Positions 1 to 64,000 of a DNA stretch of 64,000 nt are shown in pieces; the first letter of the stretch is position 1; each line of letters starts with the position of its first letter. This stretch comes from Hexactinellida sp. DTS-2022 (taxonomy: Eukaryota > Porifera > Hexactinellida), in the NCBI GenBank assembly GCA_028753945.1, contig JAPNXP010000009.1, forward strand, positions 4,526,001-4,590,000. The letters run 5' to 3'. Made by a program: the position numbers and the translations under genes. Below the pieces are notes generated by a model, which ran no database searches, was not told where the DNA came from, and was given only the letters and a program-made list of their open reading frames with translations.

Positions 1-64
1 GGGCGTTGTCCCAATTAAGCGGCTGTCCCGATTAACCGGTGTCCCAATTAAGCGGAGTACACTG
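1..64. mobile_element. End fragment of a pogo/Tc1-like MITE
   Basis: The first 64 bases hold two close copies of a GTCCCAATTAAGCGG unit and a diverged third, and end in GAGTACACTG followed by TA. Read on the other strand this is a terminal repeat beginning CAGTGTACTC next to a TA target, as in pogo/Tc1-mariner elements. The rest lies outside the window. Confidence 0.45.
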
Positions 65-655
65 TATATATATCATATATGGCCATTAAAAAAAAAAATT
101 CTTATAGAATCCTTTTGCAACTTTGATCACTTAGTGTGGCCCTTAAATTATCTGAAATCAGAAAAGCAATCATGAGATAGCAGTGTACAAATCACATGCT
201 TTTGTGAAATCGAAATGCAGAAAAAAGTCAACCACTTCTCGAGCTAACCGTCGTAAAGTATTCAATGAAGTGACTAGGTGTGATCCTTCAGCTCATTAAG
301 TCACGTTTAAGGAATGCGAGTCCATGATGTTCAGAGCAAGAAGAGCATCGCAATCTACAATTCCTAAGACTGCGACTGTAATTCAATTTTATGATTAGTT
401 ACCAAAATCAAATTTCGCAATTCATTTAAAGGCTATTGTCGTACTAGGTGAGCGAGTAGCTGTATTTTTTATCGGAAAAATATGCCACTATTGGGAATAT
501 TTGTGATATCCAATTTGATGGCACATTTTATGTGGTGCCAGAACTATTATATCAGTTATTCACGGTCATTCTCAATTGGAAGACACTTTATCCCTAGAAT
601 CCATTGTTTGATGACACATAAAGACGAGGAACTTTACTCTGTTGTGCTAAAAGTG

Positions 656-677
656 CACAGTGGGCAAATCAGCCGTA
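656..677 (+). repeat. Transib copy 1, left terminal repeat
   Basis: Heptamer CACAGTG, then six bases (GGCAAA), then the motif TCAGCCGTA at 669-677. The same motif sits near the right end with a longer spacer. This is probably the transposase recognition site, by analogy with RAG signals. Confidence 0.8.
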
Positions 678-1317
678 TTAGCTAAAATTTTGGAGTCCGT
701 CGATTTGCTCCTAACTTTTCCTATTGAATTCTGGATATCTAACTTTCATTGAAATATAATTCCTTTAGCCAAATTCCTTCTGTCAATTAAAATAACTGTG
801 TTTGAGTTCCAATTATCATGTATGGTTTCTATGCATAATTTCGATTTTAGAAAACCTATAAAGTTCCATCAACTCATCTAAAATATGTATTTAGCTTTCA
901 AGTTGGGTACGTAAACTATATACAGTCAAATTTTGTCTAGTTTCCATCATGTTATTTATCACAACTCTTTTTCTAATGCTTTCAGAATCTCACTGCTTTT
1001 TATAAAACTAATTCTAATAAAGTTATAATAACATAATCACCTACTCTTAGAGTTCGATCTTCTATGGCCCAATTTGTACAACCCAGACAATTATTCTACT
1101 TAATTCTTGAGCTAATTCTCTTAATGTTATATCTTATTGCTAATTGACAAATCCGTGCAGATTTTTTTTACATAAATTCTAAGTTGTCTTTCGGACTAAA
1201 ATTACATCAATTCTGCAAGCTATTATTTCAGTAAATTAATGTTGTTGCTTTTAAATTATAATTAAACTGTGTTGTTTTATTTTGGGTAGTTCTAAATCTA
1301 TTAGTTATAACGAAAAC

Positions 1318-3419
1318 ATGAACAATATTCAAGCATATAACATTCTCGAATCCTGCAACAACAATACTCGTGAAGCGTCAGAACAAATACTCTACGAGTC
1401 CCAATTACCGGAGACAGAATTACCTAGCATACGTTCTAAGTTAATGCATCTCAAGGACACTAGAAGAAAATTTGTGCAGAATGGTGATATAGGGAGTTGG
1501 GAACTAATGCACTTCATTAATATTCCATTTACTCAGACATCGAGCTTGAAGAAGCGTAAGTCATCCGATTTCTCAACTGAGCCGACGCCAAAACTCATGT
1601 TTGAACTTGATTCCAATAAAGAAATCCGAACGCCACTTCTAAAGTTACACCTTCAACAACTTAGACACCGACTCGTGTCACTATTGACACACATAAAGTC
1701 CATAGCTGAACTTGAGGAAGTTACACCAAAGACAGTGGCATCTTTATGTCTCATGCTAATTTCCAATGAAGAAAAGGATTATACTACCAGTATGGAGAAC
1801 TGAACAATACATCCCTGTCTGATAGAAATTCCTTGTTCTTATTGGATTTTCTTTCAATTGGGAAACTCAAGTATCGGGAATTGAGACGTTTTTTAAAGCA
1901 AGATAATATTTTAATCGCATCTTACAACAGAGTTGCCACATTTCGTCAGGACAACTGTGTAGTAAATGAAATGAAATATTTTCACAAAGACCTTGGCACT
2001 CCAGTTGGTATCTACCTTCCTTACAAATTGATCGTAGCGCAAACAATTCGCCAGATAGTTGAGGGGGAAATATCTGAAAATGCTAATTATCCTCTTACCG
2101 CAAAGCTAACTGATGGTTTAGATGGCTCAGGATCACACACGGTTTACAACCAAATGCAAAATCATCCAGACCTCACAACTAAATGTTTTCTCTAGTTCGC
2201 ACTTAAAATACTCTGGCTAAAAGATTCTTTAGGGAACACTTTATGGACGAACCCTTCTCCAAATTCCCCTTTTTCTATGAGACCAGTTGCCATATTGGCA
2301 TTAGGTGAAAGCGAAGATAGCGTTAAGTATTTAATGGATTCTATAATTAATCCTGCTACTAAAAGTTTAAAGGTAGATGGAATCCAATTAACAGCTGGAA
2401 ATGTTAATATCGAGCTCACAAGGTGCTTATTTGATACTAAAATGGCATCTATCTTAGACGGAGCAGGTGGAGCATCTTGCCACTTATGCACATCAACTCG
2501 AGATCAATTGAAGGATATTGATCTTATTAAGCAGGGTTTCCCTATTAACCGTTCAATTGATTCTGCATTTGAGATATTTGAAGACACCGATGAAGAAGAA
2601 TTTCTTTCTCTTTCGAGCAAAGACAGATTTGGAATTACACATAAACCCATATCAGATGAAAATATTCTCTCAGTTTCCCCTCTCCATGGATACTTGAGAA
2701 TATTTGGATGGTTTATGCAACTGGTATACCATTTACAAGCTGGAGAGAAAAAATGGGCACCATCCAAAGCCAAAGTTCGTCAATCAATGGTGTTTGTCCG
2801 TAGCTTCCTCTGGGAAAATATACACATTAAAATAGACTGTCCTTCTACTCAAGGAGGTACAACTTCGACAGGAAATGTGGCTCGGAGTTGCTTTCAACGA
2901 ATGGACGATAATAAGAAGGATTTTTTTTACTGGATCACAACGTTAATTCCTTGTGAATATCACATTCCACTCAACATTATATACACAAATTTAGCTGTTA
3001 TACTGCGTGTATTTAACTGTGACGAGCTAATCGATATCGAAAAATTTACAACATTGTGTAGAGATACTTACGAATCAATAATCGTAACATTTCCTTGGGT
3101 TAGTATCACTCCTACCTTGCATAAGGTACTAGCTCATGCTGCTCAATTGATTGAAGAGTACAATGATGGTAGAGGGATGAAATCATTCTCAGAAGAAGGT
3201 CTGGAGGCGTGTCATAAGCATATTCGACGTTACCGCGAACAATTAGCCAGGAAATTTTCTTTCGAACAGAATATAAAAGATATCTTTATTCGTCTAACTT
3301 CTCAATCTGACTATATCGCATTCTCCCAAAGAAAGCTTATTGGAAGCAAAAAGTGTAAAAAACCATCAAACCATCTTTCAAAAAATGAAGAACTTTTTCA
3401 AAGTTTAGTTATGTTCTAA
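1318..3419 (+). pseudogene. Transib/RAG1-like transposase, lightly broken
   Basis: Cut-and-paste transposase homologous to the RAG1 core. The catalytic acids are all present when aligned with RAG1 D600, D708 and E962: Asp in LTDGLDGSGSHT (codon at 2112), Asp in LFDTKM (2433) and Glu in EEGLEACHK (3204). The zinc-binding CHLC (about 2478-2489) and the HKVLAH pair are also intact, as are the Transib-typical GGTTSTGNVAR and SPLHGYLRIF motifs. Two lesions separate the reading frames: a frame change near 1790, where copy 2 has about 17 more residues, and a TAG at 2193-2195. From 2196 the frame is open to the natural stop at 3417. The first ATG of the N-terminal frame is at 1318. No RAG2-like gene is nearby. 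The C-terminal zinc knuckle seen in copy 2 is not visible here. Confidence 0.85.
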
Positions 3420-3618
3420 TACTAGATTCTTAGTTTATTTCATAGTGAAAAATAACTTGCAACTCGATCATCTGTAATCCATTTATCGACGTATACAACT
3501 AGTATGACTAGTTCAACTATTTCGCTCATAATAATTAAAATATTGGTGAAATGAAAATTTATGAATTTTTGCTATGTCATCACAACAGGAATAATATAAA
3601 TAATATCAATTTTTTTTA

Positions 3619-3830
3619 GTTGCCAATCAACTAGTTATATGTGATAACCCATAGGCAAATAATACAATTAATCCACTAATATCTATCTATAATCCGATTA
3701 CGGCTGTGTACCTAATTTTATACATTGTGCCACGTCATCATAATTCGAATAGTGGAAGCCATATCAAAAATTTTTTGTTGCCAATCAACTCGCTATATGT
3801 GATAACCCATAGGCAACTAATACATTTAAT
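3619..3830 (+). repeat. Direct repeat in the Transib 3' region
   Basis: A unit of about 50 bp beginning TTGCCAATCAACT and containing GTGATAACCCATAGGCAA occurs at 3619-3668 and again at 3777-3826. It lies between the stop codon and the right terminal repeat, so it could be subterminal binding sites or a simple duplication. Confidence 0.7.
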
Positions 3831-3857
3831 AGCCCTAACTTGTACCTAAATACCTAT

Positions 3858-3889
3858 TACGGCTGATCTACATGTTTTTGCCCACTGTG
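3858..3889 (-). repeat. Transib copy 1, right terminal repeat
   Basis: Read inward on the minus strand: CACAGTG, a 16-base spacer beginning GGCAAAAACATG, then TCAGCCGTA. The spacer is 10 bases longer than at the left end, close to one helical turn. Confidence 0.8.
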
Positions 3890-4069
3890 AAGTGAAGGAA
3901 CTTCTTCCTCAACTACAGCTGACAAGCACGATGTCTGACTGGAAAATAGAATCTCGGAATGCTTTTACACATGTTTAACCTCCACGAATCCCATCACGGA
4001 TAAGTTTCAAATCTTTCTTAATTATAATACTTTTCATTGTTAGTTTATCAACTCAGTTAGTTCCTAATA

Positions 4070-5454
4070 AGGGTGTCCTTAACATTAAAATAATTTTTTC
4101 CTATGGTGCTATGCTAATCTCTTATTATTTCGCTTTTCTTAACAGTTCTCAGGCATTAACTTTTAAGGTAAAAACATATGTAATTTCATTCTGAAAGTAA
4201 ATTCTTCGTATAAGCGTGATTATTTTAAAAATAGAATAAGAGCGTCTATCCATACAACACGTTTTATAAACATGATATAAGCAAATATACTTGTTCTAGA
4301 ATGTTCTAATTCACAACAGAGCTTCTATTATACCTGTTGAAAAAGGTTAACGTACCCGATCGGTGATTAATCAATTCTATGATACATGATTTAATCACAC
4401 ATCGTCCGGGGACAGATTTTGTTGATAATATACAGATTTATTTGGTATTTTGCATACTATTCTGGTGATAGTTCGTTTTTGATGAAAATAATACTGGTAC
4501 ATTTGAGAGTAGGCATCATATATTGTATAAAAAATTTTTCAAACCGTAAACTATCATAATTTTGTCTGAATCCAATTCCGTAGCCCCCTGTCTCCGGCAT
4601 TGACATTATATTTAGAAAAACGCCATAAAGAGGTCCCCACACGTTTCAAAATATGATGTAATATTCGAAAACATTACCATCCAACTTGAAATGGATTAAT
4701 AATGTGACCAGGAAGTTAGAACTAAGCTCTAGTGTTGTTTTTAATTTCCAAGTTTGTGGTCACATCACTGAAATCATACCACCATATATGGGTATGCGAA
4801 TTATAGAATGGTAGCGATTTGGATTATGGTCTCATTTATTCTACCAATGAGTTTGTAATGGGATATTTATGTGATTACATGGTTAGAGCTAAGCTCTAGC
4901 GCCTATACTTTAGGAGAGAGTAAATTTGCTGCGTAATCAGAAATGGGCACATTACATGCCCATATAGGGATCATTTTGTAAACGGTGCGTCTTAGGGTCA
5001 TAAAATGTATTATTGAGGGATAGGAAGTTGGGTATTGCGAGCATTTTGAGACGTATAGTAAGATTCTAGCACCTTGGGTGCCTGAGAATGAAAATGGACA
5101 ATAAAATGTTCCCTCGAATTAGATTATAGGCCATAAAAGTTGTAAATTTCACATATTAAGTATTTTTTTTGATCAATTGTTGCTTATTTTCGTCAATGAT
5201 AGCTTGAATAGAGTTTTGATACTACCAATCTCACCATTGTTGAGGAAAACAATACTGATAATCTTTTAAAGTCGTGAAACCAGGGATCCGCTCTACACAA
5301 TAGGTCATAACTCTGAGAATACGCTTGGACGAGACTCCAAACCATGTACAAACGATATTTATGATCCTTCGGCGTTGCTTGGTAAAAAAAAAAAAATCGG
5401 GTCATGTTGAGTTTTGGACTAAATTTTCGGTTTTTTTCATGTTAAGGACACCCT
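4070..5454. mobile_element. Tc1/mariner-like non-autonomous repeat
   Basis: The ends are inverted: AGGGTGTCCTTAACAT at 4070 and its complement ending at 5454. A diverged relative lies at 44309-45180, sharing TCCCCA-ACGTTTC, AACTTGAAATGGATTA and GCTAAGCTCTA. The ends resemble Tc1/IS630-type termini and the left flank is TA. I see no recognisable transposase; short frames inside are not conserved between the two copies. Confidence 0.5.
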
Positions 5455-5504
5455 AATTTTATTGTTTACAGTATGTATTTCAGTTATTAATTTATTAGAC
5501 CAGT

Positions 5505-8500
5505 CGTGACCTACGTAATAAAAGGCCTGATCACCAACTATATATTTCTGGACCATGGATTAATGGAAGGCCATTTTCTTGATCAACCATAATTTTAAGA
5601 ATTGAAATATACATGATAACTATTATCCCCATTTATCTAAGCCAATGTTTCAACACTATTTAGATTTCTTTCTCTACGTTAAAGTATCTTTATTAGTACC
5701 TAAACTTCATCATGTACCTTATTCAACCTCCTATTTATGTTAGAAAACTTTTTATTATTAATTATTAGCACGAATGCCGAATAAATGCTCAGCACCTAAG
5801 TGGAATGCCGAATAAATGCTCAGCACCTAAGTGCAGGAGTAATTACGCTGGCGAGCAACCTACACCTGCGTTCAAGATGCCAGATGCCCCCCCCCCCCCG
5901 AGATCGTTGCTCTATGGAAAGCGTTTCTTCACAGAGAACATATCGAAGACATTAAAAAGATCTACTTCTGTCTGAAACACTTCCACGATGAAGATGTTGA
6001 AACACACTTTTCTATCCCCCAACCAGACGGAACTAGGCTGGAGGTTAAGCGTAGTGTTCCTAGACTTCATAAAGATGCTATCCCAAGAATTCTACCTGGT
6101 TGTCCGAGTTATCTTTCTAACTTAACCCAGAAACAAAATCGTTTGGATCGTTGTACTAAAGAGCGAGACCAGTTGGATGCTGCGATAAAACAAAGCTTGG
6201 AACAACAGAAGGTAGAAGAAGGAAAATTTAAATTAGCTACGCTATGTGAGTTAAAGTCTAAAGTTCATAGTTTGACCCTTCCACAGGATTGGCTAATCTG
6301 GTTACGTGGTGTTAACCAACTACATTTTCTTAAGCCATCTACGTCGCATGAAAATGGTGCCCATTTTATTGAGTGTTCACTCACGATAGACGAATCTTTA
6401 AGTACTAAAGGTTTTTATAACAGTAAACGAATTCCCGTTTCGATAAACCAGATTCGAGACCTTAGAGATATTGAAATCTTATTGAGAGAACTATCTCATC
6501 ATAGTCTTAGTAATGAAATCTCAGATAATGTTTCTAATAATACTTTAAAACTTGTATGTGATGCCACCGAGGTCTTAAATCTCGCGATTGATGAAATATC
6601 CAAGTCAGAACTTGAATCTCACAAAGAAAACAACAAGTAACCTACTATCCAGTTCATACATTGTCAATTAACAAATCTTCTATGTAAAAAGAATCACCGT
6701 AGCTATAATATTGGAACTATAATAATTGCACTAAAATGTCAACTTATCTCTCCAGCCTGCTATCAATATCTACAATCTCTTGATTCTCTCTCGCTTCCTC
6801 ACTATTCAACCCTCAAGCGTTTATATTCAAAATTTGGCTTGGATTGTGAATATAGTTCATTTTTGGAAAGAGCTACATCCCGTTTTAACCAGAGAGAACG
6901 AAACGTGATACTACAGATGGATGAAATACATGTTAAATCAGAGTTAGCATACAAAGGAGGAAAAGTTTTCGGTTCGTCTCACAATACTATAGAACCTGCA
7001 AAAAAGATTTTTGCATTTATGGTTTCCAGTTTATCTAAGAAGTGGTCCACTATTGTACGCCTATTACCATGCTCAAACTCGTCTGCATCGGAATTATTCC
7101 CCATAATAAAGATGGTCATCGAAGATATAGAACGTTGTGGATTGTATGTTCAAGTATTGTGTACAGACAACTACCCAATGAATGTCAGTATCTTTAAATT
7201 GTTTTCAGCGACTAATACATTGAACACTATTGTACCACATATTGTCGATCCTAATCGTTCGTTATTCTTAATATTTGATTTCGTACACATCATTAAATCT
7301 ATTCGAAATAACTGGATCAATCAGAAAGATTCCTGCAGGAGCTTTACATATCCAAACTTCGAAGATTTTCGACTAATTACACTGCTTCATTTGAAAACAT
7401 TAGAACTCTTTATAAGGCTGATCAACATTCTATAGCAAAATTGGCTCCTCGCTTAACAGCCAAAGCATGCTGGCCTTCTAACTTGGAGCGTCAGAATGTT
7501 AACTTAGCGTTCAAAGTTTTTGATGATTCTACTCACTCGGCGCTCAGGCTTCAATATCTTTCATTTCCTCATCTCCATACCTATCATCACACAGCTGTTT
7601 TCATTCGAGTTGTTTGTGATATATGGAAGATGTTCAATATTAACACTCCATCTAAATCAATTCGATTAAACGATCAACTTTGTAAACCATTCGTAGAAAA
7701 CGATCCAAGGTTCTGCTATCTATCACAAGTTGTTGATTGGCTCGAAAAATGGGAAAAATTACCTGGTAAAGCTGGGAAACTTACTTCTCAGACTTTTAAA
7801 AGCTTATGCCACTCTACTTTAGCACTACCTTCAATAGTTAACCATCTTACTCAAAACTGTAACTTATCGTTTGTTCTCACATCTTTCCTACAGAATGATC
7901 CTCTTGAGCACCACTTTGGAATATACCGAATGATGTCCGGTGCTCAATATCATATTAGCTTCTGTCAGATCCTCGAGAGTGAACGACGTTTAAAGTTGTC
8001 AAATATCCTTAAAATATTTTCAAGTGGCGGTTGGGAAAAAGATTGTTCTATCAAAGAATTTATTAATTCTTTTATAGCATTGACAGAATCTCAGCCTGCT
8101 AGTCATTTTCATATTGAACATTTCCTACCCGCTGTGCAGAATTTATCCATCGTTAATGTTCCGACTCAAACTCTTCAGGCACTCGCGTTTATAGCTGGGT
8201 ATACTGTTTATAGTTATTTTAAAAATTCAAACCGTTGTCAATCTTGCTTATCTTTCCTGACAGAGGATAAAGAGATGGAAATCGAGACATCAGAGTCAAT
8301 TTACAAGCTGCTGCAAATTATGGATCGTGGTGCACTGAAATGGCCTTCTGGATTTGTAGTTAATGTAATAGTTTGCTTGTGGCGAATTTTCACATCACTC
8401 GAACAACAGCCCCAACTTTTCCAAGATCTCATTAGAGGACCTTCTAGACAACTTATTGTGAACTTAACATTGAGAGTGATAGAAGACGAAGACAGCGTTT

Positions 8501-8931
8501 GCTGGAGGAATTGTTGCCTGAATTGTCATATTATTGGTTGGGATATATTAAATAAATTACTCACTGCTGCTGCAAATTGTTTTCTCTCGAACAAAATAAA
8601 GAACTTGAATGCTGTGAATAAGAGGCAGGTTGAGCATTCTCGTAAATTGAAGAAGTTTAAAAGTATGTGATTAATTAGTAATGCTACCTATTGATAGTTC
8701 ATCTCTCATCATAATTCACTTAATATTGGAGCTCTTTAGTATTAATTCTAATTTATGTCATCTCTATTTTGTTTCATTTAATTATACCTCTATTTCAATC
8801 AGAATAAAATATTAAAAAAAGTTTTAACTATGTTAATTGGTAGTTTGAATTATTAGGAACAATGGCCTTCCATTAATCCATGGTCCAGAAATATATAGTT
8901 GGTGATCAGGCCTTTTATTACGTAGGTCACG
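5505..8931 (+). mobile_element. P element, copy 1
   Basis: Terminal inverted repeats of 71 bp (5505-5575 and 8861-8931, beginning CGTGACCTACG) are flanked by the duplication GACCAGT (5498-5504 and 8932-8938). The interior encodes a THAP domain and a P-type transposase. P elements usually make 8-bp duplications; here only seven bases match. The two arms are almost identical, so insertion was fairly recent. Confidence 0.88.
5805..8670 (+). pseudogene. P element (THAP9-like) transposase, broken
   Basis: In order: a C2CH THAP zinc finger (CSAPKC from 5805, later CLKHF), a helical region (6143-6640), the RNase H-like catalytic core starting with QMDEIHVKS (about 6916), and the C-terminal part with NDPLEHHFGIYRMMSG and ILESERRLK (about 7890-8000), as in Drosophila P transposase and THAP9. 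Breaks: a run of 13 C (5887-5899) is one base short of 14 (or two over 11) and shifts the frame inside the THAP domain; a TAA ends the helical part at 6638; further shifts occur near 7370-7440. A 31-bp tandem duplication (5772-5802, 5803-5833) duplicates the start codon; only the second ATG leads into the THAP finger. From 7441 to 8670 the frame is open. Confidence 0.85.
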
Positions 8932-8994
8932 GACCAGTGAACTTTATATTATTAGAACTAACATCTATATGTAAAATAAATTAATATTTACATA

Positions 8995-9165
8995 GGCAAA
9001 AAGTAGAGCTAACAACTACAAAGAAAAAGTAGAACTAATGCCAATATATTGGTGTAGAATTAACATCTACAAAGAAAAAGTTGACTAATGCCAATATGTT
9101 GGAGTAGAATAACATCTACAAAGAAAAAGTAGAACTAATGCCAATATGTTGGAATAGAACTAACG
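8995..9165 (+). repeat. Tandem repeat between the two P elements
   Basis: About three imperfect copies of a 55-60-bp unit containing CTACAAAGAAAAAGT, AACTAATGCCAATATRTTGG and TAGAA-TAAC. The remainder of 8939-9716 shows no gene. Confidence 0.75.
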
Positions 9166-9933
9166 ACGCGTCCCCTTCAAAAGCACTATGATAATGTATA
9201 ATTACTCCTTATACCATTGAAGCATTATTTTTTAGGGTGATTAAACTGTATCTTATTTACAATCATAATTTTGATAATCGACCCAAAATACTTTCCCCCC
9301 TAGCCATACCGATTTAGCTGCTCCCACTGTATTAGCTGTTATCTACCATCACAGTTGTGTTGTTTTGACCACAAGATTTAAGTAAGCGGTTCCCTATGTC
9401 TGTTCCTTTTACTCAAGATATCTGGCTGTGAAATAGTTAATAGCACACTTCTAACCTGACCTCAAGTCGCATTCCTCAGAATTTAAGTTCGAACTCAGTA
9501 CTTAAGTCATAAGTAAACGTATGTTTTATTCACTATAATTTATGTTAGAACTTAAATTAGTACTTGGGTACAAACATTTAGCAAGCTAGGGCGTTGTTTA
9601 GTATTCTTGTATAAGGATTATTAGTTGTCGCGAATTTTTCGCTTGGTTATGGATAATATTTATGTCAACCCCTCAATATGATAGCTCAGTTCTATAGATT
9701 TAGATTTATTAACTATACATGGTCACAGCCTACTTTACTCAGGCCTGACAGTAAAACACCATGGATAAACGAAGGCATAAATCATTAATTGAAAATAGAA
9801 TCATATGTAGGCGCTAGTTGGGCTACAATGATTTTACATCAGACAATGGCCTAGCCAATGGTTTACAATAAAGAAATAGTATTCATTTTTTGTTAAAATG
9901 AGGTTTATTAGTGTTTTTCACTATACACTAACA

Positions 9934-10133
9934 CAGTGGTGTTTTGCCAAAAAAGAAGTGGGGGGCGCTCCCTTTTCAAATTTAGAATTTTCTTAGAAAA
10001 CATAGGTGAAAACGGCCCCCAATAATGAATCTATAGATAACTGATAGGAAAGAGCGCCCCCCCTGGGATATAAGCGCCCCCCCCCCCCTAGCGAAATAAG
10101 TGGGCGGGGGCGCCCCCCCCCAAAACATCACTG
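9934..10133. mobile_element. hAT MITE inside P element 2
   Basis: Ends are CAGTGGTGTTTTG and the near complement CAAAACATCACTG, flanked by the 8-bp duplication CACTAACA (9926-9933, 10134-10141). The interior is rich in G and C runs and non-coding. Confidence 0.85.
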
Positions 10134-10201
10134 CACTAACATACAACAATTAAAATGCTACAATAAAGTATTGCTTGCGAAGTGCTTGATTTACTGAACT
10201 C

Positions 10202-13200
10202 TTAGTTTCTGTAATTTACGATTATCTTCTCCTCTTGAGGATACATGTGAATTATAATTTTTAACCATGTTGGAGATAAGACAGTTTGAGGCTTCAAAAA
10301 ACAATTTACGTATGATCTCCCAACCATCAGTTTTACTAATTGAGCATCTGTTGCGCCAGGGTTCACTAGAGTCATTCTCAAGGATTCTAATAGACAGACC
10401 AATTAATATTTGCCGAGGTTTTCAGTGACAAATCTTGTCCAGATATCGATATCTTGTCTTAGAGTGATTAGAATTCTCCAAACAATAATGATCGACTCTA
10501 AGACAGAATTTGAAGGCCCACTTCAATGGTCCTCTGTCCAAGATTTCAATGAGCTTATATATTTTAGCTTCTTCTGGATCAAACAATAAGTACTTATCAA
10601 TAATTAATAAACCTTGGCACACACGACAATGCGTTAATTTCTTGTTCTTCAAGTATTGATGCACGCAATAACCTGCAACAAATGTCAAATATTGAAGAGT
10701 TTCGCAACCAATGATTACAGTAGAAATATCTTGTAGCTATGAGAGAAATGGTGCTAAATCTATGATAGGAGAATCACAGACGTCTTCTTTCGGTGAGAAA
10801 GATTTGATAAACGAACCCAGATTATTTTCTTTTGATTAGGGTTCCTGGGAAAACAGTTTCAATATACTAGATATCTTGAGCCGTCGTTCAGTTTCTAGTA
10901 TTTGGCCATATGAGATGTGATAGTTTGATCCAGAGATCATTCTATACAACCCGAAGTGGTGTTCTAGTGGATCTGTCTGGAGGAAATAGGTGAGTACATA
11001 TGAAAATCCGCATTGAGAAGTTAAGTGATTGACTAAAATGGACAGCGCTTCACAAGTATGTTTGAAACTTGTAAAAGTCTGGGGTGTTAATTTACCTTGT
11101 TTTCCTGGTAAGGATCTCCAAGTATATATCCAGTTAACAATGCGAGTAATCAACCCCCAAATCTAGGATCATCTAGTACTAGTTGTTTAGAAAATTCGTC
11201 ATTCAAACGAACGTCTTTGTTCGGCCTATTGACATTAAAAATCTTTCACACCATAACAATTATATCAATGAATTGTGCAGTCTGGTGTATAAACCTTTCG
11301 AGTCGGGGTTCATTAGAAATCTTTAGAGCTGCACTTGTAGAGTCATCAAATATGCGGAGAGCCAATTTAACATTCTGCCGTTCTAGTTTGGAAGGCCAAC
11401 ATGTAGCTGTAAGACGAGGTGCAAGTTTCGCGATACTGTTTTGTTCCAACTTATAAATCGTTCGAATATCATCAAAAGAAGCTGTTTGTAGGCTAAGAGG
11501 GAATCGAGTGCAGTTAGGTAAAAAATCTCCATACTTTGGATACACAAAAGTTTGGTTTTCATTTTTTAGATTCAGCCAATTGTTACGAATCGTCTTAAGT
11601 ATATGCACAAAATCAAACATTAGTACAAGTGATCTGTTTGCGAATAATGGATGAGGGACGACAGGTTGTAAGGTTTTTTGATCAGAGGAAAATAACTTAA
11701 AAATACTTACATTTAGTGGATAGTTATCAGTGCACAACACCTGAACTGAAAATCCACACCGTTCTATATCAGCAATTACCTGTATAATGACAGGATAAAT
11801 AACTTGTGCACTAGTTGTAGAATGATGAGTTAATCGAACAACAGTAGACCACTTTTTGTGCAAACTTGAAACCATTATTACGAAAACTGTCTTAATAGGG
11901 TCGTCAGAATCAACACAAGAACCAATTATTCGCCCACCCTTATAAGAAACATCGGATGTAACGTGAATTTCGTCCATTTGAACAATTACGTTTCTTTCTT
12001 GAGAAAATTTGTAGTTGCTTGATTAGGAGATATGTCCTCAAATTTTCGACACCCGATAACCCCCAATTATTATAGCGTTTTTGAACAGTACAAATTATTC
12101 TAAGAAGGACGTAGAAACTCAGAATTTCTAAATTCGAAAAATTTGAATTAGATATCAATAGTTTAAAATAGCCTAATAGTGAATCCATAGTAGTCAATGG
12201 CATTTCTAGCAATTTTCTTTGTTTGGCGCAAGTTCTAATTTAGTGCCAATTTAACTCTACTCTATTATTCGAAGTTTTCCCCCCACACAGAATTGTCGAT
12301 TTAGATTTTAATTTTTTTTTCTATAGATTTTCAAATAATCACTCGATTTTATCAGAAATTTGGCATTATATAATTATTAACTCTATAACTTTGTAATAAA
12401 GTTTAAAATCGACGGCGGGAAAAAACCTACTACTGATAAGGATCATTTTTGAAGGATAGTTTTTTTCTCTCCGACTTATAGTTTTTGAGATATGAGAGCC
12501 ATACAAAAGTCACTCTCAGGAAATCTTTCAGAATTTTTTTAGTTCAAAATAACGGAGATTTTGACCTTTGATGACTTCAAAATGTAAAAAAAAATGTCCG
12601 AATAAATTTTTTTTTCGGAATTGGATAGATAGTGTATCAAAGTATAGTTGGGCGTTCTAAACGATAATTTTTGCACTTTCAAACAATGTTTATTAATTTG
12701 TGGACCTATCTCCTTATTAAGATAACTCATATAGTCACTTTCTAACCCAATAGAGGAATAAAGTTTTTAAAGTGTATGTACATGAGGGAGAGATAGGCAC
12801 TCTAGAGATTGTAGATATTTGTAGCAGCTAGGAGAGATAAGATGGGATTTCAGTGCCAAAACTTGGCTAAGGACGTTGTATCTTCTGCGGTTCTTGGGAA
12901 TGGTAGAGTTCTCGAGTTGACAAATGATAAACTGAAGGCGAGCTAGTCTAGAAGAATCGTCGAGAGTAGTTGAGTCTCCGTCTATAGATTTTGAAATACT
13001 GACTTCAAGTTTAACAATTGCTCTGTTAATATTTCTACAAGCATTCGTGATGTGTAGCTGTAGCTGAATTAGAGGTAGAATTAATAATTGATTTGCAAAC
13101 GATCTCAGCAATTAGAAGCTCAATTTGTCTAACATCATTTATCACAGGTAATGATAGAGATATAGGCTCTTCTCCCCGGAATGTTGTTACAGTTAGACTA

Positions 13201-13777
13201 GAATAGATAGTCAGGGAAGACAACTGAAATGTGGTGATTTATTTTACAAAGTGATATTAGATGAAATTAACCATCGTTGGGTTGCCAAGACAGCCAATTA
13301 GAAGAAATGTTTTGGGACAATAACTTCTCTTTCAACTCTTCTAAAGTAGTAACACGATAAACCTCTTCTTTTTTTTTGTGAAATACAACTTAGCTGTATG
13401 GCTCGAGTGAAATGATCATACTCCTTTTCCTCAAAAGATAGCCGATGGATAGGAGCTGATGGTTTTGAATAATATGAAGAACAACCAGGTAAGATAGATG
13501 GAACTGCTCCTGTTCGTAACTTAGGTTGGGCTCTTGGGATTTCAGAAAAGGATCCATCAGGATTTGGCACTTTAAAAACATGCTCGATGTCGTCTTCACG
13601 AAAATGTTTAGCACAAACAAAGATAAATTTAAAATCTGTCAAATTAACTCGGCGGAGAGCAGTGATCCATTCCTGGCGTAATTCAGGCGGCTTGTTAGGA
13701 AGTTTAAATACTGGAATAAAAGGATCGTCAGGGTAATAGTTGCTGAAACAATTAGGTGCTGAGCACTTGTTAGGCAT
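10202..13777 (-). pseudogene. P element (THAP9-like) transposase, broken, family 2
   Basis: It starts at 13777 with an intact THAP finger: MPNKCSAPNCFS, the conserved Trp in RQEWITAL, CAKHF and a downstream proline-rich basic stretch. Next come a helical region (13111-12767), then QMDEIHVTS and VQVLCTDNYPLNVS of the catalytic core (11977-11246), then TDPLEHHFGLYRMISG and ILETERRLK (11153-10836), then the C-terminal tail to 10202. An A-run near 13370 (T-run on the plus strand) shifts the frame just after the THAP domain, and roughly 0.5 kb of T-rich sequence (about 12240-12760) interrupts the protein relative to copy 1. Further frame changes separate the C-terminal blocks. Protein identity to copy 1 is only moderate. 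Confidence 0.85.
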
Positions 13778-14322
13778 TAATTATATCAGCTAAATAAAGT
13801 GATGGAGGTAATAAAATTAGCTAATGAGAATTAGGAGTTAAAATAAAATTACTATATAAAAATAGTGGGGTAAGTTTGGGAAAATGTAACAAAATTTAAC
13901 GTTTATTTAATTAACTTTATAACCAAATAAAAAATAAAAAATATTATGGTTGTACAAAAATTAAATACGGAAATTTATTCCTCAACCACAATTATCGAAA
14001 AAATATTTAACATATCTCCAAATTACGAACTACACTTTCACCCCAGGTTATAACCGCCTTCGTTTGTATCCGTGGTGACAAATTTTGATTCTATTGTCAG
14101 TCCTGAGTAAAGTAGGCTATGACATGGTTTAATCATAAGTTACTATGCCTAGTTCTCTCTTCAAGATAAATTTAGTTATTCTGGCATTCTAAGCTATTTA
14201 ATTTGTTGTTTTATGTCTTGTTCCCTGTGCCCGACTTAAATACATCATCTCCACTTGTGGAGATGATGTTTTTAAAATGATTAGTAGGTATACTAAACAT
14301 TATAGCGAGATTTAATAACCAT

Positions 14323-14462
14323 TCAAATACTTTGGATATTTATTGAATTATTGAATGGTTTAAGGTTGAAGAGTCTGTTGACATATTTAGAAATCCTTTT
14401 AATTCGAATATGTGTTCCATCCACAAGAAGAACGCCAGGGAAGTGGGATAGCTCATAATACT
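14323..14462 (-). pseudogene. PIF/Harbinger transposase fragment
   Basis: The minus strand reads SHFPGVLLVDGTHIRIKR, followed shortly by FNNSINIQSI and a stop. This matches the first catalytic Asp motif (FPGV..xDGTHI) and the (H/N)SINxQ motif of HARBI1-type transposases. Only this block is recognisable; upstream minus-strand sequence to about 14880 is partly open but not clearly alignable. The HARBI1 family normally has about 350 residues, so this is a remnant. Confidence 0.65.
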
Positions 14463-15984
14463 GAGACTTTCTATGCTGAGCCGATCATACTATCAATAGT
14501 GGAAGAGACTGATTCCTATTCAGTACAACTGTTCATATTTGCCAGCAAAGGCTCACATCAACTCCATCTCCACTTCTGTGGATGTGCAGTATGGGACCAA
14601 TCAGTAAATTTGAGATTCTATTAATCATCTTTGTATTTTTCAAAGCGGCTGACCTGGAAAAAACTGGTCTAATTCCAAATCCTTATTAGTTATCCAATGG
14701 ATTTCTAGGGTCGCTATAAGTCGCACCCGATATATGGAATCCTCTACCTCTTTTGTTAAGAATAGTGAAATTAAGCCTTGCAAACATCCATGTTGAAGCA
14801 TCTACAAATGTTACTGCTGCTAGAAGCTTAGTGTTCTGCATACAGGTTATTGATGTTCAGATAATTTTGACCGGTTAGTGTCAGTGCCGGTTTTAGGGTG
14901 TTGTGGGCCTAGGGCTGGATTATTTTTGGGCCTATTTTTTACCGTAGCTTTTTATGCAGCGATGTTTACCGTACCGTAGCTTTTTATGCAGCGATGTTTA
15001 GGCTGATGGGGTGGAATATTTATGCTCACCAATGTTTCAGCGTCCAATTTAAATTACATCTAACCTCTGTCCTACATTTTGCTGCTTCTCCTTTTGTCCG
15101 ATTTCACCATTGCATATAAGACAAGTATTATCAGTTTTTCTAGTTTCAAAATTCAGGTATGGTTCTGAAGACTGCATCATCTGTCAAGAGTATCGCTTGC
15201 AAACTTTAGAGATATACGTACATATACGTGTATATCAATTCGAACGAAGTGATCAGATATCTTCAGAAACACTAACACGTTTAGAAAAGCTCTACTTAGG
15301 TTCTATTCAAATATACAAATTTCATATCATGGGGGCATATAATTCAAAGATATGGCCGACAGTGTGAAATTTTGTCGTGTGATGATGCCACCTATAATGT
15401 AACATCCAACATTTTTCAAAAATGTTGTCTAGCCCTAAACTAATCCTAGTGACCTTAAGTATAAATTCAAACTTTAAAATCTTTGGTTAGGCACTTCCTT
15501 AGATGGTTAGAGTATTTACCCGATATATATATATAGATAATGTTGATTACAAACGCGCACCTAAATTAAATAAAAATTGTACATTTACCAGAAAAAGACA
15601 AAAATTAGTTTTAAAATACACTGGGTGCGCACTTGCGCACCCAAATTAATACCAATTTCACGCACCCTCCAGCATTTCCCTTAAAATCACGCACACCTGG
15701 ATACGCGCCGCGCACCGTGATGAAGGCCTGAGTGAATTGCTGTTCATTCAGATTAAAACGACTTAATTATGCAGTAGTATAGTATCAAACTTACCCAAAA
15801 TTTATTGTTCGTTATTTCCGTTAGGAAAGTCTATTCATTGAAAATTCGTAATGAACGCGATTGTGTTTTTTTCATTAAGTAATAAGTATACGAATGATTG
15901 TTGGAAGAGGAGTTGGTTATTTTGCACCAGATAGCACTGCCAATTTTCTTTATTAGTAAAGCCCAGCAAATAACGAATCACTGT
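14463..15984. other. Intergenic, decayed repeats
   Basis: No gene recognised. At 14890 a hAT-like end (CAGTGCCGGTTTTAGGG) has no matching partner nearby. At 15560-15720 the GGTGCGCACTTGCGCACCC palindrome and related CGCGCACC words suggest a degraded MITE. A 14242-14267 hairpin has the stem CATCATCTCCAC. Confidence 0.4.
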
Positions 15985-15992
15985 GTTCAGAG

Positions 15993-16586
15993 CAGAGTTG
16001 CACGCGGGCCGAATTTTTGTAACCGCAGCCCGCCCCGCGGCCCGCCATTTAGGTTAAACTGACCCGCAGCCCGCGGGCCGATATGAAAAATAGGCCCGTG
16101 GCCCGCCCCGCAACCCGCAACCGGCCCGCAAATAATCAAGTACCTTGTGTATTCCCTTAAATTTACATAACGAAGTACATTGTACATAAATGCTCGGAAA
16201 GCGCAATATACTCCAATGCATGCAATCAAAGGCATGATCCTGGTTTAATATAATAATGATTTCATTCTAAAGTTTAGACGAACAAACAACAAACACATAA
16301 CAAGGATTATGAGCTGAAAATAGTAATTACAGTAAATTGGGGTAAATTGCTAAAGTTTAACAAGATGTTGAGTTAATTGGTCATAGAACTACTTGACTGT
16401 CCTGGCCATTGTTTAGTATAACGTATTGTGCGGGCCTATTGCGGGGTGTTGCGGCCCAACGGCCCGCAACAAAGATTATCGGCCCGCAAGGCCCGCGGGC
16501 TGATAATTAAACTCGGCCCGCATTCGCGGGCAGCCCGTGGGCTGGCCCGCGGGTTTGCGGGCCAGCCCGCCCCGCGTGCAACTCTG
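15993..16586. mobile_element. hAT MITE filled with GGCCCGC-type repeats
   Basis: Ends CAGAGTTGCACGCGGG and CCGCGTGCAACTCTG, with the perfect 8-bp duplication GTTCAGAG (15985-15992, 16587-16594). Both flanks of the interior are built from many GGCCCGC, GCGGGCC and GCCCGC units, while the middle is AT-rich. No coding capacity. Confidence 0.88.
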
Positions 16587-16594
16587 GTTCAGAG

Positions 16595-16980
16595 GTTCCG
16601 AATGGATCGGAATCTTTATCCAAATCCAATTCATAATCCATCTCATCCAGAAATAAAATTCCATATCCAGTCGATAACCCATATATAATATAACGGATTT
16701 CCAAATCCATATGGATTTGCATATACATACAGATTTCTAAATCCAAATGGTTGGTATAGAAATCTCTAGTAAGCATTATATTTATATTTACATTCACATG
16801 GTATTAAGAATATTCTTAATCCAAAAATGCAAATTGCAATATTTATATTATTGATTTTGGAATGGATTTGACTTTTTCAAAATCCATAAATTACTGATTT
16901 GAAGGAATTGGATTCCGTCAAATCCGTACCTCTTCTAAGGAATTCAATTCAGTCAAATCATTCGGTAACTGGTAATTGTA
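16595..16980. repeat. ATCCAAAT-rich repeat block, probable MITE
   Basis: Many copies of ATCCAAAT, AATCCATA and their complements. The outer parts GGTTCCGAATGGAT and ATCATTCGGTAACTG are weakly inverted. No duplication could be matched, so the class is uncertain; the architecture resembles the neighbouring hAT MITE. Confidence 0.4.
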
Positions 16981-17227
16981 ATGAAAGGGGGAATGCGAGG
17001 TGAAAATGTATTCTTCACGATCGATTTCTTCCAACACATTGGAGTTTTTATTCATATTTGAGTGTGGAACCCTAATTGGAATTTAGGTTTTGTTTCTACC
17101 TGCCAGTCTAAATATTGCCTTGATGATTTTATGCATAATTAATTTGGTTGAACTCCCTAAAATGGGACATTCTCTGTCCACCAAATAGGCTGAATTTCTG
17201 GTATATTCCAGAAATGACACGTCTTAA

Positions 17228-17517
17228 GTAGGGCTGAAACGAATATTCTAAATGTAACGAACGAACCTTCTCTAAACGAACGAATATCTAATATTCGTTC
17301 TTTTTGATGATTAGGCATTAAATCAAATTCAAGACTGAAAAAAAAACAGCGGAAAATAGTTGTTTGTTAATCTTACAATAATTCAATCAGAATTAAAACG
17401 TGTATTATACAGAAAAAAGTCGAAAAAGCTAAGAATTTATATTTACGTTCTCATAACTATATCCATTGATTTAAGATTCGTTCAATCATTTCGAACGAAT
17501 ATTCGGTTTAGTGCAGC
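17228..17517. repeat. GAACGAATATTC-rich repeat block, probable hAT MITE
   Basis: Begins TAGGGCTGAAACGAATATTC and ends GAACGAATATTCGGTTTAGTG. The ends are imperfectly inverted and packed with CGAACGAATATTC units. The terminal sequence is close to the CAGGGCTG ends of other hAT MITEs here, but no target duplication is clear. Confidence 0.4.
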
Positions 17518-17639
17518 GGAACAACCATACATTGTTCAGTTTTTTGATAAATGCACCAAAATTTGTACACATGTACTTTAATGTATTCCGAACATTTTTG
17601 GATATTGAGGCAATTGAAAGAGTGTATATATTGGCCATA

Positions 17640-17925
17640 ACAGCTCGCAAAGTAACCACGTCCGATAGTATTCGCCGGACTTGTTTCCCATAAAAACTTG
17701 TTCAAATTAAGTTATATTGTCTTTATAATGTTGAATTCGATTTCGAAGTAAAATTTCCGATAATTTGATATATCACATGACCTATTTGGAATAATTTTTC
17801 CATAGCAACGCTGAAATGTATTCAGGAATGTGTCAAAAATTCAATTCTCCAATTGTGTCCTTACCCAATCGAGTGACCCCTCTTTCGACTGCACTCAACT
17901 ACCTGTGCTGGGTGTGATACAGAGG
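17640..17925. repeat. Partial copy of the 46.4-49 kb palindrome arm
   Basis: Shares blocks such as CAGGAATGTGTCAAAA, ATCGAGTGACCCCT and CATAGCAACGC with both arms of the element at 46436-49032 (there CAGGAATGTGACAACATTCC and ATCGAGTGACCCC). Boundaries are unclear. Confidence 0.5.
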
Positions 17926-18497
17926 GGGGGTGACCTGGGATTCCCCCCCCCAGGAGAAATGTCTGTATCATACCCTGCTGAGTAAAATTATACAGAAACC
18001 AACCCTGTAAGACGTGATTTGATAAAATTATTCGACATTCACCGTGATTGACCATAAATATCGAAAAAAGACTTGATATAAGAACCATCTTCTTGTCAAC
18101 GGGTTTATACAATCTGTATAGTTTATACCGGTTATAGGAACCTATATTTTCACTAATTAGAGCTTTCTTATAAACAGCATCCTCTTTAGTTGGTAACTGA
18201 CACGAGTTAACTGGTTCTCAAAATATTCAAACTTCCTAACTATTATTATTTAATAAAAGCTACCTTAACAAAATGAGAAATTTAGAGAACATACCAAGAG
18301 TTTGTTGAAGCAGGGGCGTCAGGTTGACCAAAAAGCGGGGGGGCCGTTGAACTAGTTCATTCAATATGTCAAATACACAAATTAAAATGAATAGTAATAT
18401 CAATTATATATTGAATCCTTCCATGTCTGCATTTCGTACTTGATCAATTAAAGAATCCATAATTTCATGTTATTTCTTAATTGAACAATTAAGGGTC

Positions 18498-18645
18498 TGT
18501 TGTGTGGTATTTTGAGACGCTGTGGTATTTTGAGACGCCTATATGATACACTCTATACACCATGGATGTGCTATTACAAATTAGACTGTGGTATTTTGAG
18601 ACGCTGTGGTATTCTGAGTCGCAACTATACAAGGCAAATTTTATC
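18498..18645 (+). repeat. Ginger1 left terminal inverted repeat
   Basis: About 148 bp, nearly identical in inverted orientation to 26849-26995. Holds two pairs of CTGTGGTATTTTGAGACG-type units separated by a unique segment with a CACCATGGATGTG core. Confidence 0.9.
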
Positions 18646-20526
18646 CACTCTAACTATAAGTTTACTGAACATTTAATGTTATACTAAATTATTAATTTAA
18701 GGGTGATTCCAATCGCGATTTGAAATTTAATATAGTAACTTTTTATTTCTTCAGCGTAACAGCCTAAGATTTTTAACAGCATCTTTATATGCATTTCTAA
18801 GAATAACTAGATTTTAAAAAAATCAATTTTCATTATGAAACTAAAATAATAAGAGAATTCTATAAATGGCTTCCCATAGACTATAACACAGTATAATATG
18901 CTTAAGTTAACTTAGTAGGAGTTCTTCCCAACTTCTATCTAATGGTTATTTATCAAATTGAATTACTTTTGAATATTCTAAACGAGCGATAACATTGAAT
19001 TTAATTTTTCTTTTCCGCTTGCTTTACATTTTACGAAATGATGTCTAGTTTTCTTCAATAAAGTGCATTTTTTCGTTAATTTTCAATCATAAATTTTTTT
19101 CAAATCCCTAATTGCATATTCTACTTCCGATTTTTTGTTCCTCTAAGTATATTGAAAAGAATGCAGTTCCAATTTTTCATCTTTATTATTTCAAAATCCC
19201 AAAACTAAGGTTTCTGTATGATCAAAATGCCTGTTTTATTATTTTGAGATACAACCATTTGAATGTTAGGTGAATATTTCCCGTGATACTCCACCTTATG
19301 ACTTTATTATATAATCTCACGTGTTTTGTAATATCCCCGCTGTATTTACATTAAAAATTATATTAGCTTTACTTTTATGCACATATTACAAATAATTTTC
19401 GCAGAAATTTGCTATGTAATCCAGAAGATACCATATATGGAGGTGTGAAATTACGTAAATATCGGTGTTCCTAAAATTTTTCCACCAAATTTTGATTGAA
19501 TTTTAGAAAATATAATATAAAGGTATAATAATCTGCAAAAAAAACTTTTCGTACAACAGAAACCGATTTCCCGGAAATGTCAATTAATCACGATTGGAAT
19601 CACCGTTAATAATTAAATTGTGAATTTGATACTTAGTATCCAATCTACTGTGGTATTTCGAGGCGCTGGTAGTGAAAAGAATTTTCCACTTTACAGATTA
19701 ATTGTAATCCACTAGCTTTATTAAAAGAAGGTGTTTATTAATTAATACGTAGTAGCAACTCAACTTTATTTCATTAATTGACACAACAAACATCTAAATA
19801 ATAAAGTATACAAATTATTCTAGTTTCCAATGATATCCCTCCACTTCTCGGAACCCTCCAGCTAAATCTCCATGTTTCGCAGTTTTCTACTCTTCTCCCT
19901 AATTTTTCTTTTCAAAGCATTTCTCTCATCCTGCCATACTCTTCTCTCATTCTTCAGGGATCCTCTGCTCTTAATTAAAAGAATCAATTACTTAAAATTG
20001 TTCGACTGCATCTTGGCAGCTCGATCTGCTCTTCGGCTGATTCTGAATTTATTCTGTCAACGTCTCGTCCACATAAATCATTGAAATCATCCTAATTCAA
20101 TAATTCCTAAACTGTAACCTATTTATAGTTTCTAAGTTTATACATCTTTGATCAAATAGAAAGACTCACGAAGTAATCACGAATATCATGTGCATTGATC
20201 ATTAAATTTGATGTAATCCGAACTAATAGCTTATATTCTTTAATCAAATTCCGGAATTAAATGGAATGCGTTAGTTATTTATCACTTCCGATTACAAGAA
20301 TGAGGAACTGGTTCCCAAAACGATTACTAACTTCGATATCTTGCAAATCTTAATTTTTTTCTATCTAAAGCATTTTGTTGGCTAAATATCATATTTATAA
20401 TTCTTATAATTGAAAGATTTAACTCTCTAATCCACTTGCCTTAAAAAAGACAGGATCTAGTCAAGCTATAGGCATTTTCCCTTATAGATTAATTAATTAA
20501 AAAATACCATAAATTAAAATACTAGT

Positions 20527-20620
20527 AAAGCACAACTTTATTTAATCTTATGAATTAACAAAAAACACATTACAAAACTTTATTTAATCTTATGAATTAA
20601 CAAAAAACACATTACAAACT
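20527..20620 (+). repeat. Tandem duplication of about 44 bp
   Basis: Two adjacent copies of a unit starting CAAAACTTTATTTAATC and ending AAACACATTA. It lies in non-coding sequence of Ginger1, 3' of its gene. Confidence 0.85.
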
Positions 20621-20700
20621 AAAGTCTAATACTCTTCTTCTAATTAAATAATTCTTTACTTAATCTGAATCTATATCCCCCATTCGTATTATCGTTTGTT

Positions 20701-20919
20701 TTAATTTTCTGATTTTTTTTTCAAATGCTTTTTTTCGATTTCCCATTCCGCCCTTTTCATATCTATATACGCTTTGTGTTCATCAATCATTTTGCATGTC
20801 TCTACCATCATGCTCATTTTTTTTTCTTCGTATTCTTTTTCCATCTGTTCAATTAATTGAATATAGTATCTATCTGAAGAATCATCCATTATAGCTGTAA
20901 TTACTTTTGCATATTTCAT
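20701..20919 (-). CDS. Small charged coiled-coil-like frame in Ginger1
   Basis: A 72-residue minus-strand frame from ATG at 20919, rich in Glu and Lys (EKEYEEKKM, EIEKKHLKKK) with likely helical character. No family recognised. It lies inside Ginger1, 1.5 kb downstream of the OTU exon. It could be the last exon of a second transposon gene, such as a Myb/trihelix-type accessory protein whose C-termini often look like this, or a chance frame. Confidence 0.3.
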   Translation of the reverse strand: MKYAKVITAIMDDSSDRYYIQLIEQMEKEYEEKKMSMMVETCKMIDEHKAYIDMKRAEWEIEKKHLKKKSEN

Positions 20920-20987
20920 GTGGTATTTATAGTTGTAAGTTGTAAATCATTGTAGCACAAAACTGAGTCATGAAACATTAAAAACGT

Positions 20988-21066
20988 AATTTGGGCCAAG
21001 TGCACACATTGTGGAAGCTTATGAAACTTGTGTAATTTGCGCCAAGTGCACACATTGTGGAAGCTT
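20988..21066 (+). repeat. Tandem duplication with AAGTGCACACATTGTGGAAG
   Basis: The sequence GTAATTTG-GCCAAGTGCACACATTGTGGAAGCTT occurs twice, about 46 bp apart, in Ginger1 non-coding DNA. Confidence 0.8.
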
Positions 21067-21569
21067 AAAATACTTCCTAAGTAACACGATATCTAATTTA
21101 TCTAACTACTAGTTTATTATCTTATTTCTCCACTTTGTTTGGCTACAATAAATACCTTATTACTCCCTGATTATATTTTTGATTATAATAAATACTATGT
21201 CTAACTAAAAGCAATTTATATTAAAAATTTACTTTTATCACCCTGTTATTAAGATTAGCCACTATTATGCATTGATATCTTTTATTAATAAATTTAATGG
21301 GAAATATCAGAGTAACAGTTTCAGAAAGATATAATAAATATACCACATAACTAACGTGTAAAGGATATAAACTAATCCATCAAAATTCACAAATTCAGGA
21401 CGGGAACTACTTGTTCTGGCTTGTACAATGTTCAGGCTCGATTCTTCTCGCAGAGTAATAAGATAAAATGTCTTGATAACTGCCTGTTAGTAAGCTATAT
21501 GGAAAGATAATTGATTATGCTGTGAAGTAGTGTTAATTAATTAATTGATTAATGAATAAATAGTAGGTT

Positions 21570-21729
21570 GGTCCCTCAGGGCTGCAGCTAGCTACTAAAG
21601 AGTAGTTTCGCTGTGAGTGTACTTGGAACACACTCTGTACCTTTCCCCAACCGCGAGCCTAACGGTTGAGGGATGTCAAGAGCTTACCTGAAAACACCGA
21701 ACTTATCTCTTGACACCATTAGCGGGACC
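21570..21729. other. Compact multi-hairpin region, possible structured RNA
   Basis: A closing stem GGTCCC (21570-21575)/GGGACC (21724-21729) encloses four hairpins: CTACT/AGTAG (21592-21605), GAGTGT/ACACTC (21615-21635), CAACCG/CGGTTG (21648-21668) and TGTCAAGAG/CTCTTGACA (21674-21715). The segment is more GC-rich than its surroundings. I recognise no known RNA family. It lies in Ginger1, downstream of the transposase gene. Confidence 0.35.
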
Positions 21730-22393
21730 TAGGCTCAGGACAATTTACCCATTACATGAGACTGAGGGTTTTATTAAACAGAAGGTTTAATAAAAACTAT
21801 GATAAGTTATCACAACGAAAGTTTTAACTTAGCTAACTGAAAGAAATGGAAATTTTGGCTAGTTATTATCTCAGTATTCCACAACAACCAAATTATAGCC
21901 AGACATATGTACTGAAATTAGATACTCTTTTTTATGGCATACGACAGCGCTATATAACAATTATTAATTAATATCGTTTCTAGCTGCTGTACCTAGTGTA
22001 GTATTAGTAAATTAATTATTCTATTTCTTTTTAATTAAAAAACCAGTTTGTTTGTAAATTGTTCTAATTTCCTATTATAATTTAATCGAGAGTTCGCTAT
22101 ATGTTTATGAAACTGGATAAACGGAAGAATTGGCATGGGAATTTTTGTTGATCTAGTTCCAGGTATTATGAAGAACCCTAAGAAGGCGAGGCGGTTTCCA
22201 ATGTACCTAAAACTTAAAAGAAATAAACGCAAACAATATTAACTACAATTAAAAAAATAACTTTAAAACTCACTTGATTCCATAGGTATATCACTTACCT
22301 ATTTGTTGTCATCTTTTATTTACCTTGTAGATAACAGCTCGTCTCTCGCCACTGGGGATGTGCCGTTGCAGGTCACGTTTCCATTATCTGGGC

Positions 22394-23128
22394 TCACCAT
22401 GATAGGGATTGCTTTGCCTGAATAACCTCGAGCAGAGGTCCCCACAAAGTTCGATGTACCTTGTCTTCATCTGTTGTAGTTCCATACGTCGGGATAGGAG
22501 ATTTCAGCATTGATACAACAGGTTCATAATGTAGGACGAAATTTTTGATGTAAAGATTGGCAGTTGGGCTGTTAGTAGATCTGAGCAAGCTCCAACGCAC
22601 ATGACGAATTACAGACTCTGGCATTCTATAATCGTTGTTAGCAACGTAGATATCGGCATTCAGAATAGCAGAAGCAGCCATAATTTCAACATCACTTCCC
22701 CAAATGGATTCACGATAGATAGCGTTTTCGTGTGTGAGGTAATGACACGGTGTTGTTTGCTTTGATTTAAAATACCATCCAAGTTTTGTTGTCCCTTCAC
22801 TGGCTATAAATCGGCATATAATGGAACGAAGCTGTAGGTGGCTGTTTTCACTCCCAGTAATTATTTTGGAGAGACATCTGAAGAGACAATTACCATCTCC
22901 TTTGATTTTCTCTGTCAGCTCTGGTTCGTATTTGCTTAGTGGCTGTCCAACGAGATCCGATGGTTGCTTGCTAACTGAATCAAATGTTATCCCCAAGAGA
23001 ACACATTTACTACGCTGCCAATTCTCATCTATAACAATAATTTTTGGGTCATCCGGATAGGCATCTGTAATAACGGTTTGATCTTTTTCGTCGAACGTGT
23101 CCCATAGCATTGTATTGAGATACTCCAT
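22394..23128 (-). CDS. OTU cysteine protease exon of Ginger1
   Basis: A 244-residue open exon. The OTU signature KGDGNCLFRCLSKIITGS carries the catalytic Asp and Cys (DGNC). A WGSDVEIMAASAILNADIYV block follows, and the motif FVLHYEPV supplies the catalytic His. OTU proteins remove ubiquitin from substrates; in the transposon it may stabilise the transposase or serve as an accessory function, but that is inference. The 23128 ATG could also be the start of a separate protein. A closely similar OTU, lacking the Cys, is encoded by the MULE at 35560-36236. Confidence 0.85.
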   Translation of the reverse strand: MEYLNTMLWDTFDEKDQTVITDAYPDDPKIIVIDENWQRSKCVLLGITFDSVSKQPSDLVGQPLSKYEPELTEKIKGDGNCLFRCLSKIITGSENSHLQLRSIICRFIASEGTTKLGWYFKSKQTTPCHYLTHENAIYRESIWGSDVEIMAASAILNADIYVANNDYRMPESVIRHVRWSLLRSTNSPTANLYIKNFVLHYEPVVSMLKSPIPTYGTTTDEDKVHRTLWGPLLEVIQAKQSLSW

Positions 23129-26100
23129 CGCCTAATAAAGGTATATAGGAATCATTAAGTATAATAAAATTACACAATTAATTAGAGCATCCATATAAGG
23201 TATCTCAATAATATTGTGTAGAATACTTACAACGAAATACAGTATTTGTGTGTATGTCTAGCACGCTCATTATCTGTAAAACTAGGATAAATATCTGGTG
23301 TCCATTCCATTACAGTCTCAATTATGTCTCTCTTCTACAGATATATAAATACAATGGATATAAGTTGTGTTTAACTAATCTAAAATTTTCTAATTTATAC
23401 TCGGTTAGACTTACAATTTTATCTTCTTTTTCACCATTCAAAAACTGAAATAAATAGGTGTTGGGAGTATAGATGTGTTGTTTGTTTAAGCTTCTGTACA
23501 ATTTCTCATGTAAAGGAGTCGCGAAGGTTCCTTGGAGAATATTCTGTCTTAGAATTTCCTAGAAATTCAAAAAAATGATGAAGTAATCATTATTGCCTGG
23601 AAGTTTATGAGATAACTGAAATTGACATCAATTGGAGAAGTAAATTATAAAATAACAATGACTTCTCAACAATAATTCAGGAATATAAAGAATTGAATCC
23701 TTACTTTGAAAGTAGTTAGATGTGAAAATATAGATACTGGTGTAAATCCATAGAGATTCAGGCAAGTCTAAAATTGAATATTTTCAATTAAATTGACACT
23801 AATTTCTAATTATGTATGATTTGATCAATAGTACCTGAGATGTGTCGACACCTATGCTCGAATCGAGGTTTACTTTCTTCTTAGTGTTTCTTACAAAATA
23901 AGGACGTGTGATATGGATTGGAATTTTCTTGTCTTTTTTGGCTCCTAATTCTGTCTGAGAAATAGTAACATGACTATCTGTTACTTTCGACACCGTGTAA
24001 GGCCCAATATATTTTGATTGCTTCTTCGTTTTGGGTAAGTGTTTGATCTTTTGGCATGTTAGTGTATATGATCTTATCATCCATCTTCAGAGAGGCACTA
24101 CAGATGTCATAATGATAATAAAATGTGAGTAAGAAAACATTGTTGAACTTATAATATAGCTAAACTAACCGTCCTTCGTTGACCTTCTTATCATACTGCA
24201 TCTTCTGTTTTATTTGTTCAAAGTTGATACTATCCATTGCTGATTGCTGTGTAGAAGTACGAGATTCATCAATACTAGTAACTTCTTCTTGGGGAATGTC
24301 AAGTGGTGGAGAAAAGATGTCTGATATTTCTTCAATATCATCGAGTGGAGGAATGAATTCGCTCATAATAGCATCGTCTATTGCAAAATCTTCTTCAGTG
24401 TTGCACTGCAGGTTGTTAATGGTCGATAGAAGATCTTAATGCCTGGACTCTCTTCCCCACATAACCTTGAATGGAGTTTGTCCATGGGACCTTTTAAAGG
24501 TAGAATTCATTGTTATTGCAGCAGCTTTTAGAAGATTTGTCCAATGATCCCCAGTCTGGATCTCCATTTTGTTCAGTTTACTAAAAAAGAACTTTCATAG
24601 TTAGTATATTATCCTAAATCATGCATTCGAAATGTTGTTATCATTTACTAGTTAACTAATAACACTACCTTTTGAGAATCTTATTGTGTGCTTCGACTAA
24701 ACCGTTAGCCATCGGGTGGTATGCACGAGTGCTACGATTTTCAACTCCTAATTTCCGGTGAAATTCCTGAAATATCTATGAATAATACAAGCAAAATTAC
24801 TATCGAATACGTACTAATATTATAAAAAATACATATTTAGCAATATGTCACTGATAATATTCGATTAGAATGTAGAAAAATGATTATGCAACTCACATTA
24901 CTTGTAAACTCCCTTCCTTGGTCGTGCTGAATAATATCGGGTAATCCCATATCGAGGTATATATCCTTAAGATTCTGGATTACTTCTTCTGATGTCTTCG
25001 ACTTGAGAGCGCGCACTGCAACGTATTTGCTCAGATAACAAACAGTGACTAAGATGTGTTTATATCCATCTTTGCTCTCAGAGAAATCGCATATAAGGTC
25101 CATCCCTATATGTTTCCACGTTTTAGATGGAGGTGGGATTGGTTGGAGCTTCTTTTGCGGTTGTGGTGGCAAGGCCGCTGTCATCTGACATGTATGACAA
25201 GTCCTTACCTTTAGTAACAAGAAAGTAATTATAATATGGCATTTTTTAATAATTTTGTATTAGTTACAGCATCGATATCTAATTACACCATTATATAAAA
25301 TTCGTAAATGGTTGATTAAAGTTAACTGAACATTATAAAAATAAATATAAAAAGAATTTGGGATCTTGCGAAATCATGTTAGTTGCTATTAGTCGTCAAA
25401 ATAAAATGGTTTACTAATTAGACAATCTAGAACTTAATAATTACGATTACAGCAAATGGATGATTCAACTCAAATGTTCCACTAACACTGCATTCTAATG
25501 CTATTTTGGGATGTACGTACATCAATTAGAATAGAAATATAATAGAACTCGATTAAGGCGTACCAGCCTTGGGAAACAAGACAAAGTACGTACTAACGGA
25601 AGGCATGTCTAAATCCGTATGCATAATCCACAGGTCGAAATGCTGACTTGTTGAATTGTGTAAATACGATGTAAAGGGTATACAGTCTTCAAACATACTC
25701 AACGATAATATAAAAGTATTTTAGTTGTCACGTACTCAGACAATCAAAACACTAACGAAGTTCTGCGGACAATTTTCTAAGAGTACATACTAGCAGAATT
25801 TAGTTGGGAATAGAAATTGGTACGTCTGATTCGAGTATGTACTGAATTGATAATTGCAATGCAATTTACCCAGTAATTGTAAAATAAATCAAATGAATAT
25901 ATCTACATAACATTACAAATTGATTTTAATTGAAAATAAATCGAACTAATAGTAGGTACTAGGTTAAGGGATAATTATATAATTATATAATCGTTAGGAA
26001 ATAGGGAAATTTTTCGTACAGAAGTCAAAGATTAGATTGGTTGAAGTTGCAAAATGAGGACCAGGGTGATCCAGTTGGCTATAATTTGAAAAGTAACTAC

Positions 26101-26841
26101 TTTTTCCTATTTTGAGTAGATAAGTTACCCTTATTTAATTAAGCAATTTTAATTCGAAAGACATCAAATACAAATTGTTCAAATAAATTTCATTATCATA
26201 TTAACTTACATAATCTCGAACGTCAATGTGCATGCCTGTCCATGTGTATCTTTGCTGAACTGAACGAAGAGTGGCGTGAATCCCTGGATGACCAACTTGG
26301 TCATGGAACCTTTGATAAATATCATCCAGCAGAGACTTCAATGGAACTTCCAAATCTGTTTCTGTACCTCCCAGTTTAACTCTCTAAGGAGAAGATTAAT
26401 TAAAACTATTAAATCAAATATAGTAGAACCTGCTAAGTAATAAGGACCAGGAAAGGACAGGGCAAAATGGCCGTTATAGACAAGTAACCGTTATGCAGTG
26501 GCTGTTAATTAAAGAGGATCTACTGTATTTTTAATTAATATATAAATAATGGGATTATTTATTAGTATAGCGAGTCATTTTTGGGGTTAAAAAAATCTCA
26601 CCTTGAATAGTGTGTCGGATTCTGCAATGAAATAGGAGGACAGTTTTCTTTTGTAATTCCATCTTGTTTGCCGTGAATCTTGTACTGTCTCAGGATATTT
26701 TTGTTCGCGAAGAAACTGAATAATTTCTTGATACTCTTCTGAATTCATTTGAAAATCAGAATAGAAATGATTGATTATTTGGTTTGGTTTGATTAGTTTG
26801 TTTGATTGATTGATTAATTGTGTTGTGATAGTTGTAGACAA
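22394..26841 (-). CDS. Ginger1 transposase: H2C2, integrase, GPY/F, OTU; many introns
   Basis: DDE integrase-type transposase read on the minus strand through canonical GT-AG introns. Exons supported by frame and splice sites: 26841-26602; 26383-26210 (FHDQVGHPGIH, first half of the H2C2 finger); 25208-24897 (TCHTC, second half, then integrase Asp in GMDLI and Asp in QHDQGREF); 24766-24669 (integrase Glu in GLVEAHNKIL); 24580-24170; 24084-23835 (GPY/F-type motif KYIGPYTV); 23767-23705; 23558-23415; 23345-about 23230; and the OTU exon 23128-22394. One in-frame TAA at about 24435 interrupts exon 5, and the last junction into the OTU exon does not keep frame with the sites I tried. The catalytic triad and zinc ligands are complete, so the copy is recently inactivated or the stop is allelic. 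The presence of OTU agrees with published descriptions of Ginger1. Confidence 0.8.
25541..25865. mobile_element. MITE-like repeat in a Ginger1 intron
   Basis: Starts TAGAACTCGATTAAGGCGTACC and contains GAATAGAAATTGGTACGTCT near its other end. The same two blocks frame the repeat at 47026-47660, so it is a family member, probably pogo/Tc1-like. It enlarges the intron 26209-25209. Confidence 0.6.
26421..26525. mobile_element. Small pogo-like MITE in a Ginger1 intron
   Basis: 105 bp with inverted ends TAGTAGAACCTGCTAAG and GAGGATCTACTG next to TA dinucleotides on both sides. It sits between the first two transposase exons. Confidence 0.55.
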
Positions 26842-26848
26842 GGAGAGT

Positions 26849-26995
26849 AATATAATTTACCTTATATAGTTGCCCTCAGAATACCACAGCGTCTCAAAAT
26901 ACCACAGTCTAATTTGTAATAGCACATCCATGGTGTATAGAGTGTATCATATAGGCGTCTCAAAATACCACAGCGTCTCAAAATACCACACAACA
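26849..26995 (-). repeat. Ginger1 right terminal inverted repeat
   Basis: Inverted partner of 18498-18645, lying just upstream of the transposase gene. It probably also contains or abuts the promoter, since the first recognisable exon starts within 10 bp of its inner edge. Confidence 0.9.
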
Positions 26996-27132
26996 GGTCT
27001 ATAGTGCTAATATTATACACTGAATGTGTTTCCAACCATAAATACAAAGTCAAGATTCTAGTAATTCAATAAATTCTAAATCTAGTAATTTGCTAATTCG
27101 TGTTCTGAGCCTAATTATTCTTGAAAATAATA

Positions 27133-28355
27133 AATGTCTTATTCTGAGCGTTCCGCAAAAAAACCTAAGATTGCCCAGCAGCTATTAAAACATTTTTTCC
27201 CAGCCCAAACATCGCTCACTTCTCCGGACTGAGATCCAGATTCTCAGTCCGCTGAATGCCAAAATGAATTTTTTACCCTCTCTCAGCCGGAATCTGCAGA
27301 ACCACAGCATATTACACTCCAACCTCCGATCCAAGTTTTTCATAAGGCTTGGCTTGCCGAAATTCCATGGCTACTTTACGATGAAAGTTTGGATTTGTGC
27401 TGGTGTTCTGTTTGTGTCTGGGGTTTGAATGCTAACATGTTACCAGCGAATGAGAATAAAGACAGGTTTGCAGAAAAAAGTTTTGTCACTGGATGGAAAA
27501 TTGGCACGGTGGTAGGTCGAATCTTCTGAGACATACAGGAGCTGATGCTGGCTCGCTTAAGTATAATGTGCATCATTACTTGGCAAGTGTCAAGCCTGCT
27601 CACGAGAACCAGCTAATAATTACACCCCAGGTCAGCAGCACGAAGAAACAGGAGATGCATAGGAATAGGATTGGCCTCGATGCTGTTATTTCTAGAATAC
27701 AACTCTTGGCTAGACAAGGAATGCAGCTACGAGGCCACTGTGAAGAAAAAGATACAGCAAACATCTGGCAAGAGGTTAAACATATTTCAAGTTTCAATGA
27801 AGATGTAAAATCCCACTTTAATGGATCTGGGTACAAGTTTATGTCTGTACCAATACAGAATGAATGCCTCAAGATGCTAGGTGACAGTCTACTGGATATC
27901 ATTGTTAAAAAGATCAAGAGGTCAGGTTGATTTATCATGGACGAGACTCAAGACATCTCAACCCTTGAGCAAGTTTGCATCTGTATTAGATATGTCGACG
28001 AGTCAGATCTTAGTGTACGGGAAGATTTTTTAGCATTTCATAACATAAATGGTGCATGGTGAGCTCTACGATATACTTATCAAGACGATAAAAAATCTCT
28101 TTCTTGAAATGCAGGATTGCCGAGGTCAGGCCTACGATGGAGCCTCAAATGTTTCTGGTCATGTCTCTGGTTTGCAGACATTAGTTAGGAGTCATTATCC
28201 AAAAGCCCTGTATTCCAACTGCGCTGGTCATAATCTTAATTTGGTGCTGAATGATGTTGCAAAGGAAGTTCGCCAGTGTTATCATATCGTGACGCTCGTA
28301 TGTAAGATCGGGGCATATGTGAAGAATTCAGCAAAAATGAAAAGTACATTTCGAT
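27133..28355 (+). pseudogene. hAT transposase (DUF4371/ZMYM1-like), N-terminal part
   Basis: It begins at ATG 27133 with a serine- and glutamine-rich leader. A TTF-type zinc finger region (CWCSVC and NWHGGRSNLLRHTGA) follows, then the RNase H fold with QDCRGQAYDGASNVSG and NCAGHNLNLVLND (about 28110-28260), typical of this hAT branch. Breaks: TGA at about 27229, a one-base frame change near 27490, a TGA after KKIKRSG (about 27928) and another frame change near 28050. The MULE insertion then cuts the gene at 28355; the C-terminal half continues at 38313. The protein would bind hAT ends as a dimer and cut DNA in the nucleus. Confidence 0.8.
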
Positions 28356-29289
28356 ACGAGTGTGAAGTTGGCGCAGTATTCAACTGAGCACAAATCAAAA
28401 TGAAAGTTGAGGCCCTTCCCATTATTGGATTTGGATAAAAATTACACATATTAAAGAGGAGATACGGACGTTTATGATTTTGGATTTAAGAAATATTTTT
28501 TATTTTTTTCTCTAAATATTTTTACATTATGAGTGAGCATTAAAAATTTATTAATTTTGACAACATTATTTGGAAATTGAATTTAAAACTTTGCATACAT
28601 CTTTGTGACTATGGGACGTTTCTTATGCCCAAATATTTAAAAGAAATATCAACATTCCTATGAGATATAGCTTGGCAAAGTTGAACATGTGTTTACTTCA
28701 GATTATATACTATTTCTTTTTTATCGAGTGAACAGCCAAGAGTTTAACACAATGCAATTGCTAGATTACAACCACCAGATTGTGTGTTTATGTCACAGCT
28801 TATATATAACAGCCACAACCAATTACAATTGGATGAAACCTGAAACGTAGACTAAATAAATATCACACACTATTCTTGTTGAAATTCCTTCTATAAAACA
28901 TTGCGAAGATTTACTAATATTATTATCAATTTATTTTGCTCCACTAACCAACAAATATTATATTCATTCCCTATTGAAACGATTAAGAGATCCAATGGAT
29001 AAAGATTATCAAGGTAAATTCGATTTTCAACTTTAATATCTATTTTAATATGGAGAATTCTATCTTTAATCAATTGTATGTATTCAATAGCTTTACCCAT
29101 CGATATAGCGATGTTTCTCGATTTTTGTAAAGCCAGAAACTTAAGCCCTGAAGCTTTAACAGCCAGCTATTCCGTCTCAAATTCGGTTTGGGGAAATTTA
29201 TCAGTACACATTTTCGGAAGGAATAGGGCAAATTTAAGGAAAAGTTTATACCTCAAATGGAAGAATAATTCCCATAACATTTACAATGA

Positions 29290-29999
29290 ATACAGGGGTA
29301 TTCGGCCTAGAACAAATTTGGCCTATGAGTAAATTCGGCATACCAGTGATTTCGGCATGAAAATGGGTGAATTCGGCATGAGTGAATTCGGCCTGAAGAA
29401 ATTAGTGGCCCGTGTTGGTAAACCGGTGCTTTAAATTGAGTAGTATGGTGTCTAGAGAGAAAACCCCACTCGTCTAGGGTGTGTCTGATCTATGGGAGGG
29501 TAAAGTGCCATAAAAGATGTTTGTAAAGCGAGTTTAATTCTGGTAAAAGTGCCATGCAATTGATTACAGTACTATGGATCACAAAGTAATAGCCAAGTCC
29601 CTCTAAATGGCGTAATTTGTATGTTTCTTGGGGAAAACCCGTAGCCGGTAGCGTCTAGGAAGTCCCAGTGACTTGTTTTCATATCGAGGGAGACCCGAGC
29701 CCGTTAATTGTGTTAGGAATTCCCCCAGTAACGCACCAAAAACACTGGTTTGCGAATGTTTTCCCGTATTGGTAAAACCGGCACTTTAAATTGAGTAGTA
29801 TGGTGTCTAGTGTGCTCCAAAGACACAGTAACTAAGCGATTAATAGAATACTACTATAATTTTTTTGACAATTAAAATAACTGGAAATCTGTTTGAAAAT
29901 ACCGTAGGCCGAATTCACTCACAGGCCGAGTTAGCCTAAATACTGTAGGTCGAATTCACCTAGGCCGAATTCACCGGTGTGCCGAAACGCCCGGTTACC
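29290..29999. mobile_element. Non-autonomous MULE-type insertion
   Basis: Flanked by a 10-bp duplication TTTACAATGA (29280-29289, 30000-30009). Excision restores the MULE reading frame. The ends carry many AGGCCGAATTCAC/TTCGGC units. A 45-bp unit with GGTGCTTTAAATTGAGTAGT and ATGGTGTCTAG occurs twice (29407 and 29768). No coding capacity. The 9-10-bp duplication suggests a Mutator-type MITE. Confidence 0.75.
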
Positions 30000-30794
30000 T
30001 TTACAATGAGGTCAAAGAGTATGATCTCAATTCAACTGTTTCCAACAATTTCCAGGTACGTATTGGCTTAGATTTACTTTCCATTGAATGTAGAACTTCC
30101 TTAATAAAGGAAACTATACTGAGAGATATTAGTGCTAGATTACAAGGAGATAGCTTAACTAACAATTTACCAACCATGCAATTTGATTTAGCAAAATTTA
30201 TCTGCTCTTCTGTTTCCTCTGAATTAAAATTATATGATAAATTCAAAAATAAATACTCAAAGATTCCCCTAGATTGTTACAATAACCTAGGACAGCCATT
30301 AATTCACTCATTTATTAACTATGAATCAATATTATGGCTCGATGGCTATAATTTTTAAGGGCCGAAAGTTATTCCTGGGTTCTTACAGTTTTTTGAACTT
30401 AGTCAATTTGAAGCATGTAAAGGATTTGAAGATTCGTTCAAGTTTACTGATAATCTCATTGAACAATGTCCGTTAATACTCGTATGGTTAGCATCCGCAC
30501 CAGAGCTATTTAGTGACTTAAGTAATATATCAATAAATAACTTATTCAACAAAAATTATGTACTATTAACTAGTAAAATGCTAACAGATTTTGTTGTTTG
30601 GGTAGAGAAGTTAAACATTGATTTTGAATAAAATGGTATTGAGGTTTTGGAATCAATTTACACAGTTTATAACAGTAGACTAGAAAATAAGGCACAAAAT
30701 TTAGCTTTAGAGGCAGCAGATGAAGTCGGTCAGGAACTTCTTTAATATAGGGACTGTAAACTTTGTTTTACGGTAAAATTAGCGTAGGCCTAAA

Positions 30795-31330
30795 CAGGGC
30801 TGGGGTAATAGTAATATGTAATAGTAATTGTATTAGCAACGATTACATTTTAGAAGTAATAGTAATAGTAATAAGTAATAGTGTTTCAAATAGGATGTAA
30901 TAGTAATAGTAATAGTAATAGAACCTATTGTAATAGGATTTATCCATTACAATTCTATAACTTCGGACTGGCTTATTTGATTTTTCGTGAAGAAATAGGA
31001 AGTTGTTAAAATGAATTTAAGGCAAGATGATTATCGTTTTGAATTTGTCACCTTATTGAAATTAGTTGTTTGCTTAGGTTAGATAATATGTTTTGTTTGT
31101 GTGGGATAATCAATTAAAATAAATAAATTTCAGACATTCTTAATCATTGCAGAGTCTTAGTAAATGTAAGGTAATTGTAATTGTAATATTAAAAGTAATA
31201 GTAAAGTAATAGTAATAGTAATATATTACATATTATAATAATGTAATTGTAATAGTAATGGTAATAGGAAGAAATATATGTAATAGTAATAGTATTATAT
31301 TACATTTTAGAGTAATTGACCCCAGGCCTG
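30795..31330. mobile_element. hAT MITE filled with TAATAG repeats
   Basis: Ends CAGGGCTGGGGTAATAG and GACCCCAGGCCTG with the perfect 8-bp duplication GGCCTAAA (30787-30794, 31331-31338). The flanks of the interior are arrays of TAATAG/GTAATA units; the centre is unique AT-rich sequence. It is the innermost layer of the nest. Confidence 0.88.
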
Positions 31331-31863
31331 GGCCTAAAACAGTATTGTTACTTATTGATATCCCGTAATCCGCTAATGCTAGACACAGGAAATGTATTAT
31401 TGTCGTATAGGAAGTCATATTCTGGGAGTCCAACGGTCATATTGGTTTATCGAAAATGTTTGTGGAATATAAGTTATGCGATTTTCACACCCTTCCATAT
31501 ATGGAAATATTGTTAAAATCTCGAGATTACTTAACTTTATACATATGAAATGTATCATTTTCGTACAGGAAATCATATTTTGGGAGTCCAACGGTCATAT
31601 TGGTTTATCGAAAATATTTGTGGAATGTAAGTTATGCGATATTCACACCTTTCCATATATGGTAATATTGTTAAAATCTCGAGATTAGTTAACTTTATCC
31701 ATATGAAATATATTATTAGCGAATGGGAAATGGGAATTCATATTTGGGGACTCAGTAGATCACATTGATTTACCTAGGCGTTGCCTTAGCCTATATTATT
31801 ATTTGGCACTCTCCACAGGAGGATTGCCCCTACCCTGTTTTGTAGTTTAGCTAATTCTAATAA

Positions 31864-31945
31864 CAAGGCTGGATTCGGTTAACCGGTTAACCGTTGCTGA
31901 CATCGGTTAATGGTTAGAGATTTTATTAACCAGTTAGCCGGTCTG
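31864..31945. mobile_element. Fossil hAT MITE made of GGTTAACC units
   Basis: CAAGGCTGGATTCGG to AGCCGGTCTG, filled with GGTTAACCGG-type words. The flanks TCTAATAA and TTGAATAA match at six of eight positions. Also present in the second copy at 52283-52340, so it inserted before that family was copied. Confidence 0.5.
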
Positions 31946-32716
31946 TTGAATAACAGCAGAGTTATTGGGAAATTAATGTATAAAGTATTAATTTTTTTGA
32001 ATTTTATCAGAATATGTAGTCCTAAATCCATTTCTCATCACCACTTAATAAATTTTATTGGACAACAATGATTTAAATATAGATTTGAAAGAAACTTATC
32101 AAGATTTTTTAATAAACAACATAATTACAGATATCTGATAGGTAAGAATTAGCTGAACTACAAAACAGGGTAGGGGCAATCCTCCTGTGGAGAGTGCCAA
32201 ATAATAATATAGGCTAAGGCAACGCCTAGGTAAATCAATGTGATCTACTGAGTCCCCAAATATGAATTCCCATTTCCCATTCGCCAATAATAAATTTCAT
32301 AGGATAAAGTTAACTAATCTCGAGATTTTAACAATATTACCATATATGGAAAGGTGTGAATATCGCATAACTTACATTCCACAAATATTTTCGATAAACC
32401 AATATGACCGTTGGACTCCCAAAATATGATTTCCTGTACGAAAATGATACATTTCATATGTATAAAGTTAAGTAATCTCGAGATTTTAACAATATTTCCA
32501 TATATGGAAGGGTGTGAAAATCGCATAACTTATATTCCACAAATATTTTCGATAAACCAATATGACCGTTGGACTCCCAGAATATGACTTCCTACACGAC
32601 AATAATACATTTCCTGTGTCTAGCATTAGCGGATTACGGGATATCAATAAGTAACAATACTGTTTTAGGCCTACGCTAATTTTACCGTAAAACGAAGTTT
32701 ACAGTCCCTATATTAA

Positions 32717-33437
32717 GGTTAAATTACCCCACGTGAATGAAAGTTCTTGTATTAATCTGTAATTGTGAGAAATATATACCTATACGATACAAATCAATAA
32801 ACCAAAAAGAAAATGTCCCTATCTATTATACTTTTTATTTTTTGTCGGTTTCAAAATTTGGCTAATACAAATCTCCCATAGGGCGATTTCCAAAAGTGGT
32901 GGTCGAAATTATGCGGTAATTTGGCAATGCAATTATCAATGTTTGTCATCAGAATCAATATTTTTAAGATTATAAGCATACGGAGTATGTAGACGGTTTA
33001 CATTTTTGAATTATGACTTGGAATTTTTTTTATCAAGCATTTTATCAAATTTCGCAAGAAAAGATGACCTTTTTATTCATTTTTTGGTTTCAAAAGGTCG
33101 CAATATTTTTTATTTAGATCTTATCAAAATTCTAAACCACTCACCAACCGCCCATAACGATTATCTTTCTGATAGATCACACAGTACAGGTCTTTAGCAA
33201 ATAATGATCTTGCAAACTACACAGTTATCAGGTGGAGTCTGAAAAAATCCCCCTATGGGACTTTTGTATTAGCATAATACTGCAAGCCCAATAATTTCGA
33301 ATTTATAGAAGATAATTAGATTTCGTTTTCAGTTTCGATATAGCTATAATCTCTTCCATCATATATGTGAAATTCAAACTCCCACCTTCAAAACTAAATT
33401 CATGTGTTTTTTTGGGTGAATCTGCCGTAATTTAACC
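32717..33437. mobile_element. TTAA-flanked MITE, possibly piggyBac-like
   Basis: Flanked by TTAA on both sides (32713-32716, 33438-33441) with inverted ends GGTTAAATTAC. The related copy at 53297-53316 reads CCCTATATTAAAGAAG without the insert, so the insertion and the single-TTAA empty site are both seen. TTAA targeting is typical of piggyBac, but the ends are not the usual CCC form. Confidence 0.7.
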
Positions 33438-35559
33438 TTAAAGAAGTCCCTGAGTCGGTGAAATTGAAAATAGTGATAGTGGTCATATAGAATGTCCAAT
33501 TTCTAGAGCAAACGGAAACAGCACTTATGATGCAATTTATTTTCAAACATTTGGCGAGTTTTATCTAGATAGGGTTGCATGGAATGCTATAAGTTATTTA
33601 GATTAGGATGATATAGATCATATGAAAACAGGTTGGACTAATGTAATAGCTGAAAAGTTCTCTAAAATAAATTCGATTTGCGTACTGAAGTTTAAACTTT
33701 TTTGGTTTAAGAAAAGGGATAGTAGGAAATTGAACTCTCATTTTTTTCAAGCTTGGGCTGTGTGTAAGTTTTCTAACTGCTGCTCAGTTACCTTTTCAAT
33801 TAATAATGATATTGCCTCATTTGCTGATGATATAATAGCTGTGCACTATAAATGTAACGGTGAACTTTCATCTGAACACAAAGATGGTAAAACCATCCAT
33901 ACACGTCACATCACTTCGAAAAAAAGGGAAACATGGGTGCAAAATTGATTCAAAACGCAGCAGGTAACATACCGTATTTCATCAGCAGTTTAGAAATGAG
34001 AATAATGTAGAGGCATTCAATAGAGGGAATTTCACTAATTTAATATCACAGCAAACTTTAAGACGAATTAAGTCAGACGTTAAATCTAGAGAGAGATTTT
34101 CCAATGATGATTCTGTGGATATTTGGGAAACTCAACAGTATTTCGTTCGGTATTACCAGATAATCTGATACCTGGTTATGTCCAATATATTGCACAAGAT
34201 CCATTTATAATCCATTTATATACAAAAAAGCAGATTGAAATATTCAAATTATTCAAAAATGACAACACCGTTATTAATATAGATGCAACTGGTTCCATTA
34301 TTAAAAGGCCACCAATGTGTAAAAAGTCGATCAATTACTATGCTCTTACACTACAACACCCTGTATACTGCACTAGTCCTCTTCCTGTTGCAGAAATGAT
34401 CAGTAGTGATCATGGAACTGCAGAGATGACCCATTTTTTGAATAAATGGGTATTAACTTGTAAGACAGTTCTACATAAGGGTTTAAATATAGACCAAATT
34501 GAAATGGATTATAGTTGGGCCATAATGCACAGCACATGTTTAGCATTTAATAAGCTGAGTATAGCACTATATTTGTATAAATGTTGGGATATTGTAAGCG
34601 ACAAAACTAGCACCAAATTAACCATTCCAACTGTTATGCATCTCTGTTCGGCACATATTATGCATCAAATAAGCTACAAATTGGATAAGAAGTATAAAAT
34701 AGAAAAAAGGTAAAATGCTTAGTGCTACATGCATTTGGTGCTATGGTAAAAAGTAGCAATATGGAAGAAATAAATCTTATTTTGAATCTTTGTGTATTGT
34801 TCTGAACACTGAATTAATGTTGCCTCGGGTTACTAAGAGCTTATTAGACTTAGAAGAATTAGTTAAGGGAGATCTCAAAATTTATAGTTCAGAATGCTAT
34901 TTTATTGATGATTACCCTGAAAATATTGAAAGTGATACTTATAGAAAAACGTCTCCTTTTGGTAAATACTTTGAAGAATTGTACTTAAAAGCCACCTTCA
35001 AATTTCTAGGACATACTTGCAAATGATAAAAATGTATGCTATTATCCCAAATACTTGAATATTTGTTAACTTAATATATGCCATTGCTTCTTCTTTGGAG
35101 TGGGATTATACTAAGCAAAGTAAAAGTCAATGCTGTTTCAACTGATATCAATGCACAAATTGAGAATTAGTTTAAAATAGTAAAACACTCCATATTTAAA
35201 TCTCAGGTTAATATCAGAGTTGGTGATTTTGTACGTCACATTTTTGGACATATAGAAGATAGATTGGCTTCCTTTAAATTTGCATTTCAATCCATGGCTC
35301 ATAGAGTATTTAAGGCTAAGAAAAAAGTTAGAGAGGTTAGTAACGAGGAAGAATCTATAGAAATTTGGCGAAGGAGGAAAAATAAGAAAAATAGTTACAT
35401 TAATCCGAACAAAAGTAAAGTAGCTAAAGTATTTGAGAAATTACAGGATTCAAATTTTGAGATCTCCAGAATAAGGAATCCTTTAATTCCGAGACCAAAG
35501 AGAGTTAAGTTGGAAGAACCACTACCGATAAAAGCAAAGGAGATTGAGATTATAATGAT

Positions 35560-36236
35560 TTGGATATAATTGCGCTTAGTACACTTGACACTATCATCTT
35601 ACCACCTTTTAATCATCTCTCACTCTTAGGTCAGATTAATATTTGTAATATGTTAGAATTGCCTGTTGTAAATCCAATATCTTGTAAGATTAATTTGGCT
35701 AGTAGCTGTAGTAAGAAAGATATCCATTTAAATCAATTAGTTCCATCTTTAACATTCAATATTTCAGGTGATGGAAATTATTTATTCTCAACTCTCTCAT
35801 ATATAATTACAGGAAGCACTAGTTACAACTATAGACTGCGGAATTAAACTGACAACATAATAACTGACTAACAACTGAATAACTGACAAGATAATGGGAA
35901 AATTAAGCCAAATTTGTTTGAAGTTCATACAGAATAAATTCCCACTTATATATCGCAACACAAGGGAGTATATAAGTAAATCAAAAATGCATATTGACAA
36001 AACATGGGGTGGAGACATTGAATTATTTTCGATGGCTTTATTAATAAACACAGATATATGGGTAAATACTACAGAAATGAAAAATAAATGGATGGTATAT
36101 TCTGGAAAAGGTGCTAGTTTGGAGCAATAATGGATGCCCCTCCAGCTAATTATGCTGGATCATACTATATAAAACATACAGTGGACCATTATGAACCGAT
36201 ATTGGAATTACATCATCATATTATTACATCTGATAA
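35560..36236 (+). pseudogene. OTU-like domain of the MULE, catalytic Cys replaced
   Basis: It reads SGDGNYLFSTLSYIITGS (about 35765), then WGGDIELFSMALLINTDIWV (about 36005) and, in another frame, YYIKHTVDHYEPILEL (about 36160-36215). This is collinear with the Ginger1 OTU. The DGNC motif is DGNY, so the nucleophile is lost, while Asp and His remain. A stop plus a short AACTGA-rich insertion (35845-35895) and a TAA at about 36128 break the frame. Whether the Cys was lost before or after the copy died cannot be told from one copy. Confidence 0.75.
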
Positions 36237-36239
36237 TTT

Positions 36240-37920
36240 ATTAAATTAATAGTATAAAAATAAAAATACCCCTTAAAAATAGAAATGTATCTATAAAAAG
36301 TACAAAAAGAAAAAAGTTACAAAAATTATATATAAGTTTTATCCATAGACATGGTATTTATTATATTTGTTATCTACTTATATTATGCACTAATATACTC
36401 TATAAATCCACTGATTTTTTGGCATGACGTCAGATAGGCATCAATTAAATTAGCTATGTATCCTCTCTCAGTATTAAAGATTAAGGAAGTTTATTTAATT
36501 GGAATGTAATACTGATCTAACGCTACCTGAAAGATTTCAGCCGGCTTTCATCTTATCAAAAACCCTTTCCATCAATCGCCAATTCTTCTCAATCCAGAAA
36601 ATATTAGTTATCTTACTGTTAAACGCATCCCCATCTTATACGTAGTCCATTACTACAAAAGATGGATTATTCTTCAAACTATTCATCTTATCAAAAACCC
36701 ATTTCATCAATCAACAATTCCCTTCAATCCTTAATATAATAGTTCTCTTTCTGTTAACCACCTGCCCAGCTTATATTTTATTTACTATAAACAACATCGA
36801 TTTTCTTAAAACTGTTCAGCTCATGCAAACCTATTTCATCAATCAACAATTCTCCTTAGTCCTTAATATAATAGTTCTCTTTCTGTTAAACACCTGCAAC
36901 AGCTTATAGTGCTTCTACTACAAAAGATGGATTATTCTTCAAACTATTCATCTCATCAAAACCCCTTTCCATCAATCAACAATTATTCTCAATCCTAAAT
37001 TTACAAGTAATACTTCTCTTCATGTTAAATACATTCAAGCTTCAAACGCAAAAAAGATATCTTCATAACTATTTACATTAATAATATTGTATAATGCACG
37101 ATCTTAAAATCATTAATCTTCAGACTGGAATATTTATGGAAACAAGACACACAGAAGCTTTATCATTAACATCTATAGACAACATTAACAGATAGCCATC
37201 CTATGATTATCTACTCAAACAATGAGACTTGGGATAGATTGATAAATTTCCCCCCAAACAAGACACTATATCCTCAAATCTACACTAGTCCTCAGCGCGG
37301 GTCGTATGCGGTTTCTGCCCCGAAAAACACAGTGCAATAACCAAATCAACCCGGATCTAGCTCACAATAACCAATCCGCAAGCGCAGGTATTACGTTGAG
37401 TATAATAGTAATTCAAAACCTAGATGGTGCTCAATTAAAATACATGTAGTAATATTCTTGATTCAGTGACTCCAAATTCCTCTGAAGTAATTCTCTTGCA
37501 ACTAATCCACGCTAACCCACACCAACCTACAAAAATTCCCGTGACCCGAACCCGCACGTCCCAAAATATTCAGATCCTTTGACCCGCAAACAAGAGAATC
37601 ATAAACTCTCTCTCTCTCTCTCTCTCCACTTCTGTCATCAAATACACCTATCTTACACACCAAAGTTAATATTCTAAGTTTATTCTGTATGAAGTATTGT
37701 CTGTGAGGTATTGTGTATTAAAACATCAGTTGTCTTTGTATGAAATAGCAGTAAATAATAATTTGGAGTTTTGAATGCAGTATACATGTTGAGCATAAAA
37801 TACGAGAACTAGCCTGTATAAGTATAAATGATAATCGTGAAGACACATCGGAAAGGCAAAACTATAATAAACCATTATTGAATTATCACCAAATAGATGA
37901 ATATAGCTAGTTAAACACTT
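36240..37920. other. MULE 3' non-coding region
   Basis: AT-rich. Contains about four diverged direct repeats of a unit with TCATCAATCAACAATTC and AGTTCTCTTTCTGTTAA (36540-37030), and a (TC)n microsatellite at 37605-37626. No gene seen. Confidence 0.6.
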
Positions 37921-38312
37921 GTGCTGTTCACTCGATAATAAAAGAAATAGTATATAATCTGAAGTAAACACATGTTCAACTTTGCCAAGCTATATCTCAT
38001 AGGAATGATATTTCTTTTAAATATTTCGGCATAAGAAACGTCCCATAGTCACAAAGATTTATGCAAAGTTTTAAATTCAATTTCCAAAAAATGTTGTCAA
38101 AATTAAAAAAAAATTAATGCTCACTCATAATGTAAAAATATAAATAGAAAAAAGTAAAAAAAATGTTTTTTAAATCCAAAATCATAAACGTCCGTGTCTC
38201 CTCTTTAATATGTGTAATTTTTATCCAAATCCAATAATGGGAAGGGCCTCAACTTTCATTTTGATCTGTGCTCAGTTGAATACTGCGCCAACTTCACACT
38301 CGTCATTTCGAT

Positions 38313-39400
38313 GAGATACGAGATGCGAACTCGAAGATGGTAAATTTGCAGCTCAAATGTACGGCCCATTTTCCCAACAAGATGGATTCTAGGATACCCG
38401 GCAGCAAATGCTATTTTGGAAAATTATGGGGATATTCTTGACTTCCTAAGCACCTATAGCGACAATGAAACCAAGGCTCAAGGATATGTTAGAAAATTTC
38501 AACGCTTTGAAGTATATTTCGGGGTACGCATTCTACATCGTATCTTTGGTCAAGTCCACCCAGTTCACAATGCAATCCAATCAGAATCAATGTCACTGGG
38601 GGAGTGTTAAAGTATAATAACTGCACTCACTGCTGCATTGAGAATAGACGGAGAATCCGTGCATATTTTCACTGTATTCATGACTAGCTGCAAGACTTCA
38701 GCATCAACTATGGGCATTGAATTTCCTGCAGTTCCTCGAGGCCTCGCGAAAAGGGTGAATAGAGGAAATAGGGTTGACTGGTAAATTGATGATGCCTTTG
38801 TTGATAATTATTACCATGGTATTTGAACAAAGATGTATAACTCTCTTGTAGTATCACTAACATAGCGTTTTCAAGGGAAGGCAATTGACATTGCACGGGA
38901 TTTTCAAGATATTCTGTCCAATATTAGTGAGGATTCTAATTATGATTCCCAAGCATGAATTCACTCATGGAGCTCTACACAACAGATCTTAATTAGAAGT
39001 TTTGAAGTTGGAGATGATACAATGGGATCGTGTTAGTAAAATATCCAACCCTACCAAATACACGACTGATCTGAAGTACCTTCACAAGTATCTTTCTGAG
39101 AAGTCTGATCATCGTCCCATGTGGCCTAACTTGGTTTTATTCCTTAAGCTCTACCTTCTTCTACCTTGTACGTTATGTTCTGCCGAACGCGGTTTAGCTG
39201 CTTAAGACGTATAAAAACTTATCTTCGCAGCTCAATGTCAGAAGACAGATTGAATGCATGCGCATTATGCAATGTATTATGTACATAATGAAATATCGGA
39301 CCAATTGGATATTGGCAAAATCACTGACGAATGGATTAATAGGAGTGAGGTCAGGATTAATCGATTTGTGCTAAGTAAAGATAGCTTGAGGAATTCTTAA
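38313..39400 (+). pseudogene. hAT transposase, C-terminal part
   Basis: Continues the hAT transposase after the MULE insertion. TRWILGYPAANAILENYGDIL (about 38380-38450) and GYVRKFQRFEVYFGVRIL precede the hAT dimerisation region with CSAERGLAA (about 39178-39203), which is the conserved SxERxFS-type motif of hAT C-termini. Frame changes and stops are frequent, for example after GLAA and within 38600-38960. The hAT right terminal repeat begins 280 bp beyond. Confidence 0.75.
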
Positions 39401-40540
39401 AATATGTTAACGACATTAATTTGTTTATGATAATAATAATTGTCTTATATTACACCTATACATTTCAAATACATAAATAAATTATAAATAATCAGTAGTA
39501 TCTAGTATTGCAATCACGCACTGCATATGTATTCACAGCACAAAGAGTAAACTAGGATCAAAATACCTTTAAAGTGAGCATAATTTTTGAAAACAAACTG
39601 GGGAGGCGGCCCCCCCGGTTTTTGGCTCATTTCAAAACAGGGGGGGCAAGCCCCCCCGCCCCCCCGAACCTGACGCCCCTGTGTTGAAGTATCCAAGAAA
39701 CTAGTTTTCTCAGCGTAGCGACATTCTGATCTTTGTATTTTCTTGCCATGATTTCATTTCTTGATCTAGTGCGGGCTAATATATAGAATAATTATAACTC
39801 CGTGTATATACCAATTTGCTCCAAACCTCTTCTTTGTTTATTTGATGAATCTTTAAAAGTTCACCCCTCCTTTCCATGTGTAAGTCGCACAAACTGATTC
39901 TTCAGTTATACTCTTGAATCGCTCGAGTGTTCGTGTTAGAATTTCCCTTGCATTCCCCTTTGGTATTTTTGGCATGGTCACTTTCGAAGTGATGAAATAT
40001 CTACATCATAGTGTATATATAGTTGATAAAAGGCATACAAGAACTGTTTGTGTATGTAGGTGTCCAGTTGTACTTGGTTTGCTCAAGTATTATTAATTAA
40101 TGATAAAGGAACTATCTTCTTATATTATTCGATGTACTCAGGTAGTAATAGCAACTAATCGAATACTCAACTGACCCTCCTACATAGGCAGGAATCCGAA
40201 CATTTACAAATAGAAATTGGTCAGATTCGACATCAACGGGGGCGTAGCCGATTGTAGGCAAAATCTTCAAAGGTAGAACAGAAGACTTTACCGTCAAACT
40301 ATGGTGCATATATGGTCTCTTTCCTATGCCTTTAATAATATGTTAGAATGTGAACATTTGTTTTACCGGAAATGGCCCCTTTCTATAGTTTTGGCCCCGG
40401 GGGTCCAAATCTGTATTTCGCTTTACAGAAATGAACCCCCTTTTCTATAATACTGCAAAGTCATTTACTTGAGGCAACTAAATTGCACCAAACAAACATA
40501 CATTGTGCAACATTGTTACGTAACAAAGTTGAATGACGTA

Positions 40541-41166
40541 TCTATCTATCTATCTATTGAAAACACAATTGTACTTTGTTTGTGTGTTTGTACAGAATTA
40601 ATAGGAAAGAGCATATGCTCTAGAGATCTGATAATTAGCATGCAGGGGTAATTTAACACGTTGACAACAATCCATTGGTTTTCTAATCGAAAAATCGAGA
40701 TTATGACGTCATAAAAGCACATATTTGGGAATAACTCTTTCAGTTTTTATCCGATTCGCCCACAATTTTAGATGACAAAACAACATAAATGAGACAAATG
40801 TATACCGATTATGGGATCCTAAAGTCATGTAGGAACTAATTTTATTTCAGCTCTTACAATTTTGATTCAGTGGACACAAAATTTTGTCACATTATATATT
40901 GCATTGCATGTTTCCTAAAATTTTTACATTTAATTATTATGCAGAAGTTAAATCCAGGTTAGGAAATTACTTTGCAATACAATTTACTGAATAATTAATT
41001 ACGATAATTACCAGCCACAGGTTTTAATACTATTTTATAATTTGAAATGGCCCATAATTTTAGGCGCGCGGATACGAATGAACATAGGCCACAAATATGA
41101 CTTTGTGGGTCAGTTGAGGCGTGAAGTGCCGAACCGTCGCGAAGCGACCGAGACCGAAGGGCTCGT
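40541..41166. mobile_element. Helitron-like (HINE/Helentron-type) element, copy A
   Basis: Starts after TCTATCTATCTATC with TTGTTTGTGTGTTTGT, the kind of 5' end seen in Helentron-derived elements. It ends with a hairpin GTCGCGAAGCGAC followed by CGAGACCGAAGGGCTCGT. Copy B at 47864-48204 has the same start style and the same 3' end. No Rep/helicase coding. Confidence 0.55.
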
Positions 41167-41300
41167 ATTTCCAAAAATATACATTGTTGAATGATAAATG
41201 TTAACATGTGATGGTATAGAACAGCCCAAGCTAAGCGAGATCTTCCAAATACTAACTCTAGCAATGTCGGAAGAATCAATTGTATTGTTTATGTTAGTAC

Positions 41301-41527
41301 CAGAGACGGAACCGGTCGGGTCTGGTCGGGTACCGGTCGGAACCTTGACCGGCCGGTCGAGATCTCTATATGATCTATTCGATATCATAAGATCATTATT
41401 TGTTTTATATTATTTATAAATTATTGCTAGCTTTGATTGACCGGTCGACCGGTCGGTCGAGTCGGGTAAAATTTCCAACTCCACCGGTCGGGTCGGGTCA
41501 TGAAAATCCCGACCGTTTCCATCTCTG
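41301..41527. mobile_element. hAT MITE filled with GGTCGG repeats
   Basis: Ends CAGAGACGGAACCGGTCGGG and CGACCGTTTCCATCTCTG, flanked by GTTAGTAC and GTTTGTAC (seven of eight bases). Both interior flanks are arrays of CCGGTCGG words. Confidence 0.8.
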
Positions 41528-41933
41528 GTTTGTACCCATACTGATTATAAATCTTAGCTGCGTGTTAACTGTTAGTTAATTAAAATATTATACTTGTTAT
41601 TAGTTAACTATTATTAGTCATGTTATGTATGCATTAAACAAACATTCCTATACATATCTTAAACTAGAACGAAATAACTAATGATTGTGACAAATTTTAT
41701 ATTCACAAATTCAAGTAAATGACTTTGCAGTATTATAGAAAAGGGGGGTACATTTCTGTAAAGCAAAATGATATTTACAGATTTAGATCCCCCGGGTCAT
41801 ATCTGTAGTGGGGGCCATTTCCGGATGTTAAGAACATAGAAAGTTTAATTGTTCCAGTAGAGGTTCACAGACAGCAAAACATTGTTATTCTGCATTTAAT
41901 TATATCATTAATTATTCACTTGATACCAGCAGT

Positions 41934-42283
41934 CAGGGGCGTGCCAACATGGCACAAACCCACTTACACCAAATAGAGACATTTGGTAGTGGATGGAACC
42001 AATGTATTAAAGCGTTAATTTAGATGACGTTAACTTGAATATTTAAAAAAATTATTCGCATTAATTTCATGTATTAAAAAATGTTCTTCCCTCAATCGCG
42101 TTAATTTCATGTATTTAAAATGTTTACTCGAAATCGGGTAAATTTCCTTCGCGTTAATCTTCTATAATAAGGTATTCTCCATCTTAGCACAGGCGGCACT
42201 ACCAAGCATTTCGTCTTCGCATGGCAACAGAAAATCATGGAGGTGCCAGGCTGGCCTGGCAAACCCCCAAGTTTACGCCACTG
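41934..42283. mobile_element. hAT MITE (CAGGGGCGTGCC ends)
   Basis: CAGGGGCGTGCCAACATGGC to GTTTACGCCACTG, flanked by CCAGCAGT and CCAGCAGA. The interior has direct GCGTTAATTTCATGTATT repeats and no gene. Confidence 0.75.
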
Positions 42284-42374
42284 CCAGCAGATTTGTGTTT
42301 GGAAGTTTTGATAAAGCTGGTATTCCTATTACGGTAAATAAACTTAGAATTAGTAAGAGATGGTGATGCAAATT

Positions 42375-42890
42375 TCGTAGAAGGAACTTAGGTACAATTC
42401 TAGAATCTTACACCCCCCCCCCCCCCCCCATTTTTTCCTAAGTAACCATAATACCTGTTATTTTCGTGCGACAAAAAGTGCGACAAAAAGAATCAAAATC
42501 GTTCCACTTTTGACTGAATTAGAGATAATTTTCGTTTATAAGCCAAAGTCAATGGAGAAATGTTGTTACATTGAAAGAAGCCAATTATCCATCAAAACAC
42601 TTATGCGATACGCATACTGCATTCTTGTTGCCTTTTTGAAGTAATACGATTCTAACTCAGTTAAGTAATAAGCGAAATTCTCACAGAGCAACAGTGATTC
42701 ACTGTAATTGTATGTGCGATAGTTCATACCAATATTATTAAAAAAGAACTGCCTTGGAATCTATTAACATGAGTACATGCAGATAGTATTACATATAGAT
42801 AACAAACAATTTTGATCCGCTAGGGGTGCAGTATAATTATGGTCCATAATATTCGTAAATATATCTCCTGTTCTTTCGATAATATTATGT
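42375..42890 (+). repeat. Dispersed 0.5-kb repeat, copy 1
   Basis: Inverted match to 53340-53850 over its length, for example TACAATTCTAGAATCTTACA and GTAACCATAATACCTGTTAT. A C-run of 19 bases (42412-42430) is in this copy only. Class unknown. Confidence 0.75.
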
Positions 42891-43380
42891 TTTAATTTAA
42901 GTTTAATTTTTAAATTCAATTTCTATTCACTACTTTAAACATTTCAATCTACCTAGTAACATGAATGGAATTTCAATTTGTGTTAACAGTATTCCTTATA
43001 GGAAACTGTAAATTCACTATAGAACATGTCTATGGATGCTCTGAATACTTCTAAGTATCCTCAGAACTTGCTCAACCTTTATATGACTAAGATTCAACAC
43101 ATTTCAATGCATATTGAATTGTTTTGTCTTGATATTGATTCTTTTAAATTACGGTTATGAGCTCCTATTCAATATAACGTCAAAGTTTCCTGTTCAATTA
43201 GAGCTGTTCTAGAATGTTCTCTAGTCGATTTCAACTCTATAAAAGCCTAATCTTTCGAGGCGACGATTGCGATTTTGTATTTTCGACTTCGATGACCCCG
43301 AAATATTGAGGTGTGCGACTTGAGTCAGGTTTTTTGAATATTTATTATCATTTAAGAATTGTTTGGCTATTACTCATTGT

Positions 43381-44184
43381 CAGGGATGGATCCAGCACAA
43401 AATATCTGGGGGGGTGCCAAGCCCAGAGTTGGGCATTATAATTTTGGACGCCGTAGGAAGCGCCAGCGAGTCAAATGTGCCAGTTTTGGACGTTCTTTTT
43501 TTAAGAACTGCACTTGAGAAAGCAACTTTCAAGAAAGTTGAAATATATTTAATATACGTCAAAAATCTATTCTAAATTCATACAAAACTGTAAATTAATA
43601 ATGATTGAATTAAACTATCAGTTAACCAACAATCACAATGAATCAACAGTTAACGATTTTTCCTGATATTTGATATATAACGTTCCCAAAAGTACTAACA
43701 GAAAAGATTGGGAAGAGAACTCTCATATATTTCTCTCAACCAATCTCGGGAATTGTGCCAGTCCCTAGATATACTTTGGGATTATATTATCATATTCTTG
43801 GTGGGGGGAAGTGGCGTATCCTGGATTATGGTGAGGGGGGTGCTCTGGAGCTAACGAAGCGAGCAACGGTAAGGTGTGATCTGGGGGGAACCCCCCCCAG
43901 ATTTTTTTTTGAATCTTAGACGCTCAAACATCGATGTACAGCTATTCTTGTCACATAGTAGGAGGAGTGTAATATTGTGCAGTTGTACCAAACTAACCAA
44001 AGACGTTTAGATGTTTAGGTATTATAAATAACAACATATCCCTTTTGGAAACCAGTTATGAGGGGGGTGTTTGAACACCCAAATCCCCCCCTGGAAACGC
44101 CACTGGGGGGGTTCGAACTCCCCCTGAGCCATTTTGGGGGGGGGGGTGCAACCCCCCTGAACCCCCCCGGTGAATCCATCCCTG
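43381..44184. mobile_element. hAT MITE with nested hAT-like insertion
   Basis: Ends CAGGGATGGATCCAGC and GTGAATCCATCCCTG with the perfect 8-bp duplication CTCATTGT (43373-43380, 44185-44192). A second element inside, 43810-44105, has AGTGGCGTATCC and GGAAACGCCACTG ends. Both are rich in long G and C runs. Confidence 0.85.
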
Positions 44185-44308
44185 CTCATTGTAATATGAT
44201 GTATTTGGCTAATCGCAAAGGTCCAGGCTTTTTGGTTTGGGGTATATGAAGTGGTAAAAAAAATCAGATCGCTATCTTTGTAATCTTCCTCAGGATTCTT
44301 AGTAGTTG

Positions 44309-45180
44309 CACCCCTCCGCCGGCATTTCCATCATATTGTGAAAACGACCAAATGGGATCCCCAAACGTTTCAATATACGAACTAGTAATCGATAACTATA
44401 CCTTCTAACTTGAAATGGATTATTGATGTTACTAGGCAGTTAGTGCTAAGCTCTAGCTTATATTTTAATTTCAAGGATTATGGTCAGATCACTGAAATGA
44501 CACCTTCATATATGGGCATGTGAAATTATAGTCTAGTAACCATTTGGAAAATAGTCTCATTTGTACTTCCAATGAATTTGTAATGGGTTATTGATGTGAA
44601 TAGAAGGTTAGAGCTAAGCTCTAATGTTTATACTTTAGGAAAGAAGAAATTTGCTGTGTCATCAAAAATGGCCACATTACATGCCCATCATTTTGAAAAC
44701 GGTGCGTGTTAGGGTCACGGAATGTATTATTGACGGATAGTAAGTCGGGTATTGCGAGCATTTTGAGACGTGTATATTGATTCTAGCATCCCGGGTGTCT
44801 GAGATAAAATATTGACAAGAAAACGTAACCTCTAATTAGATTATAGGCCATAAAGTTTCAGATTTTCACTTTTTTCGTATTTTTCTTGATCAATTAAAAT
44901 TATTTTCTTCAATCATTGCTTGGATATAGTAATGAAAACACCAATCATACCAATGTTGAGGAATTCAGTACTCAGAATCAGTCTAAGTCGTGAAACTATT
45001 GATCTGCTGTACAATATAGGTCATAACTCTGAAAATATGCTTGGTAGAGAACCAAAACCATATACAAACGTTAGACATGGTCCTTCCGCATTGCTTGAAC
45101 CAAAAAGAAAAATCGGGTTATATTATATTTTGAAGCTAATTTTTGATTTTCTTCCTGTTGAGGATACCGTTAATTTTATC
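44309..45180. mobile_element. Second copy of the 4.1-5.5 kb Tc1-like repeat
   Basis: Aligns by eye with 4585-5450 in the same orientation over about 0.85 kb, with many small differences. A 97-residue frame at 44920-45213 is not preserved in the first copy. The outer left end is missing. Confidence 0.65.
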
Positions 45181-45780
45181 AAATATAATCTCTTAGTCAT
45201 TGATTTGTTGTGATCACACTGACAATATCTTGAAATTTTAAATTACACATCCAGCTGTACACTTTAATTTTTCAGCGAAATCACATTACACATTACTTAA
45301 CTAATTTAAAATTTCTTTTTACATACTAATAACAAATTCAGCGAATTGTTTGCTGATTCTGTATTTTCTGGGCACAAATTAACATTCCGCTAGTTCTACC
45401 CAACCGACATACTGTACTCGTCAATGACTATTATTTTTTTCTATCTTGAACAGTATATAATAATCAAGGCTATATCCGATTGGCAATCGAAGCAGCTCTA
45501 ACCAACAAAAGCTTGTTACAGTATAGACGATTATCCACAAATAGTTCTCGGTATATTTATTAACATTCGGTCAAACTCAAAAGATTAGAATTATTTTCAT
45601 CAAAATATTGCATCAGATCATTTTAGAAATGGTTACCAGATCATTCAGTTCAAGCATTTTGTCTTCCGTTCAATCAACACAATTAATTCATTATTCAACT
45701 TTCAATCTTGGATCATTCAATTTATTTCATACAATTAATTTGGATTTAATGATTTCATTCAATTCAAATTAATTTAATTT

Positions 45781-45845
45781 TCAATTCAATTCAGTTCAGT
45801 TCAGTTCAGTTCAGTTCAGTTCAGTTCAATTCAATTCAGTTCAAA
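45781..45845 (+). repeat. (TTCAG)n microsatellite
   Basis: Uninterrupted TTCAG pentamers in the centre grading into TTCAA at both sides. Confidence 0.9.
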
Positions 45846-45928
45846 ATTATTTGACCTTAACTTGCTCGCGTATACCTACTTGTATGGATTGCGGTGGAAT
45901 TCTTGAGAGAAGATTTTTATATACATAC

Positions 45929-46000
45929 CAGGGCCGGCGGAAGCATTTGTATAGTGGTCAGTCCATGATCTGACCGGCCTGACCGCTTCCGCCGCCACTG
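45929..46000. mobile_element. 72-bp MITE with CAGGGCCGGCGG end
   Basis: Inverted ends CAGGGCCGGCGGAAGC and GCTTCCGCCGCCACTG, flanked by CATAC on both sides. A 5-bp duplication is unusual for the hAT-like ends. It is followed directly by a solitary pogo-like end TACAGTAGACCCTCGC (46004). Confidence 0.6.
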
Positions 46001-47025
46001 CATACAGTAGACCCTCGCAAATCGGAACAGCGGTCTGAATAATGAAGGATACATTTTATATGTGCATGTATAAAATGACAACTTTTTTTAAATACAAGAC
46101 CTATTCAATTGAAACATGAGGAGTATTTTAAATGTAACTAAGGATAATAATTAGTAATTGTATGTTCACGAGAGAGTAGTATAATAAATCCTACGGATGT
46201 TAAAATTTAGGATGGATGGAGATGATAAACAAGTATTTAATATACATTAACTTAATTTTTATCTCTAAATAATCTTGTTCTTTGTTACATGCTAGTATCT
46301 TTAAGATTTAGCAAATGCAGAGTAACCGCGTACGTTAGTACGGTACGAAATAATACTTTGTGAACAATTAAACAATATATACAAGTATTTCTATATTTCA
46401 AATAATAATTCATAAACAAGGATCTTATCTATTTAGTCAGGTCGCTTAACATCGATTTCGGGAAACGCTGGACAAAAGCACCAAATTTTTTATACGTAAT
46501 CTTTATGACCCCGGCATCAAATGTTTCCGCGGCCCCACGACGAACGGATACATTTTCGATGTTATCTTGGACTTTAAAAATTGCGGCTCTCTACTAAATC
46601 GCCGGTATTACACCGAACGGCAACTTTCCAAAATAAACTCTGGTCTACTTTCAAAGACCAGATTCGTTGTCCACATGAAATTCCCCGTTGTTTAAGGGGT
46701 CACTTACCCATAGTTTATCCCTAGCAACGCAATAATGTCTCAGGAATGTGACAACATTCCTTTCTCAAAATTTGTCCTAAACCTATCGAGTGACCCCTTT
46801 GTTCGACTCCCAACAGCTATCTGAGTCTAGTTATAAACATAGTGACACTCTAAATCGTTATTTGATGCTGTTTACGACAATTTCCTTAGTTTTTATTACT
46901 CTAATAGTCCACCAGTGGGTAAAAGTCCCAGGTGGACTATTAGAGAACAAGGACCATTAAAGAATTTAGCCTTAAGTAACATCAAATATACATAATATAC
47001 TAACATACGTTATAGTTAAAGTATA

Positions 47026-47660
47026 GTAGAACTCGGTTAAGACGTACCACCCTGGGAAACAAGAAAGGTACGTACTAACTGAGGTCGAAATACTGACTTG
47101 TTTGATGGTATAAATAAGATGTAGGCAGGGGTTTATCTAGGTGCCTGGCCGGCACTTTTAGGTGCCGGCCAGGCATCAGATGTTGTGAAAAAGTGCTTGA
47201 ATTGCGATTCAATTTAGGTGCCGGGTTGGCACTTAATTAGGTGCTGGGCGTATGGCTAGATTTTCTGGTCCAGAAATGCTTGAATAAACAACTGTCTGTG
47301 CACCGTTGCAATTTACCTAATTAAAATAGTGCCGCATCATTGAATTATACTAATTATGTATCATGGCTAATACCTTTATTCTTAGGGTGCCGGAAATTAA
47401 TATCTCCATAATAAAGTGCCAACCACAAATATCCTAGATAACCACCTGAGTGTAGGGTATTCAAGTCGATGAGATTAAACTATTTAGTTTTAACCTACTC
47501 ACTTGAACCAATTACTAACTGAGTTTTGCTAATAGTTTTCTAGAGTACTTACTAACCGATTTAAAATACAAGTATATTTATTTACTTGGGAATAGAAATT
47601 GGTACGTCTTATCAGAGTACGTCATATCTGAGTACGTATTAACCGAATCATTTATAGTGG
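47026..47660. mobile_element. Pogo/Tc1-like repeat, second family copy
   Basis: Starts AGTAGAACTCGGTTAAGACG and ends ACGTATTAACCGAATCATTTA, shared with 25541-25865. Interrupted by the hAT MITE at 47126-47448. Confidence 0.6.
47126..47448. mobile_element. hAT MITE with GGTGCCGG repeats
   Basis: CAGGGGTTTATCTAGGTGCC to CCTAGATAACCACCTG, flanked by GATGTAGG and AGTGTAGG (six of eight). Interior flanks repeat GGTGCCGGCC words. Relative of the element at 49360-49501. Confidence 0.65.
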
Positions 47661-47863
47661 ATCAGATAGGAGGAAAAATCGGCTAATAGAGTATGTAGTA
47701 TCCGAAATTACGTCTTAAGACTCTTAACCCTACTTCATGCAGCTGCAGGAACAGTCAATTTGCTATCGATGATTTCGTGAGTGTGTAATTTGTCGGGACC
47801 TAGCAGCAATATTTCTAAAACTCTGTTAAGTTAACTAAAAGATTTTAGAGCTTAAGTCCAGTA

Positions 47864-48204
47864 TATCTATTATTAAAACTCGATTGTTATTTGTTTGTTT
47901 GTGTGTATGTCCGGATTGTATTTAGGGAATCGAAACCGTATTTCTAATTAAGATATAAACTAACTTCCAGATGTTATAATTGGTAAACAAATTAATTAAA
48001 ATTCAAAATCAACCTACAAGTTAGCTTCCAACGGGTATTATTGGTAAACAAGTTAAAACTATGGTAAATGGTAGAAAGGCTTGTTATAACATCCACTACC
48101 ATTTTGCATGGTAACAAGGATGATGAGTAAGGCCGCATAGCGGCCGTTAACTTGAGGTGTGTAGCACCGATCCGTCGCAAAGCTACCGAGACCGAAGGGC
48201 TCGT
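47864..48204. mobile_element. Helitron-like (HINE/Helentron-type) element, copy B
   Basis: Starts ATCTATTATTAAAACTCG then TTTGTTTGTTTGTGTGTATG, and ends with CGTCGCAAAGCTACCGAGA and CCGAAGGGCTCGT, matching the 3' end of copy A. An internal direct repeat GTTAT-ATTGGTAAACAA occurs twice. No coding. Confidence 0.55.
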
Positions 48205-49266
48205 CACCATTATGTGTTAAGTGCCCTGACTGTTTCTAGTACACTCAGTTCTCTCTAAACGTCCACTTCTCTATTTGCCCACCTTAATTAGTTTCGATGT
48301 TATTTAAGCTAACGCCCACATGGGCCCCCTGAACTACAGATGGACTAGTATATACCAGATTTTATTACGTATTACTTACGTACAGTTCATACTCCCTAAT
48401 AGTTTATACTGACTCTATATATTCTCGATTATATTTGCTTGTACTAATATACTTTAACTATAACGTATGTCAGTATATTATGTATATTTGATGTTACTTT
48501 GGCTGAATTCTTAATGGTCCATGTTCTCTAATAGTCCACCTGGGTCCTTTTACCCACTGGTGGACTAATTAGAGTAATGATAACTAAGGAAATTGTCGTA
48601 AACAGCATCAAATAACGATTTAGAGTGTCACTATTTATAACTAGACTCAGATAGCTGTTGGGAGTCGAACAAGGGGTCATTCGATAGGTTTAGGACAAAT
48701 TTTGAGAAAGGAATGTTGTCACATTCCTGATACATTATTGCGTTGCTAGGGATAAACTATAGGCAAGTGACCCCTTAAACGACGGGGAATTTCATTTGGA
48801 CAACGAATCTGGTCTTTAAAAGTAGACTAGAGTTGATTTTGGAAAGTTGCCGTTCGGTGTAATACCGGCGATTTAGTAGAGAGCCGCAATTTTAAAAGTC
48901 CAAGAAAACATCGAAAATGTATCCGTTCGTCGTGGGGCCGCGGAAAATTTATGCCGGGGTCATAAATATTACGTATAAAAAATTTGGTGCTTTTGTCCAG
49001 CGTTTCCCGAAATCGATGTTAAGCGACCTGACTAATTATAGTTCTATTATAGTTTGTACTAAGAATCGACAGTAAATCTTGATAAATTTACCTAACTAAT
49101 TCTTCGATAAAAAATAAGAATCAAGAGCTAAAATATAAGCATCTATACTATCATTAACTAAGTACGTACATAGTGCGTAAGTCCGGTACGAAAGGATAAT
49201 CTGCGTACTAAGTTCGTACCGTAGCGTACAGTACGCCTATGAGCAGATCTGAAGTGAACTCAACTA

Positions 49267-49325
49267 CAGTGCAACCCCGGTATCCGAACATTTTGTCTGG
49301 CCCCTTGATAATCAGGGTTGCACTG
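49267..49325. mobile_element. 59-bp pogo-like micro-MITE
   Basis: CAGTGCAACCCCGGTATC to AATCAGGGTTGCACTG with TA on both sides. It consists of little more than two terminal repeats. Confidence 0.75.
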
Positions 49326-49359
49326 TATATCTAGGTGATAATATTAATTTTGATGAGAG

Positions 49360-49501
49360 CAGGAGTTTATCCAGGAATTTTTGGCCAACAAATCTTGCCA
49401 AACACCCGGACGCGGAACCTAAATAAGAGTCACACTGTAACCATCCTATCAAACGATGCTGAGCCCTTTAGGTGCTGGTCAGGCACCTAGGTAAACCCCT
49501 G
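49360..49501. mobile_element. 142-bp hAT MITE
   Basis: CAGGAGTTTATCCAGG to CCTAGGTAAACCCCTG with the perfect duplication GATGAGAG (49352-49359, 49502-49509). Confidence 0.85.
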
Positions 49502-49647
49502 GATGAGAGAGTACAGTAACAATTCATTTGGATAAGCATAGAGAATATATGAACAGTGAACTACACATAACTTTGAAGCAATGCAAATTTACTAATGGAA
49601 TAAAGTTAAATAATTATTTTAATATCATACAGAATACTTACTTTAGA

Positions 49648-50622
49648 CTACAGGGTATTGATTTCTAATTTATATACTAAATTATTGAAAATGTTTTCAT
49701 TATGCCTCTTCTTCCAACAGTATTCGGCTAAGTAGGTATCCAGTAATTCAGGATTGGATCTCATTTAATTCCTCATTTTCTTCTTAGCCTGTCCCCAGGT
49801 ACTCTCAATCGTTTGAGTATGTATATCTGTCCCCGGAACTACGAAATGGATGCTATGGTTCACCGTCAAATGAGTAAAGTTAGCTGGAGGAATTAGATTA
49901 TATGATGCCCATTCATCACTTAAGATTGTTGTTCCTGATTTTATATACTGCTCAATGATAGGAATCAAGGTAGCAACTGATCGATCATCCACTAAAATCA
50001 TAAAAGCCTCTTTGGAATATCTGTCAATTCCTCCAAAGAGCCATTTTCCAGATAGTTGTCTACCGCGATGGTATTTCCTCCTTCCGAATTTGCTTTCATC
50101 AATCTCTACTATATGTCCAGGACCACCAATTGGTTCTGGGTTAGCGAGGTATCTTTCAACACAGAGATCACGTAAGAAGTTTTTCCAATCGGTGATGGTA
50201 GCTGTTGCCCATACCAAATTCTTGTGTAAAAATTTGGTGTCTTGTAGGCCTTCAGCCCAAAAATATAAAAACTCTACAAGTTCTGTTAATGACAAGTTTG
50301 ATCCTTCAAAAAATGATCCTACTCGTCGATGTGCAAACTTTTTGCAGTTTTTCTTAGGACATCTCCAGCCCAACCCATCAATGACTTTTGTGAAAATTCC
50401 CTCGCGCATATCTGTGCCGCACTTACAAATTATACCTCTCGCTAAGAGTTCGTGAACTCTCAACCAATCGGTAGACGTATCTTCATTGATAGTGATTTGT
50501 AAGAATAGTTCCTTCAGGTTCATTTCCTCAATGTATGGAAAAGTAGAGGGTAACATAATTGGGGTAAATATAGGCGTCGCCATAATAAAGTGAAGAGATT
50601 CAAGTTGTCGAGTCGAGTACAA
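49648..50622 (-). pseudogene. Merlin (IS1016/ISXO2-like) transposase, one stop
   Basis: A 285-residue open frame from 50622 contains the zinc-ribbon-like part (CKCGTDM and CPKKNCKKF) and the DDE core of the IS1595/IS1016 type. Asp is in HIVEIDESKFGRRKYHRGR, Asp in TTILSDEWASY, and the end motif is HTQTIESTWGQAKKK, with Glu after a histidine block. An in-frame TAA at 49765-49767 follows KKMRN; the same frame then stays open for 38 more codons (NPELLDTYLAEYCWKKR) to TAG at 49648, which looks like the genuine C-terminus. Either ATG 50622 or 50583 could be the start. Terminal repeats and the 8-9-bp duplication typical of Merlin were not found by eye. Confidence 0.85.
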
Positions 50623-50639
50623 AAGTATAATTTGGGTAA

Positions 50640-52279
50640 TACATTTTTTTAATTTATAGCAAATATGATAACATAAATTGTCTTTAAATATTGTGCATGA
50701 ATGAAAATGCTATTTGTGAAGTATAAACTACTAATTTTAGTTAATGGATGAGCTAACTTTCACAATGCAATGTGCTCCGTTAACTATATAATTTCAATAG
50801 CATGCTGCATTATAATTCATTCAAAAAGTCTAATTCCATGGCTATAGATTGTTTTCACACATAAGTTAATATGGTAGGGATATATATTTACGAATTGTAT
50901 GGATCATTGCATACATAATTGTACAATAGAAGTTAGCTCTAATAACCATATCCGTGACAAACGTTACAATAAGGCCTATTCAGTGTCATCAAAATGTGGA
51001 CTATGGATACTGTCGAAGGCCATTGTAAAATAGAGGGCACTTCTTTATCTCAATTATTTATAATGGTAGACCTGAATATGTTTGGGAACTATATGGGAAC
51101 ATTCGAATATGATATATAGAACCTTTCAGAATTGAAATATGTCACCATTTGATGACGTAATCGTCAATTTTCGTTCGAATTATCATGTTTTTAAGCCCTG
51201 TTTTAACAGTTAAATGCGTTATATATGTGCTTTGCTCTGTAATACAAGTATTTACAGAGCAAAGCAACGTAAACTATCTAGGCCAAAAAACTAATGTTGT
51301 CTCATATATTTAACATAATTATTTTCTTTCGGACTGTTCTAAGTACTCTTCCAGTTCTAACTTTACTGCTTTGTTTTAATTGTCAAGAATTGATTGAGCG
51401 CTACAGAATCGAAATTTTATAGTTGGTAATTGGAATATTAAATATAGAACTAAGTTAGGTACGTATACCCAAATTTAAATACCTACTTAAGAAAATTCTA
51501 GAGATGTCCTAGTATGGATTAGCAGCTTGATTTCAATTCGTTTAAATTGATTATAGTATATCTTCAGTTGTTATTGTGAAGGATAGAATGCCTGACTCAG
51601 ACTGTAATTTAATTGGCTGAGAGTAAATTCATCCATTCCAATTAGTTATTTGATAATCAATTATTCTCAATTAAATAACAGCGTAAAGTTAAGGATCGAC
51701 AGCAGAAAAAAATCGGAATTCCAAAATAAACTAGTGAGAGTTAGCAGTAATGTTCTATTTGTAGTTCGTACATGAAGTTAGATAAATATAATATAAATTA
51801 ATAATTGTTTGAAGAACTAAATATTAATTATTATTGTTATTTACATAGTACATAGTATAAAAACTCAATTTATAATATTTGATAGTATTTTAGTGATAAT
51901 TACCGAAAAATTATGGTCAATCCATAAATTTTATTATTGTGCGGATGGGGATATACCCTACTTCAAAATAAGTCAGTTAGATAATTGATCATTGTCAAGC
52001 TTTATTGGAATAAATTATCTAGATTACAGGAGAGGGTCCAGGGTAGCGTCACCTCCTGGTGGGGAAAAATAGATTTCAAGTGAAACTTGAAATCTTTTTG
52101 GAAATTTTTTGGAATTATGAACAAATATGAAACATCGAATAATAAGTATTACTGTTTATATTGAATTCCAAGTAAAGAATCAGATAAAAATATATATTGT
52201 AATGGGGGGGTAGCGCCCAAGAATCTAGAGCATTCGACTAGCGCGCTTCAAAGAGCGGCGCCCAGATGCGCGCTCCATT
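50640..52279. other. No gene seen
   Basis: AT-rich sequence with no coherent frame or clear repeat boundaries. Near 52036-52270 the words CAGGGTAGCGTCACC and GAGCGGCGCCCAGATGCG suggest a decayed hAT MITE without matching duplication. Confidence 0.5.
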
Positions 52280-53316
52280 TTGGATTCGGTTAACCGGTTA
52301 ACCGTTGCTGACTTTTATTAACCAGTTAGCCGGTCTGTTGAATAACAGCAGAGTTATTGGGAAATTAATGTATAAAGTATTGAACTTTTTTGAATTTTAT
52401 CAGAATATGTAGTCCTAAATCCATTTCTCATCACCACTTAATAGATTTTATTGGACAACATCAGGAGCGGAGCCAGCACAGCCCCATTTGGGAGGCGAAA
52501 GGGGGGCGGTTCAATGCACTGGAGGGCAAACCCAATAGTTGTAAACATTCCAAAATTCACATTCAAACCAAAATCGATATTTTTAATGACAAACTTAGTT
52601 AAATATTCTGTCCTATTATAGTATACGGTGGGGCATCTCAGCAAAACAGCTAATTATAAACTCCCTGTCCAGGGCATTTAGCATTTCCGCATTAACATTA
52701 AGTACTCCTATAATAGATAAGCGAGTTCCGCCCCCTACAGGGGGGTGCGGGTTAAAATCCCGGGGGGGCGGCCGCTCCCCCGCGCACCCCCCTAGCGCCG
52801 CCACTGGACAACATTGATTTAAATATAGATTTGAAAGAAACTTATCAAGATTTTTTAAGAAACGACATAGTGCAAATATCTGATAGGTAAGAATTAGCTG
52901 AACTACAAAACAGGGTCGGGGCAATCGTCCTGTGGAGAGTGCCAAATAATAATATAGTCTAAGGGGAACGCCTTTGGTAAATCAATGTGATCTACTGAGT
53001 CCCTAAATATGAATTCCCATTTCCCATTCGCCAATAATAAATTTCATATGTATAAAGTTAAGTAATCTCGAGATTTTAACAATATTACCATATATGGGAA
53101 GGTGTGAACATCGCATAACTTACATTCCACAAATATTTTCGATAAACAAATATGACCGTTCGACTCCCAAATATGACTTCCTATACGACAATAATACATT
53201 TCCTGTGTCTAGCATTAGCGGATTACGGGATATCAATAAGTAACAATACTGTTTTAGGCCTACGCTAATTTTACCGTAAAACGAAGTTTACAGTCCCTAT
53301 ATTAAAGAAGTCCCTG
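52280..53316. mobile_element. Partial copy of the palindromic hAT-like element
   Basis: Matches the loop and right arm of 30731-33452 (equivalent to 31868-32716 plus 33442-33452) in the same orientation, ending ATTAAAGAAGTCCCTG. The left arm is absent. It lacks the TTAA-flanked insert of the other copy but carries its own MITE at 52462-52806. Confidence 0.8.
52462..52806. mobile_element. hAT MITE inside the 52.3-kb repeat
   Basis: CAGGAGCGGAGCCAGC to GCGCCGCCACTG with the perfect duplication GACAACAT (52454-52461, 52807-52814). The related copy near 32060 reads TTGGACAACAATGATT with no insert, giving the empty site. Confidence 0.88.
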
Positions 53317-53339
53317 GCTATGATTAAACTTAAATTATA

Positions 53340-53850
53340 AACATAATATTATCGTTAGAAGATGAGATATATTACGAATATTATGGACCCTAATTATACT
53401 GCACCCCTAGTGGATCAAAATTGTTTGTTATCTATCTGTAATACTATCTGCATGTACTCATGTTAATACATTCCAAGGCAGTTCTTTTTCAATAATATTG
53501 GTATGAATTATCGCAACATACAATTACAGTGAATCACTGTTGCTCTGAGAATTTCGCTTATTACGTAACCGAGTTAGAGTTGTATTACTTCAAAAAGGTA
53601 ACAAGAATGCAGTATGCGTATCGCATAACAGTGTTTTGATCCATAATTGGCTTTTTCAATGTAACAACATTTTTCCATTGACTTTGGCTTATAAACGAAA
53701 ATTAATGTAATTCAGTTAAAAGTGGAACTATTTTGATTTTTTTGTCTCATTTTCCTTCTTTCAACGAGTGCTATACACGAAAATAACAGGTATTATGGTT
53801 ACTTAGAAAAAATGGGGGTGTAAGATTCTAGAATTGTACCGGAACTAAAA
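53340..53850 (-). repeat. Dispersed 0.5-kb repeat, copy 2
   Basis: Inverted relative of 42375-42890. It directly follows the end of the palindromic element. No coding potential. Confidence 0.75.
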
Positions 53851-54139
53851 TTCAGGAAAACAGTTTCCACTCTCCCAATAAGTATTACTTTATCATGTGT
53901 TTATGCTACTATTTATACTAAAAAAAATATGAGATTAAAAAGAGAGTAATAATATTTGAGACTCGCTATGGGTCTTTAGATTTTGTTTTGAGTAAACGAG
54001 CACTGATAATAGTAAATTTTTGGCCAAAAGAGTGAAAAATATGTTTAGTGTATGGATGGACATGCAAGATATTCATAATACGTATCGACAAAGAAAAAGA
54101 GTATATTAGACAATGGCAGATTGACATGAAACAATATTA

Positions 54140-54265
54140 ATTGGGGGCATACTCTTTATACTGTAAACGGCTGGACCTTTTAATACTTCCTTTAGGAGCA
54201 TGCACTCTGGACTGTGGGAGCATGCTCTCTGGACCGTAGGAGCATGCTCTTTGGACTTTTTAATA
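54140..54265 (+). repeat. Tandem repeat of GGAGCATGCTCTYTGGAC
   Basis: Four imperfect units of about 30 bp, each with GCATGCTCT or GCATACTCT followed by TGGAC and a short spacer. Confidence 0.8.
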
Positions 54266-54584
54266 CCTCTTCCACTGTGGTATTAGAATGGATCTTATCA
54301 ATGCCTTCTCATAAGACGTTGGCGGAGAACCGCAAGATCGCTTAGTATTTACGTATTGTAAGACTCATCAGGCTTGTATTCAGATATATGGCTCTTCCAA
54401 AGGCTGTGAATCTCGCATCGCTGGGGAGCTGAACAAATGGTTCCTGAAATCCTAGATCACAAGCACAAGAAGCTGGAGAAAGTGAAGACGCCAGGGTTAG
54501 ATGAGCTGGTTCTGGGTTTCATAAGGCAATCACTTTATAATCGCATGTCCTATCCTGTATTCGCAACTTAGTTTCCTACTATTA

Positions 54585-55680
54585 TTATTGTTGCGCGCTT
54601 CTTAAGGTTTCATGACGGGGCGATCTAGAGAAACCTGGACAGAAACACCAAAGCCTGCTCATTAGCTTGCGCAGCCTTGCGCTTGGTGGGTCGATCTCCA
54701 GCGATGTACTTGGCCTGCCTGAGTTCGACCAGTCCCTCTCGCGCTTAAGTGCAGAGATGAACTTCCATTTGTTGGGATGATGACACCCTACTGTCGCGTT
54801 GAAGCTGCGATACCAAGCTTCCACTGCGTTGGTTGTCCGAGGTTGGCTGAAAACCGTGTCGAAGTGGTGGTTCCACATCGCTACAGGGAACAGCGGCTGT
54901 TGGTACGTGCCATCTGGGAGTGTCCGTCCGACATAGGTCCTCTCGACGTAATCAATCAGACTGTCTGCCTCGGGAGTGGGAAGCTACGCTGCCACCTGAT
55001 TCAACAGGGCGGGAACTTCGTGGGGAGCAGCATGCAGCAAACGCCAGAGCTGTTATCAGTCGGATGCGGATAGCAAGTTCTTGGGCCTGACAGTACTCAG
55101 CCTGCAGTCCGGCAGCCTGCAGTCCGGCAGCCTGCACCTTGCGCCACAGGTTCTGCATGAGGTTGGACAATGCAGCTAGACATGTTCCCACATTCTCGTT
55201 TACGTAGCCTCGGTCTTGTTGGGCAGGAGCACGAATAGACTCGGCAACAGGTGACCGTCCTTCATCAGGTCAGGACCTCCGCATAGTGCGTGTATCACGT
55301 AGACCTGCGTGAAGAGCGAAGGAGCTGTCTTGAAAGTTCCGTCTGCCAACCAGACACTGGACAGCTGCAGCATCTCCAGGTTCCGCTGAGTTCCGAAGAT
55401 GAGGATCCTCTGAAACTCCGGACCCGAGTCGTAACAGGAGGAACTGCTCGCCTTTGGACGACCGCTTGTACTCTTCCGGTAGAATTAGCTGCTCCAGAGA
55501 ATCGGGTTGCACTGGGGCTGCTTGCTGTCGCCTCGCTGGCGCTGTATGGTACGCTTGAGGCTGTCCAACTTTGGCAGTTTAGCAGCAGTGTCCTCAGTTG
55601 CCGTATGAAGACAATCGCCCACTATATGATGCGAGCTATCTTGAGAGTCCCTCGCTTTCCTCTTCATGCCTACCTTCACT
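54585..55680 (-). pseudogene. MULE-type transposase remnant, higher GC
   Basis: The minus strand reads, in several frames: KLPKLDSLKRTIQRQRGDS (55600s), LPEEYKRSSKGEQFLL, the MULE first-Asp block (VWLADGTFKTAPS type, about 55320-55370 in a frame offset from the open one), GTCLAALSNLMQNLWRKV (about 55190-55130) and MWNHHFDTVFSQPRTTNAVEAW (from 54878). This is the layout of FLYWCH-associated Mutator-like transposases known from many invertebrates. At least four frame changes and a local duplication (QAAGLQAAGLQ near 55110) show a dead copy. Its GC content is clearly higher than that of its neighbours, suggesting a different recent origin. Confidence 0.7.
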
Positions 55681-56685
55681 TCACAGCAACTTACAGCCTG
55701 CTCGTCAGGTGCATGGAGAATTGGAGATGCTCATTCGTGCGCTTCACGATCTCCGTTCCTTGGGTATGTATGAGCGCTTTACATAATCCTCTATTACCCA
55801 TCGCCAATGCCATCACCTCTTACTCTCCTCCTCTGACACTGAAGGTGCAGCTACCAAAGAAGTTGGACAGTAATCACATGCGGTAGCTGCACCTTCAACT
55901 TACTTTTAATGGGTTTATACTCAATATTAACAAGCTTCTCGTCCGCGCTTCGCACAGTGGTTTAGGGCAGTCTTTACGGAGAAAATTCATAGACTCAAAA
56001 AGCCAATTTTATAACTCTATTTGATACATAATTGTTTACATATAATGTATATCATATAGGGAGTGAATTGAAAGCCTATTACGTAGTACTGTACTTCATT
56101 TGTATAGTCAAGTCTTACATACTTTCAACATGAAAATTAAATATTTTGCGGTTGGGAAAAGTAAGAAAATTCACATTCTTTAAGTTGCTATCCCAGACTC
56201 GATATCCTTGTTGCTACTTAACATTGAGTATCTAATTGTTGTCTTTATACCTCCATTATGCTAGATTTTCCTCTTGCTTTGAAATTTTCTCTTTTGAACT
56301 TGCGTAGATAAAAATATATCTACTTATAATCTTAAACTGGTCGCACCTAAGACAAGTTCGAATGATTCTGTGATCAACCTCATAATTTATATAAACAACA
56401 TATCACTTTTATAGGACCCGCTTCGATGCGAAACTTTCTCAAAATTTTAAATTCCATTGTCTATTATTCGTTGCTAGGCAACAATAAATCTGCATACTTA
56501 TTTAAAAATACAACATACACATTCACTAGGGTAAATACTCAATGAAAATATTACATTTCTAAATTGAATTAGTAAATTTATATCATACTCTCAATTAATA
56601 ACGGCTGAGGCTCCACTTCCAAAAAACCGCCGTGTTATTGCACTAGTTTTGAAACAGAATTAATTTTGCATTCCTGACACCGCTT

Positions 56686-59315
56686 ATGAAATAATTGTTA
56701 TCCTCAACTTAGATGAAGAAAAACATGATTCTGTTACTTCTTTACTAAAAAGGATTCAAACCCACATTAGAAAATCCAAGGAAAATGTTGACCAACTGAA
56801 TACCGAATGGTGGAATTGCCCAATTCCATGGAAACCAAAAACCTTATGCATAACCCCTTTAGATACTTCTACTTCTTTATTTACGCAGTCTAATGTAAAG
56901 AAGAACCTTTTTTCTCATCGCTTACTACAACGCATAAGGTTATCTTCTATCTTAGAACAGATCAGAGAAACGGCTACTATCGAATGTTCTACCCCTTGAA
57001 ATTGCTGCACTGGCATTACAACTTTTGGCTAACGAAGTTGATAATCGTAAAACTGCCAAGGTTGCTAAAGAAATTGTCAGTAGTGGTGTGTTTAGTGGCA
57101 TAAATTTAAACTATGTACCTGTTGACAAGGCTTTATTCTTGCTAGACTTGCTTGAAATCGGCAGGAGAAAGTACACTCATCTTCGCCAAACCTTATTGCC
57201 GGAGAACATACATTTTCCATCTTACAGCAAAGTTGCAGATTTGCGAAACGAGTTGGTATCAAGAGATTTAATACAGCTTTATCCAGATCCTCATCAATCG
57301 ATCGGTGTACAAACCCCCTACTTCATCCAGGTTCAAAAAACTATCAAAAGGATTCTCTCTACATTGAATCCACTTGACAATGAAGAGTATCCACTTACAT
57401 TCCGTATCGCAGATGGTTTAGAAGGTAACGGATGTCATACCCAGTGAACGGTCACAGATCATTTAATGAGTCTATTTAGTTCATTATATTTTCAGATCAA
57501 TCATAAATTGCAAGGGAAGTTCAATCAGTTCAATTATTTAACTTTTCTAAATCGATCAACTCAAATCAATATATACTTAAATTTAAACTTCATTTTCAGA
57601 TCAAAAGTTCATTTTCAGATCAAAAACTCACTTTTAGATCAAAATTAATTTATCTTGTCTTCAACTAAATCCATATTAATTACACTAAAAGTTATACTAC
57701 ATGGAATCTTAGATTAAATAAATGAGAAGAATTGCATTTAAATGTTATACGTACGTCTAACATCAAATAAAGATAATATTAAGTTCCCAAGATCAAAAAT
57801 TCATTTTCAGATCAATAACTCATTTTCAGATCAGAACTCATTTCAGATCAGTTTCAGATCATTTCAAATTGTAGGCAGTTCAATCAGTTCAATCATTTTC
57901 TATTGAATAACTAAATCAAATCAGTTCAAAAATTGATTGATTTTTCAGATCAAAATGATTTGATTTAATCCTGGACTCATATCATTTATAATCAAATTAA
58001 GTTATTAATTAATTAACACTAACACAAACACTAAGAACTTTATTCTATTCTGTTTCAAGCCGATTTCCATTTGTACAGCTTCAAATAGAGTAGTTTGGCA
58101 AAACCAATCCCACAATTCCCCTTTCTCTCAACGACCTGTATTTCTTTGCGCTTCGAAAGAATGTGAAGAAAATATTCATATATTTATGGAAAATCTGATT
58201 AATCCAGAGACTAAAAAACTACAAAATGGAATCTCTTTGGAGAAGGTTGATCTGTGAAGGTTGATATCATTCGATCTATGTTCGACGGGAAGATGGCTGC
58301 GATATTATCTGGAGTGGGAGGATCCAGTTGCTAAATGTGCACAGCTACTCACAATGATTTAAAGGATCGGAAATTAGTTGTTTACGGTTTTCCCATTAAC
58401 AGAACGATTTCTGATGCGATTCAGTTATTCGGGGAACTGGAAGATATTGAATCTTTCTTCGCACTTCCATCTAATGACCGTTTTAATTTAACTCATCTCC
58501 CCATCTCTACAGTTAATATAATTGCTGCTTCTCCACTTCATTCATACACGTGTATTTTTAGGTGATTTAATCTTTTAGTCTACCACCTGCATATTGGAAA
58601 ATTGAAATGGTCCCAAACCTCCTTTGTTATCAAAGATTCGATAAAATTCATTCAAAAAATAGTCCAAGATAAAACTGGGTTGAGAATTGATCAACCAGAC
58701 TCTAGTGGTGGGACAACCTCGACTGGAAATGTTGCGAGAAGTGCTTTTTCAGATGATTCCCATTTCATTGAATGCGTTATATCTACTATATCTGTCGAAC
58801 ACCATTCCGCTTTATCAAAACTACGCGCTCAACTTGCAGCAATATTAAAGATTTTCAATTCCAGCCAATTAGTAAACACGTCTGATTTTGGAAAGCTGTG
58901 CAGCGACACATATCTCTTAGTGTTAGATTCGTTTCCTTGTGCAAGCATTACGCCTACTTTACACAAACTTCTAGCTCATTCAGAACAACTTATTCGAGAG
59001 AATAATTCAGGATATGGCTTAAAATCTTTCTCAGAAGAAGGAACAGAGGCCTGTAACAAATTGGTCCGGAAATATTGAGAAAATATATCTCGGAAAAACA
59101 GTTTTGAAAGCAATATTATCGATATTTTTGTGAGGTTAGCGTCACAAAGCGATTCAGTCTTAGTGGGATATCGGAGAAATTTATTCTGCGAAAGATGTGG
59201 CCAATCAGGACATACAGTGAGAACCAAGTGTTATAGAGTAGAGGCCCAACATCGCTCCCACCTAGTGGCTCTAGTTTCTTCGTTACTCATTTTTGCAGAC
59301 GTAAATCTTGTGTAA
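56686..59315 (+). pseudogene. Transib/RAG1-like transposase, heavily broken
   Basis: Collinear with copy 1. The N-terminal helical part (56686-56996) ends at TGA 56997; after a frame change come PVDKALFLLDLLEIG and RIADGLEGNGCHT (first Asp, about 57414). The catalytic Asp in MFDGKM (about 58280), GGTTSTGNVAR (58710s), TPTLHKLLAH and the Glu in EEGTEACNK (about 59045) are all visible. A C-terminal zinc knuckle CERCGQSGHTVRTKC (59188-59232) is of the kind found at the C-terminus of invertebrate RAG1-like transposases. Lesions: an insertion at about 57448-58020, TGA near 58254, TAA inside the zinc CxxC (58332), and TGAs near 58562 and 59076. Confidence 0.8.
57448..58020. repeat. TTCAGATCA-rich insertion in Transib copy 2
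   Basis: About 570 bp with a dozen copies of TTCAGATCA or ATTTTCAGATCAAAA and several TCAATCAGTTCAA. It separates GNGCHT from the next conserved block of the transposase. No clean target duplication was seen. Confidence 0.65.
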
Positions 59316-59574
59316 TAATGTGTTTAATTTATTCTAGTTTGTGCTGTTGGTTGTAAATTAACTACAATCCAATTACTAGTGTAATTATCCCTTACTAGAA
59401 TATAATACATTCCGATGACTTCATAACTTTTAAAATAGAAAACATAGAAGTTTTTGAAATCACCAATGGACTCGCAGGTATCGATAACTATATCCAAATA
59501 ATACTAAACTAGTGTATAGTATGCACTCAGATACCTAATGTTTGCTAACTATCATTTTAAACCACTGGGCTACG

Positions 59575-61535
59575 CGCGATCTTACAACTTGCACTCGGGC
59601 CTGCGGCCCTCGCTTGTAATCAAACATGCCTTTTCAAAATTAAATTCCGGTTATTTTTAAATACATACTCCAATAGACGTTATGCAAATTGATTAATGTA
59701 TATGCATGATTGAGCTCAAACTCATTCTAGGCGCCTATAATAAAATGTCGGTTATGTAACGAAAAATTAAAAATATATTTATACCCCCTCCCTACATCTC
59801 GCTTTTGCCATTAAAAAAAGGACGGGCTGTAACACTTACCCCTTGGCATTACTTAAAATTCAAAGGCCCTATGCACAGGTTCATTATATTACGGGGAAAC
59901 ATATCGGAATATTTAGGTGACCGCTAGTGACTACGTACAGTAATGCTATTGTTTCAGAGTAGGGCTGTGCCCCCCTAAGCTGTCTATTTATATCCGTGAG
60001 CCCCAGTCATAGGTATACACGTATAAAGACAAAAAATAAATTGGGGAATACTAATCAGCGCCTGTACTGTTGAATATTTATACTAATTAGAACTGACAAT
60101 TTTTTAGATATTAACGCATGTCCGTGTATAATAATATACCAACTCCAAATAGAAATTTTATTAAATATCACTAAGGAACTGTACAACTCTGTGGACCCCT
60201 GACTTTGGGTAACTGTAGGGCTGTAAGGCATTACGCATGGTGGTCGATTTAAGGTAAATTATCGAATATCCAGGGATTTTATTAAATTATATTTACCTTA
60301 TATTTCCGTTATAAATAAGCATTGTATGTAAATAATGTTATTCTACATAGAAGAAAATAATTATCTAAATAGTTCAAGGGCAACTAGCAATGAAAACCGG
60401 GGAATCCCCATTATCTTAGGAAAATAATTTGGAATTCTTAAAATGCTGAAAAAACTGTTTAGACAGTGTCACACGGTTCATACAAACGGTGAAATATCTG
60501 AAAGTTTGCATGTAAACGGTAATGATACTCGTGTACAAAGCCACACCCAATTTTATACCTCCCACCGTTGTGAATTTTACCCATGGTCCACCTATTCACA
60601 TACGTATTTAGTCCACTGGACTCCACAAACTCAGTATATCACTTCTGAAAGTGACTAGGATTTGTATTTAGTATAATAGAATGTATTTCAATTAGCGTAT
60701 TTATAGGCAATTATTGTTGTTTTGGCCACATTGAGACCAAAAAGTTTAGGAATTTTCGAGAATATCACATGTTGTCACAATTTATTTATTAAAATTGGTT
60801 GATAATCGTTTTAGGAATATAATAGGAAAAAGTGTTTACTATGGGCAGTGATAATAAAATTTATTTGCAACTTTGGGGGGGGGGGCAAATATTCGAGAGG
60901 GGGGGCTACTATTCGATATATACGATAACAGTATGTATGTTCTCGATGAAAATCGAGAACATAAACTTTCAAAACATTTAGATATCGAGCCTCTAGAAAT
61001 GTGTCAAGGAAATTGGTCTATTTCTAGGGGCTTCTTGGTAAGAGTCGAGGGATTAGGCTGGGCTAAGTTATCCACTATGATTCTAACTTGAGAATACCCT
61101 AAAATTATGCACACCCCTCTAGGGGGTGCAGGACTTGAAGGGGCGTTTTCCCCTCTGCCCCACACTAGCGCCGCGCCTGTATATAATAGACCCTTTATGA
61201 GCATAAAACAGGTCTATCATATTTAGTTGCAATTTGTTCGAGGTCCTTTAATATTTTGGCTGGATTATAAACAAACATTTTCAAAAGCGCAATAATTATC
61301 TTAATTCTATAATTCGCGTATAACGTTATAATACGTAAGAGACTCATTATATGAAAGTTTTAATATTACAAAACATCTTAGTTACAGAATATAAATAAAT
61401 ATTTTGGTAAATAATGTAGAATAATTTAATGTTGGTGAGAACCAATATATATTACATTAAAATAATGGCTCCGTTGAGAATTACAATATTCCTCCTAATT
61501 ATTAGCTTATCTTTTCATTTGTCATATGTTTAAAA
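59575..61535. other. No gene recognised
   Basis: AT-rich. A G-run tract at 60870-60905 and a hAT-like right end TAGCGCCGCGCCTG (61168-61181) mark a decayed MITE without a matching left end. The palindrome CGGGCCTGCGGCCCTCG lies at 59597. Short frames here show no family motifs. Confidence 0.45.
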
Positions 61536-61656
61536 AATCCCAAATTGCAGCTGTGCCGACACATGTTCCTTTGGTGTCACTATATTTTGGTGGTTGTATA
61601 TTGATAGTTCCTCCAAAGGAACATGCTGTTGCACAGCTGCAATTTTTGATTTTTTC
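61536..61656. repeat. 120-bp palindromic element, copy 1
   Basis: Arms ATTGCAGCTGTGCCGACACA and TGTTGCACAGCTGCAAT with inner GTTCCTTTGG/CCAAAGGAAC. Sister of 62841-62963, 1.3 kb away in the same orientation. Confidence 0.8.
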
Positions 61657-61688
61657 GCCATGTCACCATCACGTTAGGGTGTTATGAC

Positions 61689-62162
61689 CAGGCTTGGGGC
61701 TGATTACGATGACAATCGTTATAGATTGTAATCGATTACAACTTTTTCTGTAATCGTAATCGTAATCATAATCAAGCCTTTTTTGAAGGATGTAATCGTA
61801 ATCGTAATCGTAATCACCCACTAGTATCAGCCCCAGGTATGGCACCAGGCCCGCCCAAATTTTCATTCCGCCCCCCCCTCCCAAATTTCCACAATAACTT
61901 CAAAAAAGGATATAGTTTGAGGGTTCGCTGATCTAATTGCACCCCCAAAGATATATCCGGCCCCTACAAATAATTATTGGTGGCTACCCCCATGCACACG
62001 GGCCTTATTTTTCGTGCGTATGAAACTCCGGGGCTTAATCGGAACGACAGTAGTTACATCGTAAAGAGTGAAATTGTAATCAATTGTAATCAATTGTAAT
62101 CGATTACAACATTTCCTGTAATCGTAATCATAAACACTCACTAGTAATCAGCCCCAGGTCTG
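61689..62162. mobile_element. hAT MITE filled with TAATCG repeats
   Basis: CAGGCTTGGGGCTGATTACG to AATCAGCCCCAGGTCTG with the perfect 8-bp duplication GTTATGAC (61681-61688, 62163-62170). Interior flanks are arrays of GTAATCGTAATC. An extra internal end (ATCAGCCCCAGGTATG, 61830-61845) suggests that a second copy or another element is nested within. Confidence 0.88.
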
Positions 62163-62840
62163 GTTATGACACATTTGTCAAGTGGTCACGAGCTACAAGG
62201 AATGATTGGTAAATTGGGCTTGTTTCTATCTTAAACCATCTTGAGTTTAATGACATTAATTCATTATGTATGGATAGTATATTCTATAAACAGTTAATTA
62301 TGTTATCCACGGTGAGTGGAGTAAATTCAATAAATTCCTTATTAAATTAATTTAATTTGCTTCAATCCATTTGTATAGTATTACTGCGATTGAATAGAAG
62401 CCAGGTCGAAATCACATATTAAATTTATAATCATTATCGCAAGCAAGTTGAAACATTAGTGTAAGATTTGACAAGTTGAATCAATATAATTATTGCAAGT
62501 TGAAACATTGGAATTAGATTTAACACTTTTAATAGAACTGAAGTGTTAATAAACAAAGTAAATTTGGAACTCAATTATGAAAGATGCTAAGTCAAATTTG
62601 AAAATTCGTGCACTGTGACAAGGTGTAGAATTAAATTCTATATCGAATGCATATAAATTGAATATTCGGGAACCATTTATTGATCTTTTTCCAACATTAA
62701 ACAGGTGTAAAAATGTGTCCAAACAAATGTAATAAAAAAATCGTGACCCCAGGCACATCTGTAACCCATGAGACACCCATCCCAAAAATTTGTGCTCTTA
62801 ATTAATAAAACTCTGTTCTGTGGAGTGGCTACGGAAGAAT

Positions 62841-62963
62841 AAAATCCAAAATTGCAGCCTGTGCCGACGCATGTTCCATTGGTGGCACTATATTTTGATG
62901 GTGGTTTATTGATAGTGCCTCCAAAGGAACATGCTGTCGGCACAGGCTGCAATTTTGGATATT
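62841..62963. repeat. 120-bp palindromic element, copy 2
   Basis: Arms ATTGCAGCCTGTGCCGACGC and GTCGGCACAGGCTGCAAT with the same inner blocks. Relative to copy 1 each arm has one extra base at the corresponding position, so pairing is kept. Confidence 0.8.
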
Positions 62964-63308
62964 TACGCCATATCATCTTCACTATGAAGGTGTTAAATTC
63001 TTTCAGAAAGGTGTTTCAGAAGGCAACGACCCTTAGAGTGGTGGAGGTTTCCATTTAGCTCACTTCATTTTAGAAATATTAAAGTTTTAGTAGAATGTAA
63101 TATGTGATGAGTCAGCATTTTTTATGTGCGTGTTGGGTGTTTACCCAAAACCAACCAACCCATTCGAAATAAATAATGCACAAAATTGTAAAACACATTT
63201 TTTTGACGATGTCATCATCACCTCCTGGTGTCAAGACCCACTTGTATAGGTGGTACGTGCCATAAGGATCAACTGACAAATTGGAAGTTTGTTTCCTGGG
63301 TGGGTGTG

Positions 63309-63310
<2 letters not shown>

Positions 63311-63342
<32 letters not shown>

Positions 63343-63343
63343 C
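63311..63343. repeat. (TA)n microsatellite at a transposon insertion point
   Basis: About 16 TA units directly abutting the pogo-like end that starts CTGTCAACATCC. Confidence 0.9.
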
Positions 63344-64000
63344 TGTCAACATCCGGTAACTCGAACCCTCAGGGGAATGAAAAATCCGTTCGAGATAGCG
63401 AATGTTCGAGTTAACGGATGGCCACCATTTAATGTAACAAAATTGTATTTTACTCAATTCGTGGAAGCTGAACAAAAACTAAGCCATGTCTGCTCAATGC
63501 TATTCTATCTCTATATCTCGATGCATTCTAACTCGACTATAGTGACTATACTAGTATACTATCTCTCTATTTCATACGAAATATGAATCTAATGTACTCT
63601 GCTTCATTCGCTCTGTAAACTCCGACTCAAGCATTTTGTTCAGGATTAGTGAATGTTTACGGAGTTCATCTCCATTACTTGAAAACGAGCAATATTGGAA
63701 AACCAGATCCATGGCATTTCTTATTTCGTTCTGCGTTGGTTTCGACGGAGAATCATCACATATTTCTTCATCATAAATCTCTAAGATATCCTCTCCCCGT
63801 GGTTCGGCAAGTATTTCTTCTTCTGATGCCATAGGTGCTGTGGCAGTAAACTTCATCATCAACTGCCACTAAATCTTCCACAGTTACATTAAGTGGGACA
63901 ATATCTCGATCTTTTTCTCGTAGTATATCAATTTCTTCGATGAGTTCTTTGAATGGGTCATCATCATCTTGCAATGCTTGCTCCTGTAATGCTTCTGACA
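63344..64000 (-). mobile_element. Pogo/Tigger element, 3' end, runs off the window
   Basis: After the TA tract the sequence CTGTCAACATCCGGTAACTCGAA is a Tigger-like terminal repeat, followed by a second CGAGTTAACGG unit on the other side of a short spacer. A Tigger-like C-terminal coding region follows on the minus strand. The 5' part lies beyond base 64000. Confidence 0.75.
63572..63974 (-). pseudogene. Pogo/Tigger transposase C-terminus
   Basis: The minus strand reads an acidic stretch (DDDDPFKELIEEIDIL, from 63974) and, after a frame change near 63840, EEILAEPRGEDILEIYDEEI and then an alpha-helical tail ending MKQSTLDSYF at the stop. The acidic linker and the KQ(S/T)TL(D)xYF/FF tail are typical of Tigger/CENP-B-related transposases after the DDE core. 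The catalytic core and DNA-binding domain are outside the window. The single frame change makes this copy inactive unless it is a sequencing error. Confidence 0.7.

Follow-up and report, generated by a model that had tools for sequence, protein, structure and literature searches.

The vertebrate RSS consists of the heptamer CACAGTG and the nonamer ACAAAAACC, separated by a spacer of 12 or 23 bp, with box ends at 28 and 39 bp and a difference of 11 bp. Outside vertebrates, asymmetric TIRs have been described in every Subgroup I Transib and in some of Subgroup II (PMC9435367), and 12/23-like unequal ends are cited for Drosophila Transib5 and Anopheles Transib2/N1/N2/N3 (Kapitonov and Jurka 2005, as cited in PMC8355894). 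AanRAGL of Aureococcus has 13-bp and 10-bp elements lying 4 or 13 bp apart (PMC9435367). PMC8289069 describes the TIRs of HzTransib as symmetric, calls most Transib ends symmetric as well, and reports that the asymmetric pair of TIRs is the one preferred by ProtoRAG. In two further papers, 12/23 selectivity is argued to need RAG2 (PMC8355894), invertebrate RAGL enzymes are expected to respond rather little to TIR asymmetry (PMC7204232), and some authors connect the rise of the 12/23 rule with RAG2 or with vertebrates (both).

Because PMC9435367 and PMC8355894 already report unequal Transib ends, asymmetry in RAG2-less Transibs is not a new idea, and the element described here, probably from a glass sponge, is a well-supported instance of it. 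In the accessible parts of the open-licence papers compared, we met no precedent for a genome-scale two-length spectrum, for the matching of differing boxes between ends, for a right-end module, or for the loss of a CCHC tail without a change of geometry. A search by titles and abstract beginnings, restricted to the open-licence PMC literature, brought up nothing on Transibs of glass sponges.

The window element and its transposase

Positions 656-3889 of the window (the whole 64-kb stretch of DNA analysed) hold a Transib copy that is worn and non-functional, its reading frame being broken into three pieces (Table 1). An earlier note on this DNA had claimed CACAGTG and an inner motif at both ends, gaps of 6 and 16 bp and a perfect 5-bp duplication outside, and all of this was confirmed at exact coordinates. 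The box core is common to the two ends, which read CACAGTG-6-TCAGCCGTA on the left and CACAGTG-16-TCAGCCGTA on the right. An exact heptamer followed after 0-30 bp by TCAGCCGTA (at most two mismatches) occurs at two places in the 64-kb window, the two ends of the element. In the closest-matching copy, on contig C13, the transposase is also broken, and the flanks form no target-site duplication (TSD).

Table 1. Coordinates of the features of the Transib copy in the window
Feature	Position	Strand	Remark
Left target-site duplication AAGTG	651-655	.	Identical to 3890-3894
Left heptamer CACAGTG	656-662	+	Read from window letters
Left inner box TCAGCCGTATTAG	669-681	+	6-bp spacer; box end 26 bp from tip; right-end match at offset 10
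Transposase piece 1, N-terminal part	1282-1803	+	Ends at stop; covers region matching RAG1 NBD in relatives
Transposase piece 2, with TDGLDGSGSH	1833-2195	+	First catalytic aspartate by alignment
Transposase piece 3, 380 aa	2277-3419	+	LFDTKMAS, ZnB C..C, HKVLAH, SEEGLEACHK
Second TATGGGTTATC copy	3643-3653	-	Within 158-bp tandem duplicate of right end
Decayed inner right-end signal, CACAATG-15-ACAGCCGTAAT	3697-3729	-	End alignment
Diverged window form of TATGACGTCA block	3733-3741	-	Intact form present in other families
Right-end module block TATGGGTTATC	3801-3811	-	Begins 78 bp inward from tip
Right inner box TCAGCCGTAATAG	3854-3866	-	16-bp spacer; box end 36 bp from tip
Right heptamer CACAGTG	3883-3889	-	Read from window letters
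Right target-site duplication AAGTG	3890-3894	.	Identical to 651-655

The positions D, D and E, which we take to be the catalytic triad of a Transib transposase, are kept in the transposase alignment. A search with piece 3 retrieved HzTransib (6pqn, E 1.9e-18) and the RAG1L of ProtoRAG (6b40, E 3.7e-7), and HzTransib was the best match of the catalytic core both in sequence and in fold. The profile of the relatives' nonamer-binding domain (NBD) matched the RAG1 NBD structure 3gna (E 2.7e-4), its best 16 matches all being RAG1; this likeness is established on the relatives' profile. By structure comparison (Foldseek), model residues 92-673 aligned onto RAG1 391-1008, and the HzTransib chains aligned from model residue 163 or 164 only. 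The Pfam RAG1 profile gave 16.8 bits on the window transposase, which is under the cut-off, and Pfam alone is insufficient to name the element. All 11 named matches among the 71 from the transposase search came from the glass sponge Oopsacas minuta, so that, judged by transposon proteins alone, the host is probably a glass sponge.

Each of five complete elements holds a single ORF of at least 100 aa, with 266-1062 bp between its stop and the right end. No second gene, and hence no linked RAG2L, was found inside these five, and the extra ORF near family A lies in the left flank, outside the element. A search of the genome with PF03089 (RAG2) gave 0 matches, and its control likewise gave 0 anywhere. 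The homology to HzTransib and RAG1, together with the single-gene elements, bears out the RAG1-like, RAG2-less Transib-type identity proposed in the earlier note, and by its homologous DDE transposase, its 5-bp TSD and its CAC-starting ends the element is assigned to the Transib superfamily as a RAG1-like member without a RAG2-like gene.

The alpha11-alpha12 region of the ZnB is present, with 48 residues (406-453, family A) against 13 (242-254) in HzTransib; helices are predicted in this region of a relative, and window 2277-3419 keeps its length. The CCHC tail (CTT1) is absent by eye in the window family and its clade and present in families A and B and in several homologues, and Pfam zf-CCHC matched 5 of the 16 members weakly, with an E of 0.03 at best. 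Since the CTT1 tail is missing in its clade, we would not file the window lineage as a strict Subgroup I member and class it as Subgroup-I-like. Family G (C2:3228723) is a more distant Transib, with 28% identity to the sequence that heads the transposase alignment. In a tree of a subset, family G takes in a Hydra homologue and stands as sister to the clade that holds the window family.

The window contains other remnants of mobile elements. A second decayed Transib, of the F2 type and resembling C5:3979919, lies at 55953-59569 (+) with the TSD CTTCG/CTACG; it has a transposase remnant with stops at about 58251-59207, and a heptamer region common to its ends with no clear inner box. At 6839-8670 (+) and 11246-11977 (-), a TNP-like RNase H was detected in ORFs 6839-7435 and 11246-11977, the latter also having a GTP-binding insertion domain, and ORF 7441-8670 (+) had no Pfam match. 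We presume that the two matching ORFs are P-element-like transposase remnants. In addition, there are a THAP-domain ORF (13298-13777, -), a DDE_Tnp_IS1595-type transposase ORF (49765-50622, -) and an ORF for an OTU-like cysteine protease (22394-23128, -), the last possibly part of another mobile element.

Two signal lengths and their pairing across the genome

The genome scanned comprises 112 Mb in 18 contigs, and the scan counts are lower bounds. The pattern CACAGTG-N{0,30}-TCAGCSGT gave at least 53 matches genome-wide (2 for the reversed control), with a gap of 6 in 25 cases, of 16 in 24 and of 15 in one, the remaining three gaps being 21-25. When one mismatch was allowed in each of heptamer and box, a set of 62 loci, merged into 43 segments and taken together with the window, yielded 70 matches, 29 at gap 6, 26 at gap 16, 4 at gap 15 and 11 elsewhere; the loci had been picked mostly by similarity to the window ends. 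The whole-genome pattern scans were made independently of that choice. CACAGTG is fixed by the pattern in the genome scan, and it was also present in most ends where one mismatch was allowed.

Other families carry a different box. The pattern CACAGTGG-N{0,30}-GGRARTAG gave at least 820 genome matches and none in the control. Among the 100 matches listed, which follow genome order, 42 spans were short (24 bp in 1, 25 in 4, 26 in 37), 57 were long (34 bp in 2, 35 in 33, 36 in 22) and one measured 42 bp; thus, 99 of the 100 span 24-26 or 34-36 bp, and none falls between 27 and 33 bp. With CACAGTGG-N{0,30}-TTCGAATAG, at least 24 matches were obtained, 9 at 26 bp and 15 at 35 bp (control 0). There are two discrete signal lengths, of about 26 and 35-36 bp, with almost nothing between. 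The earlier note had read its single copy as a one-helical-turn asymmetry. The genome-wide check of copies upheld this part of its interpretation, as the 6/16 spacing is fixed across copies of the family with left and right ends distinct, and the difference is 9-10 bp, about one turn, in most related families. A search for relatives in sequence sets outside this genome gave 106 pattern matches in genome contigs and 52 in viral contigs, none of them confirmed.

The ends of 17 elements were fetched as family representatives. Their TSDs were exact in 12 cases and four-of-five in one; in one case (family H, both ends present) no TSD matched, and three elements had one end only. No left end was found for families E and G and no right end for D_C1; a further stretch upstream of G, and another distant element that was fetched, likewise gave no left end. 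The left box of 13 representatives was matched to the right end at all offsets, shuffled right ends serving as control. W, M, B, C, Cp, D, F3, F4, H and I matched best at an offset of 9 or 10. In family A, the best offset tied with offset 0 because the first 18 bp are identical at both ends; F1 had a weak box match that tied with other offsets, and the F2 type (C5:3979919, window 55953-59569) shared the heptamer with no clear box at offset 9-10. The left box fitted its own right end best or tied in 11 of 13 rows (D, F1, F3, F4 and I tying with another family); the left box of B fitted the right end of H slightly better than its own, and that of F2 fitted five others better. Taken singly against shuffles, 7 of the 13 representatives reached P<0.05, A and I stood at about 0.05, and D, F1, F2 and F3 failed. 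The 13 rows are related (W and M form one family, and B/H and F3/F4 have similar ends), so that they do not count as independent events. As judged from these alignments, the letters of the box vary between families, while in most families both ends have like boxes and the distance is kept.

At the loci of the window family (W/M), 28 convergent pairs lie within 6 kb, and 15 of them have a TSD of 4-5 matching bases (13 exact, 2 four-of-five). All 15 combine a short with a long end, 14 being 6/16 and one 6/15. The other 13 have fewer than four matching TSD bases, and several of them re-use ends already counted in another pair; one of these poor-TSD pairs is 16/16 (C17:828938/830018, 2 of 5 bases). 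In the GGRARTAG class, the matches listed form 30 convergent pairs within 5 kb, of which 27 join a short to a long end, and the other three comprise a short end with the 42-bp end, one short-short and one long-long pair, each of the last two overlapping a short-long pair. Nine convergent pairs were found among the matches listed of the TTCGAATAG class, all short with long. The pair counts of these two classes rest on the orientation and position of the ends.

A composite unit at C17:1413538-1415167 (1630 bp, TSD CACCA on both sides) begins with approximately the first 24 bp of the left end (one mismatch), continues with host sequence that flanks another copy, at C17:1428019-1429145, and ends with the whole of that copy; the two loci have 1600 bp in common at 99.9% identity. 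Since this unit moved with only about 24 bp of left end, heptamer, 6-bp spacer and box seem to be sufficient as a left end. A short inverted repeat lies just inside the outer left end of the unit.

A conserved module at the right end

The right ends of 14 representatives share a module of about 160 bp, in which 61 of 230 alignment columns are at least 85% conserved, against 17 of 231 columns in 12 left ends, where one weaker shared block lies about 90-110 bp inward. These end alignments were made without F2, J and the second copies of A and B, E and G are represented by right ends only, and M_C2 was dropped from the right-end alignment. The conserved blocks of the module are AAATGTATTATTTGC-TATGGGTTATC and GCTTC...TTATGACGTCAT. 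The TATGACGTCA block is one that we take to be CRE-like. The right end of family G has its box end at 36 bp and parts of the module.

An exact form of the module, TATRGGTTATC-N{42,72}-TATGACGTCA, gave at least 130 genome matches and none in the control; its length was 79 bp in 80 among the 100 matches listed. Within 200 bp, it accompanies 18 of 73 long ends against 0 of 51 short ends (124 listed ends), at a distance of 77 bp in 15 cases, 76 in 2 and 84 in one, the 42-bp end. By list, it was present at 8 of 58 long ends of the GGRARTAG class (50 without) and at 10 of 15 of the TTCGAATAG class; as module matches are listed up to contig C13, four module-less ends of the 15-end list lie outside the range. 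The exact module marks long ends, and most of the listed long ends of the GGRARTAG class have a diverged form or none.

Neighbouring copies of the module were 158 bp apart in 18 of 20 cases and 157 bp apart in 2, among the matches listed. Tandem repeats of two or three copies (157-158 bp, about 15 helical turns) were observed in several families, for example at window 3643-3811, C1:2800444/2800602 and C13:2919834-2920233; in the window family, the duplication of 158 bp includes an inner signal that has decayed. The exact module is also kept by some elements that have no room for a full gene (e.g. C1:2800367-2802173, 1807 bp), which argues for a role that would be exerted in cis rather than in gene expression.

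Proposed mechanism, alternatives and known systems

We consider it likely that these elements are cut-and-paste Transibs of the long, NBD-bearing type, whose bipartite ends differ by about one turn and whose near-far pair would synapse best. The transposase family would recognise a bipartite end made of the heptamer and a family-specific inner box, the box ending 25-26 bp from the left tip and 34-36 bp (mostly 35 or 36) from the right tip, and hence offset by about one helical turn. The transposase dimer may grip both heptamers alike, with the paired NBD-like domains tilting toward one near and one far box. Synapsis of the near-far pair would then mark left and right and disfavour like-like joining. 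Kept at fixed distances, TATRGGTTATC and TATGACGTCA of the right module could form an accessory binding site needed in cis. The F2 type stands outside this scheme, and the absence of the exact module from most of the listed long ends slightly lowers our confidence in it. The pairing preference would be one read from surviving elements, and the whole resembles a two-signal system passed on by descent, comparable to that of vertebrates but lacking its partner protein.

The pairing data can also be read in another way, which we find quite conceivable while not preferring it. The asymmetry would confer end identity only: the right end would be complex, the shift of 9-10 bp would give room for a contact with the host or with a second transposase, and like-like products, under no ban, would be rare from the closeness of the ends of one element. 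The 160-bp module on right ends, the excess of conserved columns there (61/230 against 17/231) and the fixed distances of the exact module all speak for this, and natural elements are all L...R, so that proximity and preference are inseparable in the pairing data. However, end identity leaves unexplained by itself why a one-turn shift is kept despite diverged boxes and spacers, and the shift is also present in ends lacking the exact module.

If, on the other hand, a single ancestor had unequal ends by accident, these could have been inherited with no selection on the difference. The families are indeed all related (tree of a subset), so that the counts are not independent. This account is nevertheless improbable in our view, because neutral indels would blur a two-length pattern that is the same in three box classes, with 0 among the 100 matches listed between 27 and 33 bp and with boxes that agree at both ends in most families. 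A 10-bp indel confined to the window copy, or a chance likeness of motifs, is next to inconceivable, being ruled out by the genome scans with their controls and refuted as well by the three box classes and the TSD-flanked pairs. We retain the preferred synapsis of a near-far pair as our reading.

Beyond this reading, it is a rather doubtful proposition that the one-turn rule (26 with 35-36 bp), acting through an NBD homologue in RAG2-less Transibs, was the ancestor of the vertebrate 28/39 (12/23) rule before RAG2, close to the algal 27/36, and that the module with its presumably CRE-like palindrome (in 158-bp repeats in some families) was a built-in forerunner of the job of HMGB1/RAG2. With its natural left and right ends in the hundreds, its several classes of box, its intact genes for the transposase and its RAG2-free elements, the lineage allows one to ask directly whether a RAG2-less transposase tells the short from the long end via its NBD. 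Moreover, the diversity of boxes constitutes a natural data set for the joint evolution of NBD specificity and DNA box.

The vertebrate 12/23 RSSs resemble these ends in CACAGTG, an inner box, two signal lengths that differ by about one turn and an NBD homologue. However, the nonamer ACAAAAACC is absent here, boxes vary by family, the spacers are 6/16 in the window family, box ends lie at 26/35-36 rather than 28/39 bp (9-10 instead of 11 bp apart), and there is no RAG2. ProtoRAG of amphioxus, according to PMC8289069, has a protein like RAG1, asymmetric TIRs that contain two conserved elements and a 5-bp TSD in common with our elements, whereas its spacers are 27/31 bp (a 4-bp difference) and a RAG2L gene is present. 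The ends of Drosophila Transib5 and Anopheles Transib2/N1/N2/N3, compared by the description in PMC8355894, have a heptamer and a nonamer-like element and stand near vertebrate RSSs.

HzTransib (6pqn, 6pqx) shares the catalytic core in sequence and fold; its solved chains, in contrast, show no counterpart of the NBD or N-terminal domain, and its ZnB is shorter. AanRAGL differs in carrying RAG2L, in its first element CACACCCAAACCT and in its other box, yet its second element ends at 27/36 bp (sum of published lengths), compared with 26/35-36 here. For the Subgroup I Transibs (Tao et al. 2022, PMC9435367), the main text names no glass sponge among the hosts and mentions no conserved 160-bp right-end module, and the clade of the window family is without the CCHC tail by eye. 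These Transibs are nonetheless like our elements in being RAG2-less, in the long ZnB alpha11-alpha12 region, in asymmetric bipartite TIRs, in the 5-bp TSD and in the CTT1 CCHC tail, found here in families A and B.
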